Shown piece after piece: positions 1 through 64,000 of a stretch of 64,000 nt of DNA. Each line of letters opens with the position of its first letter. Position 1 is the stretch's first letter. The stretch covers positions 1 to 64,000 of the forward strand of contig JAREWP010000086.1 of assembly GCA_029001845.1 (NCBI GenBank), in the 5' to 3' direction. The notes under the pieces are model-generated. The model had not been told where the DNA came from, did not search any database, and saw only the letters and a list, made by a program, of their open reading frames with translations. This DNA comes from Candidatus Magnetocorallium paracelense. Lineage in GTDB: Bacteria; Nitrospirota; Thermodesulfovibrionia; Thermodesulfovibrionales; Magnetobacteriaceae. Position numbers and translations under genes: made by a program.

Positions 1-259
1 TACTTAATGGTTGTTTATAATCAAATAACAGCAGGATAAATTATATCATGAACAAGGGAGACGCCTTTTCTAAAATATATTGTGCAGTTGTTATTGCAAG
101 ATGGGAAAAAGTTTGCTTATTTTTATGCGACATTCTGTTTATCAGATATTATAAGGCTTTTTAAGTTAACAATCCAGTATAAATAACCAATACAGATAGT
201 ACCAAGTGCCTTTATGATACTATTTCTCATGAATTTTTTTGTCCTGTACTTAGAATAAA
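1..259. other. AT-rich intergenic DNA, no supported gene
   Basis: The window edge up to the first repeat is AT-rich. The only open frame is a 38-codon one at 48-164 on the plus strand. It has no convincing ribosome binding site and no recognisable product, so I do not call it. Confidence 0.5.
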
Positions 260-394
260 ATGAGGTAACTACTCAGGTATTTAGGCTGAAGGCTGAAGCA
301 AAAAATCAAATGACTTGGGAATGTCAGCCAATAAAAACGTAAAGTGCTATCGATAACCCATGTTTTACCTGATAGTCTTCAGCCTACAGTCTAT
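260..394. repeat. dispersed repeat family C, copy 1
   Basis: Begins taactactcaggtatttagg and continues with ctgaaggctgaag, then a central part, then a rough inverted counterpart (agtcttcagcctacagtc). Related copies lie near 23915, 35268, 43495 and 49979, always between genes. Imperfect inverted symmetry suggests a foldable non-coding element. Confidence 0.6.
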
Positions 395-589
395 ACAACT
401 TAGGGACTCTAAAAATACTAATATACCATAACGCATCCCGTCTTCAGGCCGTATTCGGGTGCGCCTCAATCGCAAAATCCTCAACATAGCGTTGCTATGC
501 CTGCGGTTTTGCTCAATCGTTGCACCCAAATCCGGCCTAAATCCGGGCGCGATCCAGGTATATTAGTATTTTTAGAGTCCCTAAGTTGT
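395..589. repeat. 195-bp MITE-like element with 33-bp perfect terminal inverted repeats
   Basis: Bases 395-427 and 557-589 are exact reverse complements (33 of 33). The inside holds a second inverted repeat centred near the cgttgctatg motif (about 445-545), so the whole element could fold into one long hairpin. It contains no gene. The perfect ends suggest a recently moved, non-autonomous element or a structured RNA; no transposase is in the window. Confidence 0.75.
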
Positions 590-636
590 TACAAAAGGAG
601 AAGGCTTAACGATATAGTTCTTTTGAAAGCTTCAGT

Positions 637-2913
637 TCATTGAGGATTTACGAATTTTTTAAATTTATTGTAGATATCCAGAAGTTTTGACATGTAATAG
701 GGTGCGTTTTCGTCCTTAGCCTCCGGATCGTAGGATGAAAGGAGCTTAGCGTCCCTGTATACGGTTACTCTCTTCTTGTTTCCAGTAACGTAATAAGATA
801 TTTTATCTCCCGCTCTGTAGTCACGGTCCGAGTTCATGGCCAGTTCATAGGCTGCAGCGGGATTTCTCTTTTTCAGAGAGACCTTTCTTGCATAGGACTC
901 CATCGATTCGCCGATTGTCTCTGTTTTGGCAAGGAGCGAAATGTCTATTTCATGTTTCTCCAGTCTGTCCATATATTCGTCGAGGACTCCTTTTACGTCA
1001 TTACTTCTGTCATTAAGAATCAGCTTAATCATCTCTCCAAGAAAATCTCGCAGATATCTCTCCATGCCCCTTGAACGCAGTCCGGCCCCTTTAATTGTCA
1101 TTTTACCGGAGTTGTCTAAAAGTGCGTAGTTTTTCATTTTATAGGAAAACATGGCCTGAAATCTGCCGTCCATTTCAAGCTCTATTCCCTCGGGCAGGGA
1201 TGCAGAGAGACGTTCCGTCAAGTCCGTAATTTCCCGGTCTGTGGACAAATTTTCAGGAGGAACGAAATATATGCCGTCTGTATCGAGTTCAACCGGTGTT
1301 GCGCCTTCCTCTTTCATGAACGTCAGTATATTATTGATAACGGATCTTCCGATTTTTGTGATTTTTGAAGCTGCCTTGGGATCTGAAAAATTATGGATAT
1401 TGGTTCCCAGGTATCCGTAAAATGAATTAATCAATATTTTAAATGTCTGCTGAAGAGCCTGGTAATACTCTCTCTCTCTTGTATCCGGTGAATCCTGAGC
1501 ATGTCTCTTTGCCATGATTCTGAACTCCTTCAGCTCTTTAAGAAGGGGGAGAAAAATATCCAGACTGTCTCTATGAGGTTTTATCTCGTAGGTTAGCATA
1601 ATGGACGGATATAGGGATGTGACGTCGCAATGAACAACATTTTTAACCAGCCCCTGGATAAACAGATCAGTATAACCCCCTTCTATTCCGGACATCCTCT
1701 CTGCACCGGGAACGGAAACCCTTTGTCGAATGTATTCCCTGAGGAAGAGAGAATTAATTTTTGTAGCGTTTCCCCGTACAAAAATATTTTGAAAGGAGTA
1801 GGGAAATATCTTTGACTGAAGAAAAAAGGAGTAGCAGAGAAGGCCGGAAAGGGCCAGGGTTTCAGTCACATCGTCCATATTATAACGCCTGAGAGAGTCG
1901 GGATCGTTTTCCCAATACCACATAATATCTTTTCCCTTAATATAAGTTCGACCCTGTGGCGCAATACCGAAATGTCTCGCCGCAGTTTTCAGGTCATATC
2001 CTTCCAGTTCTCTGGCGCTCACATCGTAAAAGTAAAGCATAAAGAGAGTATCCACAACATGTCTGCCGAAAATCTCCACCCTTGTATAGTCGATACTCCT
2101 TTCTGCTGCCGAAAAGCGCGATTTTCTGACTTTAGGCGCGCTGCCGTCTCTTCCCCAGGTCAGACTGATTTTGTGCATGGCAGCTCTGGCCAGAATATAC
2201 TCCAGATCAAAGTTAAAAATATTGTGCCCCTCGATTACATCGGGATCGATTTCGGCTATCAGCTCATTTAGTCTTTCCAGCATGGCTCTCTCTTCAAAGT
2301 CGCCTGCGAAAATGAACTCCTCTCTGTTTCGACTGTCTTTAAGTGCTATGGAAATGATCCGGTCTTCTTTGCGCAGGGGATTGGAAAATTCGTATCCTGC
2401 AGCGCAGGCTGTTTCGATATCCAGCGCCACTCTGTGGAGATCGCTAAAGTTCAGTCCTTTAAAAAGAGTTTTGTTCGACAAGAGGAGGAACTGATGAACC
2501 GGATCGTTAGACAGGAGATAAGGAGCAATCGGAGACGATGCGGTTACTCCGCTCTTTCTTTGAACATATGATTTCGCTCTGTTCCAATCCATCCATTTAT
2601 CGAAAAGAACAAGGTACTTGAATGCATTGTCACCGGCAAGAGGCTCGATATGATAGTTTACTTTACAACCTTCAGGCAGTTCGAAATCCTGAACGAGTAA
2701 AAAGGGGGTGAATGGTTCGTCAATAGCAGTTATCCCTTCACTGGAGCGTATAAAAAGACGCATCTCTCTGTCATCGACAAGTTCTAAGGCTACGATCCCC
2801 TCAGTCGTGTCGGCGCCAAATAAAACTTCGTTATTTTCAAATGAATCGTTTTGCATAAAATTCCATATAGAGGGCGCTGTGTGGGACGGTGAGAAAATTT
2901 TGAAACTGTTCAC
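637..2913 (-). CDS. polB: family B DNA polymerase with 3'-5' exonuclease
   Basis: A 758-residue DNA-dependent DNA polymerase of family B, the group of E. coli Pol II and archaeal replicases. The exonuclease half shows ExoI DIE at 165-167, ExoII around 230-237 (HNIFNFD) and ExoIII YNMDD at 344-348. The polymerase half shows motif A (D430, SLYPSI 433-438), motif B KILINSFYG (492-500) and motif C with DTDG at 544-547 instead of the usual DTDS. All catalytic acidic residues are present, so it should be active. The DTDG form is what I expect in the bacterial sub-branch of these enzymes. A role in lesion bypass or repair is inferred, as no lexA-type box or replication gene lies nearby. Confidence 0.93.
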   Translation of the reverse strand: MNSFKIFSPSHTAPSIWNFMQNDSFENNEVLFGADTTEGIVALELVDDREMRLFIRSSEGITAIDEPFTPFLLVQDFELPEGCKVNYHIEPLAGDNAFKYLVLFDKWMDWNRAKSYVQRKSGVTASSPIAPYLLSNDPVHQFLLLSNKTLFKGLNFSDLHRVALDIETACAAGYEFSNPLRKEDRIISIALKDSRNREEFIFAGDFEERAMLERLNELIAEIDPDVIEGHNIFNFDLEYILARAAMHKISLTWGRDGSAPKVRKSRFSAAERSIDYTRVEIFGRHVVDTLFMLYFYDVSARELEGYDLKTAARHFGIAPQGRTYIKGKDIMWYWENDPDSLRRYNMDDVTETLALSGLLCYSFFLQSKIFPYSFQNIFVRGNATKINSLFLREYIRQRVSVPGAERMSGIEGGYTDLFIQGLVKNVVHCDVTSLYPSIMLTYEIKPHRDSLDIFLPLLKELKEFRIMAKRHAQDSPDTREREYYQALQQTFKILINSFYGYLGTNIHNFSDPKAASKITKIGRSVINNILTFMKEEGATPVELDTDGIYFVPPENLSTDREITDLTERLSASLPEGIELEMDGRFQAMFSYKMKNYALLDNSGKMTIKGAGLRSRGMERYLRDFLGEMIKLILNDRSNDVKGVLDEYMDRLEKHEIDISLLAKTETIGESMESYARKVSLKKRNPAAAYELAMNSDRDYRAGDKISYYVTGNKKRVTVYRDAKLLSSYDPEAKDENAPYYMSKLLDIYNKFKKFVNPQ

Positions 2914-3064
2914 AGTGATCTGAGGTCAGTTTAAAGCAAGAGACTGTTTTGCCGCTTATTTTACAGGATATAAACTTTAATGCCCTGATAAAATGATTAT
3001 CAGATATCTACTACAACTTTAAAAAAACAGACCTCAGATCCCTGAACTCTGTGAACGGTTACAA
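2903..3064. repeat. dispersed repeat family E, copy 1 (inverted arms)
   Basis: Imperfect inverted arms: gttcacagtgatctgaggtc near 2909-2928 and gacctcagatccctgaactc near 3031-3050. A second copy of this arrangement is at 11305-11458. The left arm overlaps the first codons of the polymerase gene, so the repeat may have contributed that gene's start region. Confidence 0.5.
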
Positions 3065-3106
3065 AAATATTAGAACCTTTTTGTTTATAATCGAATTTAT
3101 AAGGAC

Positions 3107-3595
3107 TTAATAAAGAAGTTCCGACACAAGGATCATGGCGAGTCTGTTCAGTGCTTCAGTGTTTGCATCTTCTTTATTGGCGATTATTCTGTTTATGGAA
3201 TCGGAGCCCTGGAAATCTTCGATAAAAGGTGAGGATATATTTTTGAGTTCTCTTACATTTCCTTCGCTGTCTGTCAGCTTGAAATCGACTTTTATTCGAA
3301 CCTTATATTCGGATGCATAATCGTTTTTTTCGGATATCGTGATAACATTGAAATCTTTTATTTTTCCTTCGATTACAGTGTCCGAGGTATTCTTAACGTC
3401 TATGCCGTACCTTAAAAATTCCTCTGTCAGTTCTCTGTAAAGAATATCCTGCAACCGTGGTTCCGTAGTAAAATTGGATATCTTTTTAATATTTACACTC
3501 TTAAAAGGCAGAGATTCGCCTCTGTACAGAGAATAGCCGCACCCGGTTAAGAGGGATGTCAGGAAAATAGCCAGTATTATTCGATAATGCTTCAT
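3107..3595 (-). CDS. lptE: LPS-assembly lipoprotein LptE
   Basis: A 162-residue outer-membrane lipoprotein. The start at 3595 gives a short signal peptide ending in the lipobox LLTGC, then GYSLYRG, the hallmark beginning of LptE/RlpB. LptE plugs the LptD barrel that inserts lipopolysaccharide into the outer membrane. A longer open frame reaches 3673, but the lipobox position argues for the shorter form. It follows leuS on the same strand, a common leuS-lptE neighbourhood, separated here by a repeat. The ribosome binding site is weak. Confidence 0.85.
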   Translation of the reverse strand: MKHYRIILAIFLTSLLTGCGYSLYRGESLPFKSVNIKKISNFTTEPRLQDILYRELTEEFLRYGIDVKNTSDTVIEGKIKDFNVITISEKNDYASEYKVRIKVDFKLTDSEGNVRELKNISSPFIEDFQGSDSINRIIANKEDANTEALNRLAMILVSELLY

Positions 3596-3674
3596 AGTGT
3601 GTTTATTATTCCATCCTAAACCTGGAAAACCCGTAATCAAAAAAGATTTTAAACCACAAAGATCACGAAGCATA

Positions 3675-3825
3675 ACTAAAAACAGCAGTCAGCTATCAGC
3701 GGTCAGCCTTCAGCCATGGAAAGTATTGATGTTATGTTAATAATAAGCTTCACCTTATTGGTGAAAATGTTTTGAACTGTAAAGTATTGCAATTAAAAAG
3801 CTGACAGCTAAATACTTTTTTTAGA
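3675..3825. repeat. dispersed repeat family B, copy 1
   Basis: About 150 bp starting aaaacagcagtcagctatca and ending gctgacagctaaatac, with a conserved core aataataagcttcacc. Copies with the same order occur at 19645 (inverted), 24042 (inverted), 27281 (partial, inverted), 29371 and 37303 (inverted). The ends are roughly complementary, so it can fold. Confidence 0.7.
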
Positions 3826-3867
3826 ATAAAAGATTCTCTCTTCGTGCTCTGTGGTTATTTAAACGAT

Positions 3868-6438
3868 TTATTTAACCACAATATTAACAAGCCGTCCCTT
3901 CACTACAATTACTTTAAAAATATTTTTCCCCTCTGTCAGGCTTTTTACCTTTTCATTGTCAAGGGCGATTTGTTTTATTTCGTCATCCGGTTTATCGGGA
4001 GGTATCGATATTTTTGCCCTCACTTTTCCATTAATCTGAACGACAAGGTCAATTTCTTCCTCTTTTGCAAGTTCCTCATCCCACCGGGGCCACTCTTTAC
4101 TCAGAATACTCCCTTTTCCTCCGACTGCAATCCACAGTTCCTCGGATATGTGAGGGGCAAAGGGAAATAGAAGTAAAAGCATGGATTTGATCGATGACTT
4201 TAAAGAGACATAATCGTTGCGACTTTGAGGTTTAGAAGCGGTTATTTCATTGAGAAGCTCCATCAAAGCGGCAATAGCGGTATTAAAATGGAAGTCCCTG
4301 TCCATCGACCAGGTCACTTTACGAATAGTCTGATGCGTCTTTCTCTCAATGGATGTAACATGATCTCTGTTTTTATATGTATCTTCATTTATAACTGCGA
4401 ATTCCGGATCGCCCGATAGTTTATGGACAATATTCCAGAGTCTGTTTAAAAATCGATAAGCCCCTTCCACGCCTTTGTCCGACCACTCCAGGTCTTTGTC
4501 AGGAGGGGCTGCGAAGAGAATAAAGAGTCTGGCAGTATCAGCGCCATATTTTTCGATGAGATGTCCGGGGTCTATGACATTCTTTTTAGATTTGGACATC
4601 TTCTCTATTCTTCCCTTTACAACCTCTTTACCGCAATGTGAGCAGGAAGCGCCCTCTACCTCTTCCGGTAACAGCCAGTCATGGTCACTGCATTTCCATG
4701 TCTCTTTACAAACCATACCCTGTGTCAGGAGGTTCGTAAAGGGCTCGTCTGTGTCCACCAGGCCAATATCGCGCAGCACTCTTGTAAAAAATCGGGAGTA
4801 GAGTAAATGTAACACAGCATGTTCGACACCTCCGATATATTGGTTAACAGGCATCCATTTTCTTATCTCCGAAGAAGCATTGTTTAACTCCTCTTTCAGA
4901 TCATGGTCGCCCTTTTCCATACAATAGCGAATAAAATACCACGACGAATCTACAAATGTGTCCATCGTATCCGTTTCCCGCCTGGCCTCTTTTCCGCATT
5001 TGTGGCAGGTGGTGAAGGTAAATTCCGCCAGTTCCGCCAAGGGAGAACTGCCCGTTCCTGTAAGATTGACATTATCGGGAAGTATGACAGGAAGATTCTC
5101 TTCGGAGACAGACAGAATGCCACAGGTATCACAGTATATCACCGGAATAGGCGTGCCCCAATACCTCTGCCTGGATATCCCCCAGTCTCTGAGTTTATAG
5201 TTGATAACAACCTTTCCAAGAGCATTTGTTTCTATGAAATCCGCTATACGCTCCATTCCGTCTCGATTGCTTTTTCCACTGTATTCACCTGAATTCACCA
5301 TTACACCGTCGCCTGTGTAAGCCTCGGTGAGATCGCTTCCTCCGGAGTGTTTATCACTGCTGCGGTTGTACTCCTTTTCAGGTATGATCACCTGTTTTAT
5401 CGGGAGATCGTATTTTTTCGCGAATTCAAAGTCCCTCTGGTCATGGGCAGGTACGGACATGATAGCCCCTGTGCCATATTCCATGAGGACGAAATTTGCG
5501 ATATAAACCGGTATTTCCTCACCATTCATCGGATTAACGGCATGTTGCCCAGTGAAGTGACCGATTTTTTCATCCTCTTTGCCATAGGTATCCTTAATTC
5601 TCTGAAGAGCCCCTTTGTTCTCTGTCAGTTCCGATGCAAGGGGATGTAAAGGAGCAAGACATACGAAAGTGGCGCCAAAGAGAGTATCCGGCCTGGTTGT
5701 GAAAATTCTGACTTTTCTTTCCGAGCCGGCAATACCAAAATCCATCTCCACTCCCCTGCTCTTCCCGATCCAGTTCCTTTGCATGGCCACGACATGATCG
5801 GGCCAGCCCTTTAATGTATCGCAACCCTGTAAGAGATCTTCGGCGTATTTAGTAATCCTGAAAAACCATTGGGGCAACTCCTTTTGAACCACTTCATTGT
5901 CGCAACGCCAGCATTTACTTTCGATCACCTGTTCATTGGCCAGCACTGTGCTGCAGGAACGGCACCAATTAACAAAGGACGACTTTCTGTAGGCAAGATC
6001 TTTTTCCAGCATCTTTATGAAAAACCATTGGTTCCATTTGTAATATTCGGGAGTACAGGTCGTTACCTCTCTATTCCAGTCATAGCTCAAACCGACTCTC
6101 TTTAACTGGGTTTTCATATAATCGATATTTTCGATTGTCCACTTTATTGGATGGACACCGTTTTTTATGGCAGCGTTTTCCGCAGGCATTCCAAAGGCGT
6201 CCCAGCCCATTGGATGGAGTACGTTAAATCCCTTCATTCTCTTGTAATGGGCCGTTACATCTCCGATAACATAGTTCCTCACATGGCCCATATGAATTCT
6301 CCCCGACGGATAGGGAAACATCTCCAGGCAGTAAAAATTCTCTCTCTCTTTATCCCTTCCTGTATGGAAAGCGTCGCTTTCGTGCCAGAATTTCTGCCAT
6401 TTCATCTCAACCTTTGAGGGATTGTATCGCTCTGTCAA
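3868..6438 (-). CDS. leuS: leucyl-tRNA synthetase
   Basis: Full-length class I leucyl-tRNA synthetase (856 residues) that charges tRNA-Leu in the cytoplasm. The HIGH box is seen as HMGH at 49-52 ([14 protein letters not shown]), the KMSKS loop at about 612-616. The CP1 editing domain between them carries [13 protein letters not shown] four-cysteine zinc-binding segment (CRSC...CWRC) sits near 160-180. The C-terminal end has the anticodon-binding and [10 protein letters not shown] segments. It lies 18 bp downstream of ccdA and may be co-transcribed with it; no T-box leader is visible. Confidence 0.97.
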
Positions 6439-6456
6439 TGTGGTGGCCTCCTAACT

Positions 6457-7179
6457 CTAAAAAGTGATACCGAAATCCGGAATCATGCCTGTTAAAATCT
6501 GAATTTTATTGCTGAGGAGCAATATGCCGAAAAGAATCAGTAATAAACCGCTCGTTATCATAACAGCCCTCATATATTTATAGACTTTTTTCGAATAACT
6601 AAGGAATGTATTTATGGCAAGGGAGGATAAAAAAAACGGGATTGCCAGGCCGAGAGAATAAACGGCCAGAAGTTCCATCCCGTACAGCATGGACGCCTTA
6701 GAACCTGCATAAACCAGGATCGTGCCCAGTATCGGTCCTATGCAGGGAGTCCAGCCTGCGGCGAATGTCATTCCAACAAAGAAAGTGCCTATATAACCTG
6801 CGGGCTTACCGCTGAGGTGAGCCTTTTTTTCTACAGAAAGGAAATTTAGTTTTATAAATCCCGCGACAAAGAGACCGAATATAATTACAAGTATGCCGCC
6901 TGCAATCCTGATCTGATCCTGAAATTGAAAGAAAAAACCTCCAAGCGCCGAAGAAGAGACTCCCAGAGCAATGAACACAAAGGAAAATCCGCAAATAAAG
7001 GCGAGAGAATTGGTAATTGTAAGGTATCTGACACGTTTTCTGTCTCTGGTGTCGGTAAGTCCTTCAAAAGATATCCCTGTTATAAAGGAGACATAAGAGG
7101 GAAAAAGAGGCAGTACGCATGGAGAAAGAAAAGAGAGAATACCGGCCGCAAAAGCCAGGGGAAAGGAAACATCGCTCAT
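6457..7179 (-). CDS. ccdA: cytochrome c biogenesis protein CcdA (DsbD-like reductant transporter)
   Basis: About 240 residues with six predicted membrane segments. Two conserved cysteine motifs are visible: LSPCVLPLFPSY in the first helix and GWTPCIGPILG in the fourth. CcdA carries electrons from cytoplasmic thioredoxin across the membrane to periplasmic thiols, for cytochrome c maturation or other thiol proteins. The start at 7179 overlaps the mogA stop as ATGA, indicating translational coupling. The periplasmic partner is not in this window, although a periplasmic selenocysteine rhodanese is found at 62.2 kb. Confidence 0.92.
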   Translation of the reverse strand: MSDVSFPLAFAAGILSFLSPCVLPLFPSYVSFITGISFEGLTDTRDRKRVRYLTITNSLAFICGFSFVFIALGVSSSALGGFFFQFQDQIRIAGGILVIIFGLFVAGFIKLNFLSVEKKAHLSGKPAGYIGTFFVGMTFAAGWTPCIGPILGTILVYAGSKASMLYGMELLAVYSLGLAIPFFLSSLAINTFLSYSKKVYKYMRAVMITSGLLLILFGILLLSNKIQILTGMIPDFGITF

Positions 7180-7661
7180 CGAGCGCACTCCTCATCGCTT
7201 CCCTTTATCTTTTCAATGGCATGGGGCAGAACATCTGCTATTATTGCCAGGTTCTCCCTCACAGCTTTAGGACTGCCCGGAAGATTCACAATGAGAGAGT
7301 TTCCCCTTATACCGGCAACCGCTCTTGACAGCATAGCTCTGTTCGTAAACTTCAGTCCTTCGATTCTTATGGCTTCGGCGATGCCGGGAATTTCTCTGTC
7401 AATCACTTCCAGTGTGGCTTCCGGCGTTACATCCCGCGGTGAGAGTCCTGTTCCGCCTGTGGTAAGTACAATATCGGCCTTATTGGAAAATTCAATCAAC
7501 TTTCTTATTATTTCATTTTTTACGTCAGGGAGAATATCGTAAGCAACGATCTCGGCGCCCATCTCTTCTTTCACTATTTCCTTTATAGCGGGACCGCTGT
7601 CGTCCTTTCTTTCACCCTTGGAGCCTTTATCGCTTAAAGTAAGTACTGCTACTTTGATCAT
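7176..7661 (-). CDS. mogA: molybdopterin adenylyltransferase-like protein (MogA/MoaB family)
   Basis: 161 residues of the MoaB/Mog fold, which adenylylates molybdopterin before metal insertion. Key motifs: LTLSDKGSKGERKDDSGP near the N-terminus, then TTGGTGLSPRDVTPEAT, then the conserved LPGSPKAVRE near the end. It sits between a MOSC protein (4 bp apart) and ccdA (4-bp overlap), so the three form one minus-strand operon. The MOSC neighbour supports a molybdenum cofactor role. Whether it acts as MogA or MoaB cannot be decided from sequence alone. Confidence 0.88.
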   Translation of the reverse strand: MIKVAVLTLSDKGSKGERKDDSGPAIKEIVKEEMGAEIVAYDILPDVKNEIIRKLIEFSNKADIVLTTGGTGLSPRDVTPEATLEVIDREIPGIAEAIRIEGLKFTNRAMLSRAVAGIRGNSLIVNLPGSPKAVRENLAIIADVLPHAIEKIKGSDEECAR

Positions 7662-7665
7662 AGGG

Positions 7666-8103
7666 CTAACTCTTTATGGAAACCTTATCTCCCTTTCGAA
7701 GTACGCCACCCTTTGAAACAGTGACGAAAATCCCCTCTTTCGGCATTACACAATCTCCGGCCTGATAATAAATTTTACATTTCTTTTTACACTCCTTGCC
7801 TATCTGACTTACCTCCACTTCCACCTCTTCGCCAAGCGACATCCTGGCGCCAACAGGTAAAGAAAAGAGATCGATGCCGACTGTTGTAATATTTTCGGCA
7901 AAGTCGCCGCTGCCTACATCGAGCCCCTTATCCTGCATTTTTTCGATACTCTCATATGCAAGGAGACTGATTTGTCTGTGCCATGTCTCAGAGGCGTGAG
8001 CATCTCCCTCTATGCCGTAATTCGTTTTGATTACCACTTCGTCTCTCTGTTTTTTACGGGCGCCTTTTTTCTCACTTATATTAATGGATACTACTTTTCC
8101 CAT
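7666..8103 (-). CDS. MOSC domain protein
   Basis: 145 residues from the methionine at 8103 (MGKVVSINISEKKG). MOSC domains are the C-terminal sulphur-carrier modules of molybdenum cofactor sulphurases. The family pattern is seen in GIEGDAHAS.WHRQISLLA and in a conserved cysteine near GDCVMPKEGIFV. Short stand-alone MOSC proteins encoded with MogA/MoaB are common in anaerobes and are thought to act in cofactor maturation. A longer frame to 8235 runs through the terminator hairpin at 8185-8222 and is unlikely to be real. Confidence 0.85.
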   Translation of the reverse strand: MGKVVSINISEKKGARKKQRDEVVIKTNYGIEGDAHASETWHRQISLLAYESIEKMQDKGLDVGSGDFAENITTVGIDLFSLPVGARMSLGEEVEVEVSQIGKECKKKCKIYYQAGDCVMPKEGIFVTVSKGGVLRKGDKVSIKS

Positions 8104-8184
8104 AAGGGAAATCTTAACATAAATCGGTGTAATATTGAAAGGAGTCAATAATTCCCCAATTCTCAATAAACTTTCGACAATCCT

Positions 8185-8222
8185 AAAAAAAACGCCTCTC
8201 CCCAGACAGGGAGAGGCGTTTT
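8185..8222 (-). terminator. intrinsic terminator after the seleno-peroxiredoxin gene
   Basis: A 12-bp GC-rich hairpin (aacgcctctccc / gggagaggcgtt) read on the minus strand runs into eight consecutive T residues. It lies about 60 bp downstream of the peroxiredoxin stop and separates that gene from the MOSC-mogA-ccdA operon. Confidence 0.85.
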
Positions 8223-8283
8223 CCTTTTCAGGCAAATATCGAAATCTGCCATCATCAAAGTATCTTACGAATTATAAAAATTA

Positions 8284-8913
8284 CTAATGGAGTGCTTCGT
8301 ATACCTTTCCGACTAAGTCAGCACCGGGTTTCAGAGTTTTGTCTCCATCGTCCTTCCACTTGGCCGGGCACCCCTCGGTCTGGTTTTTGGAAAGATAAAT
8401 ATTAGCCTTCAGCTTTCTTTTCAGCTCTTCAATATTCCTTCCCATATTATAGAAATTGACCTCCGAATTTAAGAGGGTCCCATCTGGGCTTATAATAAAA
8501 GTACCTCTCAGCGTGAGTCCGGTACACTCATCGTATACACCGAAAAGCCTGCCGAGATTTCCTGTAGGATCGGCCCCCATTGGGAATTTAACGTTTTCAA
8601 GGGATTTTTCATGCCTTTGCCATGCAAGATGGACGAACTGAGTGTCAGTGCTTATTGTTATTACTTCGGCTCCAAGGGCCTTTAATCTGTCGTAATGCTC
8701 TGCCAGAGCTTCAAATTCAGTAGCTCAGACAAAGGTAAAATCAGCAGGATAAAAGAATAATATTGTCCATTTCCCCGCCTTTTTCAACTCCTCAAGAGAC
8801 CTTTCACCAAAATCACCTTTTTCGGATTCATAGGTAGTAATAGTAAAATCCGGTACATTTTGACCTACACTCAGGCCACAACATACAGTTCCCATTGTTA
8901 CTTCGTCACCCAT
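8284..8913 (-). CDS. selenocysteine-containing AhpC/Tsa-type peroxiredoxin (TGA at codon 63 read as Sec)
   Basis: 209 residues if TGA at 8725-8727 is decoded. The context is FYPADFTFV-U-ATEFEALA; in ordinary 2-Cys peroxiredoxins this site is the peroxidatic Cys (FYPxDFTFVCPTE). The frame continues past TGA without a break through the normal AhpC order: WQRHEKSL, FPMGADPTGNLGRLFGVYDE, LRGTFIISPDG, and the resolving Cys motif GCPAKW near residue 185. A good ribosome binding site (aaggagtg) precedes ATG at 8913. The enzyme reduces hydroperoxides. It sits next to superoxide reductase, which produces peroxide. Peroxiredoxins with Sec are known in anaerobes. A hairpin suited to SECIS follows the TGA, and an intrinsic terminator follows the gene. 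Confidence 0.93.
8697..8709 (-). promoter_or_regulatory. candidate SECIS hairpin of the peroxiredoxin gene
   Basis: Read on the minus strand, gctct-ggc-agagc is a perfect 5-bp stem with a GGC loop, its apical loop 21-23 nt after the TGA. Bacterial SECIS elements are short hairpins inside the coding region with the loop about 15-25 nt downstream and a G in the loop, which fits. Identified by eye. Confidence 0.6.
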
Positions 8914-9232
8914 AACGTAACACTCCTTATTAAAATTTGAATTTACAGAGTCAAAGACTCTTGAAAACCGTTTAAAGGTATAGAAACATCGATTTTAAAA
9001 AGAAACACTCTTCAGCCCTTAATTTTAATGACAGCTTGAACAGCATTAAAGCCCGCGATTCTCCAGGTATAAAAAATGAAATATTGAAGGAATTTAGTAT
9101 ATTATAACCAAAATGTTCATGTTCACGAAGTTTAGTAAAGAATATATTTCTTCATGCACTTCGTGAACTTCGTAGTTATTTGAACCCGGTCTCTTTTGGC
9201 TTATTTCCGGACTAAAGAATAAGTTTAAAAGT
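8914..9232. other. intergenic region upstream of the peroxiredoxin gene
   Basis: About 320 bp between peroxiredoxin and superoxide reductase, AT-rich. It holds an 11-bp inverted repeat (gttcacgaagt at 9121-9131, acttcgtgaac at 9158-9168) that could form a hairpin downstream of the superoxide reductase gene. A partial PerR-like half site (atattataa, about 9098-9107) is also present. A separate promoter for the peroxiredoxin gene is plausible but I cannot place it with confidence. Confidence 0.45.
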
Positions 9233-9610
9233 TTATTCGTTAATGGTTATCTCCTTTGAAGTCTCCCACTGACCGTGCAGGTTACATCTTTCTATTACCC
9301 GTAAGTTGGCTTTTCTGTGTTTTCCGCCTTTTACGACTTTAATGGTGACTTCAGGCAGTGTGAATACAGGCGTCAAATCGATTCTGGCATTGAAATTTTG
9401 CCCGAAATAAACATCAATCCACTGAATATGGTGCCCTTCCTGCATAACATGAGGAATTTCTCCCACTTTAATTTTAATATCGAAGGGCTCTCCCGATTTT
9501 ACCTGATCAGGGCATTCTATTACCGGCGCATGCTTTTTCTCCGATTCCGTCATATTGGCAGGATCGGCAGGTTTATTTATTCCGCAAAACAGACTTTTTT
9601 CTTCTCCCAT
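9233..9610 (-). CDS. sor: superoxide reductase (neelaredoxin, one-iron type)
   Basis: 125 residues matching class II superoxide reductase, which reduces superoxide to peroxide without making oxygen. The iron ligands are visible: His in KKHAPVI, two His in EGHHIQWI, and Cys and His in ERCNLHGQWE near the C-terminus. The N-terminal E-K pair at the active site is EEKSL. It lacks the desulforedoxin domain of two-iron forms. The rubredoxin that normally donates its electrons lies 43 bp upstream in the same direction, preceded by the flavodiiron gene. A strong ribosome binding site (taaggaggt) is present. Confidence 0.95.
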   Translation of the reverse strand: MGEEKSLFCGINKPADPANMTESEKKHAPVIECPDQVKSGEPFDIKIKVGEIPHVMQEGHHIQWIDVYFGQNFNARIDLTPVFTLPEVTIKVVKGGKHRKANLRVIERCNLHGQWETSKEITINE

Positions 9611-9653
9611 AATCTTACCTCCTTAGTTTCGTTTATTAAAAGATTAATGAAGA

Positions 9654-9782
9654 TTAAACCGGTTCGAATGCGTCTTTAGGGGCATTGCAAACCGGGCAGG
9701 GCCAGTCGTCGGGAAGATCCTTGAATGGAGTTCCCTCCTTCGATTCATCATAAATATAACCACACACATTACATCTGTACAT
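9654..9782 (-). CDS. rub: rubredoxin
   Basis: 42 residues, starting [13 protein letters not shown] and ending [14 protein letters not shown]. The two CxxC pairs (positions 4/7 and 29/32) form the one-iron centre. Slightly short for the family (usually 45-54). A strong site (aaaggaggt) lies 9 nt before ATG. As an electron carrier it should feed both the superoxide reductase just downstream and the flavodiiron protein encoded upstream. Confidence 0.95.
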
Positions 9783-9996
9783 ATAATAAAACCTCCTTTA
9801 ATTCGCCACAATATTATTAATACCAAAAAGATGATATAAAAAAAGTAAACTTTTCGATCTTTATGATAAACGTTGTTTAAATCTGCGTTTATCTGTGCAA
9901 ATCTGCGGCTAAATAATGAAAAACTTTATATTATCAAGTTAACGCCTTCGGCGGAGTCTTTAAAATTTTTTTACCGCCTTCCGCCAACCGTTTTTT
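9783..9996. other. intergenic region with common genomic repeat motif
   Basis: Contains the motif aatctgcgtttatctgtg followed by caaatctgcgg, a low-complexity intergenic motif widespread in bacterial genomes, and an inverted pair cttcggcgg / ccgccttccgcc near 9948-9985. It separates rubredoxin from the flavodiiron gene; no promoter is clear. Confidence 0.35.
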
Positions 9997-11214
9997 TTAC
10001 TCGAATTCCTTATGATATTCCTTCACTCTTTTAGCAAAATCTCTACCAAAATCGTAACACTTCTCAAGATCCTCAGATGAAGGTCTGTACTGCACCTGCA
10101 CCCCGGGTTCGAAATCCGCAAGTTTCATCTGCCTGAACTCGTTGTAAAGCCATTTAACGGCTCCTCCTCCCCATCCGTAACTGCCGAAAGCCCCGGTTAT
10201 TCTGTCTTTGGGCCTGAGTCCTTTCAAGTGGGTAGTGAACTCCGCAACAGAGGGGAAGACCTCGTTATTAAGAGTAGGGGAACCGACAAGGCATCCTCTG
10301 GATTTCCAAAACTCTTTGATGGCGACACTCATAGGGGTGGCTCTGAGCTTTATTACTTTACAGTCCACGCCTTCGTCTCTGACTCCCAGCATTATCGGCT
10401 GCGTCATTATTTCAGTGCTGTGCCACATTGTATCAAATATTATGGCTACTTTAAGATTTGTCTTACCTGAAGCCATATCAGTATACATCTTTAACGCCTT
10501 GTCAGGATTTTTACGCCAAATCAGACCATGGTCAGGCGCTATCATGTCCAGAGGTATGCCCATATCGAGGATTTGTTTTATTTTTGTTTTGATCAATTTA
10601 CCAAAGGGCATCAAAATATTGGCGTAGTAATCTACAGTGGCGTCTTCAAGTTCGGCGAGGGAAGCGTTCTTTACAAACTCGTCGTCAAATCTTGAAGTTG
10701 AGGCATAATGCTGACCGAATGCGTCCTGGGAGATGAGAAGCTGAGCCTCTTTTATATAGGTCATCATAGAATCGGGCCAGTGAATCATTGGGGTTTCAAT
10801 AAACATGAGGTTGTATTTGCCTGTGTTTATCTCATCGCCGGTTTTTACTGTTTTAATATTCCAGCCAGATGTATCGAAAAATCTTGCCATCCCCTCTTTA
10901 CCCCTTACAGAAGTGTAAATGACAGCATTGGGAGCGAGTTCCATTATCCTGTCCAATGCACTCATATGGTCGTTTTCAATGTGATTTATAATTATATTTT
11001 TTATCTCCGAAGGATCGACAAGACTTCTGATGTTGGTAAGACCGAATTCGGCAAAGTCGTATTTCACAGTATCCACAAGAGTGATATCTTTATCGAGAAT
11101 CAGATAGTTGTTATATGTCGTACCGTTTGGCGTGATATAACCGTGAAAATCTCTGACAGCCCAGTCAATCGCACCTACCCAATAAATATCGGGCTTTATT
11201 TCAATAGTATTCAT
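9997..11214 (-). CDS. fprA: flavodiiron protein (A-type flavoprotein, FprA/ROO)
   Basis: 405 residues. The N-terminal metallo-beta-lactamase-like domain (about 1-245) carries the diiron ligand motif HIENDHMSALD and a later HWPDSM and APDHGLIW. The C-terminal flavodoxin domain (about 250-400) begins KVAIIFDTMWHSTE, the FMN phosphate loop. The enzyme reduces O2 to water, or NO to N2O, using rubredoxin electrons. Gene order with rubredoxin, superoxide reductase and a peroxiredoxin fits an oxygen-scavenging pathway of an anaerobe. O2 versus NO preference cannot be read from sequence. Confidence 0.95.
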   Translation of the reverse strand: MNTIEIKPDIYWVGAIDWAVRDFHGYITPNGTTYNNYLILDKDITLVDTVKYDFAEFGLTNIRSLVDPSEIKNIIINHIENDHMSALDRIMELAPNAVIYTSVRGKEGMARFFDTSGWNIKTVKTGDEINTGKYNLMFIETPMIHWPDSMMTYIKEAQLLISQDAFGQHYASTSRFDDEFVKNASLAELEDATVDYYANILMPFGKLIKTKIKQILDMGIPLDMIAPDHGLIWRKNPDKALKMYTDMASGKTNLKVAIIFDTMWHSTEIMTQPIMLGVRDEGVDCKVIKLRATPMSVAIKEFWKSRGCLVGSPTLNNEVFPSVAEFTTHLKGLRPKDRITGAFGSYGWGGGAVKWLYNEFRQMKLADFEPGVQVQYRPSSEDLEKCYDFGRDFAKRVKEYHKEFE

Positions 11215-11304
11215 TAGCCCCTCACCTGCTCATTTCTGTTGTTTTATAAAAATTCAAAAAATCTCTTTTTGCTTTATCCTGCCAATAGTGTTGTTTACGG
11301 TATT

Positions 11305-11458
11305 TGAGGTCGGAGGTCAGTTTTAGAAAAAAATTTCTAATTATATATTCCCAAGACTCAGTTCAGGATATCTTGTTTAAGCATTGCACATAACCGCCAA
11401 TATTCGGGAATAATTAAAACAGACCACCGATCTCTGCTCCCGGTGATGGTTACCTGCA
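11305..11458. repeat. dispersed repeat family E, copy 2
   Basis: Starts ttgaggtcggaggtcagttt and ends with the inverted counterpart aacagaccaccgatctctgc and ggtgatggttacc. Same organisation and length as 2903-3064 although diverged. It fills the gap between the flavodiiron gene and the zinc-ribbon gene. Confidence 0.5.
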
Positions 11459-11466
11459 GTTCAAAT

Positions 11467-11631
11467 TCACGGGGTTTTTACTACCTGTTGACCACATGAA
11501 CTACATTTAACCTCTGTTTCGTCGGACCACATTTCGTTGACGGCCCCGCACTTCGGGCACACAGCCTCTGAAGGTGCTGCTTTTTTCGTTTCGGCGCAAG
11601 CCGGTTTTTCTTTAAATTGCGACTGCTTCAT
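11467..11631 (-). CDS. small zinc-ribbon protein (54 aa)
   Basis: 54 residues with a C-terminal zinc ribbon: VCPKCGAVN then VKCSSCGQQV, two CxxC knuckles 19 residues apart. The N-terminal half is polar and probably disordered. The start codon overlaps the last 20 bases of the upstream 150-residue gene, in another frame, so the two are translationally coupled. Function unknown; its place between perR and the flavodiiron gene suggests a redox or metal role. Confidence 0.7.
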   Translation of the reverse strand: MKQSQFKEKPACAETKKAAPSEAVCPKCGAVNEMWSDETEVKCSSCGQQVVKTP

Positions 11632-12064
11632 GAGCCTTTCTCCATCCTTCTTTGCTTAATCTTGACATCCTGTTACTCGCCCAACCCTTGATTTCCTTTA
11701 AATACTCTGTGGGATTTGTTTTAGCCAGAGACAGGATCGCTTCTCTTTCTTTAATGCTGTCAACATGGTCTCCGGGATATATACCCCTCCATGAGCAGTA
11801 ATCTTCCATGAATAACAACTCCGAAGAAAGCTTATTGATATGGTCCGGGGGAAGTTTATGCGCCGAAAAGTTGGCTACTTCCATATCATATTCGAGTATC
11901 CAGCCGTTGTCTTCAACCATTGTTTCCTGATCGTATGCTACATTTTTAGAGCACTGCGGGCAGTAAATCGCAACCAGAGTTTCATGTGGCATCAACTCAT
12001 TTTTATATGTAATACTTACCTCTTTTTGTCCGCACTTACAGGTATATTTATGTTCCATGCACAT
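11612..12064 (-). CDS. conserved-looking protein of unknown function with N-terminal zinc ribbon
   Basis: 150 residues. The N-terminus has two CxC/CxxC pairs (YTCKCGQ and YCPQCSK), consistent with one zinc ribbon. The rest is helical and acidic, without membrane segments (DYCSWRGIYPGDHVDSIKEREAIL). A strong site (taaggaggt) lies 9 nt before ATG. I do not recognise the family. Its position inside the PerR/oxygen cluster is the only functional hint. Confidence 0.75.
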   Translation of the reverse strand: MCMEHKYTCKCGQKEVSITYKNELMPHETLVAIYCPQCSKNVAYDQETMVEDNGWILEYDMEVANFSAHKLPPDHINKLSSELLFMEDYCSWRGIYPGDHVDSIKEREAILSLAKTNPTEYLKEIKGWASNRMSRLSKEGWRKAHEAVAI

Positions 12065-12181
12065 AACGAATTACCTCCTTAAGAGTTTAAAATAAATTTA
12101 CTGTCATGATTACAATAATAATATGTAACGTATGCCTCGATTGACGCCTGGCGACCCTTTACCGGAATCGCGTTTTATAGC

Positions 12182-12289
12182 CTACCCCTCTTTCTGCATC
12201 GTTCCTTTCTCACCACAACCGGGACATTTCTGAGGTTTGCACCTGCCCTCCTTTGTTGCACCGCATTTTTCACATTTAAAAACAGCCAT
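12182..12289 (-). CDS. RCKP-type rubredoxin-like mini-protein (35 aa)
   Basis: 35 residues: MAVFKCEKCGATKEG, then the RCKPQKCPGCG signature, then a short tail. Two CxxC pairs should hold one iron or zinc as in the rubredoxin-like domain often fused to rubrerythrin. Here it stands alone. It starts 16 bp after perR and has a strong site (aaggaggtg) 8 bases before ATG. Possibly a small electron carrier or metal-storage peptide. Confidence 0.85.
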   Translation of the reverse strand: MAVFKCEKCGATKEGRCKPQKCPGCGEKGTMQKEG

Positions 12290-12305
12290 TTTCAACACCT
12301 CCTTA

Positions 12306-12716
12306 TTAGTTGATAGTCTCTTTACACTTTTTACAGATTCCGTAAAACTCTATATGATTCCCCAAAACCTCGAATTCCCTATTGTACTTCTCTTCGACAT
12401 TTAGCTTGTAATCGCTGTAGACGTCTACGATTTTTTGACAGTGTGAGCAAATCAGATGATGATGGGGTTTCGTATCATAGTCATACCTTTTTCTTGACGG
12501 ATCTATCGTTAACTCGGAAATCAACCCAATTTTTTTTAATGCCTCCAATGTATTGTAGACAGTTGCAAACGACATTGTACTGAAATTCTGCGAAACATGC
12601 TTGAAAATTTCTTCAGCAGAGGGATGGTTATTGTTTCCTTTCAGATAATCCAAAATTGCTATTCTTTGAGGAGTCAGCTTAATACCCAGGTTTCTGTAAT
12701 TTTGCATGGGGCTCAC
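12306..12716 (-). CDS. perR: Fur-family peroxide-responsive repressor (PerR)
   Basis: 136 residues. N-terminal winged helix (KLTPQRIAILDYL, SFATVYNTLEALKK), then the regulatory metal-binding region KPHHHLICSHC and the C-terminal CKKC, giving the structural four-cysteine zinc site. PerR senses peroxide through iron-catalysed oxidation of metal-binding histidines. Location at the head of a peroxide/superoxide/oxygen cluster favours PerR over Fur. It probably regulates this cluster and itself; a PerR-box-like site lies upstream at 12908-12922. Confidence 0.88.
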   Translation of the reverse strand: MSPMQNYRNLGIKLTPQRIAILDYLKGNNNHPSAEEIFKHVSQNFSTMSFATVYNTLEALKKIGLISELTIDPSRKRYDYDTKPHHHLICSHCQKIVDVYSDYKLNVEEKYNREFEVLGNHIEFYGICKKCKETIN

Positions 12717-12736
12717 TATTAAATAAAAACTCTATA

Positions 12737-12865
12737 CCATTCACTTAAAGGGTGAAGCGCCTTCCGACAGAAGCGGGTCATGTCTGAGAAGGCGGAGAGA
12801 AGCGGAGCCTTCGAGTTTAGCCGATGAAGGCGGAAGGTGCTTTACTCCTTAAGTGAATGACATTG
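12737..12865. repeat. palindromic repeat family A, copy 1
   Basis: About 130 bp bounded by accattcacttaa and ttaagtgaatgacatt, with internal complementary blocks (cgccttccga..gaagcggg; agccttcgagtttagccgat; gaaggcggaaggtgc). Full or partial copies lie at 14718, 27467, 29532 and 47746, and an internally deleted one at 51663. It lies between perR and its probable operator. Confidence 0.8.
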
Positions 12866-12880
12866 AATGAAAACTGTTAA

Positions 12881-12896
12881 TTCTAAGTACTTAGAA
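12881..12896. promoter_or_regulatory. perfect 16-bp palindrome, possible operator
   Basis: ttctaagtacttagaa is a perfect palindrome in the divergent region between perR and the FG-GAP gene, close to the PerR-like box. Its size suits a dimeric repressor; which one is unknown. Confidence 0.45.
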
Positions 12897-12907
12897 AGTT
12901 TATCAAT

Positions 12908-12922
12908 TTAGAATCATTATAG
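12908..12922. promoter_or_regulatory. PerR-box-like operator
   Basis: ttagaatcattatag matches the PerR consensus TTATAATNATTATAA at 12 of 14 defined positions by eye. It lies about 190 bp upstream of perR and 75-90 bp before the divergent FG-GAP gene, with a family A repeat in between. Autoregulation of perR is the simplest reading. Confidence 0.5.
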
Positions 12923-12995
12923 TCAATATTAAATAAAAAGAACTAAACGTTTTTTTGCTCTTGCAATATTCTTGGAAATGGTTTATTTTATTAGG

Positions 12996-14663
12996 ATGAA
13001 CAGAGTCTGCATTATCGCATTTGTAAGCCTGATTTGCTTTGTTAATCATGCTTTTTCGGCTGAAAGCCCACTGGTGTCACTAAAAAACGAAACTATCGTT
13101 TTTTTTACTCCTCTTACAATTCCTGTGAAAGCAATAAATGGTAAAACAGTAATATTTGAATCTGACGGAAGCGGACGTATAAAAAAAGGCATGAGATTGG
13201 AGGTTTTACGGGAAGGGGAGACCTTCCTTCACCCAGTGACTCATGAACCGCTGGGCCATTTTGAAAGCCCTGTCGGTAAGATCGAGGTGACGGAATCCAA
13301 GGAAGGAACGGCAAAGGGGTTGATTTTGATCGGTGATATTGAGGCGGGAGATAAAGGCAGGATTACAAAATCAAAAATTAAGACCCTTTTTTATCAGGAT
13401 AAAAGCGTGGACTGGAATTTAGGAGACGCCTATTATAGAGAAGTTAAGAAATCCGATCGTTTCGAAATGCTCGAAACAGCAATGCAGGACAACACAAAAG
13501 AGCAGTTGTTAAAGGAGGCCGGGAAACAGGGCGCCGAGCTGTTGATGATTATTGAATCTCCCTCCGATAAGGAGAAAACCTTTCTGAGGCAGATGCTTTG
13601 CTGGGTGGAGGACGGCAAAGTTTTTTCCGATACAACGATAGAGATAAGTCCCGATCTTCTCGGAATGGTGCAGTCCGATTTGTTTCTTTTTACTACAATT
13701 AAAAATCAACCCCTTCTGACTTACGAATTACCCATTGGGTTTGAGTTTATTGCAGCCGGAGACTTTAACGGAGACGGAAGCGAAGAGTTAGTCCTTGCGT
13801 CAAGCGGTTTTTTTAAAGTCTATGAGCCTTCCGTGGATTTGTTTCAACTGTGGGAATTCGAAAGTTCAAAAGTCGATGAGTATTTGCGAGTGGACTCTGT
13901 CGATCTCAATGGTAATGGCAAACACGAAATTGTTGTAACGGCGCTTCGCGAAGAAGAGGGTATTTATTCTTTTATTTACGAACTGAATGATAATGAATTC
14001 GAACTTTTATGGGAAACAGAAGGTTACCTGAGAGTAATGAAAAAGAGACTCCTCTTTCAGAAAGACGATCTTATCGGGGGGTTTGACGAAGACATCCTCA
14101 ATGTACGCTGGAACGGCGAATTTTCCATTGGAGACCCTCTGAGTCTGCCAAAGGGAGTAGAGCTGAATATATTTAATTTCACTACGGTGCGGACCTCCGA
14201 AGGCGAGGAGTTCGTTATATCCTACGATAAAAATAATTTTATGAATGTCTTCGATAAAAGGGGTGTTAATGTATGGAAAAGCAGTAAGGACTTTGGCGGT
14301 TTTACTCGGACATTTAAGAAAGAGTCTCCCACTGTTATGGTAGACAGAGGCGAGTGGTATATGAGCGATAAATTACACTCTGCGGCAATGAGCATTGTAG
14401 CCATAAAGAGAACCCCTCTTACAGAAAAGTCGAAATCTCTCGGATACAAGGAGTCCGGTCTCGTTAAGCTATCCTGGAACGGCTTTATCATGGATGAAAG
14501 GACTCTGATTGACGAGGTTTCAGGCTCCATACTTGATTTTCAGTTCCACAAAGAGAAGATATTCGTTCTTTCAAGACCTCTCCTCGGTTTAAAAGTCAAA
14601 AACCTCCTGCAAGGAGAAAATCCTTTAGTATCTTATTTGTTCGTATATTCTGCGAGTAAGTGA
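12996..14663 (+). CDS. exported FG-GAP (VCBS-like) repeat protein
   Basis: About 555 residues with a signal peptide (MNRVCIIAFVSLICF..AFSAES). The N-terminal part (about 30-210) resembles the FlgT-like region found in front of such proteins in anaerobic bacteria. The rest contains FG-GAP-type blades with calcium-binding patterns: AGDFNGDGSEELVLAS and VDSVDLNGNGKHEIVV. It is probably a periplasmic or surface beta-propeller. An earlier start at 12972 would add eight residues; the later methionine fits the signal peptide better. No operon partner and no known substrate. Confidence 0.7.
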   Translation: MNRVCIIAFVSLICFVNHAFSAESPLVSLKNETIVFFTPLTIPVKAINGKTVIFESDGSGRIKKGMRLEVLREGETFLHPVTHEPLGHFESPVGKIEVTESKEGTAKGLILIGDIEAGDKGRITKSKIKTLFYQDKSVDWNLGDAYYREVKKSDRFEMLETAMQDNTKEQLLKEAGKQGAELLMIIESPSDKEKTFLRQMLCWVEDGKVFSDTTIEISPDLLGMVQSDLFLFTTIKNQPLLTYELPIGFEFIAAGDFNGDGSEELVLASSGFFKVYEPSVDLFQLWEFESSKVDEYLRVDSVDLNGNGKHEIVVTALREEEGIYSFIYELNDNEFELLWETEGYLRVMKKRLLFQKDDLIGGFDEDILNVRWNGEFSIGDPLSLPKGVELNIFNFTTVRTSEGEEFVISYDKNNFMNVFDKRGVNVWKSSKDFGGFTRTFKKESPTVMVDRGEWYMSDKLHSAAMSIVAIKRTPLTEKSKSLGYKESGLVKLSWNGFIMDERTLIDEVSGSILDFQFHKEKIFVLSRPLLGLKVKNLLQGENPLVSYLFVYSASK

Positions 14664-14717
14664 TATACAGTCGGTTCCCGAAGATCGGTTTTATTGAAAC
14701 GATTTCTCTTTATGCTC

Positions 14718-14818
14718 CAATGTCATTAACTTAAGGAGCAAAGCACCATCCGCCTTCAGCGGCTAAACTCGAAGGATCCGCTTCGCTGCGCCTTCTCAGA
14801 CATTACCCTTAACTTAAA
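14718..14818. repeat. palindromic repeat family A, copy 2 (one end shortened)
   Basis: Starts caatgtcattaacttaagga and reads through ggctaaactcgaaggatcc. It lacks the outer gacccgcttccgtcggaagg block near the right end and stops at cccttaacttaaa. It sits just before uppS, possibly in its leader. Confidence 0.7.
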
Positions 14819-14856
14819 TACCTGAGTCGTTATACTGATTTTTACAAAAAAATGTG

Positions 14857-15570
14857 ATGAAAGACAGAAGCTTTCCGAAACATATTGGCATTATAATGGA
14901 TGGAAACGGAAGATGGGCCAATATACGGGGACTTCCCAGAGTGGAAGGGCACAGGCAGGGTTCGCATCGTAGTAAGGATGTTATTTATGCCGCCTCGGAT
15001 ATAGGATTAAACGCCCTTACGCTCTATGCTTTTTCTTCAGAAAACTGGAAAAGACCGGAAGATGAAGTCTCTGTGCTGATGCAGTTATTGAGCTTCTATA
15101 TTAAAGCGGAAATACCCCATATTTTTAAAAAGGGAATCGTGTTCAGAGTGATAGGAGACAGGATGAAGCTGTCCAAAGATATCAGGGCTTTGATCGAGCA
15201 GGCCGAGCTTCTTACATCCGGTAACAGTGGTATGATTCTTGCCATAGCGATCAGTTATGGCGGTAGAGATGAAATCGTCAGAACAGTAAGGAAATTGTGG
15301 GAAAAGGGAATTAAGTTAAGTGATCTGGATGAGGATATTTTCACATCGAATCTGGACACAGGAGAACTGCCGCCGGTTGATTTGATTATACGCACCGGCG
15401 GAGAGGAGAGGCTGAGTAACTTTCTTATCTGGCAGGCAGCCTATGCGGAGCTGTACTTCACAGACACTCTGTGGCCCGATTTTACCAGGGAGGAATTTTT
15501 TTTCGCCCTCCATAATTATACTCAAAGGGAGAGGCGTTTCGGCGCCGCCTTGGAAAGGATCGTTTTTTAA
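14857..15570 (+). CDS. uppS: undecaprenyl diphosphate synthase
   Basis: 237 residues of the cis-prenyltransferase family, extending farnesyl diphosphate to the C55 lipid carrier for cell-wall synthesis. Motifs in order: HIGIIMDGNGRWA (diphosphate-binding Asp), GRDEIV, and near the C-terminus DLIIRTGGEERLSNFLIWQ followed by AAYAELYF. The stop overlaps the cdsA start (TAATG), so the two are coupled. Confidence 0.97.
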   Translation: MKDRSFPKHIGIIMDGNGRWANIRGLPRVEGHRQGSHRSKDVIYAASDIGLNALTLYAFSSENWKRPEDEVSVLMQLLSFYIKAEIPHIFKKGIVFRVIGDRMKLSKDIRALIEQAELLTSGNSGMILAIAISYGGRDEIVRTVRKLWEKGIKLSDLDEDIFTSNLDTGELPPVDLIIRTGGEERLSNFLIWQAAYAELYFTDTLWPDFTREEFFFALHNYTQRERRFGAALERIVF

Positions 15571-16349
15571 TGCATTCGACAAGACTCATTATTGCATTTA
15601 TTCTGCTCCCTTTAATCTATTTGTACATTATAAAGCTGCCCGGTGTCTTTTTCTTTGTTCTGGTTGCAACGATCTCGGCCCTGAGTCAGTATGAATTTCT
15701 CTCTATGTATCGTGTAGCAAAACCGTTGCGACTCCTTTTTACGGCAATAAGCACTGTTCCCGTATACCTTACCTACAGATATGGAGAGCTGCCTTTTGAG
15801 GCATTGTTGACAATATTCGCTTTGATGGTCTTACTCAGACTTTTTACGAAAAGAGATGCAACCGGCGCACTGACCGATCTGGCGCCGCTGTTGATCGGTT
15901 TTTTTTATGTTTCCCTCTCTTTGAGTTTTTTAATCAGAATCAGAGCGATCGGTCCGGAATGGATAATTTTTTTGGGCGCCGTTATATGGGGCGCCGACAG
16001 CTTTGCCTATTATATTGGTAAGGGATTCGGTAGAAGGAAGTTGTATTTCGAGATCAGCCCTAATAAGACTGTTGCAGGGGCTTATGGCGCCGTTGGCGGT
16101 GCTGTATTACTTTCCCTGCTGTTGAGTTTCCTCCCTGGCTTGGATTTTTCTTTGGGAAAAATTGTAATCACAGGTGTGGTGTTAAGCATCGCAGGAATTG
16201 CAGGCGATCTGGCGGAATCGATGTTTAAAAGAGACGCAGGGATAAAGGACTCAAGTCAGTTGATACCGGGACATGGCGGTTTTCTCGACAAAACGGACGG
16301 CATCCTCTTTGCCGGACCTGTGCTCTATTATATACTGAAGCTTTGGTGA
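15570..16349 (+). CDS. cdsA: phosphatidate cytidylyltransferase
   Basis: 259 residues, polytopic inner-membrane enzyme making CDP-diacylglycerol from phosphatidate and CTP, the branch point of phospholipid synthesis. About seven or eight hydrophobic segments. The family signature near the C-terminus is present: FKRDAGIKDSSQLIPGHGG followed by FLDKTDG; the usual LDR is LDK here, a conservative change. Second gene of the uppS-cdsA-dxr-rseP block. Confidence 0.96.
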   Translation: MHSTRLIIAFILLPLIYLYIIKLPGVFFFVLVATISALSQYEFLSMYRVAKPLRLLFTAISTVPVYLTYRYGELPFEALLTIFALMVLLRLFTKRDATGALTDLAPLLIGFFYVSLSLSFLIRIRAIGPEWIIFLGAVIWGADSFAYYIGKGFGRRKLYFEISPNKTVAGAYGAVGGAVLLSLLLSFLPGLDFSLGKIVITGVVLSIAGIAGDLAESMFKRDAGIKDSSQLIPGHGGFLDKTDGILFAGPVLYYILKLW

Positions 16350-16435
16350 GTGGTGGGTCTGCCGAGAGCTGAAGCGTCATTACCCGGGGTTTTACATAAC
16401 ACTTTTGAATTAACAATACAGATTGTTTTAGTATC

Positions 16436-17617
16436 ATGAAAAATATTTCTATTTTAGGTTCAACAGGCTCAATCGGCAAGAGCACTTTGGATTTTGTCGC
16501 CTCTAACAGCGACAAGTTTAATGTAGTCGGTCTTTCCGCAAACAGCAGCATCGATCTCCTTAAGGAGCAGATAATCAATTTTAAACCTGAAATAGTAACT
16601 GTAACGAATGAAGAGGCTTCACGTCACCTGATCTCCTGGGTCGATAACACTCGAAATACGACAACCGCCGTTAACGAACTTACAGTTTTTACGGGAGAAG
16701 AGGGTCTGTGCGATTTTGCGTCACATGAAAAAGCCGATATTGTCATATCCTCTATTGTCGGAGCTTCCGGTTTAAAGCCTACTCTTGCAGCTATCAGAGC
16801 GGGAAAAGAGATTGGGCTGGCCAATAAAGAGACTTTAGTGATGGCAGGCAATCTTGTTATGGATGAGGCAAGAAAGCATAATGTGCGAATTCTGCCTGTC
16901 GACAGCGAACACAGCGCAATATTTCAGTGTCTTGAGGGCAGAAAAACCTCTGACATAAGGAGACTGATCCTAACAGCCTCGGGCGGCCCGTTTTTCGGCA
17001 AAAACGCCGCAGACCTGAAAAACGTAACAGCAAAGGAAGCTTTGAAGCATCCAAACTGGTCAATGGGCAGCAAAATAACCATAGACTCCTCTACGTTGAT
17101 GAATAAGGGACTTGAGGTAATAGAGGCTCACCATCTGTTCGGTTTTCCGCCGGAAAAGATAGACGTATTGATTCATCCACAAAGTATCGTGCATTCAATG
17201 GTGGAATTCAATGACGCCGGGATGCTCGCTCAACTCTCTCAACCTGACATGAAAGGCCCTATTGCCTACGCCCTCTCTTACCCCGACAGGGTGCATAATG
17301 TCATTTCAAGGTGTTTTCTCGAAGAAATAGGCGCATTGACTTTCCATTCACCTGATACGGCAACATTCCCATGCCTGCAGTTTGCCTACGAAGCGCTTAA
17401 AGGAGGAGGCACCCTTCCTGCCGTATTGAACGCCTCTAATGAGGTGCTTGTGGAACTCTTTTTAAAGGGCGATATAAATTTTACCGATATACCTGCTATA
17501 ATAGAGAATGTTATGTCAGATCATAATATTTCTCCGGCTAACGATTTGGAAACAATTTTCGAGGCTGATCGTATGGCCAGGAGTGAGACGATTGACAAGG
17601 TAAGGAGAAGATTGTAA
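16436..17617 (+). CDS. dxr: 1-deoxy-D-xylulose 5-phosphate reductoisomerase
   Basis: 393 residues. NADPH site GSTGSIGKSTLDF at the N-terminus, NKETLVMAG, the metal/substrate segment DSEHSAIFQCL, and GSKITIDSSTLMNKG. It converts DXP to MEP, committing carbon to isoprenoids, upstream of the UppS substrate encoded two genes earlier. Stop overlaps rseP start (TAATG). Confidence 0.97.
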   Translation: MKNISILGSTGSIGKSTLDFVASNSDKFNVVGLSANSSIDLLKEQIINFKPEIVTVTNEEASRHLISWVDNTRNTTTAVNELTVFTGEEGLCDFASHEKADIVISSIVGASGLKPTLAAIRAGKEIGLANKETLVMAGNLVMDEARKHNVRILPVDSEHSAIFQCLEGRKTSDIRRLILTASGGPFFGKNAADLKNVTAKEALKHPNWSMGSKITIDSSTLMNKGLEVIEAHHLFGFPPEKIDVLIHPQSIVHSMVEFNDAGMLAQLSQPDMKGPIAYALSYPDRVHNVISRCFLEEIGALTFHSPDTATFPCLQFAYEALKGGGTLPAVLNASNEVLVELFLKGDINFTDIPAIIENVMSDHNISPANDLETIFEADRMARSETIDKVRRRL

Positions 17618-18687
17618 TGACACTGTTGTACGCTTTGGTCCTGCTCGGGATACTGATTTTTGTGCATGAATTCGGACACTTCCTGTTTGCGAAACTATCG
17701 GGCGTGAAGGTCCTGACCTTCTCTCTTGGGTTCGGCCCCAAAATATTTGGAAAAAAGGTTGATGACACCGAGTATATGATCGCAGCCGTTCCTTTGGGCG
17801 GGTATGTAAAGATGCTTGGAGAGGATCCCGGCGAGGAAGTGAAAGAATCCGAAAGGGAGCTCTCCTTTTCCTCTCAGCCTGTTTACAAGAGACTATCCAT
17901 AGTCCTTGCCGGTCCGCTTTTTAACCTCTTTTTTGCAGCCCTTGTTTTCTGTGTAATTTTTATGACAGGCATTCCCCGCCTCAAAGCGGTTATTGGAGAG
18001 GTAATGGACGACTCACCTGCAATGAGCGCCGGACTCCGGGCAGGGGACCGGATCGTGGCGATTGAAGAAAAGGAAACAGAATTTTGGGATGAAATCACGG
18101 AAATTATTTACCAAAATCCGGGAAATCAACTCGACATCACGATAAAAAGAAATAACGAGACCATAGGCATGAGTATCGTACCTGAGAAGAAATCCTCCAC
18201 CAACATCTTTGGAGAGGAAAGCGAAGTAGGGATGATAGGTATTAAACCTGAAGGAAAGACAGAGACAATCTCTTTCGGCCCCATTGAGTCCTTACTCCTC
18301 GGAATAGAGCGGACATGGGACATTACAAAACTGACTTTTATAGCTATTATCAAGCTGATTCAGCAGATAATTCCGGCCGATACGATCGGCGGGCCTGTTA
18401 TGATATTTCAGATGGCCGGAGAGCAGGCCCAGGCAGGGCTTACCAACTTTCTGACTTTTATGGCGGTCATAAGCATCAATCTGGGAGTGCTAAACCTGCT
18501 TCCGATCCCCATACTTGATGGCGGACACATCTTTTTTATGGTAATTGAATCAATCAGGAAAAAACCTTTAAGCGATAATATCATGATTGCCTTCCAACGC
18601 GTAGGCCTTGCGTTAATCATTGCATTGATGTTCTTTGCATTATATAATGATTTTACGCGTTTATTGCAGCCTCAACCTCCGCATTAG
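17617..18687 (+). CDS. rseP: site-2 intramembrane zinc metalloprotease RseP
   Basis: 356 residues. First membrane helix holds the HExxH motif (FVHEFGHFLFAK); a PDZ domain spans about residues 125-210 (SPAMSAGLRAGDRI); the C-terminal membrane region carries NLLPIPILDGGH, which supplies the third zinc ligand. RseP cuts anti-sigma factors and signal-peptide remnants in the membrane. The position after dxr is the classical one. Confidence 0.96.
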   Translation: MTLLYALVLLGILIFVHEFGHFLFAKLSGVKVLTFSLGFGPKIFGKKVDDTEYMIAAVPLGGYVKMLGEDPGEEVKESERELSFSSQPVYKRLSIVLAGPLFNLFFAALVFCVIFMTGIPRLKAVIGEVMDDSPAMSAGLRAGDRIVAIEEKETEFWDEITEIIYQNPGNQLDITIKRNNETIGMSIVPEKKSSTNIFGEESEVGMIGIKPEGKTETISFGPIESLLLGIERTWDITKLTFIAIIKLIQQIIPADTIGGPVMIFQMAGEQAQAGLTNFLTFMAVISINLGVLNLLPIPILDGGHIFFMVIESIRKKPLSDNIMIAFQRVGLALIIALMFFALYNDFTRLLQPQPPH

Positions 18688-18711
18688 GCATTCTGTGTTT
18701 TAAGTATTTCC

Positions 18712-19230
18712 ATGGGACTAAGATCGAAACCCGCCCGTTTAACGCGACAAACGTCCGCCGGAGGAGTCGTATATAAAAGAGAATCCGATTCTACTTCTGT
18801 GGCCCTCATTAGCGTGAGGAACGGACAAATACTAACCATACCTAAAGGAATTGTCGATGCCGGAGAAACCGTGGAACAGACTGCCATCAGGGAGGTGAAT
18901 GAGGAAACGGGGCTAATGGGAAACATTATAAAGGAGCTGGGAACCGTAAGTTACTGGTATTTTGTAAAAGATGAAAACAAAAAATGCAGAAAAACGGTTC
19001 ACTACTACCTGATGGAGTATGTAACAGGCGACACAAAAGATCACGATATGGAAGTAGACGGGGCCCACTGGTTCGATATAAACGATGCAATTAAAAAAGT
19101 AATTTACAGGGGGGACAGGGAAATCCTGAAAAAGGTAAAAGAGATTGTAAATAGTTTAATTCCGCCAAAACCTTTAATAAAGGGACGGGCCTTTGTAATG
19201 CCGGGAGAGGAATTGAATCAAAGTGAATGA
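18712..19230 (+). CDS. Nudix hydrolase
   Basis: 172 residues. The Nudix box GX5EX7REUXEEXGU is complete: GIVDAGETVEQ followed by TAIREVNEETGL near residues 46-68. N-terminal TSAGGVVYK and the later WFDINDAIKK resemble diadenosine polyphosphate or (deoxy)nucleotide hydrolases. Substrate unknown. It overlaps the thioesterase gene by 8 bp. Confidence 0.88.
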   Translation: MGLRSKPARLTRQTSAGGVVYKRESDSTSVALISVRNGQILTIPKGIVDAGETVEQTAIREVNEETGLMGNIIKELGTVSYWYFVKDENKKCRKTVHYYLMEYVTGDTKDHDMEVDGAHWFDINDAIKKVIYRGDREILKKVKEIVNSLIPPKPLIKGRAFVMPGEELNQSE

Positions 19231-19615
19231 TAGTATTGAAGTAAGAGTATACTATGAAGATACGGACTGCGGCGGAGTGGTTTATTACGGTAAATATCTC
19301 TCCTATCTCGAAAGAGCCAGAACCGACTTTTTTGACAAAAGGGGAATAGATCTTCTTAAGATGATGAACGACGGTATTTATTTTGTAGTCGTTCATGTAG
19401 ATATTCATTACCGCAAATCGGCCAGATATGGAGATATTCTGCTTATCACTTCAGAGCTCGAGAAAGTAACTCAGGCGACAGTTGTTTTCCGTCATACAAT
19501 AACCCTGAAAAACTCCGACACTGTTATATCCACATCCAAAATTAAACTGGCCTGCGTAAACAGAGAATCCAAACCGGTAAGGCTGGGAAAAGAGCTGCTT
19601 TCTATAGGCGTATAG
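19223..19615 (+). CDS. ybgC: YbgC-type acyl-CoA thioesterase (hot-dog fold)
   Basis: 130 residues. The catalytic region YEDTDCGGVVYYGKYLSYL and ERARTDF is the 4-hydroxybenzoyl-CoA thioesterase/YbgC signature, with the active-site Asp. Start is GTG at 19223, within the end of the Nudix gene. Probably hydrolyses short-chain acyl-CoA. The usual tol-pal neighbours are not here. Confidence 0.9.
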   Translation: MNDSIEVRVYYEDTDCGGVVYYGKYLSYLERARTDFFDKRGIDLLKMMNDGIYFVVVHVDIHYRKSARYGDILLITSELEKVTQATVVFRHTITLKNSDTVISTSKIKLACVNRESKPVRLGKELLSIGV

Positions 19616-19644
19616 GCTGAAGACTTTTTTCGATTGACGATTTA

Positions 19645-19795
19645 ACTAAAAAAAGCATTTAGCTGTCAGCTATCAGCTTTTAAATTGTAACACTTACGGG
19701 TTTAAATACATTCACCCGTAAGGTGAAGCTTATTATTGGCATAAGATCAACACTGTCTTTTGCTGAAGGCTGATAGCTGACTGCTGTTTTTAAGG
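19645..19795. repeat. dispersed repeat family B, copy 2 (inverted)
   Basis: Reverse orientation of the copy at 3675: aagcatttagctgtcagcta, core cgtaaggtgaagcttattat, ending gctgatagctgactgctg. It lies between the thioesterase gene and ribH. Confidence 0.7.
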
Positions 19796-19888
19796 ATTGT
19801 CAATGATTAAGTACTTACCAATTTTTTTGATTTACCACACCACGCTGTGGTAAGATGGTAAAGAAAATTTTTTATACGGGGGACACAA

Positions 19889-20350
19889 ATGAAAATAACG
19901 GAAGGCGATGTAAATGCAACCGGTCTTAAATTTTGCGTAATTGTCAGCAGATTCAACGATTTTATAACAGGCCATCTCCTTGAAGGCGCGTTGGACGCCC
20001 TGAAGCGTCACGGCGCCGCAGAAAACGACATCGAAATTATAAAGGTTCCCGGGTCCTTTGAAATACCCATGGTAGCGAAAAAAACGGCGCGAAGCGGAGC
20101 TTATGACGGTGTAATAACTCTTGCAGCAATAATCAGAGGCGCCACTCCTCATTTCGATTACGTTGCGGCAGAAGCGTCAAAAGGCGTCGCCACAGCATCC
20201 ATGGAGTCGGAGATACCCATCGCCTATGGTATCTTAACGACCGATACAATAGAGCAGGCGATCGAAAGAGCTGGAACTAAGAGCGGAAATAAGGGATGGG
20301 ATGCAGCCATGACAGTAATCGAAATGGCGAATCTTATGAAAAAGTTGTAG
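19889..20350 (+). CDS. ribH: 6,7-dimethyl-8-ribityllumazine synthase
   Basis: 153 residues. Substrate-binding segments [27 protein letters not shown], and the catalytic-histidine stretch [11 protein letters not shown] are all present, followed by YGILTTDT. It makes lumazine, the last riboflavin precursor. Paired with nusB 6 bp downstream, a frequent arrangement. No FMN riboswitch was seen upstream. Confidence 0.97.
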
Positions 20351-20355
20351 ACTCC

Positions 20356-20778
20356 ATGACCAGAAGACAGGCAAGGGAGTATATTTTAAAGGCCCTTTAT
20401 CAATATGAATTTGCAGGCGCCAAACCTGACAGAGAAGAGATTATAAACAAAGCATACAAGAAAGGGGAAGTCGATAGTACTCTGGACTTCATTGAAGATA
20501 TTATAAACGGAACGATAAACCAAAGAGAAGAGATAGACGGACTAATACAGTCTGTTGCGCAGAACTGGGAGTTACACAGACTTGCATCGATCGACAGAAA
20601 TATACTCAGGTTCTCGACATATGAATTGCTCTACAGAGAAGATATACCTGCCGTTGTTTCCATTAACGAAGCCGTCGATATAGCAAAGAAATACTCTACT
20701 GCGGAGTCTTATTCATTTATAAACGGAGTTCTTGATAAAATCGCTCATCAAAGGAAAACAAAACACCTGAGGGCTTAG
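20356..20778 (+). CDS. nusB: transcription antitermination factor NusB
   Basis: 140 residues, all-helical. MTRRQAREYILKALYQYEFAGA, LHRLASIDRNILRFSTYELLY and VSINEAVDIAKKYST are the typical NusB blocks. NusB with NusE (S10) binds boxA RNA during rRNA transcription. The frame extends further upstream inside ribH, but ATG at 20356 gives the standard protein. Confidence 0.96.
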   Translation: MTRRQAREYILKALYQYEFAGAKPDREEIINKAYKKGEVDSTLDFIEDIINGTINQREEIDGLIQSVAQNWELHRLASIDRNILRFSTYELLYREDIPAVVSINEAVDIAKKYSTAESYSFINGVLDKIAHQRKTKHLRA

Positions 20779-20789
20779 AGAGAGGGAGA

Positions 20790-21515
20790 GTGGCGTACGC
20801 GGTAATATCCGATATTCATGCAAATCTGCACGCTCTAAATGCAGTGCTTCGTGACATTGAAAAGAGAAATGTAGATGAGATATTTTTTACCGGCGACATA
20901 GTCGGTTACGGCCCCAGGCCCGATGTTTGCATCGATATCATTAAAAAAAATTGTAAAATCCTCATTGCCGGAAATCATGACTGGGCTGTCATCGGTTATA
21001 CGGACATCGAATATTTCAATGAGCATGCAGCACAGGCGGTCGTTTGGACACAGAACGTTATTTCAAATGAGCACATCAAAGATTTAGAGAATTTTTCGCT
21101 GATAAAGTCTTCCAAAGAGAATAACGCTTTTTTTGTACACTCCACTCCCAAAGAGCCTGAAAAGTGGTCTTACATCTATTCGCTGGACGTGGCGGAAGTG
21201 AACTTCCGGTTTTTTAAGCAGCAATTATGTTTTGTCGGCCACAGCCACAGACCCGTAATCTTGGAAAAAAATGCAGCCGGTGAGATTAAAATAAATGAAG
21301 GGCATGCCACAATTAATTCCGACAGCAGATATATTATCAACTCCGGCAGCGTGGGACAACCCAGGGACGGAAACAGCCGATCGGCCTATTCTATAGTAAG
21401 GGACGACTTCATTGAGATCGTCCGCGTCGAATACGATATAAAAAAGACACAACAGGAGATGGCGCAGGTCGGGCTTCCTGATCGGCTTATAGAAAGACTT
21501 TCCTATGGGATGTGA
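20790..21515 (+). CDS. calcineurin-like metallophosphoesterase (YfcE/MJ0936 type)
   Basis: 241 residues starting at GTG 20790 behind an agagagggagag site. Metal-binding motifs in order: ISDIHANLHAL, FTGDIVGYGPRPD, GNHDWAVIG, VHSTP and GHSHRPVI. Likely a phosphodiesterase or phosphatase with two metal ions. It lies 11 bp after nusB and is probably co-transcribed. Confidence 0.9.
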   Translation: MAYAVISDIHANLHALNAVLRDIEKRNVDEIFFTGDIVGYGPRPDVCIDIIKKNCKILIAGNHDWAVIGYTDIEYFNEHAAQAVVWTQNVISNEHIKDLENFSLIKSSKENNAFFVHSTPKEPEKWSYIYSLDVAEVNFRFFKQQLCFVGHSHRPVILEKNAAGEIKINEGHATINSDSRYIINSGSVGQPRDGNSRSAYSIVRDDFIEIVRVEYDIKKTQQEMAQVGLPDRLIERLSYGM

Positions 21516-21574
21516 AAAAATCGTAGTCTTTGTTACTTACAGATCAATGGTATTGGCTTACAGATTGTAAGAAT

Positions 21575-21976
21575 TTACTTACCCTCTTTTTTCTTTATCT
21601 CCTTCTTGTAAGTCTTCTTTCCGGCGTCGATCGAAGAGATCGTTGTCTTCTTTATGACATCGTATAACTCCGTTCCCCTGTCCATGACTTTATTCACTCT
21701 GTCAGATACTTCTTTATTGACATAATCCACTTCGGTTATCACCTTGTCAGGCGTCTCTTTAACGATCGATGAGACCTTGTCCATTACAACAGGTACTTTT
21801 TCGTCCACATTCCTTACTATGGCGTTAATATCGTTAACAAGATCGTTGTAATTCCGCTTCAGCTTTTCTCTTGTTTCCCTGCCGGGTCCCGGCGCTAAAA
21901 GCAGTCCTGCAATCGCGCCTGCTAAACCACCCAAAACAGCAAATATCGGAGTAAGCGAACTCTTCCTCTCTTCCAT
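21575..21976 (-). CDS. YtxH-like gas-vesicle/stress protein
   Basis: 133 residues. N-terminal single hydrophobic, glycine-rich helix (IFAVLGGLAGAIAGLLLAPG) followed by the family motif PGRETREKLK, then a long amphipathic coiled-coil with repeated Val/Asp spacing (NVDEKVPVVMDKVSSIVKET) and a lysine-rich tail. A membrane-anchored helical protein of general-stress type; molecular role unknown. Confidence 0.8.
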   Translation of the reverse strand: MEERKSSLTPIFAVLGGLAGAIAGLLLAPGPGRETREKLKRNYNDLVNDINAIVRNVDEKVPVVMDKVSSIVKETPDKVITEVDYVNKEVSDRVNKVMDRGTELYDVIKKTTISSIDAGKKTYKKEIKKKEGK

Positions 21977-22177
21977 TAAATACCTCCATTGTTATGCTCC
22001 TTACCTGCGAGCTGAATTGTTTCGGTAAGATAATATAATATTTCCCCGACTAAAGTCTACAAGCAATGCATTTGGTCAGTCATTCAGGATACATAATATA
22101 TTATATATTTTTGCATTAACTCCAGAGCTAAGCCTTTCAAACAACTCTTTTCTCTCTGTGACTAACCAGTTATTTTG

Positions 22178-22444
22178 TTATTCTTTATAAATTTCTCGTC
22201 TATGACCTACTTTATGCAGAGTTATTGTCTTATGTTTATGGTTAATGGTATATATGATCCTATAGTTGCCTACCCTTAGTTTGTAATAACCCTCTAAATT
22301 TCTATGGAGTGGTATAAAATCTACTGACTCAATATTCTCCAACAACCATTTTAACTTATCCAGAATTCTTTGAGATATGTCCTTATCTAATGATTCAAGT
22401 GATTTTAAACCTTGTTTGCTGAAATCAACAGAATATTTCACCAT
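22178..22444 (-). CDS. RelE/ParE-type toxin
   Basis: 88 residues. The fold pattern is clear: YSVDFSKQGLKSLESLDKD, ILDKLKWLLENIES, LEGYYKLRVGNYRIIYTI, ending HKVGHRREIYKE. The RVGNYRIIY and VGHRREIY strands are hallmark RelE features; the C-terminal basic/tyrosine residues favour an mRNA-cleaving toxin over a gyrase poison. Its start overlaps the antitoxin stop, so they are one minus-strand operon at the edge of the accessory island. Confidence 0.9.
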   Translation of the reverse strand: MVKYSVDFSKQGLKSLESLDKDISQRILDKLKWLLENIESVDFIPLHRNLEGYYKLRVGNYRIIYTINHKHKTITLHKVGHRREIYKE

Positions 22445-22650
22445 TGCAATCCCAAGGTCTTAGCAACACTTTCAACCGGAATCCTTTCATCAGAATCGAC
22501 GGACTTATGAATATCTTTTTCTATCTCCGGCCTTAATTCCAACCCATAGTCAGGATCAACTGTCTCATATATGGTTTCCTTTATCAAATCCTTCAGCTCT
22601 CTGACAGTCATTTCGCTTACTTTTTTATCTTCTTTTAAATCTACAGGCAT
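22438..22650 (-). CDS. antitoxin partner of the RelE-type toxin
   Basis: 70 residues, acidic: KKVSEMTVRELKDLIKETI at the N-terminal half, then a charged, probably disordered C-terminal half. The phrase TVRELKDLI is common in antitoxins paired with RelE-like toxins. The ATG at 22650 has a good site (ggagggag) while the longer frame to 22665 does not. A long hairpin lies just upstream in its leader. Confidence 0.8.
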   Translation of the reverse strand: MPVDLKEDKKVSEMTVRELKDLIKETIYETVDPDYGLELRPEIEKDIHKSVDSDERIPVESVAKTLGLQW

Positions 22651-22670
22651 CTTCTCCCTCCACAAGATTT

Positions 22671-22719
22671 TTTAGCCGGTAGAGAGGGAGGGAAATCCCT
22701 CCCTGCTCTACCGGCTAAA
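22671..22719. repeat. long perfect hairpin upstream of the toxin-antitoxin operon
   Basis: Two 23-base arms (tttagccggtagagaggga... and its complement) pair completely except for one bulged G, around an AA loop. It lies in the 5' leader of the antitoxin on the minus strand, with a short A/T tract on each side. Could be a bidirectional terminator or a regulatory RNA structure. Confidence 0.7.
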
Positions 22720-22984
22720 TCTTTTCTATACTACCACATCACAAATCATTGTCAATTAATTGACCTGACACCCAATACCCCCATTATTTCTTTTTATTCC
22801 ACCTTTAAAAAGGGGGTGCAGGGGGCTGTTTACTTCAGCTTATTGAGAACTTACAAAATTTTCAATTCCTGATTTGCTCAGTTTACAAAAAGAAAGTAAT
22901 ATAATGGTAAAATTAAGGAAAAAAAAGCAATCAATCAAAGCGGTTAATCGGACCTACAGGTGAATTTCAGAAACCTTGAACTCA
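22720..22984. other. intergenic, AT-rich start of the accessory island
   Basis: Apart from a short run of repeat-like sequence (ccacctttaaaaagggggtg, 22800-22819) I see no gene or site here. Confidence 0.4.
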
Positions 22985-23116
22985 ATGAGCTATACAAAAG
23001 AATTGTCGAAAAGAACAGCTCTGTATAAATTAAACGATGAATATGTCATTATGAATAAAGCCTTTTGGGTACGGAATGTTTTTAATAAAAGAGTGGAAAA
23101 GCAATATGCCATCTGA
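22985..23116 (+). CDS. possible small ORF or gene remnant before the MNT gene
   Basis: 43 codons (MSYTKELSKRTALYKLN.. ..NVFNKRVEKQYAI). Its stop overlaps the probable ATG of the nucleotidyltransferase, which would suit coupling. No family recognised; the composition is plausible for a protein, but it may be chance or a decayed gene. Confidence 0.25.
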   Translation: MSYTKELSKRTALYKLNDEYVIMNKAFWVRNVFNKRVEKQYAI

Positions 23117-23522
23117 ATATTTGAGTGATCATTTTATTTTTACACGTTCCGATATCATATCCCTATTGGAGCAGGAAAGAGTGCTTTTTGCATATTTATT
23201 CGGATCCTATGCCATAGATAATGAAAACACGAATAGTGATATCGATATAGCGGTTTTTCTAAAAGAAGATGATTTTAGAAAAAGATTCAATAGCCGGCGT
23301 CTGTTAATCGGCAAGCTTTCCGGGCTTTTGAATAAGAGTGTGGATATAGTCGTTTTGAACGATATTGAGAATAATTTTTTGCTTTTCGATATTTTGCATG
23401 AAGGTAAAGTTATATTCGATCTCGATGAAGGGGATGATCGTTTTGCTTTTGAAACAACTCGTCTCCATCGAGTTCTTGATTTTTTGGAGCATATTAAATA
23501 TGACAAAAAAATATCGAATTGA
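23106..23522 (+). CDS. mntA: minimal nucleotidyltransferase (MNT), MntA antitoxin type
   Basis: 138 residues. The polymerase-beta motif GSX10DXD is exact: GSYAIDNENTNSDID, followed by the third acidic strand VDIVVLN. In HEPN/MNT modules this protein AMPylates the HEPN toxin and silences it. The downstream hepT overlaps by 23 bp, the standard arrangement. An earlier ATG at 23076 would add ten residues. Confidence 0.9.
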   Translation: MPSEYLSDHFIFTRSDIISLLEQERVLFAYLFGSYAIDNENTNSDIDIAVFLKEDDFRKRFNSRRLLIGKLSGLLNKSVDIVVLNDIENNFLLFDILHEGKVIFDLDEGDDRFAFETTRLHRVLDFLEHIKYDKKISN

Positions 23523-23913
23523 AAACAAAATCTCAAGAATCAATGACTATCTTCAGGAACTCTCTTTTTTTAAAAAATTATCCCTCCAACAAATAAGAGA
23601 CGACTCCAGAATTAAAGCATCAATGGAGCGATTTTTATATTTATTGTGCGACAGCATAATCTCTTTACTTGAAATGTTAATTGCTTTTAAAAGCTATCCC
23701 AGAGCGTCCAGTTATTCGGAAAATATTTATATTCTTCGAGATAAAAATGAAATCTCCGATAATCAGTCTGACTTACTACACAAAATCGTCGGTCTGCGTA
23801 ATATATTAAGTCATGACTACGAAAGACTGGACTATGCAATTTTGAAAGAAATCATCGATAAAGAGCTTCATGAGGTTAAGGAACTGCTTGTTTATATGGA
23901 GAATAAAGTTTAG
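23500..23913 (+). CDS. hepT: HEPN-domain RNase toxin (HepT)
   Basis: 137 residues, all-helical. The catalytic RX4HXY motif is present as RNILSHDY in LHKIVGLRNILSHDYERLD. The tyrosine of this motif is the AMPylation target in the characterised HepT-MntA pair. Start at ATG 23500 inside mntA. A known defence/stress toxin family that cleaves RNA. Confidence 0.9.
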   Translation: MTKKYRIENKISRINDYLQELSFFKKLSLQQIRDDSRIKASMERFLYLLCDSIISLLEMLIAFKSYPRASSYSENIYILRDKNEISDNQSDLLHKIVGLRNILSHDYERLDYAILKEIIDKELHEVKELLVYMENKV

Positions 23914-23914
23914 C

Positions 23915-24030
23915 TGTAACTACTCAGGTAGTTAGGCTGAAGGCTGAAGCAAAAAATCAACAGAGCTTAGGAGTGGGTGGTATAAAAATTCCCTATTTTG
24001 ATTCCTGATAATCAGAAACCTGAACCATTA
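23915..24030. repeat. dispersed repeat family C, copy 2
   Basis: Begins taactactcaggtagttagg and ctgaaggctgaagc, nearly identical over about 50 bp to the copy at 260, then diverges. It starts immediately after hepT. Confidence 0.6.
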
Positions 24031-24041
24031 CAAGATTCATC

Positions 24042-24186
24042 CAAAAAACATTAACAGTCAGCTATCAGCTGTCAGCCTGTTAATTGCAACAACTCACATC
24101 ACCCGCAAGGTGATGCTAATTTTAGCCATAATCTCAAGTATTTCCTTAGCTGAGGGCTGGCCGCTGATAGCTGACTGCTTTTTTAT
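24042..24186. repeat. dispersed repeat family B, copy 3 (inverted)
   Basis: ttaacagtcagctatcagct, then cccgcaaggtgatgctaatt, ending gctgatagctgactgctttt. It directly precedes the AT-rich promoter region of the phospholipase-cyclase operon. Confidence 0.65.
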
Positions 24187-24358
24187 AGATTCATTTCATT
24201 CCTGCCCCTTACTGTAATCAACTCTATCATTAATTATCATTTAAAGTGTGTTATTATTTATTTAAATTCATGTAATAAGCTTTATTTCTCAGCAACTTCT
24301 TAGAATTACTATTCACAAAATTTACAACTCTATTCTAAAATATAGAATTTTATTATTA

Positions 24359-24387
24359 TTGACAAATATATTTTTTTGTAGTACAAT
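24359..24387 (+). promoter_or_regulatory. strong sigma70-type promoter of the phospholipase-cyclase operon
   Basis: Consensus TTGACA (24359-24364), a 17-base spacer, then TACAAT (24382-24387). Surrounding DNA is very AT-rich. Predicted transcription starts near 24394, leaving a leader of about 215 bases before ATG 24612. Confidence 0.75.
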
Positions 24388-24611
24388 TCCACTTATTTTG
24401 CAAGCGAAAGGCTTTTTGATGTTGCAATTGTTTTGTGCTGGGGGATGTTGAGAAGGAGTATTTGACGGAGTTGATTAAGTGGGCAGAGTCCTGTTTATTT
24501 TACGAAAGATACCGCCAGAGAGGAAGGTGTATTGTCTATTCAGAGAGACAAGGTCGTTATTATGAGCATGAAAAAGCTCAAGAATTTGGCACTTACAAAA
24601 GAGGAGGAGAA

Positions 24612-25487
24612 ATGAAGGCTGAAGACCACGAAATACTAACTGAAAAGGCAATTAAGCTGTTTTGCGCCAATTCAACAAGCCGCTTTTCTAAAGACTTAGA
24701 GCATTATATGAATACTGTTATAAGAGGCTCAAAAGATGCAGATTTAACTCCCTATCTGACCAGGATTACAAATTGGCATTTTTTTAAAGAAAATGATCGA
24801 TTAGCACCCAAACAAATAAGACTCCTGTCGTTTTTACCGCTTTTAACCATACATCCAACTTCAGATAATATATTGAAGAGACGGATTACCGAGTTAAAAA
24901 GTGAATTTCAAAAAGGTGTTTCAAAGAAATTATTCCAGCTTGTGGGAAGAGTATTACATCATATACAGGATATGAGTACGCCATCACATGTTGTGCCTGT
25001 TTATCACGGATTTAATATTAAGGATAGTTTTGAAGTATACTCAGAAAAACAGATACATAAATCGATAGAAGAACTTCCTTTTTCCGATACATGGATCAAG
25101 GATAGCCTGTCAGAGAATAATGTTGACTTGTATGCCATTTACAAAAACTCAGCCCTTTATATGCTTAATTATTTATTTGACAGCGAAAATACATTTGATG
25201 TCGAGGTGAACGGAAAAATAAAAACTATAAGCTGGGGCTATTTTTGGGAGAGAAATCACATGAAAAAAAGCGAGTTCTCTCATAAAGAAGGAACTCGTTT
25301 CCAAGGATTTGGACGGTTTGGAGTATTAGGCAAGTACTTTGGCGCAACTAATCCAAAAATCGGAGAGACTAACCGGTACAATATACCTGATAACATCTAT
25401 TCAGACCTTCATAAAAAAATCGTGGAAAAATCTATAGGAGACAGTCTTTCAGCACTTAGTTATATTAATAAAAATATCAGTAACTAA
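24612..25487 (+). CDS. zinc-dependent phospholipase C-like protein (S1/P1-nuclease fold)
   Basis: 291 residues from ATG 24612, which has an excellent site (gaggaggag). Two motifs match the all-helical zinc phospholipase C / S1-P1 group: EDHEILTEKAIKLF at the N-terminus (a His zinc ligand) and GRVLHHIQDMSTPSHVVPVYHG near 115-136, the HxxxDxxxPxH metal motif. No signal peptide, so it would act in the cytoplasm, unlike secreted phospholipases. The open frame extends 59 codons upstream (24435); that segment has no family resemblance and a poor start. It is followed after 11 bp by the cyclase gene. A membrane-attacking effector is inferred, not shown. Confidence 0.65.
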   Translation: MKAEDHEILTEKAIKLFCANSTSRFSKDLEHYMNTVIRGSKDADLTPYLTRITNWHFFKENDRLAPKQIRLLSFLPLLTIHPTSDNILKRRITELKSEFQKGVSKKLFQLVGRVLHHIQDMSTPSHVVPVYHGFNIKDSFEVYSEKQIHKSIEELPFSDTWIKDSLSENNVDLYAIYKNSALYMLNYLFDSENTFDVEVNGKIKTISWGYFWERNHMKKSEFSHKEGTRFQGFGRFGVLGKYFGATNPKIGETNRYNIPDNIYSDLHKKIVEKSIGDSLSALSYINKNISN

Positions 25488-25498
25488 ATGATCCAAAT

Positions 25499-26557
25499 AT
25501 GAAAATAGACATTCCCGGCTCCGGTCTCGGTGCACGCACCAAAAAGGAGCATCGAAAGGAGAAAAACTTCTTAACTATCATGAAAATAATAGACAATTTA
25601 ATCGATTCAACAAGCGCCGGCAATTACCCTAAGGACAGAATAAAGCTGATTAACGAATTGTACGAGAAAAGACAGCCATTACCTTCTATTCAATTAAAAG
25701 ACAAAATTTCCTTTGGTACTTTTGATATAAGAGGTTATACTAAACTGTTTTCCGCTCTTAGCAGTGAAGAAGAACAGACAGTGGCCTTAATTTTTCTTTC
25801 TGACTTTTTCGACAGAGCTTCGTCCGAAATAGAGCAGACGAATGGTATTGTATGCAAGTATATTGGTGACGCCTTGTTCTGCTACTGGCTTAGTCCATCT
25901 AAAAAACACAATCCAATAAATGTTTTTTATAAAATTCATAAGATGTTTTATAAATCACTGGAGAGCTTGAAATCGTCAAAGGAATCTTTGTATTATAAGT
26001 GCCGAAAATTAGGTATTAGTTCAGCTATTTCATTCGGTAGCGCATACTATGGGAAATTTGGGGGAGCAAGTAACTGCTACAGCGATTTTGGTCTTATCGG
26101 AACAAATGTCAATATCTGTTTTCGAGTGAGTAAAAAAGCTTTTAAAAATCAACTATATGTTATAGACTCCCCTCCAAAGTATCTCAATAAATACTTGGTT
26201 AGAAAGGTTTCCGGGTTAGTATTATCAGGCGTCAATCAACCTGTTTCGCCTTTTTTAATAGTAAAAAGAAAACAAAGAGTGTCCGATGTAATAGAAAATT
26301 GTCATAATAGCGCTTGTGATCAGCTTGTCGAATGCGATAAAATGTTTTTATCCGGACAAAAGTCAAAGGAGGAATTACCAGACTCCCTTCCTGACATATT
26401 GAGACTTTTTACAGATAAATTATTTTGCTCAAAGAATGGATGCGAGCAAGGCCCTTTTGAAGACTGCAAGAAATTACAGAGCTGTTTTTACGCTTTTGTA
26501 AGCGGATATACAGAAGAACCATTGGAAATATGCGATAATTATAGATCGGAGGCATGA
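25499..26557 (+). CDS. class III nucleotidyl cyclase with Cys-rich C-terminus
   Basis: 352 residues. The catalytic domain (about 70-250) shows both metal-binding aspartates (FDIRGYT and KYIGDALFCYW) and the transition-state Asn/Arg pair (NVNICFRVSK). The Lys of KYIGD is the adenine-type residue, but the second base-reading position (Asp or Thr in adenylyl cyclases) is Gly in FGLIGTNVN, so the base is uncertain. No membrane segment or sensor domain precedes it. The C-terminal 85 residues hold eight cysteines, in two clusters (CHNSACDQLVEC; CSKNGCEQGPFEDCKKLQSC) plus one near the end, suggesting a metal or Fe-S site. Tightly packed between the phospholipase-like gene and an unknown gene, as in Pycsar-type defence operons. 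Confidence 0.8.
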   Translation: MKIDIPGSGLGARTKKEHRKEKNFLTIMKIIDNLIDSTSAGNYPKDRIKLINELYEKRQPLPSIQLKDKISFGTFDIRGYTKLFSALSSEEEQTVALIFLSDFFDRASSEIEQTNGIVCKYIGDALFCYWLSPSKKHNPINVFYKIHKMFYKSLESLKSSKESLYYKCRKLGISSAISFGSAYYGKFGGASNCYSDFGLIGTNVNICFRVSKKAFKNQLYVIDSPPKYLNKYLVRKVSGLVLSGVNQPVSPFLIVKRKQRVSDVIENCHNSACDQLVECDKMFLSGQKSKEELPDSLPDILRLFTDKLFCSKNGCEQGPFEDCKKLQSCFYAFVSGYTEEPLEICDNYRSEA

Positions 26558-26558
26558 G

Positions 26559-27170
26559 GTGGCTACAAGAAGTTTTATCTGTCCAAAGGACCCCAAGAAA
26601 GTAGCAGAATTTATATTGCGTATATATAAAAAACGAACGACAAGGGGCGGTATAGTGCGTGCTACTGCGGGAGAACTGTCGGGTTTCGTTTATAATGAAA
26701 TTGCAGACGATATAATAGATATAATAAAGAAAAAATGTTTAGACGTAAGGTATTTAGTGGGTCCAGTATTTTTAACAAAAAACAAAAAAAACACCATGCT
26801 TGAAAGAGTCATCGAAGGTGCGCCGATAAAACTTTATATTAGCCCGACACGTCAATTCAGGCATTTTCTTTTAACAGACGATAAGTACGCCGCTGTACAG
26901 GAGCCGCATAATTCATTGCCTAATAGCAGAATGGGTAACATTTATACGGACAAAGACTCTCTGGATTACTCAACTATCTCAAGTTTAATTAATTATTTCG
27001 ATAATTTTATCAAGGGATTTGGTTTAGAGCCTGTAAAACAAAAAAGCGATAACCTGATAGTGTTAAGCAAGAGTAAGTTAAAGAAGGTCGAAGCTAAAGC
27101 CATAAGTGACTCTGAATTTTTCGATTTGCTGCCAGTAAACAGGATTAGGGAATATGCCAAAACGGCTTAA
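26559..27170 (+). CDS. unknown protein of the phospholipase-cyclase operon
   Basis: 203 residues, GTG start 1 bp after the cyclase stop with a ggaggcatgag site. No signal peptide or membrane helix. I recognise no family with certainty. Alternating strand/helix pattern and the segment YISPTRQFRHFLLTDDKYA followed by EPHN recall the non-catalytic phospholipase D-like domains of some sensors, but no HKD motif is present. Its invariant packing with the cyclase suggests a sensor or regulator of the system. Confidence 0.6.
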   Translation: MATRSFICPKDPKKVAEFILRIYKKRTTRGGIVRATAGELSGFVYNEIADDIIDIIKKKCLDVRYLVGPVFLTKNKKNTMLERVIEGAPIKLYISPTRQFRHFLLTDDKYAAVQEPHNSLPNSRMGNIYTDKDSLDYSTISSLINYFDNFIKGFGLEPVKQKSDNLIVLSKSKLKKVEAKAISDSEFFDLLPVNRIREYAKTA

Positions 27171-27280
27171 ATAAGGCATTATAGAGACTTATGTGTAGAA
27201 AAAGGGGGAAAAGGAAAGGCGTTAGGCAGCGGGACACTGAGGGGCAATTTACTGATTTTTCAAGCCTGAGTGTATAAGAA
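27171..27280. other. intergenic, nothing recognised
   Basis: Short AT-rich spacer after the cyclase operon; no terminator hairpin of good quality was found. Confidence 0.4.
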
Positions 27281-27362
27281 CAACAGATTCACCCATAAGG
27301 TGAAGCTTATTTTGGCATAGCATCAATTTTTTCCTTAGCTGAAGGCTGACCTCTGTTTTTCA
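27281..27362. repeat. dispersed repeat family B, partial copy 4 (inverted)
   Basis: Only the half with acccataaggtgaagcttat and ttagctgaaggctgacctct is present, so the copy is truncated at its left side, at the boundary of the accessory island. Confidence 0.6.
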
Positions 27363-27466
27363 TATATTATAACAATATTGATAATGATCGTCAATATCTT
27401 GTTGGTTCAGGCAATTTTAAAATTCCTCTTTCGCCTTTTAATTCCCCCTTTTGGGTTATAATATTT

Positions 27467-27590
27467 AATGTCATTAATTCAAGGAGCAAAGCGCCTTCAT
27501 CGGCTAAACTCGAAGGCTCCGCTTCGCTACGCCTTCTCAAACATGACCCGCTTCCGTCGGAAGGTGCTTCACCCCTTAAGTTAATGGTAT
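27467..27590. repeat. palindromic repeat family A, copy 3 (reverse orientation)
   Basis: Begins aatgtcattaattcaagga and ends accccttaagttaatggtat, reading the block order of copy 1 in reverse complement. Located 40 bp before the histidine kinase gene. Confidence 0.8.
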
Positions 27591-27628
27591 TTTTATAATA
27601 TTGGTAACAGTTTACGGCTAGGAATAAA

Positions 27629-29341
27629 ATGGATCGACTAACAAAAATTACGAAAGATAACTCTTCCCATATACAGGAAGTCTGCGAATTAGTCAATGAG
27701 CTGGAGATTTGTGAACTGGAGCGCACCCGTGCGAAAGACAGATTTGTAAAGCTGCTGGAGTCCGCTCCAGATGCAATGATTCTCATTAATAAAAACGGGC
27801 AGATTGTAATGGCGAACGGACAGGCGGAAGAAATATTTAAATATGGCAAGGAAGAGCTGTCAGGCCTGGAAGTTGAAATTTTGATCCCCGAACGGTACAG
27901 AGACAAACACAGGGAATACAGAAATGAGTATTTTAAGTCGCCTCACATACGTAATATGGGGTCCGGGTTAGACACCTACGGCCTTACGAAAGACAAAAGA
28001 GAGTTCCCTATCGATATAGCCATCAGCACTCTTGAAACAGAAGAAGGAATCTTTGGTTTAGGCGCTATACGAGACATTACAAAGCAAAAGCAGGCGGAAG
28101 AGAGGATAGAGCGTAATTACCGCATTCAAAGCGCCATAAATGCAATCTTGAGGATTTCCTTGGAACCGATCTCCATGGAGGATCAGCTTGCGCATATTTT
28201 TGACTTGATCGTTTCGATCCCGCTTCTCGATTTACAGCATAAAGGGTGTATTTTTATTAAAGAAGATAAACCCGATGAATTGGCAATGAAGGTTAATCGA
28301 GGCTTGTCCCCTTCACAACAAACCACCTGCAATAAAATCCCTGATACGAAATGTTGTTTTGGCGGATCGAAACCTTCTACTGAAATACAATTCATTCGTT
28401 ATGATGATTGTCAGGACATTATTTATCGTGACGGCTCAACGCACTTCGGATATTTTTATGTCCCCATGTTGTCGGAAGATATTTTATTGGGAGTCATGAT
28501 TTTATATGTAAATAAGGGTCATAAAAGAGAACATGAACACAAAGAGTTCCTGGAAATAGTCGCCAATACGTTAACCGGCATTATAAAACACAAACGCGCC
28601 GAACAGGAAAAACAGCAGCTCCGGGAACAAATTATGTTGTCCGAGAAACTTCTTGCTTTGGGAAGAATCTCGGCGAATGTGGCCCATGAAATCAGAAATC
28701 CCCTGACAGCCGTGGGCGGCTTCGCCAGAAGGTTGAGTAAAAACGTATTAGAGGGAACAAGAGAAAAAGAGTATACAAATATAATTATTTCGGAAGTAAA
28801 CAGGTTGGAGAGAATTTTAAAAGATGTCCTCTCTTTTTCAAAAGAAACCCATCTGCGCCCGGCCCGGTGCAAGATAAACGAAGTCACCGACGAGTCTCTT
28901 AAAATGCATGAGGACATTTGCTTGAAGAGTCGAATAAAAACTGTAAGGAGATACAGTGACAATTACAGTGTGTCGATCGATCGGGACAGAGTAAGAGAGG
29001 TAATAGACAATTTGATATCAAATGCAATCGATTCCATGCCCGATGGCGGAGATTTAACGGTCTCGGTCGATAATGAGATTTATAAAGGGAAAAGTCACAT
29101 AGTAGTAAAAATCGCTGACACAGGAGAAGGAATAAGCGAGGATGATCTAAACATGATATTCGAGCCTTTTTTTACGACAAAGGCCGCCGGTGCAGGACAT
29201 GGAACAGGTCTTGGTCTACCGATCAGCAGAAAGATTATGGAAGAACACGGGGGATTTATGACGGCAGAGAGTGAAAAAAATAAAAGCACAACCTTCAGTC
29301 TGTACTTTCCCTATGAAAAGAAATTCAGCCCGACAGACTGA
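27629..29341 (+). CDS. PAS-GAF sensor histidine kinase
   Basis: 570 residues, soluble. A PAS domain at about 40-150 (LESAPDAMILINKNGQI, then the GAIRDITKQKQAEERIE linker), a GAF domain at about 165-325, a dimerisation/phosphoacceptor helix with VAHEIRNPLTAVGG (His near 353), and a C-terminal ATPase domain with the N box (NLISNAID), G1 (DTGEGI) and G2 (GTGLGLPISRKI). No transmembrane segment, so an internal signal is sensed. No response regulator is adjacent. Its GAF domain belongs to the same subtype as the two in the diguanylate cyclase encoded next door, but the CLCG motif is replaced by CCFGG. Confidence 0.92.
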   Translation: MDRLTKITKDNSSHIQEVCELVNELEICELERTRAKDRFVKLLESAPDAMILINKNGQIVMANGQAEEIFKYGKEELSGLEVEILIPERYRDKHREYRNEYFKSPHIRNMGSGLDTYGLTKDKREFPIDIAISTLETEEGIFGLGAIRDITKQKQAEERIERNYRIQSAINAILRISLEPISMEDQLAHIFDLIVSIPLLDLQHKGCIFIKEDKPDELAMKVNRGLSPSQQTTCNKIPDTKCCFGGSKPSTEIQFIRYDDCQDIIYRDGSTHFGYFYVPMLSEDILLGVMILYVNKGHKREHEHKEFLEIVANTLTGIIKHKRAEQEKQQLREQIMLSEKLLALGRISANVAHEIRNPLTAVGGFARRLSKNVLEGTREKEYTNIIISEVNRLERILKDVLSFSKETHLRPARCKINEVTDESLKMHEDICLKSRIKTVRRYSDNYSVSIDRDRVREVIDNLISNAIDSMPDGGDLTVSVDNEIYKGKSHIVVKIADTGEGISEDDLNMIFEPFFTTKAAGAGHGTGLGLPISRKIMEEHGGFMTAESEKNKSTTFSLYFPYEKKFSPTD

Positions 29342-29370
29342 AAGCCTGAGCCGTTACGAACAGATTAACC

Positions 29371-29520
29371 TAAAAACAGCAGTCAGCTATCAGCGGTCAG
29401 CCTTCAGCTAAGGAAAGAATTGATGTTATGCCAATAATAAGCTTTACCTTACGGGTGAATCTGTTTTGAACCATAAAGTGTTGCGATTAAAGAGCTGACA
29501 GCTAAATGTTGTTTTTAGAT
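29371..29520. repeat. dispersed repeat family B, copy 5
   Basis: taaaaacagcagtcagctat to gctaaatgttgtttttag, same orientation as copy 1 and nearly full length. Lies between two convergent genes, so it could also serve as a terminator. Confidence 0.7.
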
Positions 29521-29531
29521 TAATTATCAAT

Positions 29532-29660
29532 ACCATTCACTTAAGGGGCGAAGCGACTTCCGACGGAAGCGGGTCATGTTTGAGAAGGCGCAGCAAAGCG
29601 GAGCCTTCGAGTTTCGCCGATGAAGGCGGAAGTCGCTTTGCTCCTTAAGTGAATAACATG
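29532..29660. repeat. palindromic repeat family A, copy 4
   Basis: accattcacttaaggggcga to gtgaataacat, full length. Together with the family B copy it fills the whole convergent gap between the kinase and the GGDEF-EAL gene. Confidence 0.8.
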
Positions 29661-29663
29661 GGG

Positions 29664-32600
29664 TTAGTTATAATAAACGTCCCCCTTAAGACCGACTCCC
29701 TTAAAATCCCGGTTTTTTAATAAATCCGTACACTCTTCAGAGGGGATTGGTTTGCTGAAGAGATATCCCTGAGCCTCGTCGCAGTCGAGAGAACGTAATA
29801 ATTCGAGCTGTTCCCGGGTTTCCACACCCTCGGCGATAACTTTCAGTCGCAGGCTGTGCGCCATTGTGATTATTGTTTTTACGATTGTAAGGTCATCGGG
29901 ATCGTGCATGATGTCATTTACAAAGGAACGGTCGATTTTAAGTTTCTTAAAGGGCAGGAGCTTTAAATAGCTTAGAGAAGAGTAGCCTGTTCCGAAATCA
30001 TCTATAGCAAGCTGTATCCCCATTGCCTTGAATTCTCGTAACATCGAAACGGTTGACCCGATGTTTTGCATGCAAAAACTTTCCGTAATTTCTATTTCCA
30101 GGCATTCAGGTTGTAATTCGGTTTCAAAAAGAATTTGAGAAACCATTTCTACAAGATTATGCTGCGTATAGAGTTGTCTCAACGAGAGATTAACAGCCAT
30201 GTTTAGCGGGGCGACGCCTGTTTTTTGCCAGTCGGCATTTTGTTCGCAAGCGGTTCGCAATATCCGTTCTCCCATTGGAACAATCAGACCGCAGTCCTCT
30301 GCTATTGAAATGAATTCGCCCGGGTATATTAAACCTCGCTTTGGATGCAGCCAGCGTATCAGAGCCTCGACACCGACAATCCTGCCTGTTTTAATATCTA
30401 TCTGAGGTTGATAGTGCAAAAGAAATTCATTGTTGTCAATCGCCCGCCGAAGATCGCTTTCCATCTCTCTCCGTTCGTTTATGGAATCATTCATATCCGG
30501 TCTGTAATAAAGCCAGGTATTACCCCCATATTTTTTAGCATTATACATGGCCATATCTGCATTTTTTAAAAGAGTGTCCATATCCTCTCCGTCAGTCGGG
30601 TAAAGGCTTATTCCTATACTGGGAGTTACTGAGCAATTGGCTTCATATAATTCATAGGGAAGGCTTAGTTTGGTTATTATTTTCTCGGAAATACTCTCTA
30701 CATCTTTTTTATCCTGTAAATTCGACAGGATCAGGGTAAATTCGTCTCCGCTCATGCGAGATACAGTATCAGATTCTCTTACGCATTCTGCTATCCTTGC
30801 GGCAGTGGATCGGAGCAGCATATCTCCCGAATCATGTCCAAAGGTGTCGTTTATACATTTAAATCGATCCAAATCTATATACAGAATCGCCAGGTTATAA
30901 TTAAAGCGCCTCGCCCGTTTTATTTCCTGAGTCAGTCTGTCGAGAAAGAGCACTCTGTTTGGAAGTCCTGTGAGGATATCGTAATTGGCCATATACTCCA
31001 GTCGTTCTTCCGTTCGCTTTCGCTCGATAATACCTGCCAATGTATCTGCAATGGCAGTAAAAACTCTATCCTCGAATTCGTTTCTTTTATATCCCTCTTT
31101 CACATAGAGGTTAATGACTCCAAGGACTCTGCCTTTAGACTTAATTGGTATGCAGTAGTGCCCGTGGTTATGCATGCCCTCATATTCGATATCGTGACGA
31201 TCGTCCAGCGAATCGGCGAAAACAATCTCTCCCGTAGACGCCGCGCGACCGCAAAGGCATCTCCCCAGGGGGAGACGACTGCAGGTTTTAAGAAGTTGCG
31301 CCGGTATTCTTCTATGAGTCTTCATTATAAGTACATCGGGATCATCCTCTAACAGGAAAATGCATCCCGTTGACTTTTCCGACAGCCAGGGAATTGTGCT
31401 GATAATATCAAGTGTCTTTTCCAGGTGTTCTTTTAGTGCTATAGGCAGCAGAGAGGTCTGCAGTATTGCGCTGATGACACTTTGGATATTGTAATTCTGC
31501 CTTATTGTATCCTGAGCCTTTCTGCGCATTACGATTCCGGCCACTGTATTGGCGATACTCGTTAATACTTCCTCCTCTCTTTTATCTCTCCGATGCCCCT
31601 GTTGTATATAAACATTAATAACTCCCAGGAGGCGGCTGTTGGAAGATATGGGAATACAGTAATGTCCGTGAGGCTGTATATCTGGATATAATATTTCGTG
31701 TCTTTCATCTTCACAGTGATCGGAAAAAAGAATCTCCTTTGTATTGGCGACAAGTCCGCATAAACATTTCCCATAGGGGATGACAGAACAGGTTTCGATC
31801 TGGGATTTTGTAAAATTTCGATGAGCTGCCAATCTTAACTCACCGGAATCTTCATCTGAGAGAAGTATACAACCCTTTGATTGTAACGATATTCGGGAAA
31901 TAGAGAGGATTTGGTCAAGGATCCGTTTCATCTGTTCATAAAAGGATGAAGGTTCTAAAGAAATTTTCAGAATATTGTTGATAACTTCTTGTGTTCGATA
32001 ATTTTCGGTTATTTCCTCAAAGGCCTCTTCGATATTCCTCTTTTTTTCCCAATCGAATATTTTCAGTATATTAATAACGCTCCACGTCGCCAACACGGCG
32101 ACAATCGCTCGAAATACCTGAACAGGCGCGCCTGTAAAAGAAAGAAAGGCGTCACCGTTAATGATATTGGAAGGAAAAAAATTCCCTTTCGGTACAATAA
32201 ATCCTCCCAATATGCCATAGGTCATAAAAGCGAAAATTGTCCATAAAAAATATCTCCTCACATTTTGGGAAGCTAATACGGCTTCCTCGGATTTGAGGTA
32301 CAAATAGAATCCGGAGGCCGTTAACAAAGAACCTGTCAATCCCAGAAAGTATCTTGCCAATATGCTGCCTGACAGGAAAAAATCATTCCACAGGCAAGCG
32401 CTGACAACGATGACTCCTGTGATAGTTATTGTGACCGGCCATGCGAGGAATGGGGAAAACTTTTTATACAAAGGGCCTGCCTTTGTAATGTTCATTCTAA
32501 AAAGCCTTCGGCCAAATTCAAAAAGAAAAAGGTAGGAGAAAACCAGACAACACCAACGAGCGATATCCAACAGATCGTTTTGCCCCCTGATTATATTCCA

Positions 32601-32792
32601 CATATCCAGCCATTCGTTTATACCGTGGAGCAAACCAAAACAGGCCAAAAGCCAAAAAATACCTCCTATTCTGAAAACACTCTTTTTCTTTGATTGGGCG
32701 AGGATGAGAATTCCCATGATGACAAAGGCCAGACCATAGATAAAAAATACAATATCTAAATGAGATTGAAACCAATGAGTGTGTATGGTCAT
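29664..32792 (-). CDS. GAF-GAF-GGDEF-EAL cyclic di-GMP enzyme with membrane N-terminus
   Basis: 1042 residues from ATG 32792 (MTIHTHWFQSHLD, site gcaggtgaa). About seven hydrophobic helices fill residues 1-250. Two GAF domains follow (about 275-430 and 440-600), each with a CxxLPxGxCLCG-like motif (CSRLPLGRCLCG) and HGHYCIPI. The GGDEF domain has SGDEF near 681 and an inhibitory-site RESD five residues before it. The EAL domain keeps EALIRW (about 809), EITES, DDFGTGYSSLSYLK and EGVET, so both synthesis and breakdown of c-di-GMP look intact. The PilZ protein encoded at 34.3 kb is a possible receptor. Confidence 0.93.
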   Translation of the reverse strand: MTIHTHWFQSHLDIVFFIYGLAFVIMGILILAQSKKKSVFRIGGIFWLLACFGLLHGINEWLDMWNIIRGQNDLLDIARWCCLVFSYLFLFEFGRRLFRMNITKAGPLYKKFSPFLAWPVTITITGVIVVSACLWNDFFLSGSILARYFLGLTGSLLTASGFYLYLKSEEAVLASQNVRRYFLWTIFAFMTYGILGGFIVPKGNFFPSNIINGDAFLSFTGAPVQVFRAIVAVLATWSVINILKIFDWEKKRNIEEAFEEITENYRTQEVINNILKISLEPSSFYEQMKRILDQILSISRISLQSKGCILLSDEDSGELRLAAHRNFTKSQIETCSVIPYGKCLCGLVANTKEILFSDHCEDERHEILYPDIQPHGHYCIPISSNSRLLGVINVYIQQGHRRDKREEEVLTSIANTVAGIVMRRKAQDTIRQNYNIQSVISAILQTSLLPIALKEHLEKTLDIISTIPWLSEKSTGCIFLLEDDPDVLIMKTHRRIPAQLLKTCSRLPLGRCLCGRAASTGEIVFADSLDDRHDIEYEGMHNHGHYCIPIKSKGRVLGVINLYVKEGYKRNEFEDRVFTAIADTLAGIIERKRTEERLEYMANYDILTGLPNRVLFLDRLTQEIKRARRFNYNLAILYIDLDRFKCINDTFGHDSGDMLLRSTAARIAECVRESDTVSRMSGDEFTLILSNLQDKKDVESISEKIITKLSLPYELYEANCSVTPSIGISLYPTDGEDMDTLLKNADMAMYNAKKYGGNTWLYYRPDMNDSINERREMESDLRRAIDNNEFLLHYQPQIDIKTGRIVGVEALIRWLHPKRGLIYPGEFISIAEDCGLIVPMGERILRTACEQNADWQKTGVAPLNMAVNLSLRQLYTQHNLVEMVSQILFETELQPECLEIEITESFCMQNIGSTVSMLREFKAMGIQLAIDDFGTGYSSLSYLKLLPFKKLKIDRSFVNDIMHDPDDLTIVKTIITMAHSLRLKVIAEGVETREQLELLRSLDCDEAQGYLFSKPIPSEECTDLLKNRDFKGVGLKGDVYYN

Positions 32793-33106
32793 TTCACCTG
32801 CTTTCTTCAGACAAAACAAAGAGTTGTCTAAGGGGAGAACTCTTGATGAAGTGGATTGCCGGCAACCGGAACATAACAATCCGTATGATTTCGTTGAAAC
32901 AGCAAAATCAGGGAATTTCCTAAAGATTAAATTAATAAAAAGGTTAAATAATTATATATCAAGTAATCTAAAAAAGTATGTCGGTAAAACACCGATTTTT
33001 TTGTAGGGAAAAGGCTTTTTTTTCTGTAGGTAATTTACCTACAAAACTGCTTTAATTGGAGAATGAAGGAAAAAACAGGGAGTGAAAATGCAGGATTGGG
33101 TATAAA
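32793..33106. other. intergenic leader with palindrome and terminator-like hairpin
   Basis: Contains a perfect 19-bp palindrome tgtaggtaatttacctaca (33025-33043), which may be an operator or hairpin. A small hairpin tcggt-aaaac-accga followed by seven T on the plus strand (32981-33003) has no plus-strand gene to terminate. The remainder is AT-rich. Confidence 0.5.
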
Positions 33107-34294
33107 CTAATCTCCTCTGGAGACTCTTGTAAAAAAAACATTAAAAAACTTATTAAAAAAATAAAAGATTACAAAGGGAGCGGTTAAAAGGAGAATGACC
33201 GATGCAAGTCCCTCTTTAAAGGATTCCATGTTTTTGGGAACAACAGGAAGTTGATAAGTCATAAAACCGGCAAAGCTTCTGGACATCGATTGGCCGCCAA
33301 TAACGATATTCCATCTCATCATAAAAACTCCGATAAGAATCAGAACCGATACAATGGCTGCCCTGGATATGCTCATTCCCGGGAGAGAAAGCAATATAAT
33401 GGGCAAAAACATTCCCAGGCCCCATTGAATGAAGATAATTCTAAAGGCGAATTTATCGAATAAAAGCTCACGCATGATTCCCCATGATTCTTCTGCAATA
33501 TAGGCATGAAAAATAATATCAATGGATTCAAGCAAAGTTGCGAGGATTAAAAATAACAAAAGCACTCTGCACATACTTCGAATCGGATCAATGCACACAG
33601 GGCGCTTGGACAATTTGATCCCTACGACATAAGTGAGAATGCATATGGCTATTCCCGAAATAACAGCTGACATGAGAAAAATAAAGGGCATAAGAGGGGA
33701 CTTCCATAGAGGTACGGTTTTAACGGAACCGAAAATAAATCCCACATAGCCGTGGAGTAATGCAGCGGCGGGAATTCCCACAGCAGCCAGGATTTTTATA
33801 ATTTTATTGTCAAGCTTTAAGGCTTCCTCGCTTACATTGCGACTTCCCAAAGTAAGAATTTTAAATATTACACCTTTAACGCCGCCGGCGCATTCGGCTC
33901 GTCTTATGATATGCTCTCTGTATGAAAACCAGATTTCGCAAACAACAATAGCCATATATGTAAAAAAAACCAGATTAAACGCCGCGATAGCCGAGTAAAA
34001 ATGAGGCGTCATCAAGGTGTATACAGCTCTTTGCGGTTGTGTCAGGTGAAACATTAAAGGCATTGGAGCGACAAAAAGGAGAGCCAGTGAAAAAATAAGA
34101 GAGAATTTGGCCACCAATCTAAGATCTTTTATGCCGAATACATGATAGAGGGAAGAGAGCACGAAAGCACCGGCTACAAGACCTGTAATAAAGGGGTATA
34201 AAGCAATATGTACTGTCCAGTATATGTATTCATTCGGATAAGTAAAAAGATGCTTTAACGTCCAAAGTTCCCCGTGTATATGATCGACATTCAT
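33107..34294 (-). CDS. NrfD/PsrC-type quinone-interacting membrane protein
   Basis: 395 residues with nine to ten membrane helices. NrfD-family features: WTVHIALYPFITGLVAGAFV in the first helix, PLMFHLTQPQRAVYTLMTPH, and a late conserved RWNIVIGGQ. Such proteins move electrons between quinone and a periplasmic Fe-S or molybdenum subunit (polysulphide, nitrite or thiosulphate reductases and related complexes). No Fe-S or catalytic partner is adjacent, so it is an orphan here. It ends 314 bp before the GGDEF-EAL gene and starts 9 bp after the PilZ gene. Confidence 0.85.
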   Translation of the reverse strand: MNVDHIHGELWTLKHLFTYPNEYIYWTVHIALYPFITGLVAGAFVLSSLYHVFGIKDLRLVAKFSLIFSLALLFVAPMPLMFHLTQPQRAVYTLMTPHFYSAIAAFNLVFFTYMAIVVCEIWFSYREHIIRRAECAGGVKGVIFKILTLGSRNVSEEALKLDNKIIKILAAVGIPAAALLHGYVGFIFGSVKTVPLWKSPLMPFIFLMSAVISGIAICILTYVVGIKLSKRPVCIDPIRSMCRVLLLFLILATLLESIDIIFHAYIAEESWGIMRELLFDKFAFRIIFIQWGLGMFLPIILLSLPGMSISRAAIVSVLILIGVFMMRWNIVIGGQSMSRSFAGFMTYQLPVVPKNMESFKEGLASVILLLTAPFVIFYFFNKFFNVFFTRVSRGD

Positions 34295-34303
34295 CTTTTT
34301 TCC

Positions 34304-34948
34304 TTAAGAAGACTTTTTCCCTGTAATCTCTTCCTCGACTTTCTCAAGGAGTTCCGGCGGCAAGGTGTCAAATTCTACACCGAATGTCATACACTCTGCA
34401 GAGCTGTTGAGATGCCTCATTTTACCTGCCAGTTGGAAGTCTTCTCCTATCTCGGGAACATCTAAGGAGATATTGACATTTTTGCCCTCTTCAAAAAGAA
34501 AAAGCAGTGTCATTCTGTCTTTGGAACTCGATTGCGTCAAACAACACTTGCATCCGTTTTTGCTTATATTTTGTACGACTCCCTTAAATTCGTTATCTTC
34601 CGTTTTTATTTTACCGGGTATATGGCACTCAATTCTCTCTGAAGCTCGATGGTCGTCTGTTTCGATCTTTTCCGGTTTTTTTATAAAAACCAAATTCAGA
34701 GGGTCGGAAATATTTCCTAATAAGACGGAGTCAAATTTATAGGAGCAGTTACTTGCGCTATAATTGACTACAGCGGAGTTTCCTTTATACAACTTCCTTT
34801 TTAATCCTTTAACAAAACTTTCGGAAGGTATCCTTATAATTAACACACCTGTTTCAATCCCTATTAATGTCCCTTTAAAAGGTTCCAAAACGCCATACAC
34901 TTCAATTTTTAAAGATGTCCCGCCGGGAATGTCTGTCTCTGTGCCCAT
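34304..34948 (-). CDS. PilZ-domain c-di-GMP receptor (YcgR-like)
   Basis: 214 residues from ATG 34948 (site ggaggatcag). N-terminal YcgR-like beta domain (about 5-95), then a PilZ domain with RASERIECHIPGKI (the RxxxR c-di-GMP motif) and NISKNGCKC (D/NxSxxG). Overlap of the longer frame with non-coding sequence makes 34948 the better start. Transcribed ahead of the NrfD gene, with 9 bp between them. Confidence 0.87.
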   Translation of the reverse strand: MGTETDIPGGTSLKIEVYGVLEPFKGTLIGIETGVLIIRIPSESFVKGLKRKLYKGNSAVVNYSASNCSYKFDSVLLGNISDPLNLVFIKKPEKIETDDHRASERIECHIPGKIKTEDNEFKGVVQNISKNGCKCCLTQSSSKDRMTLLFLFEEGKNVNISLDVPEIGEDFQLAGKMRHLNSSAECMTFGVEFDTLPPELLEKVEEEITGKKSS

Positions 34949-35267
34949 CTGATCCTCCAATATCAGTATAAATACCGGTTTAATTAAAAAAAACAGATAA
35001 TGACTAATTATACTGATAAAACATTTTTTTTGCAATACTGTAACGGTTTCCGATATAACAATATCTTTTGAAGCATCGATAATCTTATAACCATGCGTCA
35101 ATATTCAGAAAGAATGACAGGTCTATCAGGGCCGCAGCCGGATCTCGTTACATTTTTGTCTTTTTGAATTTCCTTCACCTCAGGTAAGCAGCCCGGCTGC
35201 TCTTGACTTAATAACATGTAAAAGTAATAAACTATCTGCGCCAACAGAATCTAAATTCTACTGAACC
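34949..35267. other. intergenic region between PilZ and cysK
   Basis: Divergent promoter region of PilZ (minus) and cysK (plus). AT-rich on the left, no clear operator. Nothing else recognised before the repeat that begins at 35268. Confidence 0.4.
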
Positions 35268-35348
35268 GGGTAACTATTCAGGTAAATAGACTGAAGATTA
35301 TTAGGCTATGCCGGGTCAGGTAAAACGTGGATTATCGATAAAACTTTA
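35268..35348. repeat. dispersed repeat family C, copy 3
   Basis: gtaactattcaggtaaatag, actgaagatta, then the shared segment aggtaaaacgtggattatcg. Diverged and shortened relative to the copy at 260. Confidence 0.5.
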
Positions 35349-35367
35349 AGTTTTTTATGGAACGACA

Positions 35368-36327
35368 ATGACGGATGACTTGTTATTTTATTCTTCCCCT
35401 GTTAATTCGGTATTGGAACTAATCGGGAATACTCCTATTGTCAGGATTAATAAACTGATTGAACCGGGACAGGCTGAAGTGTACGCAAAGGTCGAGCTTT
35501 TTAACCCCTGTAAATCCGTAAAGGACAGAATATGTCTCTCTATGATAGAGGCAGCGGAAGGAGAAGGGAAACTTAAGAGCGGCGATACAGTTATCGAGCC
35601 TACTTCAGGGAATACAGGGATCGGCCTGGCCTTTGTCTGCGCTGTCAAAGGATATGACATAAAACTGACAATGCCCGACACCATGAGTATCGAACGGAGA
35701 AATATGCTCAAGGCATTTGGCGCAGAAGTAATTCTGACAGATGGCGAAAAAAATATGAACGGCGCTATTGACAAGGCAATGAACCTGGTTGAATCTATGG
35801 GGTATTTTCAACCGCAGCAATTTAAAAATCCTAATAATCCCAAAGCTCACAGAGAGGCGACTGCTCTTGAAATTATAGAACAAACAGGACAACCCGATGT
35901 TTTTATCGCCGGAGTAGGCACCGGAGGAACACTTACCGGAGTTGGTGAAATTTTAAGGGAGAGATACGGGGAGAAGGTTGAAATTATTGCCGTCGAACCG
36001 TCGGACAGCCCTGTTTTATCGGGAGGTTCCGGCAACAGACACGAAATTCAGGGAATTGGAGCAGGCTTTGTACCGGATATTTTAAACAAAGAAATCATAG
36101 ATCGTATTATAACCGTATCAAATGAAGATGCCTATGAAACCACAAGGAAACTCATTAAAGAAGAAGGGATTCTCTGTGGAATTTCTTCAGGGGCCAATAT
36201 GTACGCCGCCCTAAAGGTAGCAGGAGAGCCGGGTAACAACAAGAAAATTGTAACCCTTTTCCCTGACACCGGCGAGAGGTATCTCAGCACCAGGTTGTTT
36301 GTGAAAAAACAGACCAATGGTCATTGA
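35368..36327 (+). CDS. cysK: cysteine synthase A (O-acetylserine sulfhydrylase)
   Basis: 319 residues of the PLP-dependent fold II family. PLP lysine in CKSVKDRICLSM, substrate loop TSGNTGIGLAF, phosphate-binding GVGTGGTLTGVGE and the C-terminal SSGANMYAA. It makes cysteine from O-acetylserine and sulphide, or from a thiocarboxylated carrier protein. Followed by a paralogue and a JAMM protease, the typical carrier-dependent neighbourhood. Confidence 0.95.
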   Translation: MTDDLLFYSSPVNSVLELIGNTPIVRINKLIEPGQAEVYAKVELFNPCKSVKDRICLSMIEAAEGEGKLKSGDTVIEPTSGNTGIGLAFVCAVKGYDIKLTMPDTMSIERRNMLKAFGAEVILTDGEKNMNGAIDKAMNLVESMGYFQPQQFKNPNNPKAHREATALEIIEQTGQPDVFIAGVGTGGTLTGVGEILRERYGEKVEIIAVEPSDSPVLSGGSGNRHEIQGIGAGFVPDILNKEIIDRIITVSNEDAYETTRKLIKEEGILCGISSGANMYAALKVAGEPGNNKKIVTLFPDTGERYLSTRLFVKKQTNGH

Positions 36328-36387
36328 TGTGGTATCAAAAATTGCGCCCGGGAAAAATGGAAATCTACTGATACACCACAAGATTTA

Positions 36388-37302
36388 ATGAAAAAGATTA
36401 TAAGTAACATATACTCCGACATACTGGATACAATAGGAAATACCCCCCTGCTGCGCATAAATAACACTGTTTGGGGAATAAGCGACGGAGTCAGAATATT
36501 TGCCAAGCTGGAGATGTTCAATCCCGGAGGATCGGTAAAGGACCGCGCCGCATACGGGATGATAAGAGACGCCGAAGACAATGGCGCATTAACGAAAGAT
36601 AAGATTATCCTTGACTCTACGTCGGGAAATACAGGTATTGCATACGCCATGATATCGGCTGTCAAAGGCTATAAGGCAAGAATTGTTTTACCTGAAAACG
36701 CCAGCAGCGAGAGGAAAACGATTATATCCGGTTTTGGCGCGGAGATTGTTTATTCAAGCCCCTTTGAAGGTTCCGACGGGGCGATTAAGCTTGCAAAAGA
36801 GATATATGACAGCAATCCCAAACTCTATTTTATGCCGGATCAATACAACAATCCCTCCAATCCGAAAGCCCACTTCAATACAACAGGGCCTGAAATCATC
36901 AGGCAGACAAAGGGAGAGATAACTCACTTCATAGCAGCAACCGGAACGACCGGCACGATAATGGGAACCGGAAGGAGATTAAAGGAGTACAATAGAGAAA
37001 TACAAGTCATCGCCATTGAACCTGACAATTCCATGCACGGCTTAGAGGGCTTGAAATTTATGGCCGAATCGATCGTGCCAGGTATTTACGACACCAATTT
37101 CCCTGATAAGACCGTGTTCGTCAATACAGAGGACGCTTACGATACAGTAAAAAAACTTGCCATCGACGAAGGGCTTGCAGTAGGACATTCCTCAGGCGCC
37201 GCACTTACAGGCGCCCTTTCCGTGGCGAAAGAAATAGAACAAGGCACTATCGTCACAATATTCCCTGACGGAGGAGACAGATATCTCAGTCATGAGATAT
37301 AA
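36388..37302 (+). CDS. cysM: cysteine synthase B paralogue
   Basis: 304 residues, same fold as CysK: NPGGSVKDRAAYGMI (PLP Lys), DSTSGNTGIAYAM, ATGTTGTIMGTGR and SSGAALTGAL. The GGSVKDR form and shorter length favour CysM/CysO-dependent or cystathionine-type activity over CysK. It lies 60 bp after cysK and before a JAMM metalloprotease. Exact sulphur donor cannot be told. Confidence 0.9.
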   Translation: MKKIISNIYSDILDTIGNTPLLRINNTVWGISDGVRIFAKLEMFNPGGSVKDRAAYGMIRDAEDNGALTKDKIILDSTSGNTGIAYAMISAVKGYKARIVLPENASSERKTIISGFGAEIVYSSPFEGSDGAIKLAKEIYDSNPKLYFMPDQYNNPSNPKAHFNTTGPEIIRQTKGEITHFIAATGTTGTIMGTGRRLKEYNREIQVIAIEPDNSMHGLEGLKFMAESIVPGIYDTNFPDKTVFVNTEDAYDTVKKLAIDEGLAVGHSSGAALTGALSVAKEIEQGTIVTIFPDGGDRYLSHEI

Positions 37303-37460
37303 CTAAAAAAAGCATTTAACTGTCAGCCATCAGTAATCAGCTTTTTAATTGTGACACTTTACAGTTCAAAACACTTTCGCCCATAGGGTGAAGTTTATTA
37401 TTAGCAAAACATCAATACTTTCCATGGCTGAAGGCTGACCGCTGACTGCTGTTTTTAAGA
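37303..37460. repeat. dispersed repeat family B, copy 6 (inverted)
   Basis: ctaaaaaaagcatttaactg, core ataggg-tgaagtttatta, ending gctgaccgctgactgctgtt. Immediately after the cysM stop. A further small inverted pair (tttacagttgacggttcactgtaaa) follows at about 37498-37522. Confidence 0.65.
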
Positions 37461-37582
37461 TAGTATCGACATGGCAAGGCAGTATCTTTTTTACGGTTTA
37501 CAGTTGACGGTTCACTGTAAACTGTAAATTGTATTTTCAGTTGTGATTCCTGCCTGTTGACATGAATATATCGGAGGTGTAA

Positions 37583-38035
37583 TTGCAGTTTAAAAAAGAG
37601 ACAGTCTCTGAGATGGTTAAACATGCTCTATCTGCTTATCCTGACGAATGTTGCGGTATCGTTACAGGAAACAGTAATGACCAGGTCGTGCATATATGCG
37701 AGAATATTCAGAACAGGCTTCACGGGGACGACCCCGATAATCATCCCCGTACGGCACGTACGGCATATGCCATTGACAGAAATGAGGCAAACGCCATTAT
37801 ATCGGAGGCCGTAAAGAACAGTCTCACAGTACTTGCCTTCTATCATTCCCATACAGATAATGAGGCTTACTTCTCGGAAACCGATATCGCTGCACAAACC
37901 GTATTCGGAGAGCCGGAGTTCCCCGAGGCCGTGCATCTTGTAATTTCGATCTGTAATGGTAAATTCAACGGAACGGCATGTTTTGTGTGGAACAGAGAAA
38001 GGAATGACTTCGATCGCGTGGAAACAGGATTTTAA
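37583..38035 (+). CDS. JAMM/MPN metalloprotease (Mec+-like)
   Basis: 150 residues, TTG start with a strong site (cggaggtg). The JAMM motif is exact: HSHTDNEAYFSETD (HxHx7SxxD) near 87-100, with an upstream glutamate and PDECCGIVTG at the N-terminus. Bacterial JAMM proteins release cysteine or other adducts from ThiS/CysO-type carriers. With cysK and cysM it suggests carrier-linked cysteine synthesis, although no carrier or E1-like activator is in the window. Confidence 0.9.
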   Translation: MQFKKETVSEMVKHALSAYPDECCGIVTGNSNDQVVHICENIQNRLHGDDPDNHPRTARTAYAIDRNEANAIISEAVKNSLTVLAFYHSHTDNEAYFSETDIAAQTVFGEPEFPEAVHLVISICNGKFNGTACFVWNRERNDFDRVETGF

Positions 38036-38062
38036 ACCGGTTACAAGGCATTCATCTGCCTG

Positions 38063-38707
38063 TCAATCGGCTTTGTTTTCCGACAGTTTATGAAACGAAT
38101 CTCTCCATGATTCGGAAAGAGCTTTTAGAGAGAGTATTTTTTCGATTCCCTCACGATTACCCTTTTGATGGTGGAATATCAGATTTGCATAGGAGACGGT
38201 AATTTTCTTTGAGTCTCTTTCCACTAAGGTGATGGAATCTCCTCTTTTCACCTCTCCGGCATTGAGCACTCTGAAGTAAAAACCGGTTTTCCCGGAATCC
38301 ACTACGAGCTTGGCCATATCCATCCTGCCGATTCTGGCGGAAAGTGTCGAACATGGTTGACGGGGCTGACTTATCTGAAGAACTGCCGTACCGGCCCTAA
38401 ATATATCGCCAATGCAGATGTCATCCTCACTAAGGCCGGAAACGGAGATGTTCTCTCCAAATGCAGCAACAGGAAGCTCGAAACCAAGAATCTCCGCCCA
38501 ATAGGGATAGTGATCCATGCTGTAAACACAGACAGCTTTATCTCGCCCCCCGTGATTTTTTGAATCCCCAACACCGTCACCTTCAAAACCGGATAATCCC
38601 AAAGAGAGCGCTTCTTTAACAGGTGCTTTTGAAATACCTGTTAGTATTTCCTTATTCAGAAACCTCTCCTTTTTCGGAAGACCTATATTTAAGGACTCAA
38701 TAATCAT
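38063..38707 (-). CDS. MOSC domain protein (YiiM-like)
   Basis: 214 residues. Features of the YiiM group: GFEGDGVGDSKNHGGRDKAV, VYSMDHYPYW, FGENISVSGLSEDDICIGD and the conserved cysteine in QPRQPCSTLS. YiiM acts in N-hydroxylated base detoxification with molybdenum cofactor. Second MOSC protein in the window. Transcribed after the sigma54 activator, 5 bp apart. Confidence 0.9.
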   Translation of the reverse strand: MIIESLNIGLPKKERFLNKEILTGISKAPVKEALSLGLSGFEGDGVGDSKNHGGRDKAVCVYSMDHYPYWAEILGFELPVAAFGENISVSGLSEDDICIGDIFRAGTAVLQISQPRQPCSTLSARIGRMDMAKLVVDSGKTGFYFRVLNAGEVKRGDSITLVERDSKKITVSYANLIFHHQKGNREGIEKILSLKALSESWRDSFHKLSENKAD

Positions 38708-38712
38708 TGTGT

Positions 38713-40548
38713 TTATGACAGCAAACCGTGTTCCTTGATCTTATTGTACAGCGTTCTTCTCGGTATCCCCAGGAGATCCGCGGCTTTGGATTTATTCCAC
38801 TCACATTTGTCGAGGGCCTGCCTGATGTGCTCTTTTTCATTCTCCTCAAGGGTAAGAAATTTGTTATTGGCGGCGCTGTTTTTCTTCTTTGAGGTTTTTC
38901 CTCTCCTTCCTGTTATCTCTTCAGGCAGATCTGACATGGTCAGTACTTTCCTTCCGTCAAGATAGGCTATTTCAACGGCAGTTTCAACAATATTCTTAAG
39001 GGCTCTGATATTTCCGAGCCAGTCATAACCCATCAAGGTCTTAATAATGTTTCTCGTTACTCCCTCTACAAAGCCGCCGTACTCGGAGTTGTCTATAAAG
39101 TAGCTCGTTAAAAGCGGTACATCCTCTTTTCTGTCATTGAGATCAACGAGCTTTATGCTTGAGAATTTTCCCCCGAATCTCTCATAAAGGTCTCTTCTGA
39201 AAGTTTTATCCTTTACCATCTCATCCATATCTCTGTTCGTGGCGCCTATAATTCTGACGTCGAGAGATATTTTCTTTGACGGATCGCCAAGCTTGTTAAA
39301 GGTTTTATTGTCGAGCACGGATCTGATTTTACTCTGAATTTCAAGACTTAAATCACCGATTTCGTCCAGAAAGATCGTCCCATTGTTTGCATGCTCAAAA
39401 AATCCTATTCTGTCTGAAGCACCGGTAAATGCACTCTTTACGCTGCCAAACAACTCGGCCTCTATAAGACCGTTTGGAATAGAATTCAGATCGACCTTTA
39501 CAAACCTTTTTTCATTTCTGGAAGACATTTTATGGACCATTTCCGCCAGGTAGGATTTGCCCGTACCTGTGCTGCCGAGTAACAATATGGTTCTGTCGCT
39601 TTTACTGAGGTGATCGATTTTATGATACACATCCTGCATGGAGCCGGTTTTTCTATTGCCTATAAATTTGGTTTTCCATTTATGAAAATCCATGGTCTCT
39701 GTAACTGCAATATCGTCTTTTGTACTGTAACAGGCCCCGATATGCTTTCTGATAGTCTCGTTTTCAGTAAGCAGCACAAGTCGCTCTTTACTGAAATCGT
39801 TGAATTTTTCATCGGGAATGTTATACAGGTAGAGAAGCCCGATCGTCTCATTCAAGGTCTTTACAGGCGACAAAGCAACATTAATTCCCTGGGCCGTCAT
39901 GGAAAAGTGCGGGATATTATCTCTCAAAACAGATTGATAAAGAAGCTTCGGTACGGCAGGAATATTGTAGTCGCCAACCCCTTCTTTATGCTTTATTAAG
40001 AGTTTTTTATTGTCATTGAACATGGCAAGGAAACCTGCCCCGGCAGAGACAATCGTATGACACATCTCTTTTAGAAGATGCCTGGAAAAGGAGTTGAAAT
40101 CGTTTAGCCTCGTCAGATTGGTTATCATGGATAATACTTCGCCGGTCATGTCACTGTCCTGTATCTGGAGATGAATGGTTTCGTCAAAGCTTGTAGACAT
40201 TTCATCGTTTTCGATATCCAGAACAGGCATCTCCATATTGTCGGAAGCCTCTATAACGGAGGATTGTGAAATTTTTCCGATTTTGATAATATTCCCGCAT
40301 ATTTCGATTTCGTCGCCCTCTTTCAGAAGCTTTCTATATACGCTTCGTTTGTTAACACCGATGCCGTAAAGGCTCCCCAAGTCTCTGACAAAATAATTGC
40401 CTTCGAGATTTTCGATTATGGCGGCATGAAATGCAGATATCTTTTTGTCGCTCAAATATATGTCGTTTACGGGATCGCGACCAATCGTGACAAGGGAAGT
40501 ATAACTACTTTTTTCGCTGCCATCTTTTCCGTAATACAATTCAATCAT
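38713..40548 (-). CDS. FHA-GAF sigma54-dependent transcriptional activator
   Basis: 611 residues. N-terminal FHA domain (TIGRDPVNDIYLSDKKISAF), which binds phosphothreonine; a GAF-like domain about 140-285; the AAA+ domain with Walker A GSTGTGKS (near 326), Walker B TIFLDEIGD (near 391); and a C-terminal Fis helix-turn-helix (KSKAADLLGIPRRTLYNKI). The sigma54-contact loop reads SAFTGA, not GAFTGA. It has no receiver, so activation probably comes from Ser/Thr phosphorylation of a partner rather than a two-component relay. It could control the MOSC gene downstream. Confidence 0.93.
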   Translation of the reverse strand: MIELYYGKDGSEKSSYTSLVTIGRDPVNDIYLSDKKISAFHAAIIENLEGNYFVRDLGSLYGIGVNKRSVYRKLLKEGDEIEICGNIIKIGKISQSSVIEASDNMEMPVLDIENDEMSTSFDETIHLQIQDSDMTGEVLSMITNLTRLNDFNSFSRHLLKEMCHTIVSAGAGFLAMFNDNKKLLIKHKEGVGDYNIPAVPKLLYQSVLRDNIPHFSMTAQGINVALSPVKTLNETIGLLYLYNIPDEKFNDFSKERLVLLTENETIRKHIGACYSTKDDIAVTETMDFHKWKTKFIGNRKTGSMQDVYHKIDHLSKSDRTILLLGSTGTGKSYLAEMVHKMSSRNEKRFVKVDLNSIPNGLIEAELFGSVKSAFTGASDRIGFFEHANNGTIFLDEIGDLSLEIQSKIRSVLDNKTFNKLGDPSKKISLDVRIIGATNRDMDEMVKDKTFRRDLYERFGGKFSSIKLVDLNDRKEDVPLLTSYFIDNSEYGGFVEGVTRNIIKTLMGYDWLGNIRALKNIVETAVEIAYLDGRKVLTMSDLPEEITGRRGKTSKKKNSAANNKFLTLEENEKEHIRQALDKCEWNKSKAADLLGIPRRTLYNKIKEHGLLS

Positions 40549-40900
40549 AAATACAATGTCCCGCTAAATGTTATTAAGTAAAAAAAGTCGCTGCTTAAAC
40601 AGCTTAACTTGATGTATAGCAGTCAGCCATTTTACAAAAAAATGGTTCTATTAAATAGTAAACTTACCCCTGTCAAGTCAAGTTTATTAAAAGGAATTTC
40701 AAAGAAATTCCTTTTAGATATCCTCTCCCCCTTTGAAGGGGGAGAGGGAGTAAGAGAAAAGTCCGTCCGATGGACGTTAAGTTGACGCCTGAAAACTTTA
40801 AAAAACCACCTGAATGCAAAGGCGGTATCCTGAATAGTCCAACAGTGGCAGATGCCCTTTTGAGCACAAATTTTTCATAAATCTAAATATTTGTGTATTG
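40549..40900. other. intergenic with two strong hairpins and repeat D
   Basis: Holds the short repeat gtcgctgcttaaacagctta (about 40578-40616, also at 45263-45300), a 12-bp hairpin at 40689-40715 (aaaaggaatttc arms) and a 12-bp GC-rich hairpin at 40722-40747 (cctctccccctt arms). In the minus direction the hairpins lie downstream of bioD and could end that operon. Otherwise no gene. Confidence 0.6.
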
Positions 40901-41611
40901 CTATTGTAAATGAAAGAGGTTAAAAAATTCACCTGTGGAGTGCAGTTTTTTCTTAGTCAACGGCTTAATATAGGGAATCGTACCTAAAACCGGCGTTTGG
41001 CAAAGTCTTGCGATAATCTGGGGGTTCGTTTTTTCTGCAATATCGTTGTCAGGCGGATCGGAATGGTTGAGGATTATCCCTTTTACTTCGATCCCCATAC
41101 TCGCTGCAGACTCCAGTGTAAGCAGTGTGTGATTAATCGTTCCTATCGACACTCTTGAAACAACAACAACAGGAAGGGAGAGGGCAAGTATCAAATCGGA
41201 GACGAAGAAATCCTCTTTTATGGGTACGCGTAATCCCCCTATACCTTCTATAATCAGATAATCGCGCCTGGCCTGCATATACTCTACACTACTCATTATC
41301 TTCTGAATATTCACCGGTCTGTCCTCGATCTCTGAGGCAACCATCGGTGCAAGGGGGAGCTCATATCTGACAGGAACGATATGTTCCATACTGTCGGAAA
41401 GATCAAGGATCTCCTTCAGCCATGTACCGTCTCCGGGAACTAAGGCGCCATTGGTCAAGGTACAACCTGTTTCAACAGGCTTCATCACCGAAATATCGAT
41501 TCCCTTTTGCTGCAACTGCATAGCGATCAGTGCGGTCACCACTGTTTTCCCCACTCCTGTATCGCTGCCCGTTATAAATACCCCCTTTTTAGATAAAAAC
41601 TTTTCCGCCAT
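40901..41611 (-). CDS. bioD: dethiobiotin synthetase
   Basis: 236 residues. P-loop TGSDTGVGKTVVTALIA, then KPVETGC and EGIGGLRVPI, the expected BioD order; it closes the ureido ring of dethiobiotin with CO2 and ATP. Last gene of the bioF-SDR-bioD operon; no bioA or bioB is nearby. Confidence 0.93.
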   Translation of the reverse strand: MAEKFLSKKGVFITGSDTGVGKTVVTALIAMQLQQKGIDISVMKPVETGCTLTNGALVPGDGTWLKEILDLSDSMEHIVPVRYELPLAPMVASEIEDRPVNIQKIMSSVEYMQARRDYLIIEGIGGLRVPIKEDFFVSDLILALSLPVVVVSRVSIGTINHTLLTLESAASMGIEVKGIILNHSDPPDNDIAEKTNPQIIARLCQTPVLGTIPYIKPLTKKKLHSTGEFFNLFHLQ

Positions 41612-41615
41612 ATTT

Positions 41616-42320
41616 TTACATCACTCTTGAATCCATTGTAAATACCTGACCTGTTACTCCCTTTACCGGCAATAAAGAGCAGATCATCTCAGATACCTCT
41701 TTAGGACAGGAGAGGCGTTTTAAGAGACTTTCTTCCTTTGCACGTCTCGCTGCGGTCCTGTTTTTTCCGCCCATTTCAGTGTCCATATAACCGGGGAGAA
41801 GGGCGTTAACCCTGATATCGTACATGGCCAGTTCCTTTGCCGCTGTCAGAGTCAGCCCGATCAGCGCAGCCTTGGACGCACTGTAAGCAGTCTGCCCGAT
41901 CCTGCCTTTAAACCCTGAAACAGAGGAGATATTTATGATATGACCGCCTCTTTTCATAATCGGAACAACATCCCTGATAATATGAAAGACAGCTGTCAGA
42001 TTAAGAGACATTATTTCGTCCCACTGCGTCTCTTCGGTTTTAATTAACAGGGAATCGATATTCATACCTGCCGAATTTATGACATAATCGAGGGAAGGAG
42101 CTCTCTTCTCAATAAATTGAATCAAATGTCTCCTGTCAACGTTACGCCTCAAATCGGCTCTACATGGAGTAATCGAATCTTTATACCTGCCAAAATAGTT
42201 GATAAACGAATCGTCGGCGCTAAAGTAATGAGCGAACACGCGACACCGATTCCCGGCAAGTTGGAGTGCTGTTTCACGTCCCAATCCGCCGGAAGCTCCT
42301 GTAACAAGGGCGGTTTTCAT
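41616..42320 (-). CDS. short-chain dehydrogenase/reductase within the biotin operon
   Basis: 234 residues, classical SDR: TGASGGLGRETALQLAG (NADP loop), NSAGMNI, ISSVSGFKG and the catalytic YSASKAALIG. Close to FabG-type 3-oxoacyl-ACP reductases. Four bp from bioD and overlapping the bioF stop by 4 bp, so its job is likely tied to biotin, perhaps in making pimeloyl-ACP, but this is inferred. No tetramer-interface features beyond the fold were checked. Confidence 0.88.
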   Translation of the reverse strand: MKTALVTGASGGLGRETALQLAGNRCRVFAHYFSADDSFINYFGRYKDSITPCRADLRRNVDRRHLIQFIEKRAPSLDYVINSAGMNIDSLLIKTEETQWDEIMSLNLTAVFHIIRDVVPIMKRGGHIINISSVSGFKGRIGQTAYSASKAALIGLTLTAAKELAMYDIRVNALLPGYMDTEMGGKNRTAARRAKEESLLKRLSCPKEVSEMICSLLPVKGVTGQVFTMDSRVM

Positions 42321-43453
42321 TTTTGAATAGACCTTAGAGCTTTTAAAAGAATCTCTATATCCTCTTCATCATGCCCTGCTGTAACGGATAAGCGAAGCAT
42401 CGGGTCTTTGACTGTGGGCGGTCTTATTGCAGGCGCATAAACCCCCTTGTCGAATAGTTGCTTTGCAACGGTAAGGGCCTTTTCCGAAGATTCCAGCATT
42501 ACCGGAAAGATCGGCGTGCCCCTGTCGCCGGTTTTCATTCCAATTGCAGATAAACCTTTTCCAAGGCGTGTTATATTACCCCTTAATGCAGCAATTATCT
42601 CGGGATGTCTCTTTATATAATTAAGCGAAGCGATGGATGCCGCCACATCGGTAACCGGAAGGGCTGTGGAATAGATAAGACTTCTGGCTCTGTTAATGAG
42701 ATAATCGATGATATCCCCGGCTGCTGCAATGTAACCCCCAATTGAGCCAATCGCCTTGGAAAGGGTCCCCATAAGAACAATAAAATCCTCCGCCTTAAGA
42801 CCAAAATACTCCAACACGCCTCTGCCCTTTCCCAAAACTCCGGTCCCATGTGCGTCATCGATGTACAAAAGCATTCCCTCTTGTTTGCAAAGCTTGAAAA
42901 TCTCGGGTATATTGGCGATATCTCCGTGCATACTAAAGACCGATTCCGTAATTATCATACCCTTTGAGCCTTTACACTCTCGCATAAGGCTTTTCAGATG
43001 GGAAATATCATTATGCCTGTAGATCAGCTTTTCCGCTTTGCTCAATCTGCAACCGTCTATCAGGCTTGCATGGTTCTGTTCATCGCTGAAAATCGTAAAA
43101 TCCTCTGATGTCAAAGCGGGAACAGCACCGATATTTGCACTGTAACCGGAATTAAAAACAATCGCCCCTTCGCTGCCTTTATAGGAAGCAATCATCTCCT
43201 CGAGCTCGCCATGCAACGGGCTGCCTCCGCTCAGGAGCCTTGATGCACCGGCGCTGAAACCGTATCTTTGGACAGCCTCTTTCACTGCACGAATCAATTC
43301 GTCATTCCGGGAGAGTCCTAGATAATCGTTGGAAGAGAAATTTAACAACTCCCTGCCATCGATCTCGATCAACCTGCCCTGTGACGTATCTCTGTCCCGA
43401 ATCCGCCTGTAAAGGTTGTGTCTCTTTAAATCTTGCAGTTTTTCTTTGTACAT
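42317..43453 (-). CDS. bioF: 8-amino-7-oxononanoate synthase
   Basis: 378 residues, PLP-dependent alpha-oxoamine synthase. FSSNDYLGLSRN near the N-terminus, VFNSGYSANIGAV, DDAHGTGVLGKGRG and the PLP lysine in MGTLSKAIGS. It condenses pimeloyl-ACP/CoA with alanine. KBL is the main alternative, but the BioD neighbour settles it. Confidence 0.94.
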   Translation of the reverse strand: MYKEKLQDLKRHNLYRRIRDRDTSQGRLIEIDGRELLNFSSNDYLGLSRNDELIRAVKEAVQRYGFSAGASRLLSGGSPLHGELEEMIASYKGSEGAIVFNSGYSANIGAVPALTSEDFTIFSDEQNHASLIDGCRLSKAEKLIYRHNDISHLKSLMRECKGSKGMIITESVFSMHGDIANIPEIFKLCKQEGMLLYIDDAHGTGVLGKGRGVLEYFGLKAEDFIVLMGTLSKAIGSIGGYIAAAGDIIDYLINRARSLIYSTALPVTDVAASIASLNYIKRHPEIIAALRGNITRLGKGLSAIGMKTGDRGTPIFPVMLESSEKALTVAKQLFDKGVYAPAIRPPTVKDPMLRLSVTAGHDEEDIEILLKALRSIQK

Positions 43454-43839
43454 GGTGTATCGGACATAAAATGCTGAAAAGAGAAGAAAAAACGTAACTA
43501 CTCAGGTGGCTGGACTGAAGGCCGAAGACTGTCAGGTTAAAACATGTGTATTGGTAAATATTTACGCCTTTTCATCGGTCGACGAATCATTATTTTTAGT
43601 TTTTTACTACAGCCTTTAGTCTTCAGCCTAAAAACCTAAGTAATTACAAAACATTATCACATAGGATGCGGGAATGTAAATACCATTGGTCCGGTTATTG
43701 CCAAGAGGTTTTCGGATGTCCATCTATCTGCCGGAGTAATAACAAAGAGTGTAAAATCATTGTAAATATGGTATCATTATATGTTCAAGAGGGGTTATCT
43801 TTTATGGAATTATCCAACAATCTAAGAAAAGGAGGAACT
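43454..43839. repeat. intergenic with dispersed repeat family C, copy 4
   Basis: The repeat runs 43495-43645: gtaactactcaggtggctgg, ggttaaaacatgtgtattgg, and the complementary end ttagtcttcagcctaaaaac. Divergent promoters for bioF (minus) and the DUF4139 gene (plus) must lie around it; none stands out. Confidence 0.55.
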
Positions 43840-45261
43840 ATGGCAATAAAAATTTACTTATTTCTGGTTTTCATTTTTCTGCAAGCTGTATCTGTCCGGG
43901 CTGAAGAAGTCACTATTAAAAGCACTTCATCGGATCGAACAAACATGGAAGTAACAATTTACAACAATAATTTAGGACTTATAAAGGATACTCGAAATAT
44001 CCGTCTTCCAAAGGGCTTGGGCCAACTGCGATTCATGGATGTCGCCTCCCATATCAAACCGGTTACAGTGCATGTAAAATCCGTAAACAATCCCGATGCC
44101 CTTACCATTCTTGAACAAAACTATGAGTACGATTTGATTAACGAAAAAAAGCTTCTCGACAAATATGTAGGAAAAAAAATCAAGATTATCGATCGGAACC
44201 GATTTCAGGACAAAAAAGAGGAGCTGGAAGCCCTGTTGGTAAGCAATAATAATGGCCAGGTCTATAAGATAAACGATGAAATCTATCTGGGACATTCCGG
44301 GCATAAAATTCTGCCTGAAATACCGGAAAACCTAATTGCCAAACCAACTCTGATGTGGCTTTATGAAAACAAATCCGACAAAAAGCACCACTTGCAAACC
44401 TCCTATCTCACTACCAACATCTATTGGAAAGCCGATTATATAGTGGTACTGAATAAAGACGACAGTGAGGCGGATATTTCCGGATGGGTGTCCATAGATA
44501 ATAAAAGCGGAGTTACATATAACAATGCAAGACTCAAACTTGTGGCAGGTAAAACAAATACCATAGCGCAGAGGCCACCCTTACGAGCGATGAAAGGGAT
44601 GATGCAGGCAGAAGCAGCAGCGCCGTATTTTGAAGAGAAGGAATTTTTCGAATACCATATCTACGATTTGCAGAGAAAAACAACAATTAAGGACAATCAA
44701 AGCAAGCAAATAAACCTTTTGGAAGCACATAGCGTAAAAATAGAAAAAGAGTTCATAACACACAGCGCCGGCTCCCGCTTCACAAGAAGACATAATGAGA
44801 GTGAAAGGAGCCAACCTGTGGATGTGTACATCGCTTTTTCCAATTCCAAAGACAATAACCTCGGTTCTCCACTGCCTGAAGGGATAATGCGGCTTTATAA
44901 AAAAGACAGCGACGAAAGTCTTCAATTTATCGGAGAGGACAGAGTAGAACATACACCGACAGATGAAGAGGTGAAACTAAAAACAGGCCTGGCCTTTGAC
45001 GTAAAAGCCGTACGCACTCAAAAAGAGTACAAAAAAATAACTTCCGGACTCTTTGAAACAGCATGGGAGATAGAGATAAGAAACCACAAAAAGGAGAATA
45101 TAACTGTCACGGTTATAGAATCATTGCAGGGCGATTGGGAAGTACTCAACAGCAGCCATCCTTATGGCAAAACAGATGCCTTTACCATCCGATTCATTAT
45201 TGAAGTTCCGGAGAAGGGAAAAGCAATGGTGGCGTATCAGGTGAAAACCGACCTGAGGTAA
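43840..45261 (+). CDS. exported DUF4139-type protein
   Basis: 473 residues from ATG 43840, which has a strong site (aaaggaggaact) and a clean signal peptide (MAIKIYLFLVFIFLQAVSVRAEE). The frame runs 58 codons further upstream without support. Beta-rich body with YNNNLGLIKDTRNIRLPKG, WLYENKSDKKHHLQTSYLTT and NIYWKADYIV, and the late IEIRNHKKENITVTV. I read it as the DUF4139 family, of unknown function in the envelope. The downstream permease may share its transcript (65 bp gap). Confidence 0.78.
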   Translation: MAIKIYLFLVFIFLQAVSVRAEEVTIKSTSSDRTNMEVTIYNNNLGLIKDTRNIRLPKGLGQLRFMDVASHIKPVTVHVKSVNNPDALTILEQNYEYDLINEKKLLDKYVGKKIKIIDRNRFQDKKEELEALLVSNNNGQVYKINDEIYLGHSGHKILPEIPENLIAKPTLMWLYENKSDKKHHLQTSYLTTNIYWKADYIVVLNKDDSEADISGWVSIDNKSGVTYNNARLKLVAGKTNTIAQRPPLRAMKGMMQAEAAAPYFEEKEFFEYHIYDLQRKTTIKDNQSKQINLLEAHSVKIEKEFITHSAGSRFTRRHNESERSQPVDVYIAFSNSKDNNLGSPLPEGIMRLYKKDSDESLQFIGEDRVEHTPTDEEVKLKTGLAFDVKAVRTQKEYKKITSGLFETAWEIEIRNHKKENITVTVIESLQGDWEVLNSSHPYGKTDAFTIRFIIEVPEKGKAMVAYQVKTDLR

Positions 45262-45326
45262 GAGAAAAGTCGCTGTTGAAGCAGCTTAACTTGAGATCAA
45301 CACATAAACAGTGGAACAAAGCGACA

Positions 45327-46160
45327 ATGTCAATAAAAAAACTTACAGGAAAAATACTGTTTTATCTCTTGGCTCTGGCAATACTCGTATATTCGCTCTT
45401 TCCCTTTTATTACTCTGTTGTCTCCTCCCTGAAAAGCAGCGCGGCTCTTTTTGATGTCACCTATTTCCCTTTTAATCCTGACTTTGGAAACTATAAGACC
45501 ATATTCAGGGACCAACCTTTTGGAAGAAATATTGTAAACTCCCTTATAGTCTCTTCGGCAGTCGTTATTCTCTCTCTCTTTCTTAGCACGACAGCGGCCT
45601 ATGCCTTGGGCCGTATAAAGTTCAGAGGTCGGAAGCTTCTCCTCTTTTCTATTCTTGGTGCTTCCATGTTTCCACAGGTCGCTGTTTTATCGGGAATGTT
45701 CGAAGTTATTAGATTCCTCGGTCTTTACAACAATCCCTTTGGCCTGATTTTTTCTTATATGGTTATAACCTTGCCTTTTACGGTATGGGTGCTCACGACA
45801 TTCATGGGGGAAGTCCCTGTTGAGCTTGAAGAAGCAGCAATTATAGACGGCGCGACACCTTTGCAGATTATTACAAAGGTGTTTATGCCGCTCCTTGGTC
45901 CCGCCTTTGTTGCTACAGGAATTCTGGCCTTTATTGCAGCATGGAACGAGTTCCTTTTTGCCCTCACCTTTACTCTCACAAACGAACAATGTACGGTGCC
46001 TGTGGCTATAGCACTCCTTTCCGGGTCAAGTTCCTATGAACTTCCATGGGGCAACATCATGGCTGCATCGGTAATCGTAACCATTCCGTTAATATTATTG
46101 GTTCTGTTCTTTCAACGCAGAATTGTAGCAGGATTGACTGCCGGATCGATTAAAATGTGA
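45327..46160 (+). CDS. sugar ABC transporter permease (MalG-like)
   Basis: 277 residues, six membrane helices. The ATPase-contact EAA loop is complete: ELEEAAIIDGATPLQIITKV. N-terminal FPFYYSVVSSLKSSAAL and the C-terminal RRIVAGLTAGSIK are typical of CUT1-family inner-membrane permeases. The matching ATPase is encoded at 47.98 kb. No binding protein or second permease (MalF) lies here. An extra TTG start at 45276 falls in repeat D, so I prefer 45327. Confidence 0.9.
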   Translation: MSIKKLTGKILFYLLALAILVYSLFPFYYSVVSSLKSSAALFDVTYFPFNPDFGNYKTIFRDQPFGRNIVNSLIVSSAVVILSLFLSTTAAYALGRIKFRGRKLLLFSILGASMFPQVAVLSGMFEVIRFLGLYNNPFGLIFSYMVITLPFTVWVLTTFMGEVPVELEEAAIIDGATPLQIITKVFMPLLGPAFVATGILAFIAAWNEFLFALTFTLTNEQCTVPVAIALLSGSSSYELPWGNIMAASVIVTIPLILLVLFFQRRIVAGLTAGSIKM

Positions 46161-46463
46161 GAGATCAAGCAATCAGGCCCCTAAGGAACTTACATCGACA
46201 ATTTTTTATCGATCTTTCATATATAAAATAAAGCAAAGGTTTTTAAAATACAACAGCGCAAAGAAAACGTCAGCATCAATAATTATTAATTGACAATCTT
46301 TATATCGTCAATCGTCAATTATAATAGTCGCTTATAAATGAAATTGTGTGCAAAATTTTATGCCTGTTGCCTTGTGCCCTAAAACTTCTTTAATGACTGC
46401 TTGCCGGGTCAGGATAGTACGTACTGTTATTGCACCATTCCTCTTCTTAAGTTCTCATAATTT
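46161..46463. other. intergenic, AT-rich, nothing recognised
   Basis: Gap of about 300 bp between the permease and the DUF4143 gene. It includes an inverted pair aattgacaatctttat / cgtcaattataat around 46290-46325. No gene found. Confidence 0.4.
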
Positions 46464-46500
46464 GATATAAAATATATCACGCTATGATATAATATATATC
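46464..46500 (+). promoter_or_regulatory. tandem inverted-repeat operator with extended -10 promoter
   Basis: Two copies of GATATA-N3-TATATC, at 46464-46478 and 46486-46500, start 22 bp apart (two helical turns). The second overlaps a TGaTATAAT extended -10 (46485-46493). Transcription would start near 46500, only three bases before the ATG, so the message is predicted to be leaderless; indeed no Shine-Dalgarno sequence is present. Confidence 0.7.
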
Positions 46501-46502
46501 AT

Positions 46503-47735
46503 ATGACAAACCTCCATACATATAAACCGCGCCTGCTTACCGAAAGATTAAGGGACGCAATCGAATTCTCTCCTGTTGTCGTACTATCAGGCGCAAGACA
46601 GACGGGGAAGAGCACTCTTCTTAAAATGGAGGAACCATTCAATCAATGGCATTATATAAGTTTTGATGACCTCGACATGCTGGCTCTTGCCAGGGAAAAC
46701 CCTGAAGAGATCATAAATATTTCTGACAGACTCATTATCGATGAAGCACAGAGATCTCCTGATTTTGTACATGCCGTAAAGGTTGCGGTAGATCAAGACA
46801 GGTCCAAAAGAATCATATTGTCCGGGTCCGCTAATATTCTGTTAATGAAAAGAGTTTCCGAGAGCCTTGCTGGAAGGGCGATTTATCTTAATCTCATGCC
46901 TTTTTCTCTGAATGAATTAATGGAAGTCGATAATGACTGGATTACATTTTTCTTGAAAAATAAGAAAATACCGGACAGCGTAAAGGTTGTCAATGAAAAA
47001 GTTGTTTCATTATCAGCGATTCTTTTCAGGGGGTTTATGCCTGAAGTCAGTTTTATGAAAAAGGAGAGACACATCTCCATGTGGTGGGAGGGATATGTGA
47101 AAACATATTTGGAGAGAGATGTCAGAGACATTGCCAACATATCGTTTCTTCCTGATTTTCGTACCATAATGGAACTTCTGGCTGATAGAACGGCTCATAT
47201 CCTGAAACAAAGTGAAGTTGCAAGAGACGCCTCTTTGTCTCAGGCTACACTTGGCAGATACATTAATATATTGGAAGCTACAAATCTGTTTATTAAGCTC
47301 AGACCATATTCAAAAAATATATCAAAGAGATTGATTAAGTCGCCTAAAGGTTTTTTTGTCGATCCAGGTCTGATTGTCTCGCTGACAGGCCATACGTCTT
47401 CGAAATCGGTTCAAAGGCATATGGAATCAAGATTATTGGAGTCATTTATTCTATTAAATCTTATAGTACATTCCTCTGCTAAGGGGGGAACAATCTATTA
47501 CTTCAGGACTCAGGGAGGCAAGGAGAGAGAAATCGACTTTATTTTTGAAAGGGAAAACAGGTTAATCCCTATTGAAGTAAAGCTTACGGACCATATTTCA
47601 GTAAGAGATATCAAAAATATACTCTATTTTAAAGATATATCGGACCGCTATATCGGAGGGCTTGTAATCTATGCAGGAAATGAAATAAAGCAGCTTTCAA
47701 CCGATATTTATGCAATTCCATGGCAGCTGATGTGA
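46503..47735 (+). CDS. AAA ATPase with DUF4143
   Basis: 410 residues. N-terminal ATPase: Walker A GARQTGKSTLL, RLIIDEAQR (Walker B), ILSGSANILLM (sensor 1). The second half is DUF4143: SQATLGRYINILEATNLFIKL then FFVDPGLIVSLTG, and a nuclease-like C-terminus (EREIDFIFERENRLIPIEVK), with D and ExK resembling the PD-(D/E)xK active site. A widespread accessory family of unknown role. Self-regulation through the tandem operator at its start is likely. Confidence 0.88.
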   Translation: MTNLHTYKPRLLTERLRDAIEFSPVVVLSGARQTGKSTLLKMEEPFNQWHYISFDDLDMLALARENPEEIINISDRLIIDEAQRSPDFVHAVKVAVDQDRSKRIILSGSANILLMKRVSESLAGRAIYLNLMPFSLNELMEVDNDWITFFLKNKKIPDSVKVVNEKVVSLSAILFRGFMPEVSFMKKERHISMWWEGYVKTYLERDVRDIANISFLPDFRTIMELLADRTAHILKQSEVARDASLSQATLGRYINILEATNLFIKLRPYSKNISKRLIKSPKGFFVDPGLIVSLTGHTSSKSVQRHMESRLLESFILLNLIVHSSAKGGTIYYFRTQGGKEREIDFIFERENRLIPIEVKLTDHISVRDIKNILYFKDISDRYIGGLVIYAGNEIKQLSTDIYAIPWQLM

Positions 47736-47745
47736 GTTGGAGGAC

Positions 47746-47878
47746 AATACTATTAACTTAAGGGGTGAAGCACCTTCCGACGGAAGCGGGTCATGTTTGA
47801 GAAGGTGCAGCGAAGCGGAGCCTTTGAGTTTAGCCGCTGAAGGCGGAAAGTGTTTTGCTCCTTAAGTTAATGACATTG
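47746..47878. repeat. palindromic repeat family A, copy 5
   Basis: Full-length copy: ctattaacttaaggggtgaa to ccttaagttaatgacattg. It lies between the DUF4143 gene and the MalK-like gene, so the two transporter genes are separated by an accessory gene plus a repeat. Confidence 0.8.
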
Positions 47879-47979
47879 AGTTGAAGGAGGGGAAATGTTC
47901 CGCTACAAATACAATGGGAGGCTTAATTTTTTTGATTTACAACGCAGGGGCAACCCTGTGCATATGTTTCGGTTTCATT

Positions 47980-49062
47980 ATGGCAAGTGTTATTCTCAGG
48001 GGTGTAAAGAAAAGCTTCCATAAAAGCCCTGTTATTAACGGCATCGACATCGAAATAGCCGATCGGGATTTCGTCGTTTTTATCGGGCCTTCGGGATGCG
48101 GAAAATCGACAATATTGAGGCTAATTGCCGGACTGGAGGAACCGACTGACGGGGATATCTTCATTAACAACAGACGCGTAAACGATCTGCCGCCGGCAAA
48201 AAGGGGTGTGGCAATGGTCTTTCAATCGTTCGCACTCTATCCCCATATGAGCGCCTACGAAAATATGGCCTTTGGCCTGAGGCTCTCAAAACAGAACAAC
48301 CTGACCATAAGGGAGAAGGTCTGTAAGGCAGCCGAAACTCTGGGCATCTCTCATCTCCTGGAGCGTAAGCCAAAGGAGCTTTCAGGGGGGCAACGCCAGA
48401 GAGTGGCGATAGGACGCGCCATTGTGCGAGAACCGGAGGTTTTTCTCTTTGACGAACCTCTCTCCAATCTCGACGCGGACCTTCGGGCGCGTATGCGAGT
48501 GGAAATCGCCGGATTGCACAAAGAGTTGAATACAACGATGATTTATGTTACACACGATCAGACAGAGGCCATGACAATGGCGGACAAAATAGCCTTGCTC
48601 TCGGAAGGTACAATACAGCAGTACGGCGCCCCCCTTGAATTATATGGCAACCCGGAAAATATTTTTGTCGCCGGATTCATAGGTTCGCCGAAAATGAATT
48701 TTATTGACGCCGAAATTGTGATGCTTACGGATAAAACCCCGGCTGTCTCACTGCCGGGAGATATTGTGTTTTCTTTGCCTGCAAAGTGTAGAGATGTCGC
48801 ACCAGGCGACAATATAACATTGGGCGTGCGCCCGGAACATGTGTTGCTTAACGGCAAAGGAGAAATACAACTTTCCGCCGAAATATATATAATAGAACGT
48901 CTCGGAGGGGAGAGCTATATTCATTTAATGCCGGATAACACAGATAATATATTCATCGTACGTGTCCATGGAGATACAAAGTTAAAGGCAGGGGAGAGAA
49001 CAGAGGTAAGTTTTTTAATTAAAAACTGCTCCCTGTTCAATAAAAGAGGTAAAAGGCTGTAA
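47980..49062 (+). CDS. ABC transporter ATPase (MalK/UgpC-like)
   Basis: 360 residues from ATG 47980. Walker A GPSGCGKST, Q loop FQSFALYPHMS, signature LSGGQRQRVAIGRAIV, Walker B VFLFDEPLSNLD, H loop VTHDQTEAMT, and a C-terminal TOBE region. Energises sugar-type CUT1 importers; it should pair with the MalG-like permease upstream. The frame continues upstream to 47881, but that part reads like repeat-derived sequence. The ATG at 47980 has no good ribosome binding site, so the start is less certain. Confidence 0.92.
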   Translation: MASVILRGVKKSFHKSPVINGIDIEIADRDFVVFIGPSGCGKSTILRLIAGLEEPTDGDIFINNRRVNDLPPAKRGVAMVFQSFALYPHMSAYENMAFGLRLSKQNNLTIREKVCKAAETLGISHLLERKPKELSGGQRQRVAIGRAIVREPEVFLFDEPLSNLDADLRARMRVEIAGLHKELNTTMIYVTHDQTEAMTMADKIALLSEGTIQQYGAPLELYGNPENIFVAGFIGSPKMNFIDAEIVMLTDKTPAVSLPGDIVFSLPAKCRDVAPGDNITLGVRPEHVLLNGKGEIQLSAEIYIIERLGGESYIHLMPDNTDNIFIVRVHGDTKLKAGERTEVSFLIKNCSLFNKRGKRL

Positions 49063-49182
49063 AAGGGCAGTAAGCTGACAGGTATCGGCTTTCCTTCCTG
49101 TTCAATCATAAGCTCACCCTGTAAAGTGAGTAAAGAATCTCCATGCTTATAGTTGATTGCGAATACCTGACGACTGAAGCCT

Positions 49183-49599
49183 CTATTCGCCCAATTCGTA
49201 GAGGTTGAACAATCCGTTGAGCACCAAATCGCCATAACTTACGATACCCAATACTTTTTCGTTTTCTATTACCGGTACAACGGAAAGGCCGAATTCGTTG
49301 AACAATCTGGCGCAATAGCGTACATCCATTTGAGGCGGCAGGCTTATCAAGGGCTTTGCCATTATCTCATATATATTCATCCGCTCGGGCGCTCGGTCCT
49401 TTGCCAGTACTCGATTGGCGATATCAGCCAACAAAACCATGCCGTATGCGTCATCGGCATTTCTTTTCTTCACTATAATAACGCTTGCGCCTGAATTACG
49501 CAAATTAAGGATCGCGTCCTTCACTGTCACCATACCGTCTAACTCGATAAAATTATTTTTCATGACATCTCTGGCGCGGATAATCTTTCTCTTATTCAT
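49183..49599 (-). CDS. CBS-pair domain protein
   Basis: 138 residues with two CBS motifs: ARDVMKNNFIELDGMVTVKDAI and IYEIMAKPLISLPPQMDVRY, the latter followed by NEFGLSVVPVIENEKVLG. CBS pairs bind adenosine nucleotides and gate other proteins. Its start overlaps the PII-like gene stop by 4 bp. Last gene of the DUF1538 operon. Confidence 0.88.
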   Translation of the reverse strand: MNKRKIIRARDVMKNNFIELDGMVTVKDAILNLRNSGASVIIVKKRNADDAYGMVLLADIANRVLAKDRAPERMNIYEIMAKPLISLPPQMDVRYCARLFNEFGLSVVPVIENEKVLGIVSYGDLVLNGLFNLYELGE

Positions 49600-49946
49600 A
49601 TTTGATCCTCCACCGTGCTGCTGAGTTGCTCGATCTGGTGTCCAACCCCCACAGCATCTTCGACATCTATCTGAAAAGCAATACCTGTACCCGGTTTCTC
49701 TTCGAATTCTCCCGCTCTGCCAATCTCTTCGAGAATATGTCTGCTCAGATGTTCCTCCGCCAATATCACCAGCATATCACGTTTTGCTTCCAGAGCAAGT
49801 CCTAAAAATGTTTTCGATCGGTTCAGTCCTTCACCTCTTGCATTGGTAATAACCGTCACACCTGTCGCGCCGGCTGCTCGAGCTGTTTCCATCACGACCT
49901 CTGTTTTGTGATCTTCAATAAAAACTACGATCATTTTAAAATGCAT
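49596..49946 (-). CDS. PII-like nitrogen-regulator fold protein
   Basis: 116 residues: KMIVVFIEDHKTEVVMETA, GVTVITNARGEG and the C-terminal GIAFQIDVEDAVGVGHQIE, all matching the small trimeric PII fold, without the T-loop tyrosine region of GlnB. PII-like proteins bind nucleotides and control neighbouring transporters. Encoded with DUF1538 membrane proteins and a CBS protein. Confidence 0.82.
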   Translation of the reverse strand: MHFKMIVVFIEDHKTEVVMETARAAGATGVTVITNARGEGLNRSKTFLGLALEAKRDMLVILAEEHLSRHILEEIGRAGEFEEKPGTGIAFQIDVEDAVGVGHQIEQLSSTVEDQI

Positions 49947-49978
49947 TACACACCCTCCTTGTTCCTAAATAAGCTTTC

Positions 49979-50045
49979 CGGTAATTACTCAGGCGGATAG
50001 ACTGAAAGTTAAAAACTTTCAGGTAAAACATACGTTATCACTCTA
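49979..50045. repeat. dispersed repeat family C, partial copy 5
   Basis: ggtaattactcaggcggata, gactgaaag, ttcaggtaaaacatacgtta. It lies between the PII-like gene and the DUF1538 gene in the same operon, so it is probably transcribed. Confidence 0.5.
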
Positions 50046-50059
50046 ACTATTTTATTGAC

Positions 50060-50911
50060 TTACACTGAATTCGTTTTTGGTTCCTCCTGAATATCTGAGT
50101 CCTTTGCTTTCTGACGTTGTTTTTTTTTCTTAGCCAGAAAAGTACGCGCCTCGGACAACTGCGCATAGGCCATCACTGACATTATCGGAAATAAACTTGC
50201 AAACGCTATCAGTCCGAATCCGTCGATAAGGGGACTCCGTCCCGGTACGGTCTCTGCAAGGCCCAGCCCCAAAGCAGCGACTAAAGGTACTGTTACTGTC
50301 GATGTGGTAACACCTCCGGAATCATAAGCCAGAGGTATGATTAACTTAGGTGCAACCCAGGTTTGAACAACGACAACGACATACCCTGCAATAATATAGT
50401 AATGTATCGGATGGCCCACTACGATACGATAACTGCCAAGGGCAATACCGATGGCTACACCCAGCGCCACGGCAATTCGCAATCCCCACACGCCTATCGC
50501 TCCGCCGGATACTTCATTGGCCTTGATAGCCACGGCAATTAATGAAGGCTCGGCAATCGTAGTACTCAGACCAATCATAAATGCAAAGAGGTATACCCAG
50601 CCGTAATCTCTCCAATCCGTTACTTGAGCAATATCGATGCTTTCCGTCGAAGCATCGGCTCCGACAATAAACAGAGGGTCGGTCAACTGTTCGGCCATTA
50701 AACGGCCAATAGGAAAGAGACACTTCTCCAGGCCCAACAAAAACAGCGACAAACCAAGAATAACATATATAAAACCGATTACCGTTCGCTGAAAATTCGG
50801 AATCGGTTTACGGATCACTGCAAATTGAAAGCCGAAGATGATTGCCACAATTGGCAATACATCGGTAATCGTTTCCATGGTTGTTGCAAAGATTTCGGAT
50901 ATCAATGTCAT
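50060..50911 (-). CDS. DUF1538 membrane protein, second of two
   Basis: 283 residues, about seven to eight membrane helices. Repeated-looking motifs: [37 protein letters not shown], and [20 protein letters not shown] with [15 protein letters not shown] predicted transporter family whose substrate is unknown. It overlaps the next gene by 4 bp (ATGA). Cytoplasmic tail is lysine/glutamine rich. Pairing with a PII-like protein suggests nucleotide- or metabolite-gated transport. Confidence 0.85.
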
Positions 50912-51645
50912 CTGATCACCATGCCGTAAGCCATTACAAAGATCATAGGAGTCAGGGACGCGAAGGCTATCAGGCCAAAACCGTCAACCATGGGATTACG
51001 TCCCTTTATCGAAGAGGCCAGACCGACACCAAGGGCCGTTACCAAAGGAACGGTTATGGTGGAAGTCGTTACACCGCCGGAATCATAGGCAATGCCGATG
51101 ATTTCTTTTGGAGCGAAGATGGTCATTATCACAACGACTATATAACCGAAGATAATCAGATAGTGTATGGGCCACCCCTTTAAGATACGTATTACGCCCA
51201 GCACAATAGCCAGACCTACCGAAAGTGCAACTGTCAGCCGTAAACCATTGGCATAACTCTCCATGGCAGAATCCGTACTCTCTATCATATTACCTTCTGC
51301 CGCAACTTTTGCGGCTTCCTTGGCTACGGCGATCAATGCAGGCTCTGCGACAGTCGTACCAAAACCCAGTGCAAAGGCAAAAACCAACAGCCAGGATAAA
51401 CTTCCCTTTCGTGCAAAGGCGTGGGCCATCGATTCGCCAATAGGGAATAATCCCTGTTCAAGTCCGTAAATAAAAAAAGTCAGGCCTAAAAGAACAAACA
51501 GCACACCCGTTAAAAGCTGAAGAATATTATCCAAAGGCTGTCTCAAAACGACAAACTGGAAAAACAGCACAACCGCTAAAATGGGCGACAAATCTCTCAA
51601 ACCGCCGGTCATTGATTTGAGCAGTTTTTTTAAAGTTCTAATCAA
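50908..51645 (-). CDS. DUF1538 membrane protein, first of two
   Basis: 245 residues. The same family motifs: [58 protein letters not shown] and [14 protein letters not shown]. The two copies are homologous along their length and overlap by 4 bp, so they probably form a heterodimer. No substrate can be deduced. Confidence 0.85.
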
Positions 51646-51662
51646 ATGGATTTCCCTTCAAT

Positions 51663-51715
51663 AATCAATGTCATTAACTTAAGGTGCTTTGCTCCTTAAG
51701 TTAATGACATTGATT
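51663..51715. repeat. internally deleted family A repeat with 22-bp perfect arms
   Basis: Arms 51663-51684 and 51694-51715 are exact complements around tgctttgct. The centre matches the right-hand end of the full element, so this is the left end joined to the right end with the middle lost. Confidence 0.85.
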
Positions 51716-51736
51716 CTATAATAGTATCAGAATTGA

Positions 51737-53224
51737 CTATTGATCTTCAATAAACTCTTCACCTGCAACAAGACATCTCTCGGCTTTCTCCAATTGTCTG
51801 CCAATGTAGATGGCATGTGCAATATCGGAAATTGCATGATCCCGCTTTAATTCGTACTGAATTCTTTCAGCCTTTTTGCTGCTGTACTCACCGATGTTTT
51901 CACCATCGTATATATGTCTTACAACTATACTGTCCTCTTCGATGCTCACCCTGAATTGGCCGTTGGGATCGGCCTCGAATTCAAGGTTTCTCTCCTTCTC
52001 ACGAACAACGTGCAATACTTTTTCGTAATCCAAGGAATTTATGCTTATTGAATGACTTATAACCGTAATACTGCCCGATTTTATGCCGACTTCATTACTT
52101 ACAACATCGAGTAACTTCATCAGACCGTAAAAATTTTGAAGCCATGCATCGACTGCATTGTGAACCCGAAAAACAGCCGTAAGGGTAAGTCTGCCATCAA
52201 AGACCCTGAAAAAGAGAGACACAAGGCACGGAGCGCTTCTGCGGGCCGTAAGGTCCGATGCGGGATCCCACATGGATATAAAAGCTCTCCTTGAAAGCCT
52301 CTTTTGCTTTAACTCTCTTATGCACTCCTCTATCCCATTGACTCCGAAGTAGGTTCCTATCCGATTTCCGTAATTATAATCCTCATCGTCCCTGATTTCT
52401 CCGCTAACGATACTCTCCCCATATCTCCGAAACAGCTCTGTGGAAAACCCGTACTTGTCCAACATATCGCTCTTCTCCTCTGCCGGCTCTTTAACAATGA
52501 CTCTGACGTTTTGCAACTCCTGCCTTTTTCCTTTTACCGGACCGAGATCAACGAGGCAGCCAAAGCGATAGAGACGAAAAATCAGCTCTTTCCATGCATC
52601 GAGGGGAGTTTTTTTTACTATATCGTGATTCCCCGGATGACTCGGGAAAAAACTGATATCCGCCTCCTGGAGCTCGATCTCAAGTCGTTTAAAGGAAGAG
52701 GACGTTCCCCGGAAAGACTCCAAATCCGGTCTGTTGAAAAACTCCCCGGCCTTTGACGCAACGTCGATGTCGTTTATATCGCCAATACAAACAATTTCAG
52801 GCGGATTATCGAACAGAGAGGGGGTGAGGCAGTTGTCAAGAGTTCTTTTTGTATTGATGATCCTGTTTCTTCTCTTTCCCAGACTTTCGTATTCCTCAAC
52901 CCCCTTATAAAAGAAATTGGTAAGTTCATCGAGCGACCCCGATCTGTCTCTTCCGCAGATTAACAAAAATCGAATTCCCGGATTATACAGGAGGTTGGCT
53001 ATGAGAAATTTAAGACCATTGCCGTATAGATTGCCTACTGCCGCTATGGGAGAAGACAGGGGATCGAGATCGATATTCATCTCCGATAGTCTGGCAGTAA
53101 CGTACTCTTTTCTTGACCACAGCGTCACAACCCCGATAAATCCAAAGGGATTAACAATTGAGATATTCTCTTTACAGTGTAGAGGAACGAATTCATGAGC
53201 CTGTTTGTGTAATGTTTCCGTCAT
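51737..53224 (-). CDS. archaeal-type thymidylate synthase-like protein with N-terminal MtrA-like domain
   Basis: 495 residues. Residues about 1-220 resemble the DUF4346/MtrA-like domain: IAAVGNLYGNGLKFLIANLL and RFLLICGRDRSGSLDEL. The C-terminal half (about 285-420) is a ThyA fold: NYGNRIGTYFGVNGIEE, then RRSAPC with the candidate catalytic Cys at 333, and FRVHNAVDAWLQNFYGLMKL in place of the usual SxDxxLGxPFN, as in archaeal thymidylate synthases. It may methylate dUMP with a folate or pterin C1 donor. Sixteen bp downstream of a small ParB-like gene. Combination of a C1-carrier-type and a ThyA-type domain is the notable point. Confidence 0.8.
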   Translation of the reverse strand: MTETLHKQAHEFVPLHCKENISIVNPFGFIGVVTLWSRKEYVTARLSEMNIDLDPLSSPIAAVGNLYGNGLKFLIANLLYNPGIRFLLICGRDRSGSLDELTNFFYKGVEEYESLGKRRNRIINTKRTLDNCLTPSLFDNPPEIVCIGDINDIDVASKAGEFFNRPDLESFRGTSSSFKRLEIELQEADISFFPSHPGNHDIVKKTPLDAWKELIFRLYRFGCLVDLGPVKGKRQELQNVRVIVKEPAEEKSDMLDKYGFSTELFRRYGESIVSGEIRDDEDYNYGNRIGTYFGVNGIEECIRELKQKRLSRRAFISMWDPASDLTARRSAPCLVSLFFRVFDGRLTLTAVFRVHNAVDAWLQNFYGLMKLLDVVSNEVGIKSGSITVISHSISINSLDYEKVLHVVREKERNLEFEADPNGQFRVSIEEDSIVVRHIYDGENIGEYSSKKAERIQYELKRDHAISDIAHAIYIGRQLEKAERCLVAGEEFIEDQ

Positions 53225-53239
53225 GGTCGATTTTTGCCC

Positions 53240-53851
53240 TTACTTTTTCTTTTTAAAATATCCCCTCGGTGCGCCCACATTATCGAAAGCGGAATTGAAG
53301 TTTCGATAAAGGGATTTATAATTCTTTATTCGATGCCACTTTTTCAGATACCCCTCGGGCAGTTCATCGACAAGGGAAACTCTCTCCCACCCTCCCGGTA
53401 CGGGAAAGGCGTAATAGGGGAGGTCTTTGGGAACGCCTCTTACAAATATAACTTCAGGGAGAACCCTGTCCATTCTGGCCATATAGACTCTGTGCATACC
53501 GTCATTGACAATATTGACGACAGAACCGTCCGCCTCTATAGACTCTTCCACAACAGGGGGAAGAAGATCTATCGGCTCTTCTGCATCTTCCAACCAAATC
53601 TTAACATATCCCTGCAAATTAAAAATATCTCTGTTATGCTCGAGTAAAGCCCACTTCAAGTCTCTCACCTTTCTCAATTCCTCTACAAGGACATAGGTTT
53701 GCGGAGGGCACAGGGAGTTTACGGAGATACGTTCAAGAGAGATATAGACGTCTTTATAGGGGTACACCTGAGGAGCTTTCAACATTGCGACCTTTTTAAG
53801 TCGTCCGATAAGATCCCCTGCCGGAAAGTGCTCTATTTTTGTTATTTTCAT
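53240..53851 (-). CDS. ParB-like protein associated with the thymidylate synthase gene
   Basis: 203 residues. Starts MKITKIEHFPAGDLIGR; the central VVNIVNDGMHRVYMARMDR resembles the ParB/Srx N-terminal nucleotidase motif (DGxHRxxxA). The basic C-terminal tail ends GYFKKKK. No membrane segment. I do not know its function; its adjacency to the ThyA-like gene (15 bp) suggests a shared task. Confidence 0.65.
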   Translation of the reverse strand: MKITKIEHFPAGDLIGRLKKVAMLKAPQVYPYKDVYISLERISVNSLCPPQTYVLVEELRKVRDLKWALLEHNRDIFNLQGYVKIWLEDAEEPIDLLPPVVEESIEADGSVVNIVNDGMHRVYMARMDRVLPEVIFVRGVPKDLPYYAFPVPGGWERVSLVDELPEGYLKKWHRIKNYKSLYRNFNSAFDNVGAPRGYFKKKK

Positions 53852-54059
53852 TCAGTTATCGCCTCCGATAAGAATATTTGGATAGAAATACTCACTACTA
53901 GTGTTTGTATTATAAAAAAAAGCAGGATTGCCATACAATATGGAGCACTTGTTTTACCACTTTCTATGTTGATAACTTTACCCGCCCCTTAGACGCTCTT
54001 TAGTGAAAGCTCACTAATATTTTATAATAGCAGGACATCTGTCTATCGAGGTTTTTAAG

Positions 54060-54764
54060 ATGAAAACAGACGACACTCTCCTTGAGAAGTACGATTATTC
54101 CTCAGATATTAAACTGAAAGAGCACTTTCATGCCTGGGATGAGAAGATTAGACAGGAGATAATGAATTATGCTCCCATGAGCAGCTACGGTCGGATTTTA
54201 ATGAGCCATCTGGTGCGTGTATCCAGAGAAGGAGCGAATTTCCTAAGAATCCTTGGATTCGGAGATGTGGCTGCCAATAATTTTAAGGCGGCCCTGCTGT
54301 TTCACGATCTAGGGAAAATACATCCCTTTTATGAACCGGGCATTTGGTCCATAAAAAATCAGCCCACAAAAGAACAGAGGGTGCTGAAAAAGAAAGAATC
54401 CGGCCTGGGGGCTGAAATGTTAAAATCCTTTGCCGAGAAATACGGCCTTATCGAACATCCCCACATCAAAGTCAGGCACGCCGTTACTCTTTATCACCAT
54501 GAACGCATCAATGGTCAAGGTACGGAAAAGGTAGACGCCTCAATGCTTCCCGTTTTTGTGCAAGCGGCATGCATTGTCGATACTTACGATGGCGATCTGA
54601 TCTATCGCCCTCACCAGAGCCGCCCCCGCACGCCCTCTGAAGCATTGCTGAGGATGTTGGGAGATGAGAAGTCCGACGGAAAATACACAGGCGCTTTTAA
54701 CAGGGATTTGCTCCTTCGTTATATAAGAATGAAGGAAAGAGAGTTGGGAATAAAGGTACTGTAA
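54060..54764 (+). CDS. HD-domain phosphohydrolase
   Basis: 234 residues. HD motif ALLFHDLGKIHPF near 75-90, preceded by MSHLVRVSREGANFL (the first His) and followed by KVRHAVTLYHHERING (later His pair). This is the metal-binding layout of HD-GYP-like phosphodiesterases, but the GYP motif is absent. Substrate unknown; nucleotides or cyclic dinucleotides are possibilities. Transcribed alone, divergent from the ParB-like gene. Confidence 0.82.
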   Translation: MKTDDTLLEKYDYSSDIKLKEHFHAWDEKIRQEIMNYAPMSSYGRILMSHLVRVSREGANFLRILGFGDVAANNFKAALLFHDLGKIHPFYEPGIWSIKNQPTKEQRVLKKKESGLGAEMLKSFAEKYGLIEHPHIKVRHAVTLYHHERINGQGTEKVDASMLPVFVQAACIVDTYDGDLIYRPHQSRPRTPSEALLRMLGDEKSDGKYTGAFNRDLLLRYIRMKERELGIKVL

Positions 54765-54792
54765 GCGTAGCATCGAATGTTGAACTAAGGAA

Positions 54793-55974
54793 TTAAACCA
54801 ATTCCGATAGAACCTCTCTTTCCACGATTTCCGCTGAAATTATCGTTTGAAAACTATCCGATTCGAAAAAGGCCTGCACATCAGTGGAAACACTCAATAC
54901 CTCGACAGTAATTTTATCGTAAAAAACCTCTGCATCTATGATTCCGTTCATCTCGAGATCGACTCCGAAATAGAAGTCGTAAGCGCCTTCGGAAAGTTCT
55001 GAAGTCGTTTCTATTGTCAGAGGCTCTACCATCATCAAAGCGCCCTGATATGTTGGCGCCACCGCCAACTCTATCTTTTGCCATTTAAATGAAAAGGCGT
55101 CGAAATAATAGAGTGAATTTTCCTGGTGATCGAATTTTATCAGCCACCAGTCGGCAAATTCGCCGCCAAAAAGTCCCGGATTGAGTTCAATGCTCACAGA
55201 AACGCTTTCATTTGAATTAACGGAGAGTGAGTTTATGCTGTTATTGGCTCTTATAACGGCAGTCGGAGTGTCCGGAGTAATGCCGAGATCGATTTTATAA
55301 ATCATGTCGTTTCGAGAGTCCGAATTCCACAGATAAACACCGTCATGTGTCAGACCCCTGGGATCTATGTCCGGGGCTATAAGTTCATCGAGCACCTCGC
55401 CTTCGATAGTGAGTTTATAAATCCTATCGCTTTGAGAGTCAACGTTCCACAGAAAAGTTCCGTCAAAAGTAAGGCCCTTGGGATTTATTCCGGGAGAAGT
55501 AAAGAAATCCAATATCAGTCCGGAAGTATCCAACTGATAAATTATGTTTTCAAAATCGTCGGTAATCCACAAAGACTCTCCATCATGGGCCAGCCCCCTG
55601 GGATGAGGACCGGGCGAGTCGAATTCTGCGAGTATCTCTCCGCTTTTTGCATCGATTTGATAAATAAGATCAGTACTGGAATCGGTATGCCACAGAAAAC
55701 CGCCGCCATAAGCAAGGCCCTTTGGATTTGGCCCCGGAGATTCGAGATAATCTATAATCCCGCCTGTCTTATCCATTTTGTATATCCTGTCAAATGCCTC
55801 GTCACTGTTCCACAGGTATACGCCGTCAAATGCCAGCCCTCGCGGCATGGTTCCGGCAGCCTCGAAAGAGTCGATATATTGACCCACTTCCGAATAGCCT
55901 ACGGAATCATATAAAACACTATTTAAAATGAATGTTATTATGAGTAATATTTTTTTCAGCGCCTTCACAACCAA
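54793..55974 (-). CDS. exported beta-propeller protein with five 42-residue repeats
   Basis: 393 residues with a signal peptide (MVVKALKKILLIITFILNSV). Five near-identical blades follow: MPRGLAFDGVYLWNSDE, NPKGLAYGGGFLWHTDS, HPRGLAHDGESLWITDD, NPKGLTFDGTFLWNVDS and DPRGLTHDGVYLWNSDS, each ending with a YxxD-type strand (IYKMDKTGG). A C-terminal beta-sandwich of about 140 residues follows. Resembles glutaminyl cyclase-like or Vgb-type propellers; substrate unknown. Confidence 0.75.
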   Translation of the reverse strand: MVVKALKKILLIITFILNSVLYDSVGYSEVGQYIDSFEAAGTMPRGLAFDGVYLWNSDEAFDRIYKMDKTGGIIDYLESPGPNPKGLAYGGGFLWHTDSSTDLIYQIDAKSGEILAEFDSPGPHPRGLAHDGESLWITDDFENIIYQLDTSGLILDFFTSPGINPKGLTFDGTFLWNVDSQSDRIYKLTIEGEVLDELIAPDIDPRGLTHDGVYLWNSDSRNDMIYKIDLGITPDTPTAVIRANNSINSLSVNSNESVSVSIELNPGLFGGEFADWWLIKFDHQENSLYYFDAFSFKWQKIELAVAPTYQGALMMVEPLTIETTSELSEGAYDFYFGVDLEMNGIIDAEVFYDKITVEVLSVSTDVQAFFESDSFQTIISAEIVEREVLSELV

Positions 55975-56171
55975 ACCTCCTTACTTCTAATTTAAAATAG
56001 GCATGCACTCACCGGACACTTTGCCGGTTAAAAGGCTTCTCGTTGTTTTTTCTCTCCCTGTTGTGTTATTTTTTTTGCACTTTCGCCTTAGCCGTTACCA
56101 ACAAACAAGCCTTTTATCTCAAACTTACCGCAAATCGCTGTAAACGGATGAAATAGTAGGAAATTAGTAAA

Positions 56172-58361
56172 ATGTCAATCCCTGTGATCGTCTTTTCCAT
56201 GGATACCGTGAGAGGCAGAATTATAACCATGGCTTTACGTATGAACGGCTTTAAACCTCTCCTGTTAGGGACTTATTATGAAATAATAAAAGAAGTAGGG
56301 AGGCAAAGACCGAGGATACTTGTATTTGACACTGTCAAGTGTTCTGTAAAGGAACTCGAACTTTTGCGTGAACTCTATACTGATCTTCCCGATCCCACAC
56401 TTATAATCCTGGCGGACCAATCCTATTATAACACACTTATTGATTATGGAGTCAGTAAATTTTCCATAATAACGGACCATTACGATCCTGTAAAAATAGT
56501 CTTACGGGCGAGAGAGATAAATGCAGTAAAAGCAAAGAGAAAGGTGTTGCTCAGAAAAATTCGCCTTTTCTTTAAAAGCCAGACCCTCTGGACAGTTAGA
56601 AGGACTTTGTACTTGATTTCAGCAGCCATTATCCTTATGGCCGGTCTGACAGGGGGTTATCTTTACTGGTGCCTCTCTGACATTCCCGATGTCTCCCGAC
56701 TGGAGGCGTATGCTCCCTTTGAAACCTCGATATTATATTCCAGCGACAATGAGATGCTTGCAGAACTTTATTTGGAAAAGCGCACATTCGTGCCTCACGA
56801 AGAAATACCGGAACATATAAAAAACGCTTTCATCGCTATTGAAGACAAGCGTTTTTATGAGCACCACGGAGTCGATTTTATCAGAGTAATAGCGGCCGCC
56901 ATAAAGAACCTGGAGAGTAAATCCTTTGTTCAGGGCGCCAGTACAATCACACAGCAATTGGTAAAGATGCTTTTTCTGACTCCCGAAAAATCCATTACCA
57001 GAAAAATAAAGGAACTGATACTCTCTTTAGAGCTTGAAAGAAAATACAGTAAAGAGGAGATATTGGGACTCTACCTGAACCAGGCCTATTTCGGAACCAG
57101 AGCCTATGGTATTGAAGCGGCCTCTCAAACCTATTTCGAAAAAACCACTGAAAATATAAATGTCGCCGAAGCAGCCCTCCTGGCTGGGCTTCCTAAGGCT
57201 CCGAACAAATACTCTCCCTTTAAAAATAAAAGCGAAACCGTGGGCCGAAGGAATTTGGTATTAAAACTAATGCACGATAACGGTTTTATTACAAAAGAGG
57301 AGTATAATCGGGCTATCGTTCATCCCATTCCCACAACTTTGCACGGACGGAAGCATAAGGCCCCATATTTTGTAGAATTTATCAGGCAGCAGTTGGAGAA
57401 GAAATATGGTGATCTGATTTATGCATCAGGGCTGAGCATTTATACGACCCTGGACTACAGGATGCAGCAGATTGCCGAAAACGCAGTTGGCAACGGGATA
57501 AAGAATCTGGAGATGAGCTGTATATACGATGTACAAGCGGCTCTGCTTGCAGTGGATATAAAAAGCGGCCATATCAAAGCCATGGTAGGTGGCACGGATT
57601 TCTGGCAAACACAGTATAACAGAGTGACACAGGCAAAAAGGCAGCCCGGTTCGGCCTTTAAACCTTTCGTCTATCTCACTGCCCTTAACCAGGGGCTCTC
57701 TCCCGATCATATTTTGCAGGACCGCGCCATTACGTACAAAGGCACAGGCAAAAATGACTTCTGGACCCCTGCCAACTACAACAGACGCTACAATGGAGAA
57801 GTAACTCTTAAAGATGCGCTTACTCGTTCGCTCAATGCAGCGACTGTCTTTCTCGCCAATGATTTGGGTATTAAAAACGTTATCAATACAGCCCGAAAGC
57901 TTGGAATACAGAGTAAGATCCACCCCTACCTTTCCACGGCTCTGGGAGCTTCCGAAGTGACTCTTGAAGAGATCGTTTACGCCTATGCAGCATTTTCCAA
58001 CGGCTACAGAATAAAGCCGATATATTTGGAAAGAATTATAGACAGGAAAAACCTTTCCCACTCCATATCGGTGCAAACCCCTGTAAAAGTAATAAATGAG
58101 GAAGAAGTCAAAGCAATCAGGGAATTGTTGAGATCGGTCATCGTCAACGGTACAGGTAAAAAGGCAATGGTCCTGGACAAAACGGTATACGGGAAAACCG
58201 GTACTACCAATGACTCGATCGATGCCTGGTTCGTAGGATTCGACGACAACATTGCAGTAGGCGTATGGGTCGGCAGAGACAATAACAAATCCATCGGAAA
58301 GCATGAAACAGGCTCCAGCGCGGCCCTGCCTATCTGGATAGATTTTATGGAGAATATGTAG
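56172..58361 (+). CDS. penicillin-binding protein 1A-type with N-terminal receiver-like domain
   Basis: 729 residues. Residues 1-125 fold like a response-regulator receiver: VIVFSMDTVRGRIITMAL, RPRILVFDTVK with D53 at the phosphorylation site, but only one N-terminal acidic residue (D11) and no switch lysine, so it looks degenerate. One membrane helix at about 145-170. Glycosyltransferase: EDKRFYEHHGVD near 223, QGASTITQQLVK, RKIKELILSLELE. Transpeptidase: SAFK near 491, SLN and KTGTTND near 675. It builds and cross-links peptidoglycan. A receiver fused ahead of the membrane anchor is unusual and suggests cytoplasmic control. Confidence 0.9.
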   Translation: MSIPVIVFSMDTVRGRIITMALRMNGFKPLLLGTYYEIIKEVGRQRPRILVFDTVKCSVKELELLRELYTDLPDPTLIILADQSYYNTLIDYGVSKFSIITDHYDPVKIVLRAREINAVKAKRKVLLRKIRLFFKSQTLWTVRRTLYLISAAIILMAGLTGGYLYWCLSDIPDVSRLEAYAPFETSILYSSDNEMLAELYLEKRTFVPHEEIPEHIKNAFIAIEDKRFYEHHGVDFIRVIAAAIKNLESKSFVQGASTITQQLVKMLFLTPEKSITRKIKELILSLELERKYSKEEILGLYLNQAYFGTRAYGIEAASQTYFEKTTENINVAEAALLAGLPKAPNKYSPFKNKSETVGRRNLVLKLMHDNGFITKEEYNRAIVHPIPTTLHGRKHKAPYFVEFIRQQLEKKYGDLIYASGLSIYTTLDYRMQQIAENAVGNGIKNLEMSCIYDVQAALLAVDIKSGHIKAMVGGTDFWQTQYNRVTQAKRQPGSAFKPFVYLTALNQGLSPDHILQDRAITYKGTGKNDFWTPANYNRRYNGEVTLKDALTRSLNAATVFLANDLGIKNVINTARKLGIQSKIHPYLSTALGASEVTLEEIVYAYAAFSNGYRIKPIYLERIIDRKNLSHSISVQTPVKVINEEEVKAIRELLRSVIVNGTGKKAMVLDKTVYGKTGTTNDSIDAWFVGFDDNIAVGVWVGRDNNKSIGKHETGSSAALPIWIDFMENM

Positions 58362-58373
58362 TATCATTCAACT

Positions 58374-59165
58374 ATGATTACCTCAAACTCCAACAGTAAA
58401 ATAAAAGAGGCAATCAACATAAAAAAGAGACATGCCTCCCTGAAAGAGAGCGCCTTTTTTATTGAAGGAGTAAGGCTCATTGAATCTGCGTTGAAATCGG
58501 GGATTCATCTGATCGACCTCTTTTACACGGACCGCTTTGCAGCGAGCGAAAGGGGTGCGATAATTATAAGTTCCGTTAAGAAAAGAGGAGGAACTGCGAT
58601 ACATGTCTCGGAAACCGTTATGACCCGTTTAAGCGACACCGAAACCCCGCAAGGCGTCCTGTGCATTGCCTCAAAGGCCAAAGAAGGGTTAAATGAATCA
58701 GTGACAGGTGAAAACTCCGTACTATTGGTCTGTGACGGCATTAAAGATCCCGGAAATATGGGCGCAGTTATCCGATCGGCGGACGCCCTGGCCTGTGATG
58801 CCGTTATATGTACCCCGGACACATGCAATCCCTTTTCTCCAAAGGCTGTAAGAGCTTCGGCAGGGAGTGTTTTTAATATCCCGCTGATTTTTGAGCAACC
58901 CGAAAACATTGTGAACCTGCTCAAGCAAAGGGACATGAAAGTAGTCGTTTCCGATCCTTACAGGGGAGAGGCGGTTATGGCAGTGGACCTGATTTCTCCC
59001 TTTGCACTTGTTGTCGGAGAAGAGGCGGCAGGTGTGAGCGAGTTCTTTAAAAGCAGAGCTGATGTCTTTTTGAATATTCCGGTTACAAAAAGGGCGGACA
59101 GTCTTAATGTGGCGGTTTCATCGGCTATATGCCTCTATGAAGCATTGAGGCAAAGGAAAAAGTAA
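58374..59165 (+). CDS. TrmH/SpoU-family RNA 2'-O-methyltransferase
   Basis: 263 residues. An N-terminal RNA-binding substrate domain (ITSNSNSKIKEAINIKK) and a C-terminal SPOUT domain with KDPGNMGAVIRSADAL, SAGSVFNIPL, VVGEEAAGVSEFF and the last motif RADSLNVAVSSAI. Methylates ribose in rRNA or tRNA with S-adenosylmethionine. It starts 12 bp after the PBP gene. Confidence 0.92.
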   Translation: MITSNSNSKIKEAINIKKRHASLKESAFFIEGVRLIESALKSGIHLIDLFYTDRFAASERGAIIISSVKKRGGTAIHVSETVMTRLSDTETPQGVLCIASKAKEGLNESVTGENSVLLVCDGIKDPGNMGAVIRSADALACDAVICTPDTCNPFSPKAVRASAGSVFNIPLIFEQPENIVNLLKQRDMKVVVSDPYRGEAVMAVDLISPFALVVGEEAAGVSEFFKSRADVFLNIPVTKRADSLNVAVSSAICLYEALRQRKK

Positions 59166-59313
59166 TGAGTCAAAAATTCCTTGACAACAGGTTTGAGAGA
59201 GTACCATAATGAAACGAAAATAGAGAAAACGGGATAAACGACCATTATGAAGTCCGACGACGAGGCCGGGAAACAGTATAACGCGATCATAAAAAACAAT
59301 AACGACTACACAT

Positions 59314-59730
59314 ATGAATGGTTTTGAAGTTATAGACATATCGGGAGATGTGGGTTACCGGGTGTGGGGCGAGACGATTGAAGGGCTCTTTGTCAGCGCG
59401 GCAAAGGGTTTTTACACCTTTATCACCTCTGTCGATGAAGTCAATGAGATCGAGAGGCTGGATATAGAAGTAAGCGGAGAACCTCTTGAAGTATTATTGA
59501 TTAGATGGCTGAATGAGCTTATATTTGTATTTGAGACAAAAGGATTTGTAGCAAAAGAAATAGAAATCCTCCATATGACCGATAAAATTGTAAAAGCGAA
59601 ACTGTCGGGAGAGGAGTTCGATCCTGACAAACACGAAAGAGGTCTTTCCATAAAGGCGGCCACATACCACAATCTCAATATTGAAAACAAAAAAGGTATA
59701 TGGGATGCTGTTGTGATTTTTGATGTATAA
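59314..59730 (+). CDS. archease, activator of RtcB
   Basis: 138 residues. YRVWGETIEGLFVSAAKGFYT, then the EVLLIRWLNELIFVFETKGF segment, and the conserved end KAATYHNLNIENKK with WDAVVIFDV. Archease speeds RtcB guanylylation; the RtcB gene lies 190 bp downstream, the usual pair. The spacer between them has no gene. Confidence 0.92.
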   Translation: MNGFEVIDISGDVGYRVWGETIEGLFVSAAKGFYTFITSVDEVNEIERLDIEVSGEPLEVLLIRWLNELIFVFETKGFVAKEIEILHMTDKIVKAKLSGEEFDPDKHERGLSIKAATYHNLNIENKKGIWDAVVIFDV

Positions 59731-59920
59731 TAGAGATGATCGTTTCTAATCAGGCAAGGTATACCATTGCTGCCGTCGGCAAAAGATCGTTTTTTACCGA
59801 TCCCCACATCATGTGGCTTTAAAATGAGTTGAACCTGAAAAGTATGTTGAAAAGAACACTTGCAGGCGTCACACTGGTAATAGATTCCAAACTTAACTTT
59901 TATTGTTTCCGAGAGGTATT

Positions 59921-61360
59921 ATGAGCGAAATTAAAAGAATAGACGACAATAAAATAGAGATTCCAACGGGCTTTAAAGAGGGTATGCAGGCGCCGGGAAT
60001 AATTTTTGTGGACAGGGAACTGGAAAGTCTCCTGGAAAGTCAGGCGATCGAACAGGTCGCCAATGTTGCCACATTACCTGGGATAGTGAAGGCCTCGCTG
60101 GCAATGCCCGATATTCATACAGGATATGGTTTTTCGATAGGGGGAGTGGCCGCCTTCGACGCCGGTACCGGAATAATATCACCGGGAGGAGTCGGTTATG
60201 ACATTAATTGAGGAGTCAGGCTCCTTAGGAGCAATCTCAAAAGAGAAGAGATCGCTCTCAAGGTAAAGGACCTCGTCGGGGTCCTTTATAGAGAAATACC
60301 TTCCGGTGTCGGCTCAAAGGGGCGTATTAAGCTCGGCGTTGAGGAGCAGAAAAAAATCATTAAAAAGGGCGCCGCGTGGGCTGTAGAGCATGGTTACGGA
60401 AGCGCCGAAGATCTGGAACGAACGGAGTCCCGGGGATGCATGGAAGGCGCGGAGCCTTCCCTTATCAGCGACAGAGCTTTCGAAAGAGGCAGGGCGCAGC
60501 AAGGTACTCTGGGATCGGGCAATCATTTCCTTGAAATACAATATGTAGAAGAAATACTGGACATCAATACGGCAAATGCCTTCGGACTGTTTAAAAATCA
60601 GGTTACAATAATGATCCATACAGGGTCCCGAGGTTTTGGCCACCAGGTATGCACTGATTCCCTTGAGCTGATGCAGGTTGCAGCAAAAAAGTATAATATT
60701 CGACTTCCAGACAGGGAGTTGGCCTGTGCGCCTTTTCGCTCCCAAGAGGCGGGAGATTATTTCGCATCCATGGCGGCGGCAGCCAATTACGCCTGGGCGA
60801 ACAGGCAGTGTATAATGCATTGGACAATAGAAGCTCTGATGAAATTTCTTTCTATTTCTCCACTGGAGCTCGGCGCCGGGCTTGTATACGATGTGGCCCA
60901 CAATATCGCAAAAGTGGAGACTCATATTGTAAATGGCGAAAAAAAGAAACTCATCGTTCACAGAAAGGGTGCAACAAGGGCCTTTCCTGCAAAGCATCCC
61001 GAACTGCCCGATATTTATAAGCATGTAGGCCAGCCGGTGCTTATTCCGGGCGATATGGGAAGAGCCTCTTATATACTGGTAGGACTTGAAAAGGGAATGG
61101 AAGAGACATTCGGTTCCACATGCCACGGAGCGGGTCGCGTCATGTCAAGGCATAAGGCGATAAAGAAATCCAAAGGCAGAGCGATATGGCGCGAAATGGA
61201 GGATATGGGAATCTCTGTGAAGAGCGCCGGCAGAAGAACTCTGGCAGAGGAGATGTCAGAGGCCTATAAAGATATCTCCAATGTAGTGGATGTGGTGCAT
61301 AATGCCGGGATATCCAAAAAAGTGGCCACGCTGAAACCTATGGGAGTGATAAAGGGATAG
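59921..61360 (+). CDS. rtcB: RNA-splicing ligase RtcB with selenocysteine at a metal-binding position (TGA codon 97)
   Basis: 479 residues if TGA at 60209-60211 is decoded. The context VGYDIN-U-GVRLL matches the VGxDINCGVR motif whose Cys (Cys98 in the Pyrococcus enzyme, Cys78 in E. coli) holds the two Mn ions. The Asp of the same motif is at 94, matching the known D95/C98 spacing. The frame then continues with every RtcB block: [48 protein letters not shown] and the guanylylated-His loop [13 protein letters not shown]. RtcB joins 2',3'-cyclic phosphate and 5'-OH RNA ends with GTP. Archease precedes it. ATG at 59921 has a gagaggt site. A hairpin surrounds the TGA as a SECIS candidate. Confidence 0.9.
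60208..60240 (+). promoter_or_regulatory. candidate SECIS hairpin of rtcB
   Basis: An outer stem ttgag/ctcaa that includes the TGA, and an inner stem gctcc/ggagc with loop tta 14-16 nt after the TGA. The distance suits a bacterial SECIS; the small loop lacks the usual G, so this is weaker than the other two candidates. Confidence 0.5.
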
Positions 61361-61362
61361 AA

Positions 61363-62196
61363 ATGAAAGTAAAAATAGGAAAAATCGATTTCGCAAATTT
61401 ATATCCGATTTATCATTTTCTTGAAAAAAGCGAAACTCTCGGAGCGTGTCGTTTTATAAAGGGCGTACCATCCAAAATTAACGCCCTTCTTAGAGAAAAT
61501 AGCCTCGATATCGCGCCTTCCTCTTCTATAGAGTATCTCAGAAATCGTGCAGCCTATGATCTGATAGAGGGACATTCCGTCAGTTCAGGGGGAAGCATAA
61601 AGAGTATCCTTCTGTTCAGCAAAGTAAGAATCGAGGACCTTGGAAATAAAACTATTCTGAGCTCTGTCCAATCGGAGACAGGGGCGGCGCTCTTAAAAAT
61701 CATAATCACTAAATTTTACGGTCTGAACGCCCGATTTCAGATATCCTCTTTACCGCTGAGGGAAGGCCTGAAAGATCATTCAGCCTTTTTTTTAATAGGC
61801 GATGACGCCCTGAGGGAGGGGTGCAAAATAAATAACCTCCTTGAAGTGCATGGCAGTGGAGAGGGGGAATTCTATGTTTATGACCTTGGCGAAATTTGGC
61901 AACAACACACAGACCTGCCTTTTGTCTTCGCGCTGTGGATAACGGGTAAGGGAAAGGTGGAAAAATCGAAAATCGATGCTTTCAGACAAGAACTTGACCA
62001 GGCAAGGGACAAAGCATTATTAAACTTCGAAAATCTGGCGGTTACTTCTTTTTACTCAAAAATTTTTTCCGCCGATCTTCTGCTTTCTTACTGGAAATCC
62101 ATAAATTATACTCTCTCCGATTTGGAGTTTAAAGGGCTTATGCTGTTTGAACACTATTTACGTGAACTTGGATTGATAGACACCATGAATTCTTAA
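61363..62196 (+). CDS. mqnA: chorismate dehydratase MqnA (futalosine menaquinone pathway)
   Basis: 277 residues of the periplasmic-binding-like MqnA family. KIGKIDFANLYPIYHFLEK, DIAPSSSIEYLRN, GGSIKSILLFSK and LIGDDALR are the characteristic blocks. It removes water from chorismate to start the futalosine route to menaquinone, pointing to respiration with menaquinone. It starts 2 bp after rtcB. An intrinsic-terminator-like hairpin is embedded in its coding sequence (61763-61793). Confidence 0.9.
   Translation: MKVKIGKIDFANLYPIYHFLEKSETLGACRFIKGVPSKINALLRENSLDIAPSSSIEYLRNRAAYDLIEGHSVSSGGSIKSILLFSKVRIEDLGNKTILSSVQSETGAALLKIIITKFYGLNARFQISSLPLREGLKDHSAFFLIGDDALREGCKINNLLEVHGSGEGEFYVYDLGEIWQQHTDLPFVFALWITGKGKVEKSKIDAFRQELDQARDKALLNFENLAVTSFYSKIFSADLLLSYWKSINYTLSDLEFKGLMLFEHYLRELGLIDTMNS
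61763..61793 (+). terminator. terminator-like hairpin inside mqnA
   Basis: AAGGC-c-TGAA pairs with TTCAGCCTT (9 bp, one bulged C) around a six-base loop, then eight consecutive T residues, all on the coding strand in mid-gene. It has the full layout of an intrinsic terminator although it encodes ordinary residues. Confidence 0.55.
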
Positions 62197-62215
62197 CGTT
62201 CAACCGAAACCGTCA

Positions 62216-62686
62216 CTACTCCAGGGGAAATCCCTTTTCCGTCCACTCTTTTACTCCGCCTCGCATCCAGTAAAGATTGGAAAATCCCATCTTTTTCAAG
62301 GCTGACACGGCCTTGGCGGACTGCCATCAGGTAGTGCTGTTACAATAGACCACAACTCTTACACGCTTGCTCAATTCCGTAAGATAGTGGCACTCCTCGA
62401 GATACTTGACAGTCCTGGCAATAGAAGACTCTTTTAAATCCCTTTCCTCTCCCACGGGGCAACTGACCGATGTCGGGAGATGACCTTTATTCATGTAGTC
62501 ATCCTCTCTCCTTGGATCTAAAATAACCATCCAGCGTCTTGAATCTATCCATGCTTTAATGGTAACGGCGTCTACCGTGGTAATTCCGTCAAGTGTTTTT
62601 GGCGTCGCTCTGGCGGCTAAAACCAAAGCATTGGCAGGGATCAAAAGAACTGAAAAAAAGATGGCGAGCGTTAGGGAGCACTTCAT
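62216..62686 (-). CDS. periplasmic rhodanese with selenocysteine (TGA at codon 120)
   Basis: 156 residues if TGA at 62327-62329 is decoded; the gene ends TAG at 62216. A signal peptide (MKCSLTLAIFFSVLLIPANA) precedes one rhodanese domain: VILDPRREDDYMNKGHLP, PTSVSCPVGEERDL, then VVYCNSTT-U-WQSAKAV and SNLYWMRGGVKEWTEKGFPLE. In the usual CNGPxCW loop the second Cys is replaced by Sec while the first Cys (116 region) stays. The downstream frame runs to a normal rhodanese end, so this is not a truncation. It overlaps the MinD-like gene stop as ATGA. A strong SECIS hairpin follows the TGA. Confidence 0.9.
62297..62315 (-). promoter_or_regulatory. candidate SECIS hairpin of the rhodanese gene
   Basis: On the minus strand caaggc-cgtgtca-gccttg gives a 6-bp perfect stem with a seven-base loop containing GU, 18-24 nt after the TGA. 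The best of the three SECIS candidates. Confidence 0.7.
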
Positions 62687-63825
62687 TTGAACGACTCAAA
62701 AAATATATCTTTCCTGACTCCTTTACCAATCAGAAAATTTACAACCTGCACCGGTTTGAAATAGAGCCTCAGTTTCCACACATTTCTGCTTGTTCCTTCA
62801 AAAATTGTTTCGTCCAGGTTGTCAATTATCTCGGCCAGGATATCTATTTCATCATCTTCAAAATTACTCTTTATATCAAGATTTTCTTTTATATTGCCCG
62901 ATATTTTTAACTCGGAAAAGAGATTATTTATAATTGAGTTAAGAGAGGTCTGATAAGAGGAACCTGACCATGATTTCAAAAACCCCGGTATATTCAGCAG
63001 GTATTTGCTAATTTCATTTGTATCGGGGAGATTTCCGAGATGGAGGAGCCGTATGTTGTAGTTTGAAGCACAATGCTTCAACAACGTGCCTGCCAGTTGA
63101 TTTTTTCCTTTGCCCGGCATCCTGTTTATTACAAGACAGGGCGCGAAACTTTCGCTGACTTCCTTTATAAGGGGGTAGATAGAGGGATCGATCTCCCGCA
63201 CCTTTTTATCCAGCCATTTCAACATGATAGCACCTTCGTAACCATCGCTTTCTCCAAGAGTATTCATGAGGGAGTCAATTTCGCGATGATTTTTAAAAAC
63301 TGCCTGAAGTTTTCTGAAAAGAACTCCCTTTATAAATCTGTAGGCATTCATAACAGCGGCAGGCTCCGGTACGGTTATTATTAATCCCTTGTCAGAGGAA
63401 GCGAAAAAATCGAGAGTACTGAAATGGGTGCCGGCCCCGAGATCGATGATTACAAAATCCGCATGAATGGCGCGAACATGTCGTATGAGTTTCATCTTTA
63501 TCCATGAAGCGGGATTCGCCATACCTGAAACATATTGCGATCCGCTGACAAGCTTCAGGTTCTCCACTTTGGTGTTTAAAAGGATTTCATCAAGGGTCGA
63601 AACTTTTTTCAGGAAAAAATTGGCAAGTGAAAGCGTGCGTCCCGTAACACCGAGATATGAGTGAAGATTGGCGCCTCCAAGGTCAAAATCTACTAAAACG
63701 ACTTTTTTCCCCAAGCCTGCCAGGGCAGTTCCGAGATTTACGGCAAAAACGCTTTTACCGACGCCCCCTTTACCTCCGCCTATGGCAAGTATATATCCTG
63801 CTTTTCTGTCCAGCTTCATAAACAA
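62683..63825 (-). CDS. MinD/ParA-type ATPase
   Basis: 380 residues. Deviant Walker A GGGKGGVGKSVFAVNLG near 15-31, then VLVDFDLGGANLHSYLG and the switch region FVIIDLGAGTHFSTLDF. Similar to the FlhG/MinD-like ATPases of the former Deltaproteobacteria, which often have a C-terminal extension as here (residues 290-380). A role in positioning flagella, pili or other structures is inferred. The downstream rhodanese overlaps its stop. Confidence 0.85.
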   Translation of the reverse strand: MFMKLDRKAGYILAIGGGKGGVGKSVFAVNLGTALAGLGKKVVLVDFDLGGANLHSYLGVTGRTLSLANFFLKKVSTLDEILLNTKVENLKLVSGSQYVSGMANPASWIKMKLIRHVRAIHADFVIIDLGAGTHFSTLDFFASSDKGLIITVPEPAAVMNAYRFIKGVLFRKLQAVFKNHREIDSLMNTLGESDGYEGAIMLKWLDKKVREIDPSIYPLIKEVSESFAPCLVINRMPGKGKNQLAGTLLKHCASNYNIRLLHLGNLPDTNEISKYLLNIPGFLKSWSGSSYQTSLNSIINNLFSELKISGNIKENLDIKSNFEDDEIDILAEIIDNLDETIFEGTSRNVWKLRLYFKPVQVVNFLIGKGVRKDIFFESFK

Positions 63826-63902
63826 TCAGCCTTAATACCTAAAGTAATTACTAAATATTATATAATAACAGATACTATTATCAATACAGGAGGTAATTAG
63901 AG

Positions 63903-64000
63903 ATGCAGCTTTTTCTTGTTCAGCACGCCGACGCCAAAGAAGAAAGCGAGGATCCTGCAAGGGGATTGTCAGATACAGGTGTTTCGGATATTGAGAGAGT
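63903..64000 (+). CDS. sixA: phosphohistidine phosphatase SixA-like, N-terminal part
   Basis: Only the first 32 codons are in the window: MQLFLVQHADAKEESEDPARG, then LSDTGVSDIERV. QHA stands for the RHG phosphate-binding loop as in SixA-like histidine phosphatases. A strong site (aggaggt) lies 8 bp upstream. Cut by the window edge. Confidence 0.8.
   Translation, partial: MQLFLVQHADAKEESEDPARGLSDTGVSDIER

Follow-up and report, generated by a model that had tools for sequence, protein, structure and literature searches.

Rhodanese selenoproteins are already known, and a 2026 review lists five forms, with the motifs UxxS, UxxG, CxU, UxxG, and UxxxxU (PMC13188914), where UxxxxU is that of TsoB, listed as a rhodanese/DsbD fusion. 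Most uncharacterised selenoproteins are expected to be redox proteins (PMC13188914), and a selenium-substituted rhodanese (a protein perselenide) is named as a possible selenium delivery form in a work listed as reference 88 of PMC5877670. Here, we compared with these systems a rhodanese gene that carries one in-frame TGA and lies within a stretch of 64,000 nucleotides from Candidatus Magnetocorallium paracelense (the whole stretch analysed, hereafter the window). The features of the locus are the following:

62216..62686, minus strand: rhodanese gene (ATG at 62686..62684, in-frame TGA as selenocysteine (Sec), TAG at 62218..62216; 156 residues)
62327..62329, minus strand: in-frame TGA, predicted Sec120 at loop position 6, aligned with the invariant Cys of 37 relatives
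62327..62344, minus strand: active-site loop C115-N-S-T-T-U120, preceded by a strand (residues 110-114) and followed by a helix (residues 121-132)
62606..62686, minus strand: probable signal peptide, approximately residues 1-27, MKCSLTLAIFFSVLLIPANALVLAARA, recognised by eye and similar in relatives L085 and L121
62297..62315, minus strand: candidate bSECIS hairpin of 6 bp (caaggc/gccuug) with a 7-nt loop (CGUGUCA), 11 nt after the TGA, -6.8 kcal/mol
62683..63825, minus strand: MinD/ParA-type ATPase gene with a TTG start, upstream of the rhodanese, its TGA stop overlapping the rhodanese ATG (ATGA)

The rhodanese gene and the described Sec rhodaneses

With TGA read as U, the gene (62686..62219, minus strand) translates as MKCSLTLAIFFSVLLIPANALVLAARATPKTLDG...VVVYCNSTTUWQSAKAVSALKKMGFSNLYWMRGGVKEWTEKGFPLE, followed by TAG. 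A previous sequence-only reading had given the right coordinates without naming the strand, which is minus; the plus-strand frame over 62216-62686 is nonsense. The match to PF00581 extends across the TGA (53-54.3 bits vs. a gathering threshold of 22.2; profile positions 5-101/102), there is no other TGA, stop, or frameshift in the frame, and the 36 codons 3' of the TGA retain the conserved WxRGGxxxWxxKGFPxE, in agreement with the earlier claim that the sequence beyond the TGA completes a rhodanese. The TGA falls on the second Cys of the CX4C-W active loop, and the first Cys stays, as had been proposed; the loop itself, given earlier as CNGPxCW, reads CNSTTUW in the query, CNGxxCW being the form of its Cys relatives. 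The suggested alignment with Cys-containing rhodaneses placed the TGA on an invariant Cys, since loop positions 1 and 6 were both Cys in 37/37 aligned relatives. An AlphaFold2 model of the query (pLDDT 88.5) is a rhodanese whose PDB matches are rhodaneses, with C115 right after a strand and residue 120 right before a helix. The proposed signal peptide and periplasmic location are predictions that we consider plausible, judging from the N-terminus by eye and from the similar N-termini of relatives.

Of the five listed forms, the query fits UxxS alone and fails CxU and UxxxxU by both model and motif. The UxxS form (PF00581, WP_010941598.1; PMC13188914) likewise has its Sec in the rhodanese domain, and, in a comparison made by motif alone, UxxS is matched by UWQS in the query and by UGLS, USLS, or UTLS in relatives; the Sec of this form may therefore occupy the same loop position. 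The query differs from it in carrying CN...UW, the signature of the CX4C-W group, and its placement with the Cys group is favoured by likelihood over that with the CRG..U group. TsoB (NF045694) shares with the query a Sec at loop position 6 and the same spacing but carries a second Sec, at position 1, and is fused to a DsbD-like part, whereas the query has Cys at position 1, only 156 residues, and no fusion. Its score against the TsoB model was 33.2 bits (cut-off 805), and the genome of the query contained no TsoB member above this cut-off. The CxU form, rhodanese_LYCAU (NF041203), also has a Cys followed by a Sec in the rhodanese loop, differing in spacing from the CX4U of the query, which reached 41.3 bits for a cut-off of 115. 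The best NCBIfam match was TIGR03865 (PQQ-dependent catabolism-associated CXXCW motif protein; 47.2 bits, cut-off 128), which has a Cys-Trp loop by name but differs in the spacing of the named motif and in that the query carries Sec in place of Cys. No NCBIfam cut-off was exceeded by the query or by either of the two Sec relatives scored against the models (L040 and L056). The closest overall likeness was to exported CX4C-W rhodaneses of the same class (L085, L121, L126, and L127; full-length similarity up to 39%, N-terminus included), which differ from the query in their Cys/Cys loop (CNGVKCW or CNGPKCW) and in having receptor-like genes rather than MinD as neighbours. What is new here is a CX4C-W rhodanese that retains the catalytic Cys and has its predicted Sec at position 6; should the UxxS form turn out to belong to this subfamily and to have its Sec at this position too, the query would be only another member of it.

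Capacity for UGA decoding and the candidate hairpin

The genome (6.0 Mb, 99.6% complete, 103 contigs) contains tRNA-Sec with a UCA anticodon as well as SelA, SelB, and SelD, so the machinery whose absence would have spoken against Sec is in place. SelD has an in-frame TGA itself, in the canonical CGUAAK, followed after 13 nt by an 8-bp hairpin, and a formate dehydrogenase has one in ARLUHSP, followed after 12 nt by a hairpin with a GGTC loop. On each of the genomic criteria that we applied, the organism thus appears able to decode UGA as Sec. TGA also acts as a terminator in the MinD-rhodanese operon, and a generic recoding of TGA in the genome was rejected because the MinD gene that overlaps the rhodanese start ends in TGA.

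The hairpin that follows the rhodanese TGA (62315..62297) has the 6-bp stem and the GU in the loop described for it earlier and starts 11 nt after the TGA, all consistent with bSECIS geometry, but the folding energy of the surrounding segment was not unusual (MFE z-scores +0.42 and -1.19). An equally stable hairpin at 11-15 nt occurred in 3.2% of synonymous recodings (2.0% when a G was required in the first two loop positions), and 8/172 comparable windows of non-Sec homologues were as good. No match was obtained with Rfam at curated thresholds; an S-element on the opposite strand was discarded as a chance match. We consider the hairpin supportive of the Sec reading and not decisive, because its loop, with 7 nt, is larger than the tetraloops (GGUC/GUUC) that most other Sec genes have.

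Other genes with an internal TGA, or related to the query, were observed in the same genome. A peroxiredoxin (AhpC-TSA; 8287-8994, minus strand) has a TGA (8727..8725) at the peroxidatic Cys (FYPADFTFVU) and a short GGC-loop hairpin; Sec in TxxU is a known peroxiredoxin site (selenoprotein table of PMC13188914). An RtcB tRNA-splicing ligase (59903-61360, plus strand; PF01139, 582 bits) has one TGA (60209-60211), exactly at the active-site Cys that corresponds to Cys98 of P. horikoshii RtcB. Natural Sec-RtcB is absent from the 2026 selenoprotein list (PMC13188914) and was not found in papers; the RtcB case is possibly a greater surprise than the rhodanese. The segment after the RtcB TGA folds strongly (z -3.1), and no classical hairpin was found at the usual distance, the best one lying at +8 without a G in its loop. 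Two PALP (PLP-dependent) domains lie side by side in one frame (35350-37299, plus strand) with a single TGA between them at 36325, which is probably an ordinary stop within a tandem duplication and not Sec. In a separate frame of 395 residues (L003; G000:C74:86108-86743; FYCNGHTCAKSYKA), the genome also encodes a Cys/Cys CX4C rhodanese, a possible Cys counterpart of the query.

Sec and Cys at the two loop positions in relatives

Relatives were searched in genomes of the same order, class, and phylum in four overlapping searches (149, 176, 396, and 230 genomes), none of which yielded a second genome with CNxxxUW. A scan of contigs for query-like rhodaneses gave one short weak match (L053), and on plasmids there were only weak rhodanese matches (< 40% identity). 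The searches revealed a family of rhodaneses with CX4C loops, mostly Cys/Cys (CNGVKCWKS, CNGIKCWRS). Eight loci were UX4C (YUNGIKCW; L037, L039, L040, L050, L051, L057, L101, and L132), and seven kept the first Cys with Sec at the second position (YCRGAGUGLS; L056, L058, L060-L063, and L059, the last with an active loop two residues longer, CHGGTSGU, and a SECIS-like hairpin still in place). SECIS-like hairpins (5-7 bp, -6.8 to -10.2 kcal/mol, 12-15 nt after the TGA) were found in 15/15 of these Sec relatives, with loops that begin with G and are mostly GGTC. A stability of -6.0 was reached at 15/15 Sec loci vs. 22/166 windows of non-Sec homologues (Fisher p about 3e-12, ignoring relatedness). 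As the eight UX4C and the seven Cys...Sec loci all carry hairpins, TGA does alternate with Cys at both loop positions within the CX4C rhodanese group, and the TGA/Cys variants that the sequence-only reading had expected among relatives are borne out. The tree indicates repeated gain or loss of UX4C, with 4 or more forced changes.

Among 99 rhodaneses, Cys or Sec was present at both positions in 85, at neither in 11, at position 1 only in three, and at position 6 only in none, counts that are not phylogenetically independent, the 'neither' group (mostly SDGxxGW) being essentially one clade. Position 6 alone was thus seen in 0/99, which suggests that it matters only where position 1 is there. 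Rhodanese-like proteins that lack both loop cysteines (L102, L106-L111, L113, L134, and L135; mostly one clade and mostly SDGxxGWKSY) are probably non-catalytic.

The nearest relatives of the query are exported-looking Cys/Cys proteins, with L085 at 39% over the full length, N-terminus included. The query has an odd composition and a very long branch (1.58), and the tree could not place it. In constrained trees, grouping it with the CNGxxCWKSY proteins gained 14.5 lnL over the free search and grouping it with the CRG..U proteins gained 0.8, neither being rejected. Since the likelihood prefers the CNGxxCWKSY group, the better reading is likely that the query changed from Cys to Sec at position 6 independently. 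At L136-L139, Cys/Cys relatives of the query adjoin two large receptor-like genes that by eye resemble methyl-accepting chemotaxis proteins, which may point to a connection between sulfur redox in the periplasm and signalling.

In sister genera, the neighbouring MinD gene is conserved (13 loci, 48-54% identity), and at none of these 13 loci was a rhodanese found beside it. On this ground, the rhodanese gene looks lineage-specific. The linkage to MinD was dropped as a functional clue, MinD being kept in the family without an adjoining rhodanese. No homologue with a true stop at the TGA site, which had been named as contrary evidence, was found among those compared, a set that includes no true orthologue from the same family.

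Proposed role of the Cys/Sec loop and competing readings

The explanation that we favour, and hold to be fairly probable as a whole, is that of an exported Sec-rhodanese in which Cys115 and Sec120 would act as a redox pair that reduces sulfane sulfur or disulfides. The reading of the TGA at 62329..62327 as Sec is in itself very likely on the genomic evidence; given Sec insertion, the redox-pair role has a reasonably good chance of being right. We infer Sec insertion, export, and each chemical step of the following proposal. Decoding of UGA would put Sec at the sixth and last residue of the active loop, facing the catalytic Cys at the first. Cys115 would accept either a disulfide or a sulfane sulfur supplied by polysulfide, thiosulfate, or a persulfide, and attack on the bound species by the Sec120 selenolate would release sulfide or a thiol. 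The Cys115-Sec120 selenenylsulfide left behind would then be re-reduced by a thioredoxin/DsbD-like donor. TsoB may be the best outside hint to such a role, because in it a doubly Sec loop with this spacing is joined to a reductive electron path in the membrane.

An ordinary sulfurtransferase with Sec, in which Cys115 would carry the persulfide while Sec120 tunes it, protects it from over-oxidation, or hands sulfur or selenium on to a partner, seems to us unlikely, though it would agree with the fold and the position of the catalytic Cys, both of which are those of rhodaneses. It would also accommodate the three relatives with Cys at position 1 and neither Cys nor Sec at position 6, as well as the possible delivery of selenium by a selenium-substituted rhodanese (reference 88 of PMC5877670, as listed there). 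Nevertheless, nearly all relatives that keep position 1 have Cys or Sec at position 6, which never occurs alone; the interchange of CX4U, UX4C, and UX4U better matches a redox pair, and redox function is what the review expects of most uncharacterised selenoproteins (PMC13188914). The transfer of sulphur or selenium, proposed from the sequence at the outset, is not established, and the Cys/Sec pair is better explained by a redox role.

Quite improbable is a real stop, that is, a recent Cys-to-stop mutation that left a pseudogene or a truncated protein in a genome that uses Sec. A stop could have arisen in the gene by 74 other single-base changes, yet the TGA lies exactly at the redox Cys, the frame around it is intact with its conserved 3' segment, and relatives with strong hairpins have TGA at the same loop position. 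A decaying gene could indeed be a singleton on a long branch with an odd composition, TGC or TGT becomes TGA by one base change, the hairpin is modest, and the rhodanese is missing next to MinD in sister genera, all of which would be in line with this reading. A one-base assembly or sequencing error in a normal Cys codon, conceivable for a genome in 103 contigs and known from the assembly alone, is very improbable, as it would need to strike, in a Sec-using genome, precisely the codon that encodes Sec in relatives, and two further genes of the window (the peroxiredoxin and RtcB) have TGA at a key Cys.

Returning to the redox pair, we tentatively propose, as a possibility that falls short of a probable one, that CX4C-W rhodaneses might form a dithiol/selenol-thiol oxidoreductase class on the rhodanese fold and not be primarily sulfur transferases, with Sec at either or both positions (UX4C, CX4U, UX4U) like the UxxC/CxxU proteins of the thioredoxin fold, and that the query would belong to this class as an exported reductase of sulfane sulfur or disulfides. 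UX4C and CX4U genes could be truncated by automatic annotation, because the tested loci of these types (one each) miss the NCBIfam cut-offs. If Sec can replace either loop Cys, the second Cys is probably catalytic, and a group of poorly understood exported rhodaneses would become a testable class of redox enzymes, for which the Sec/Cys pairs would serve as natural variants.
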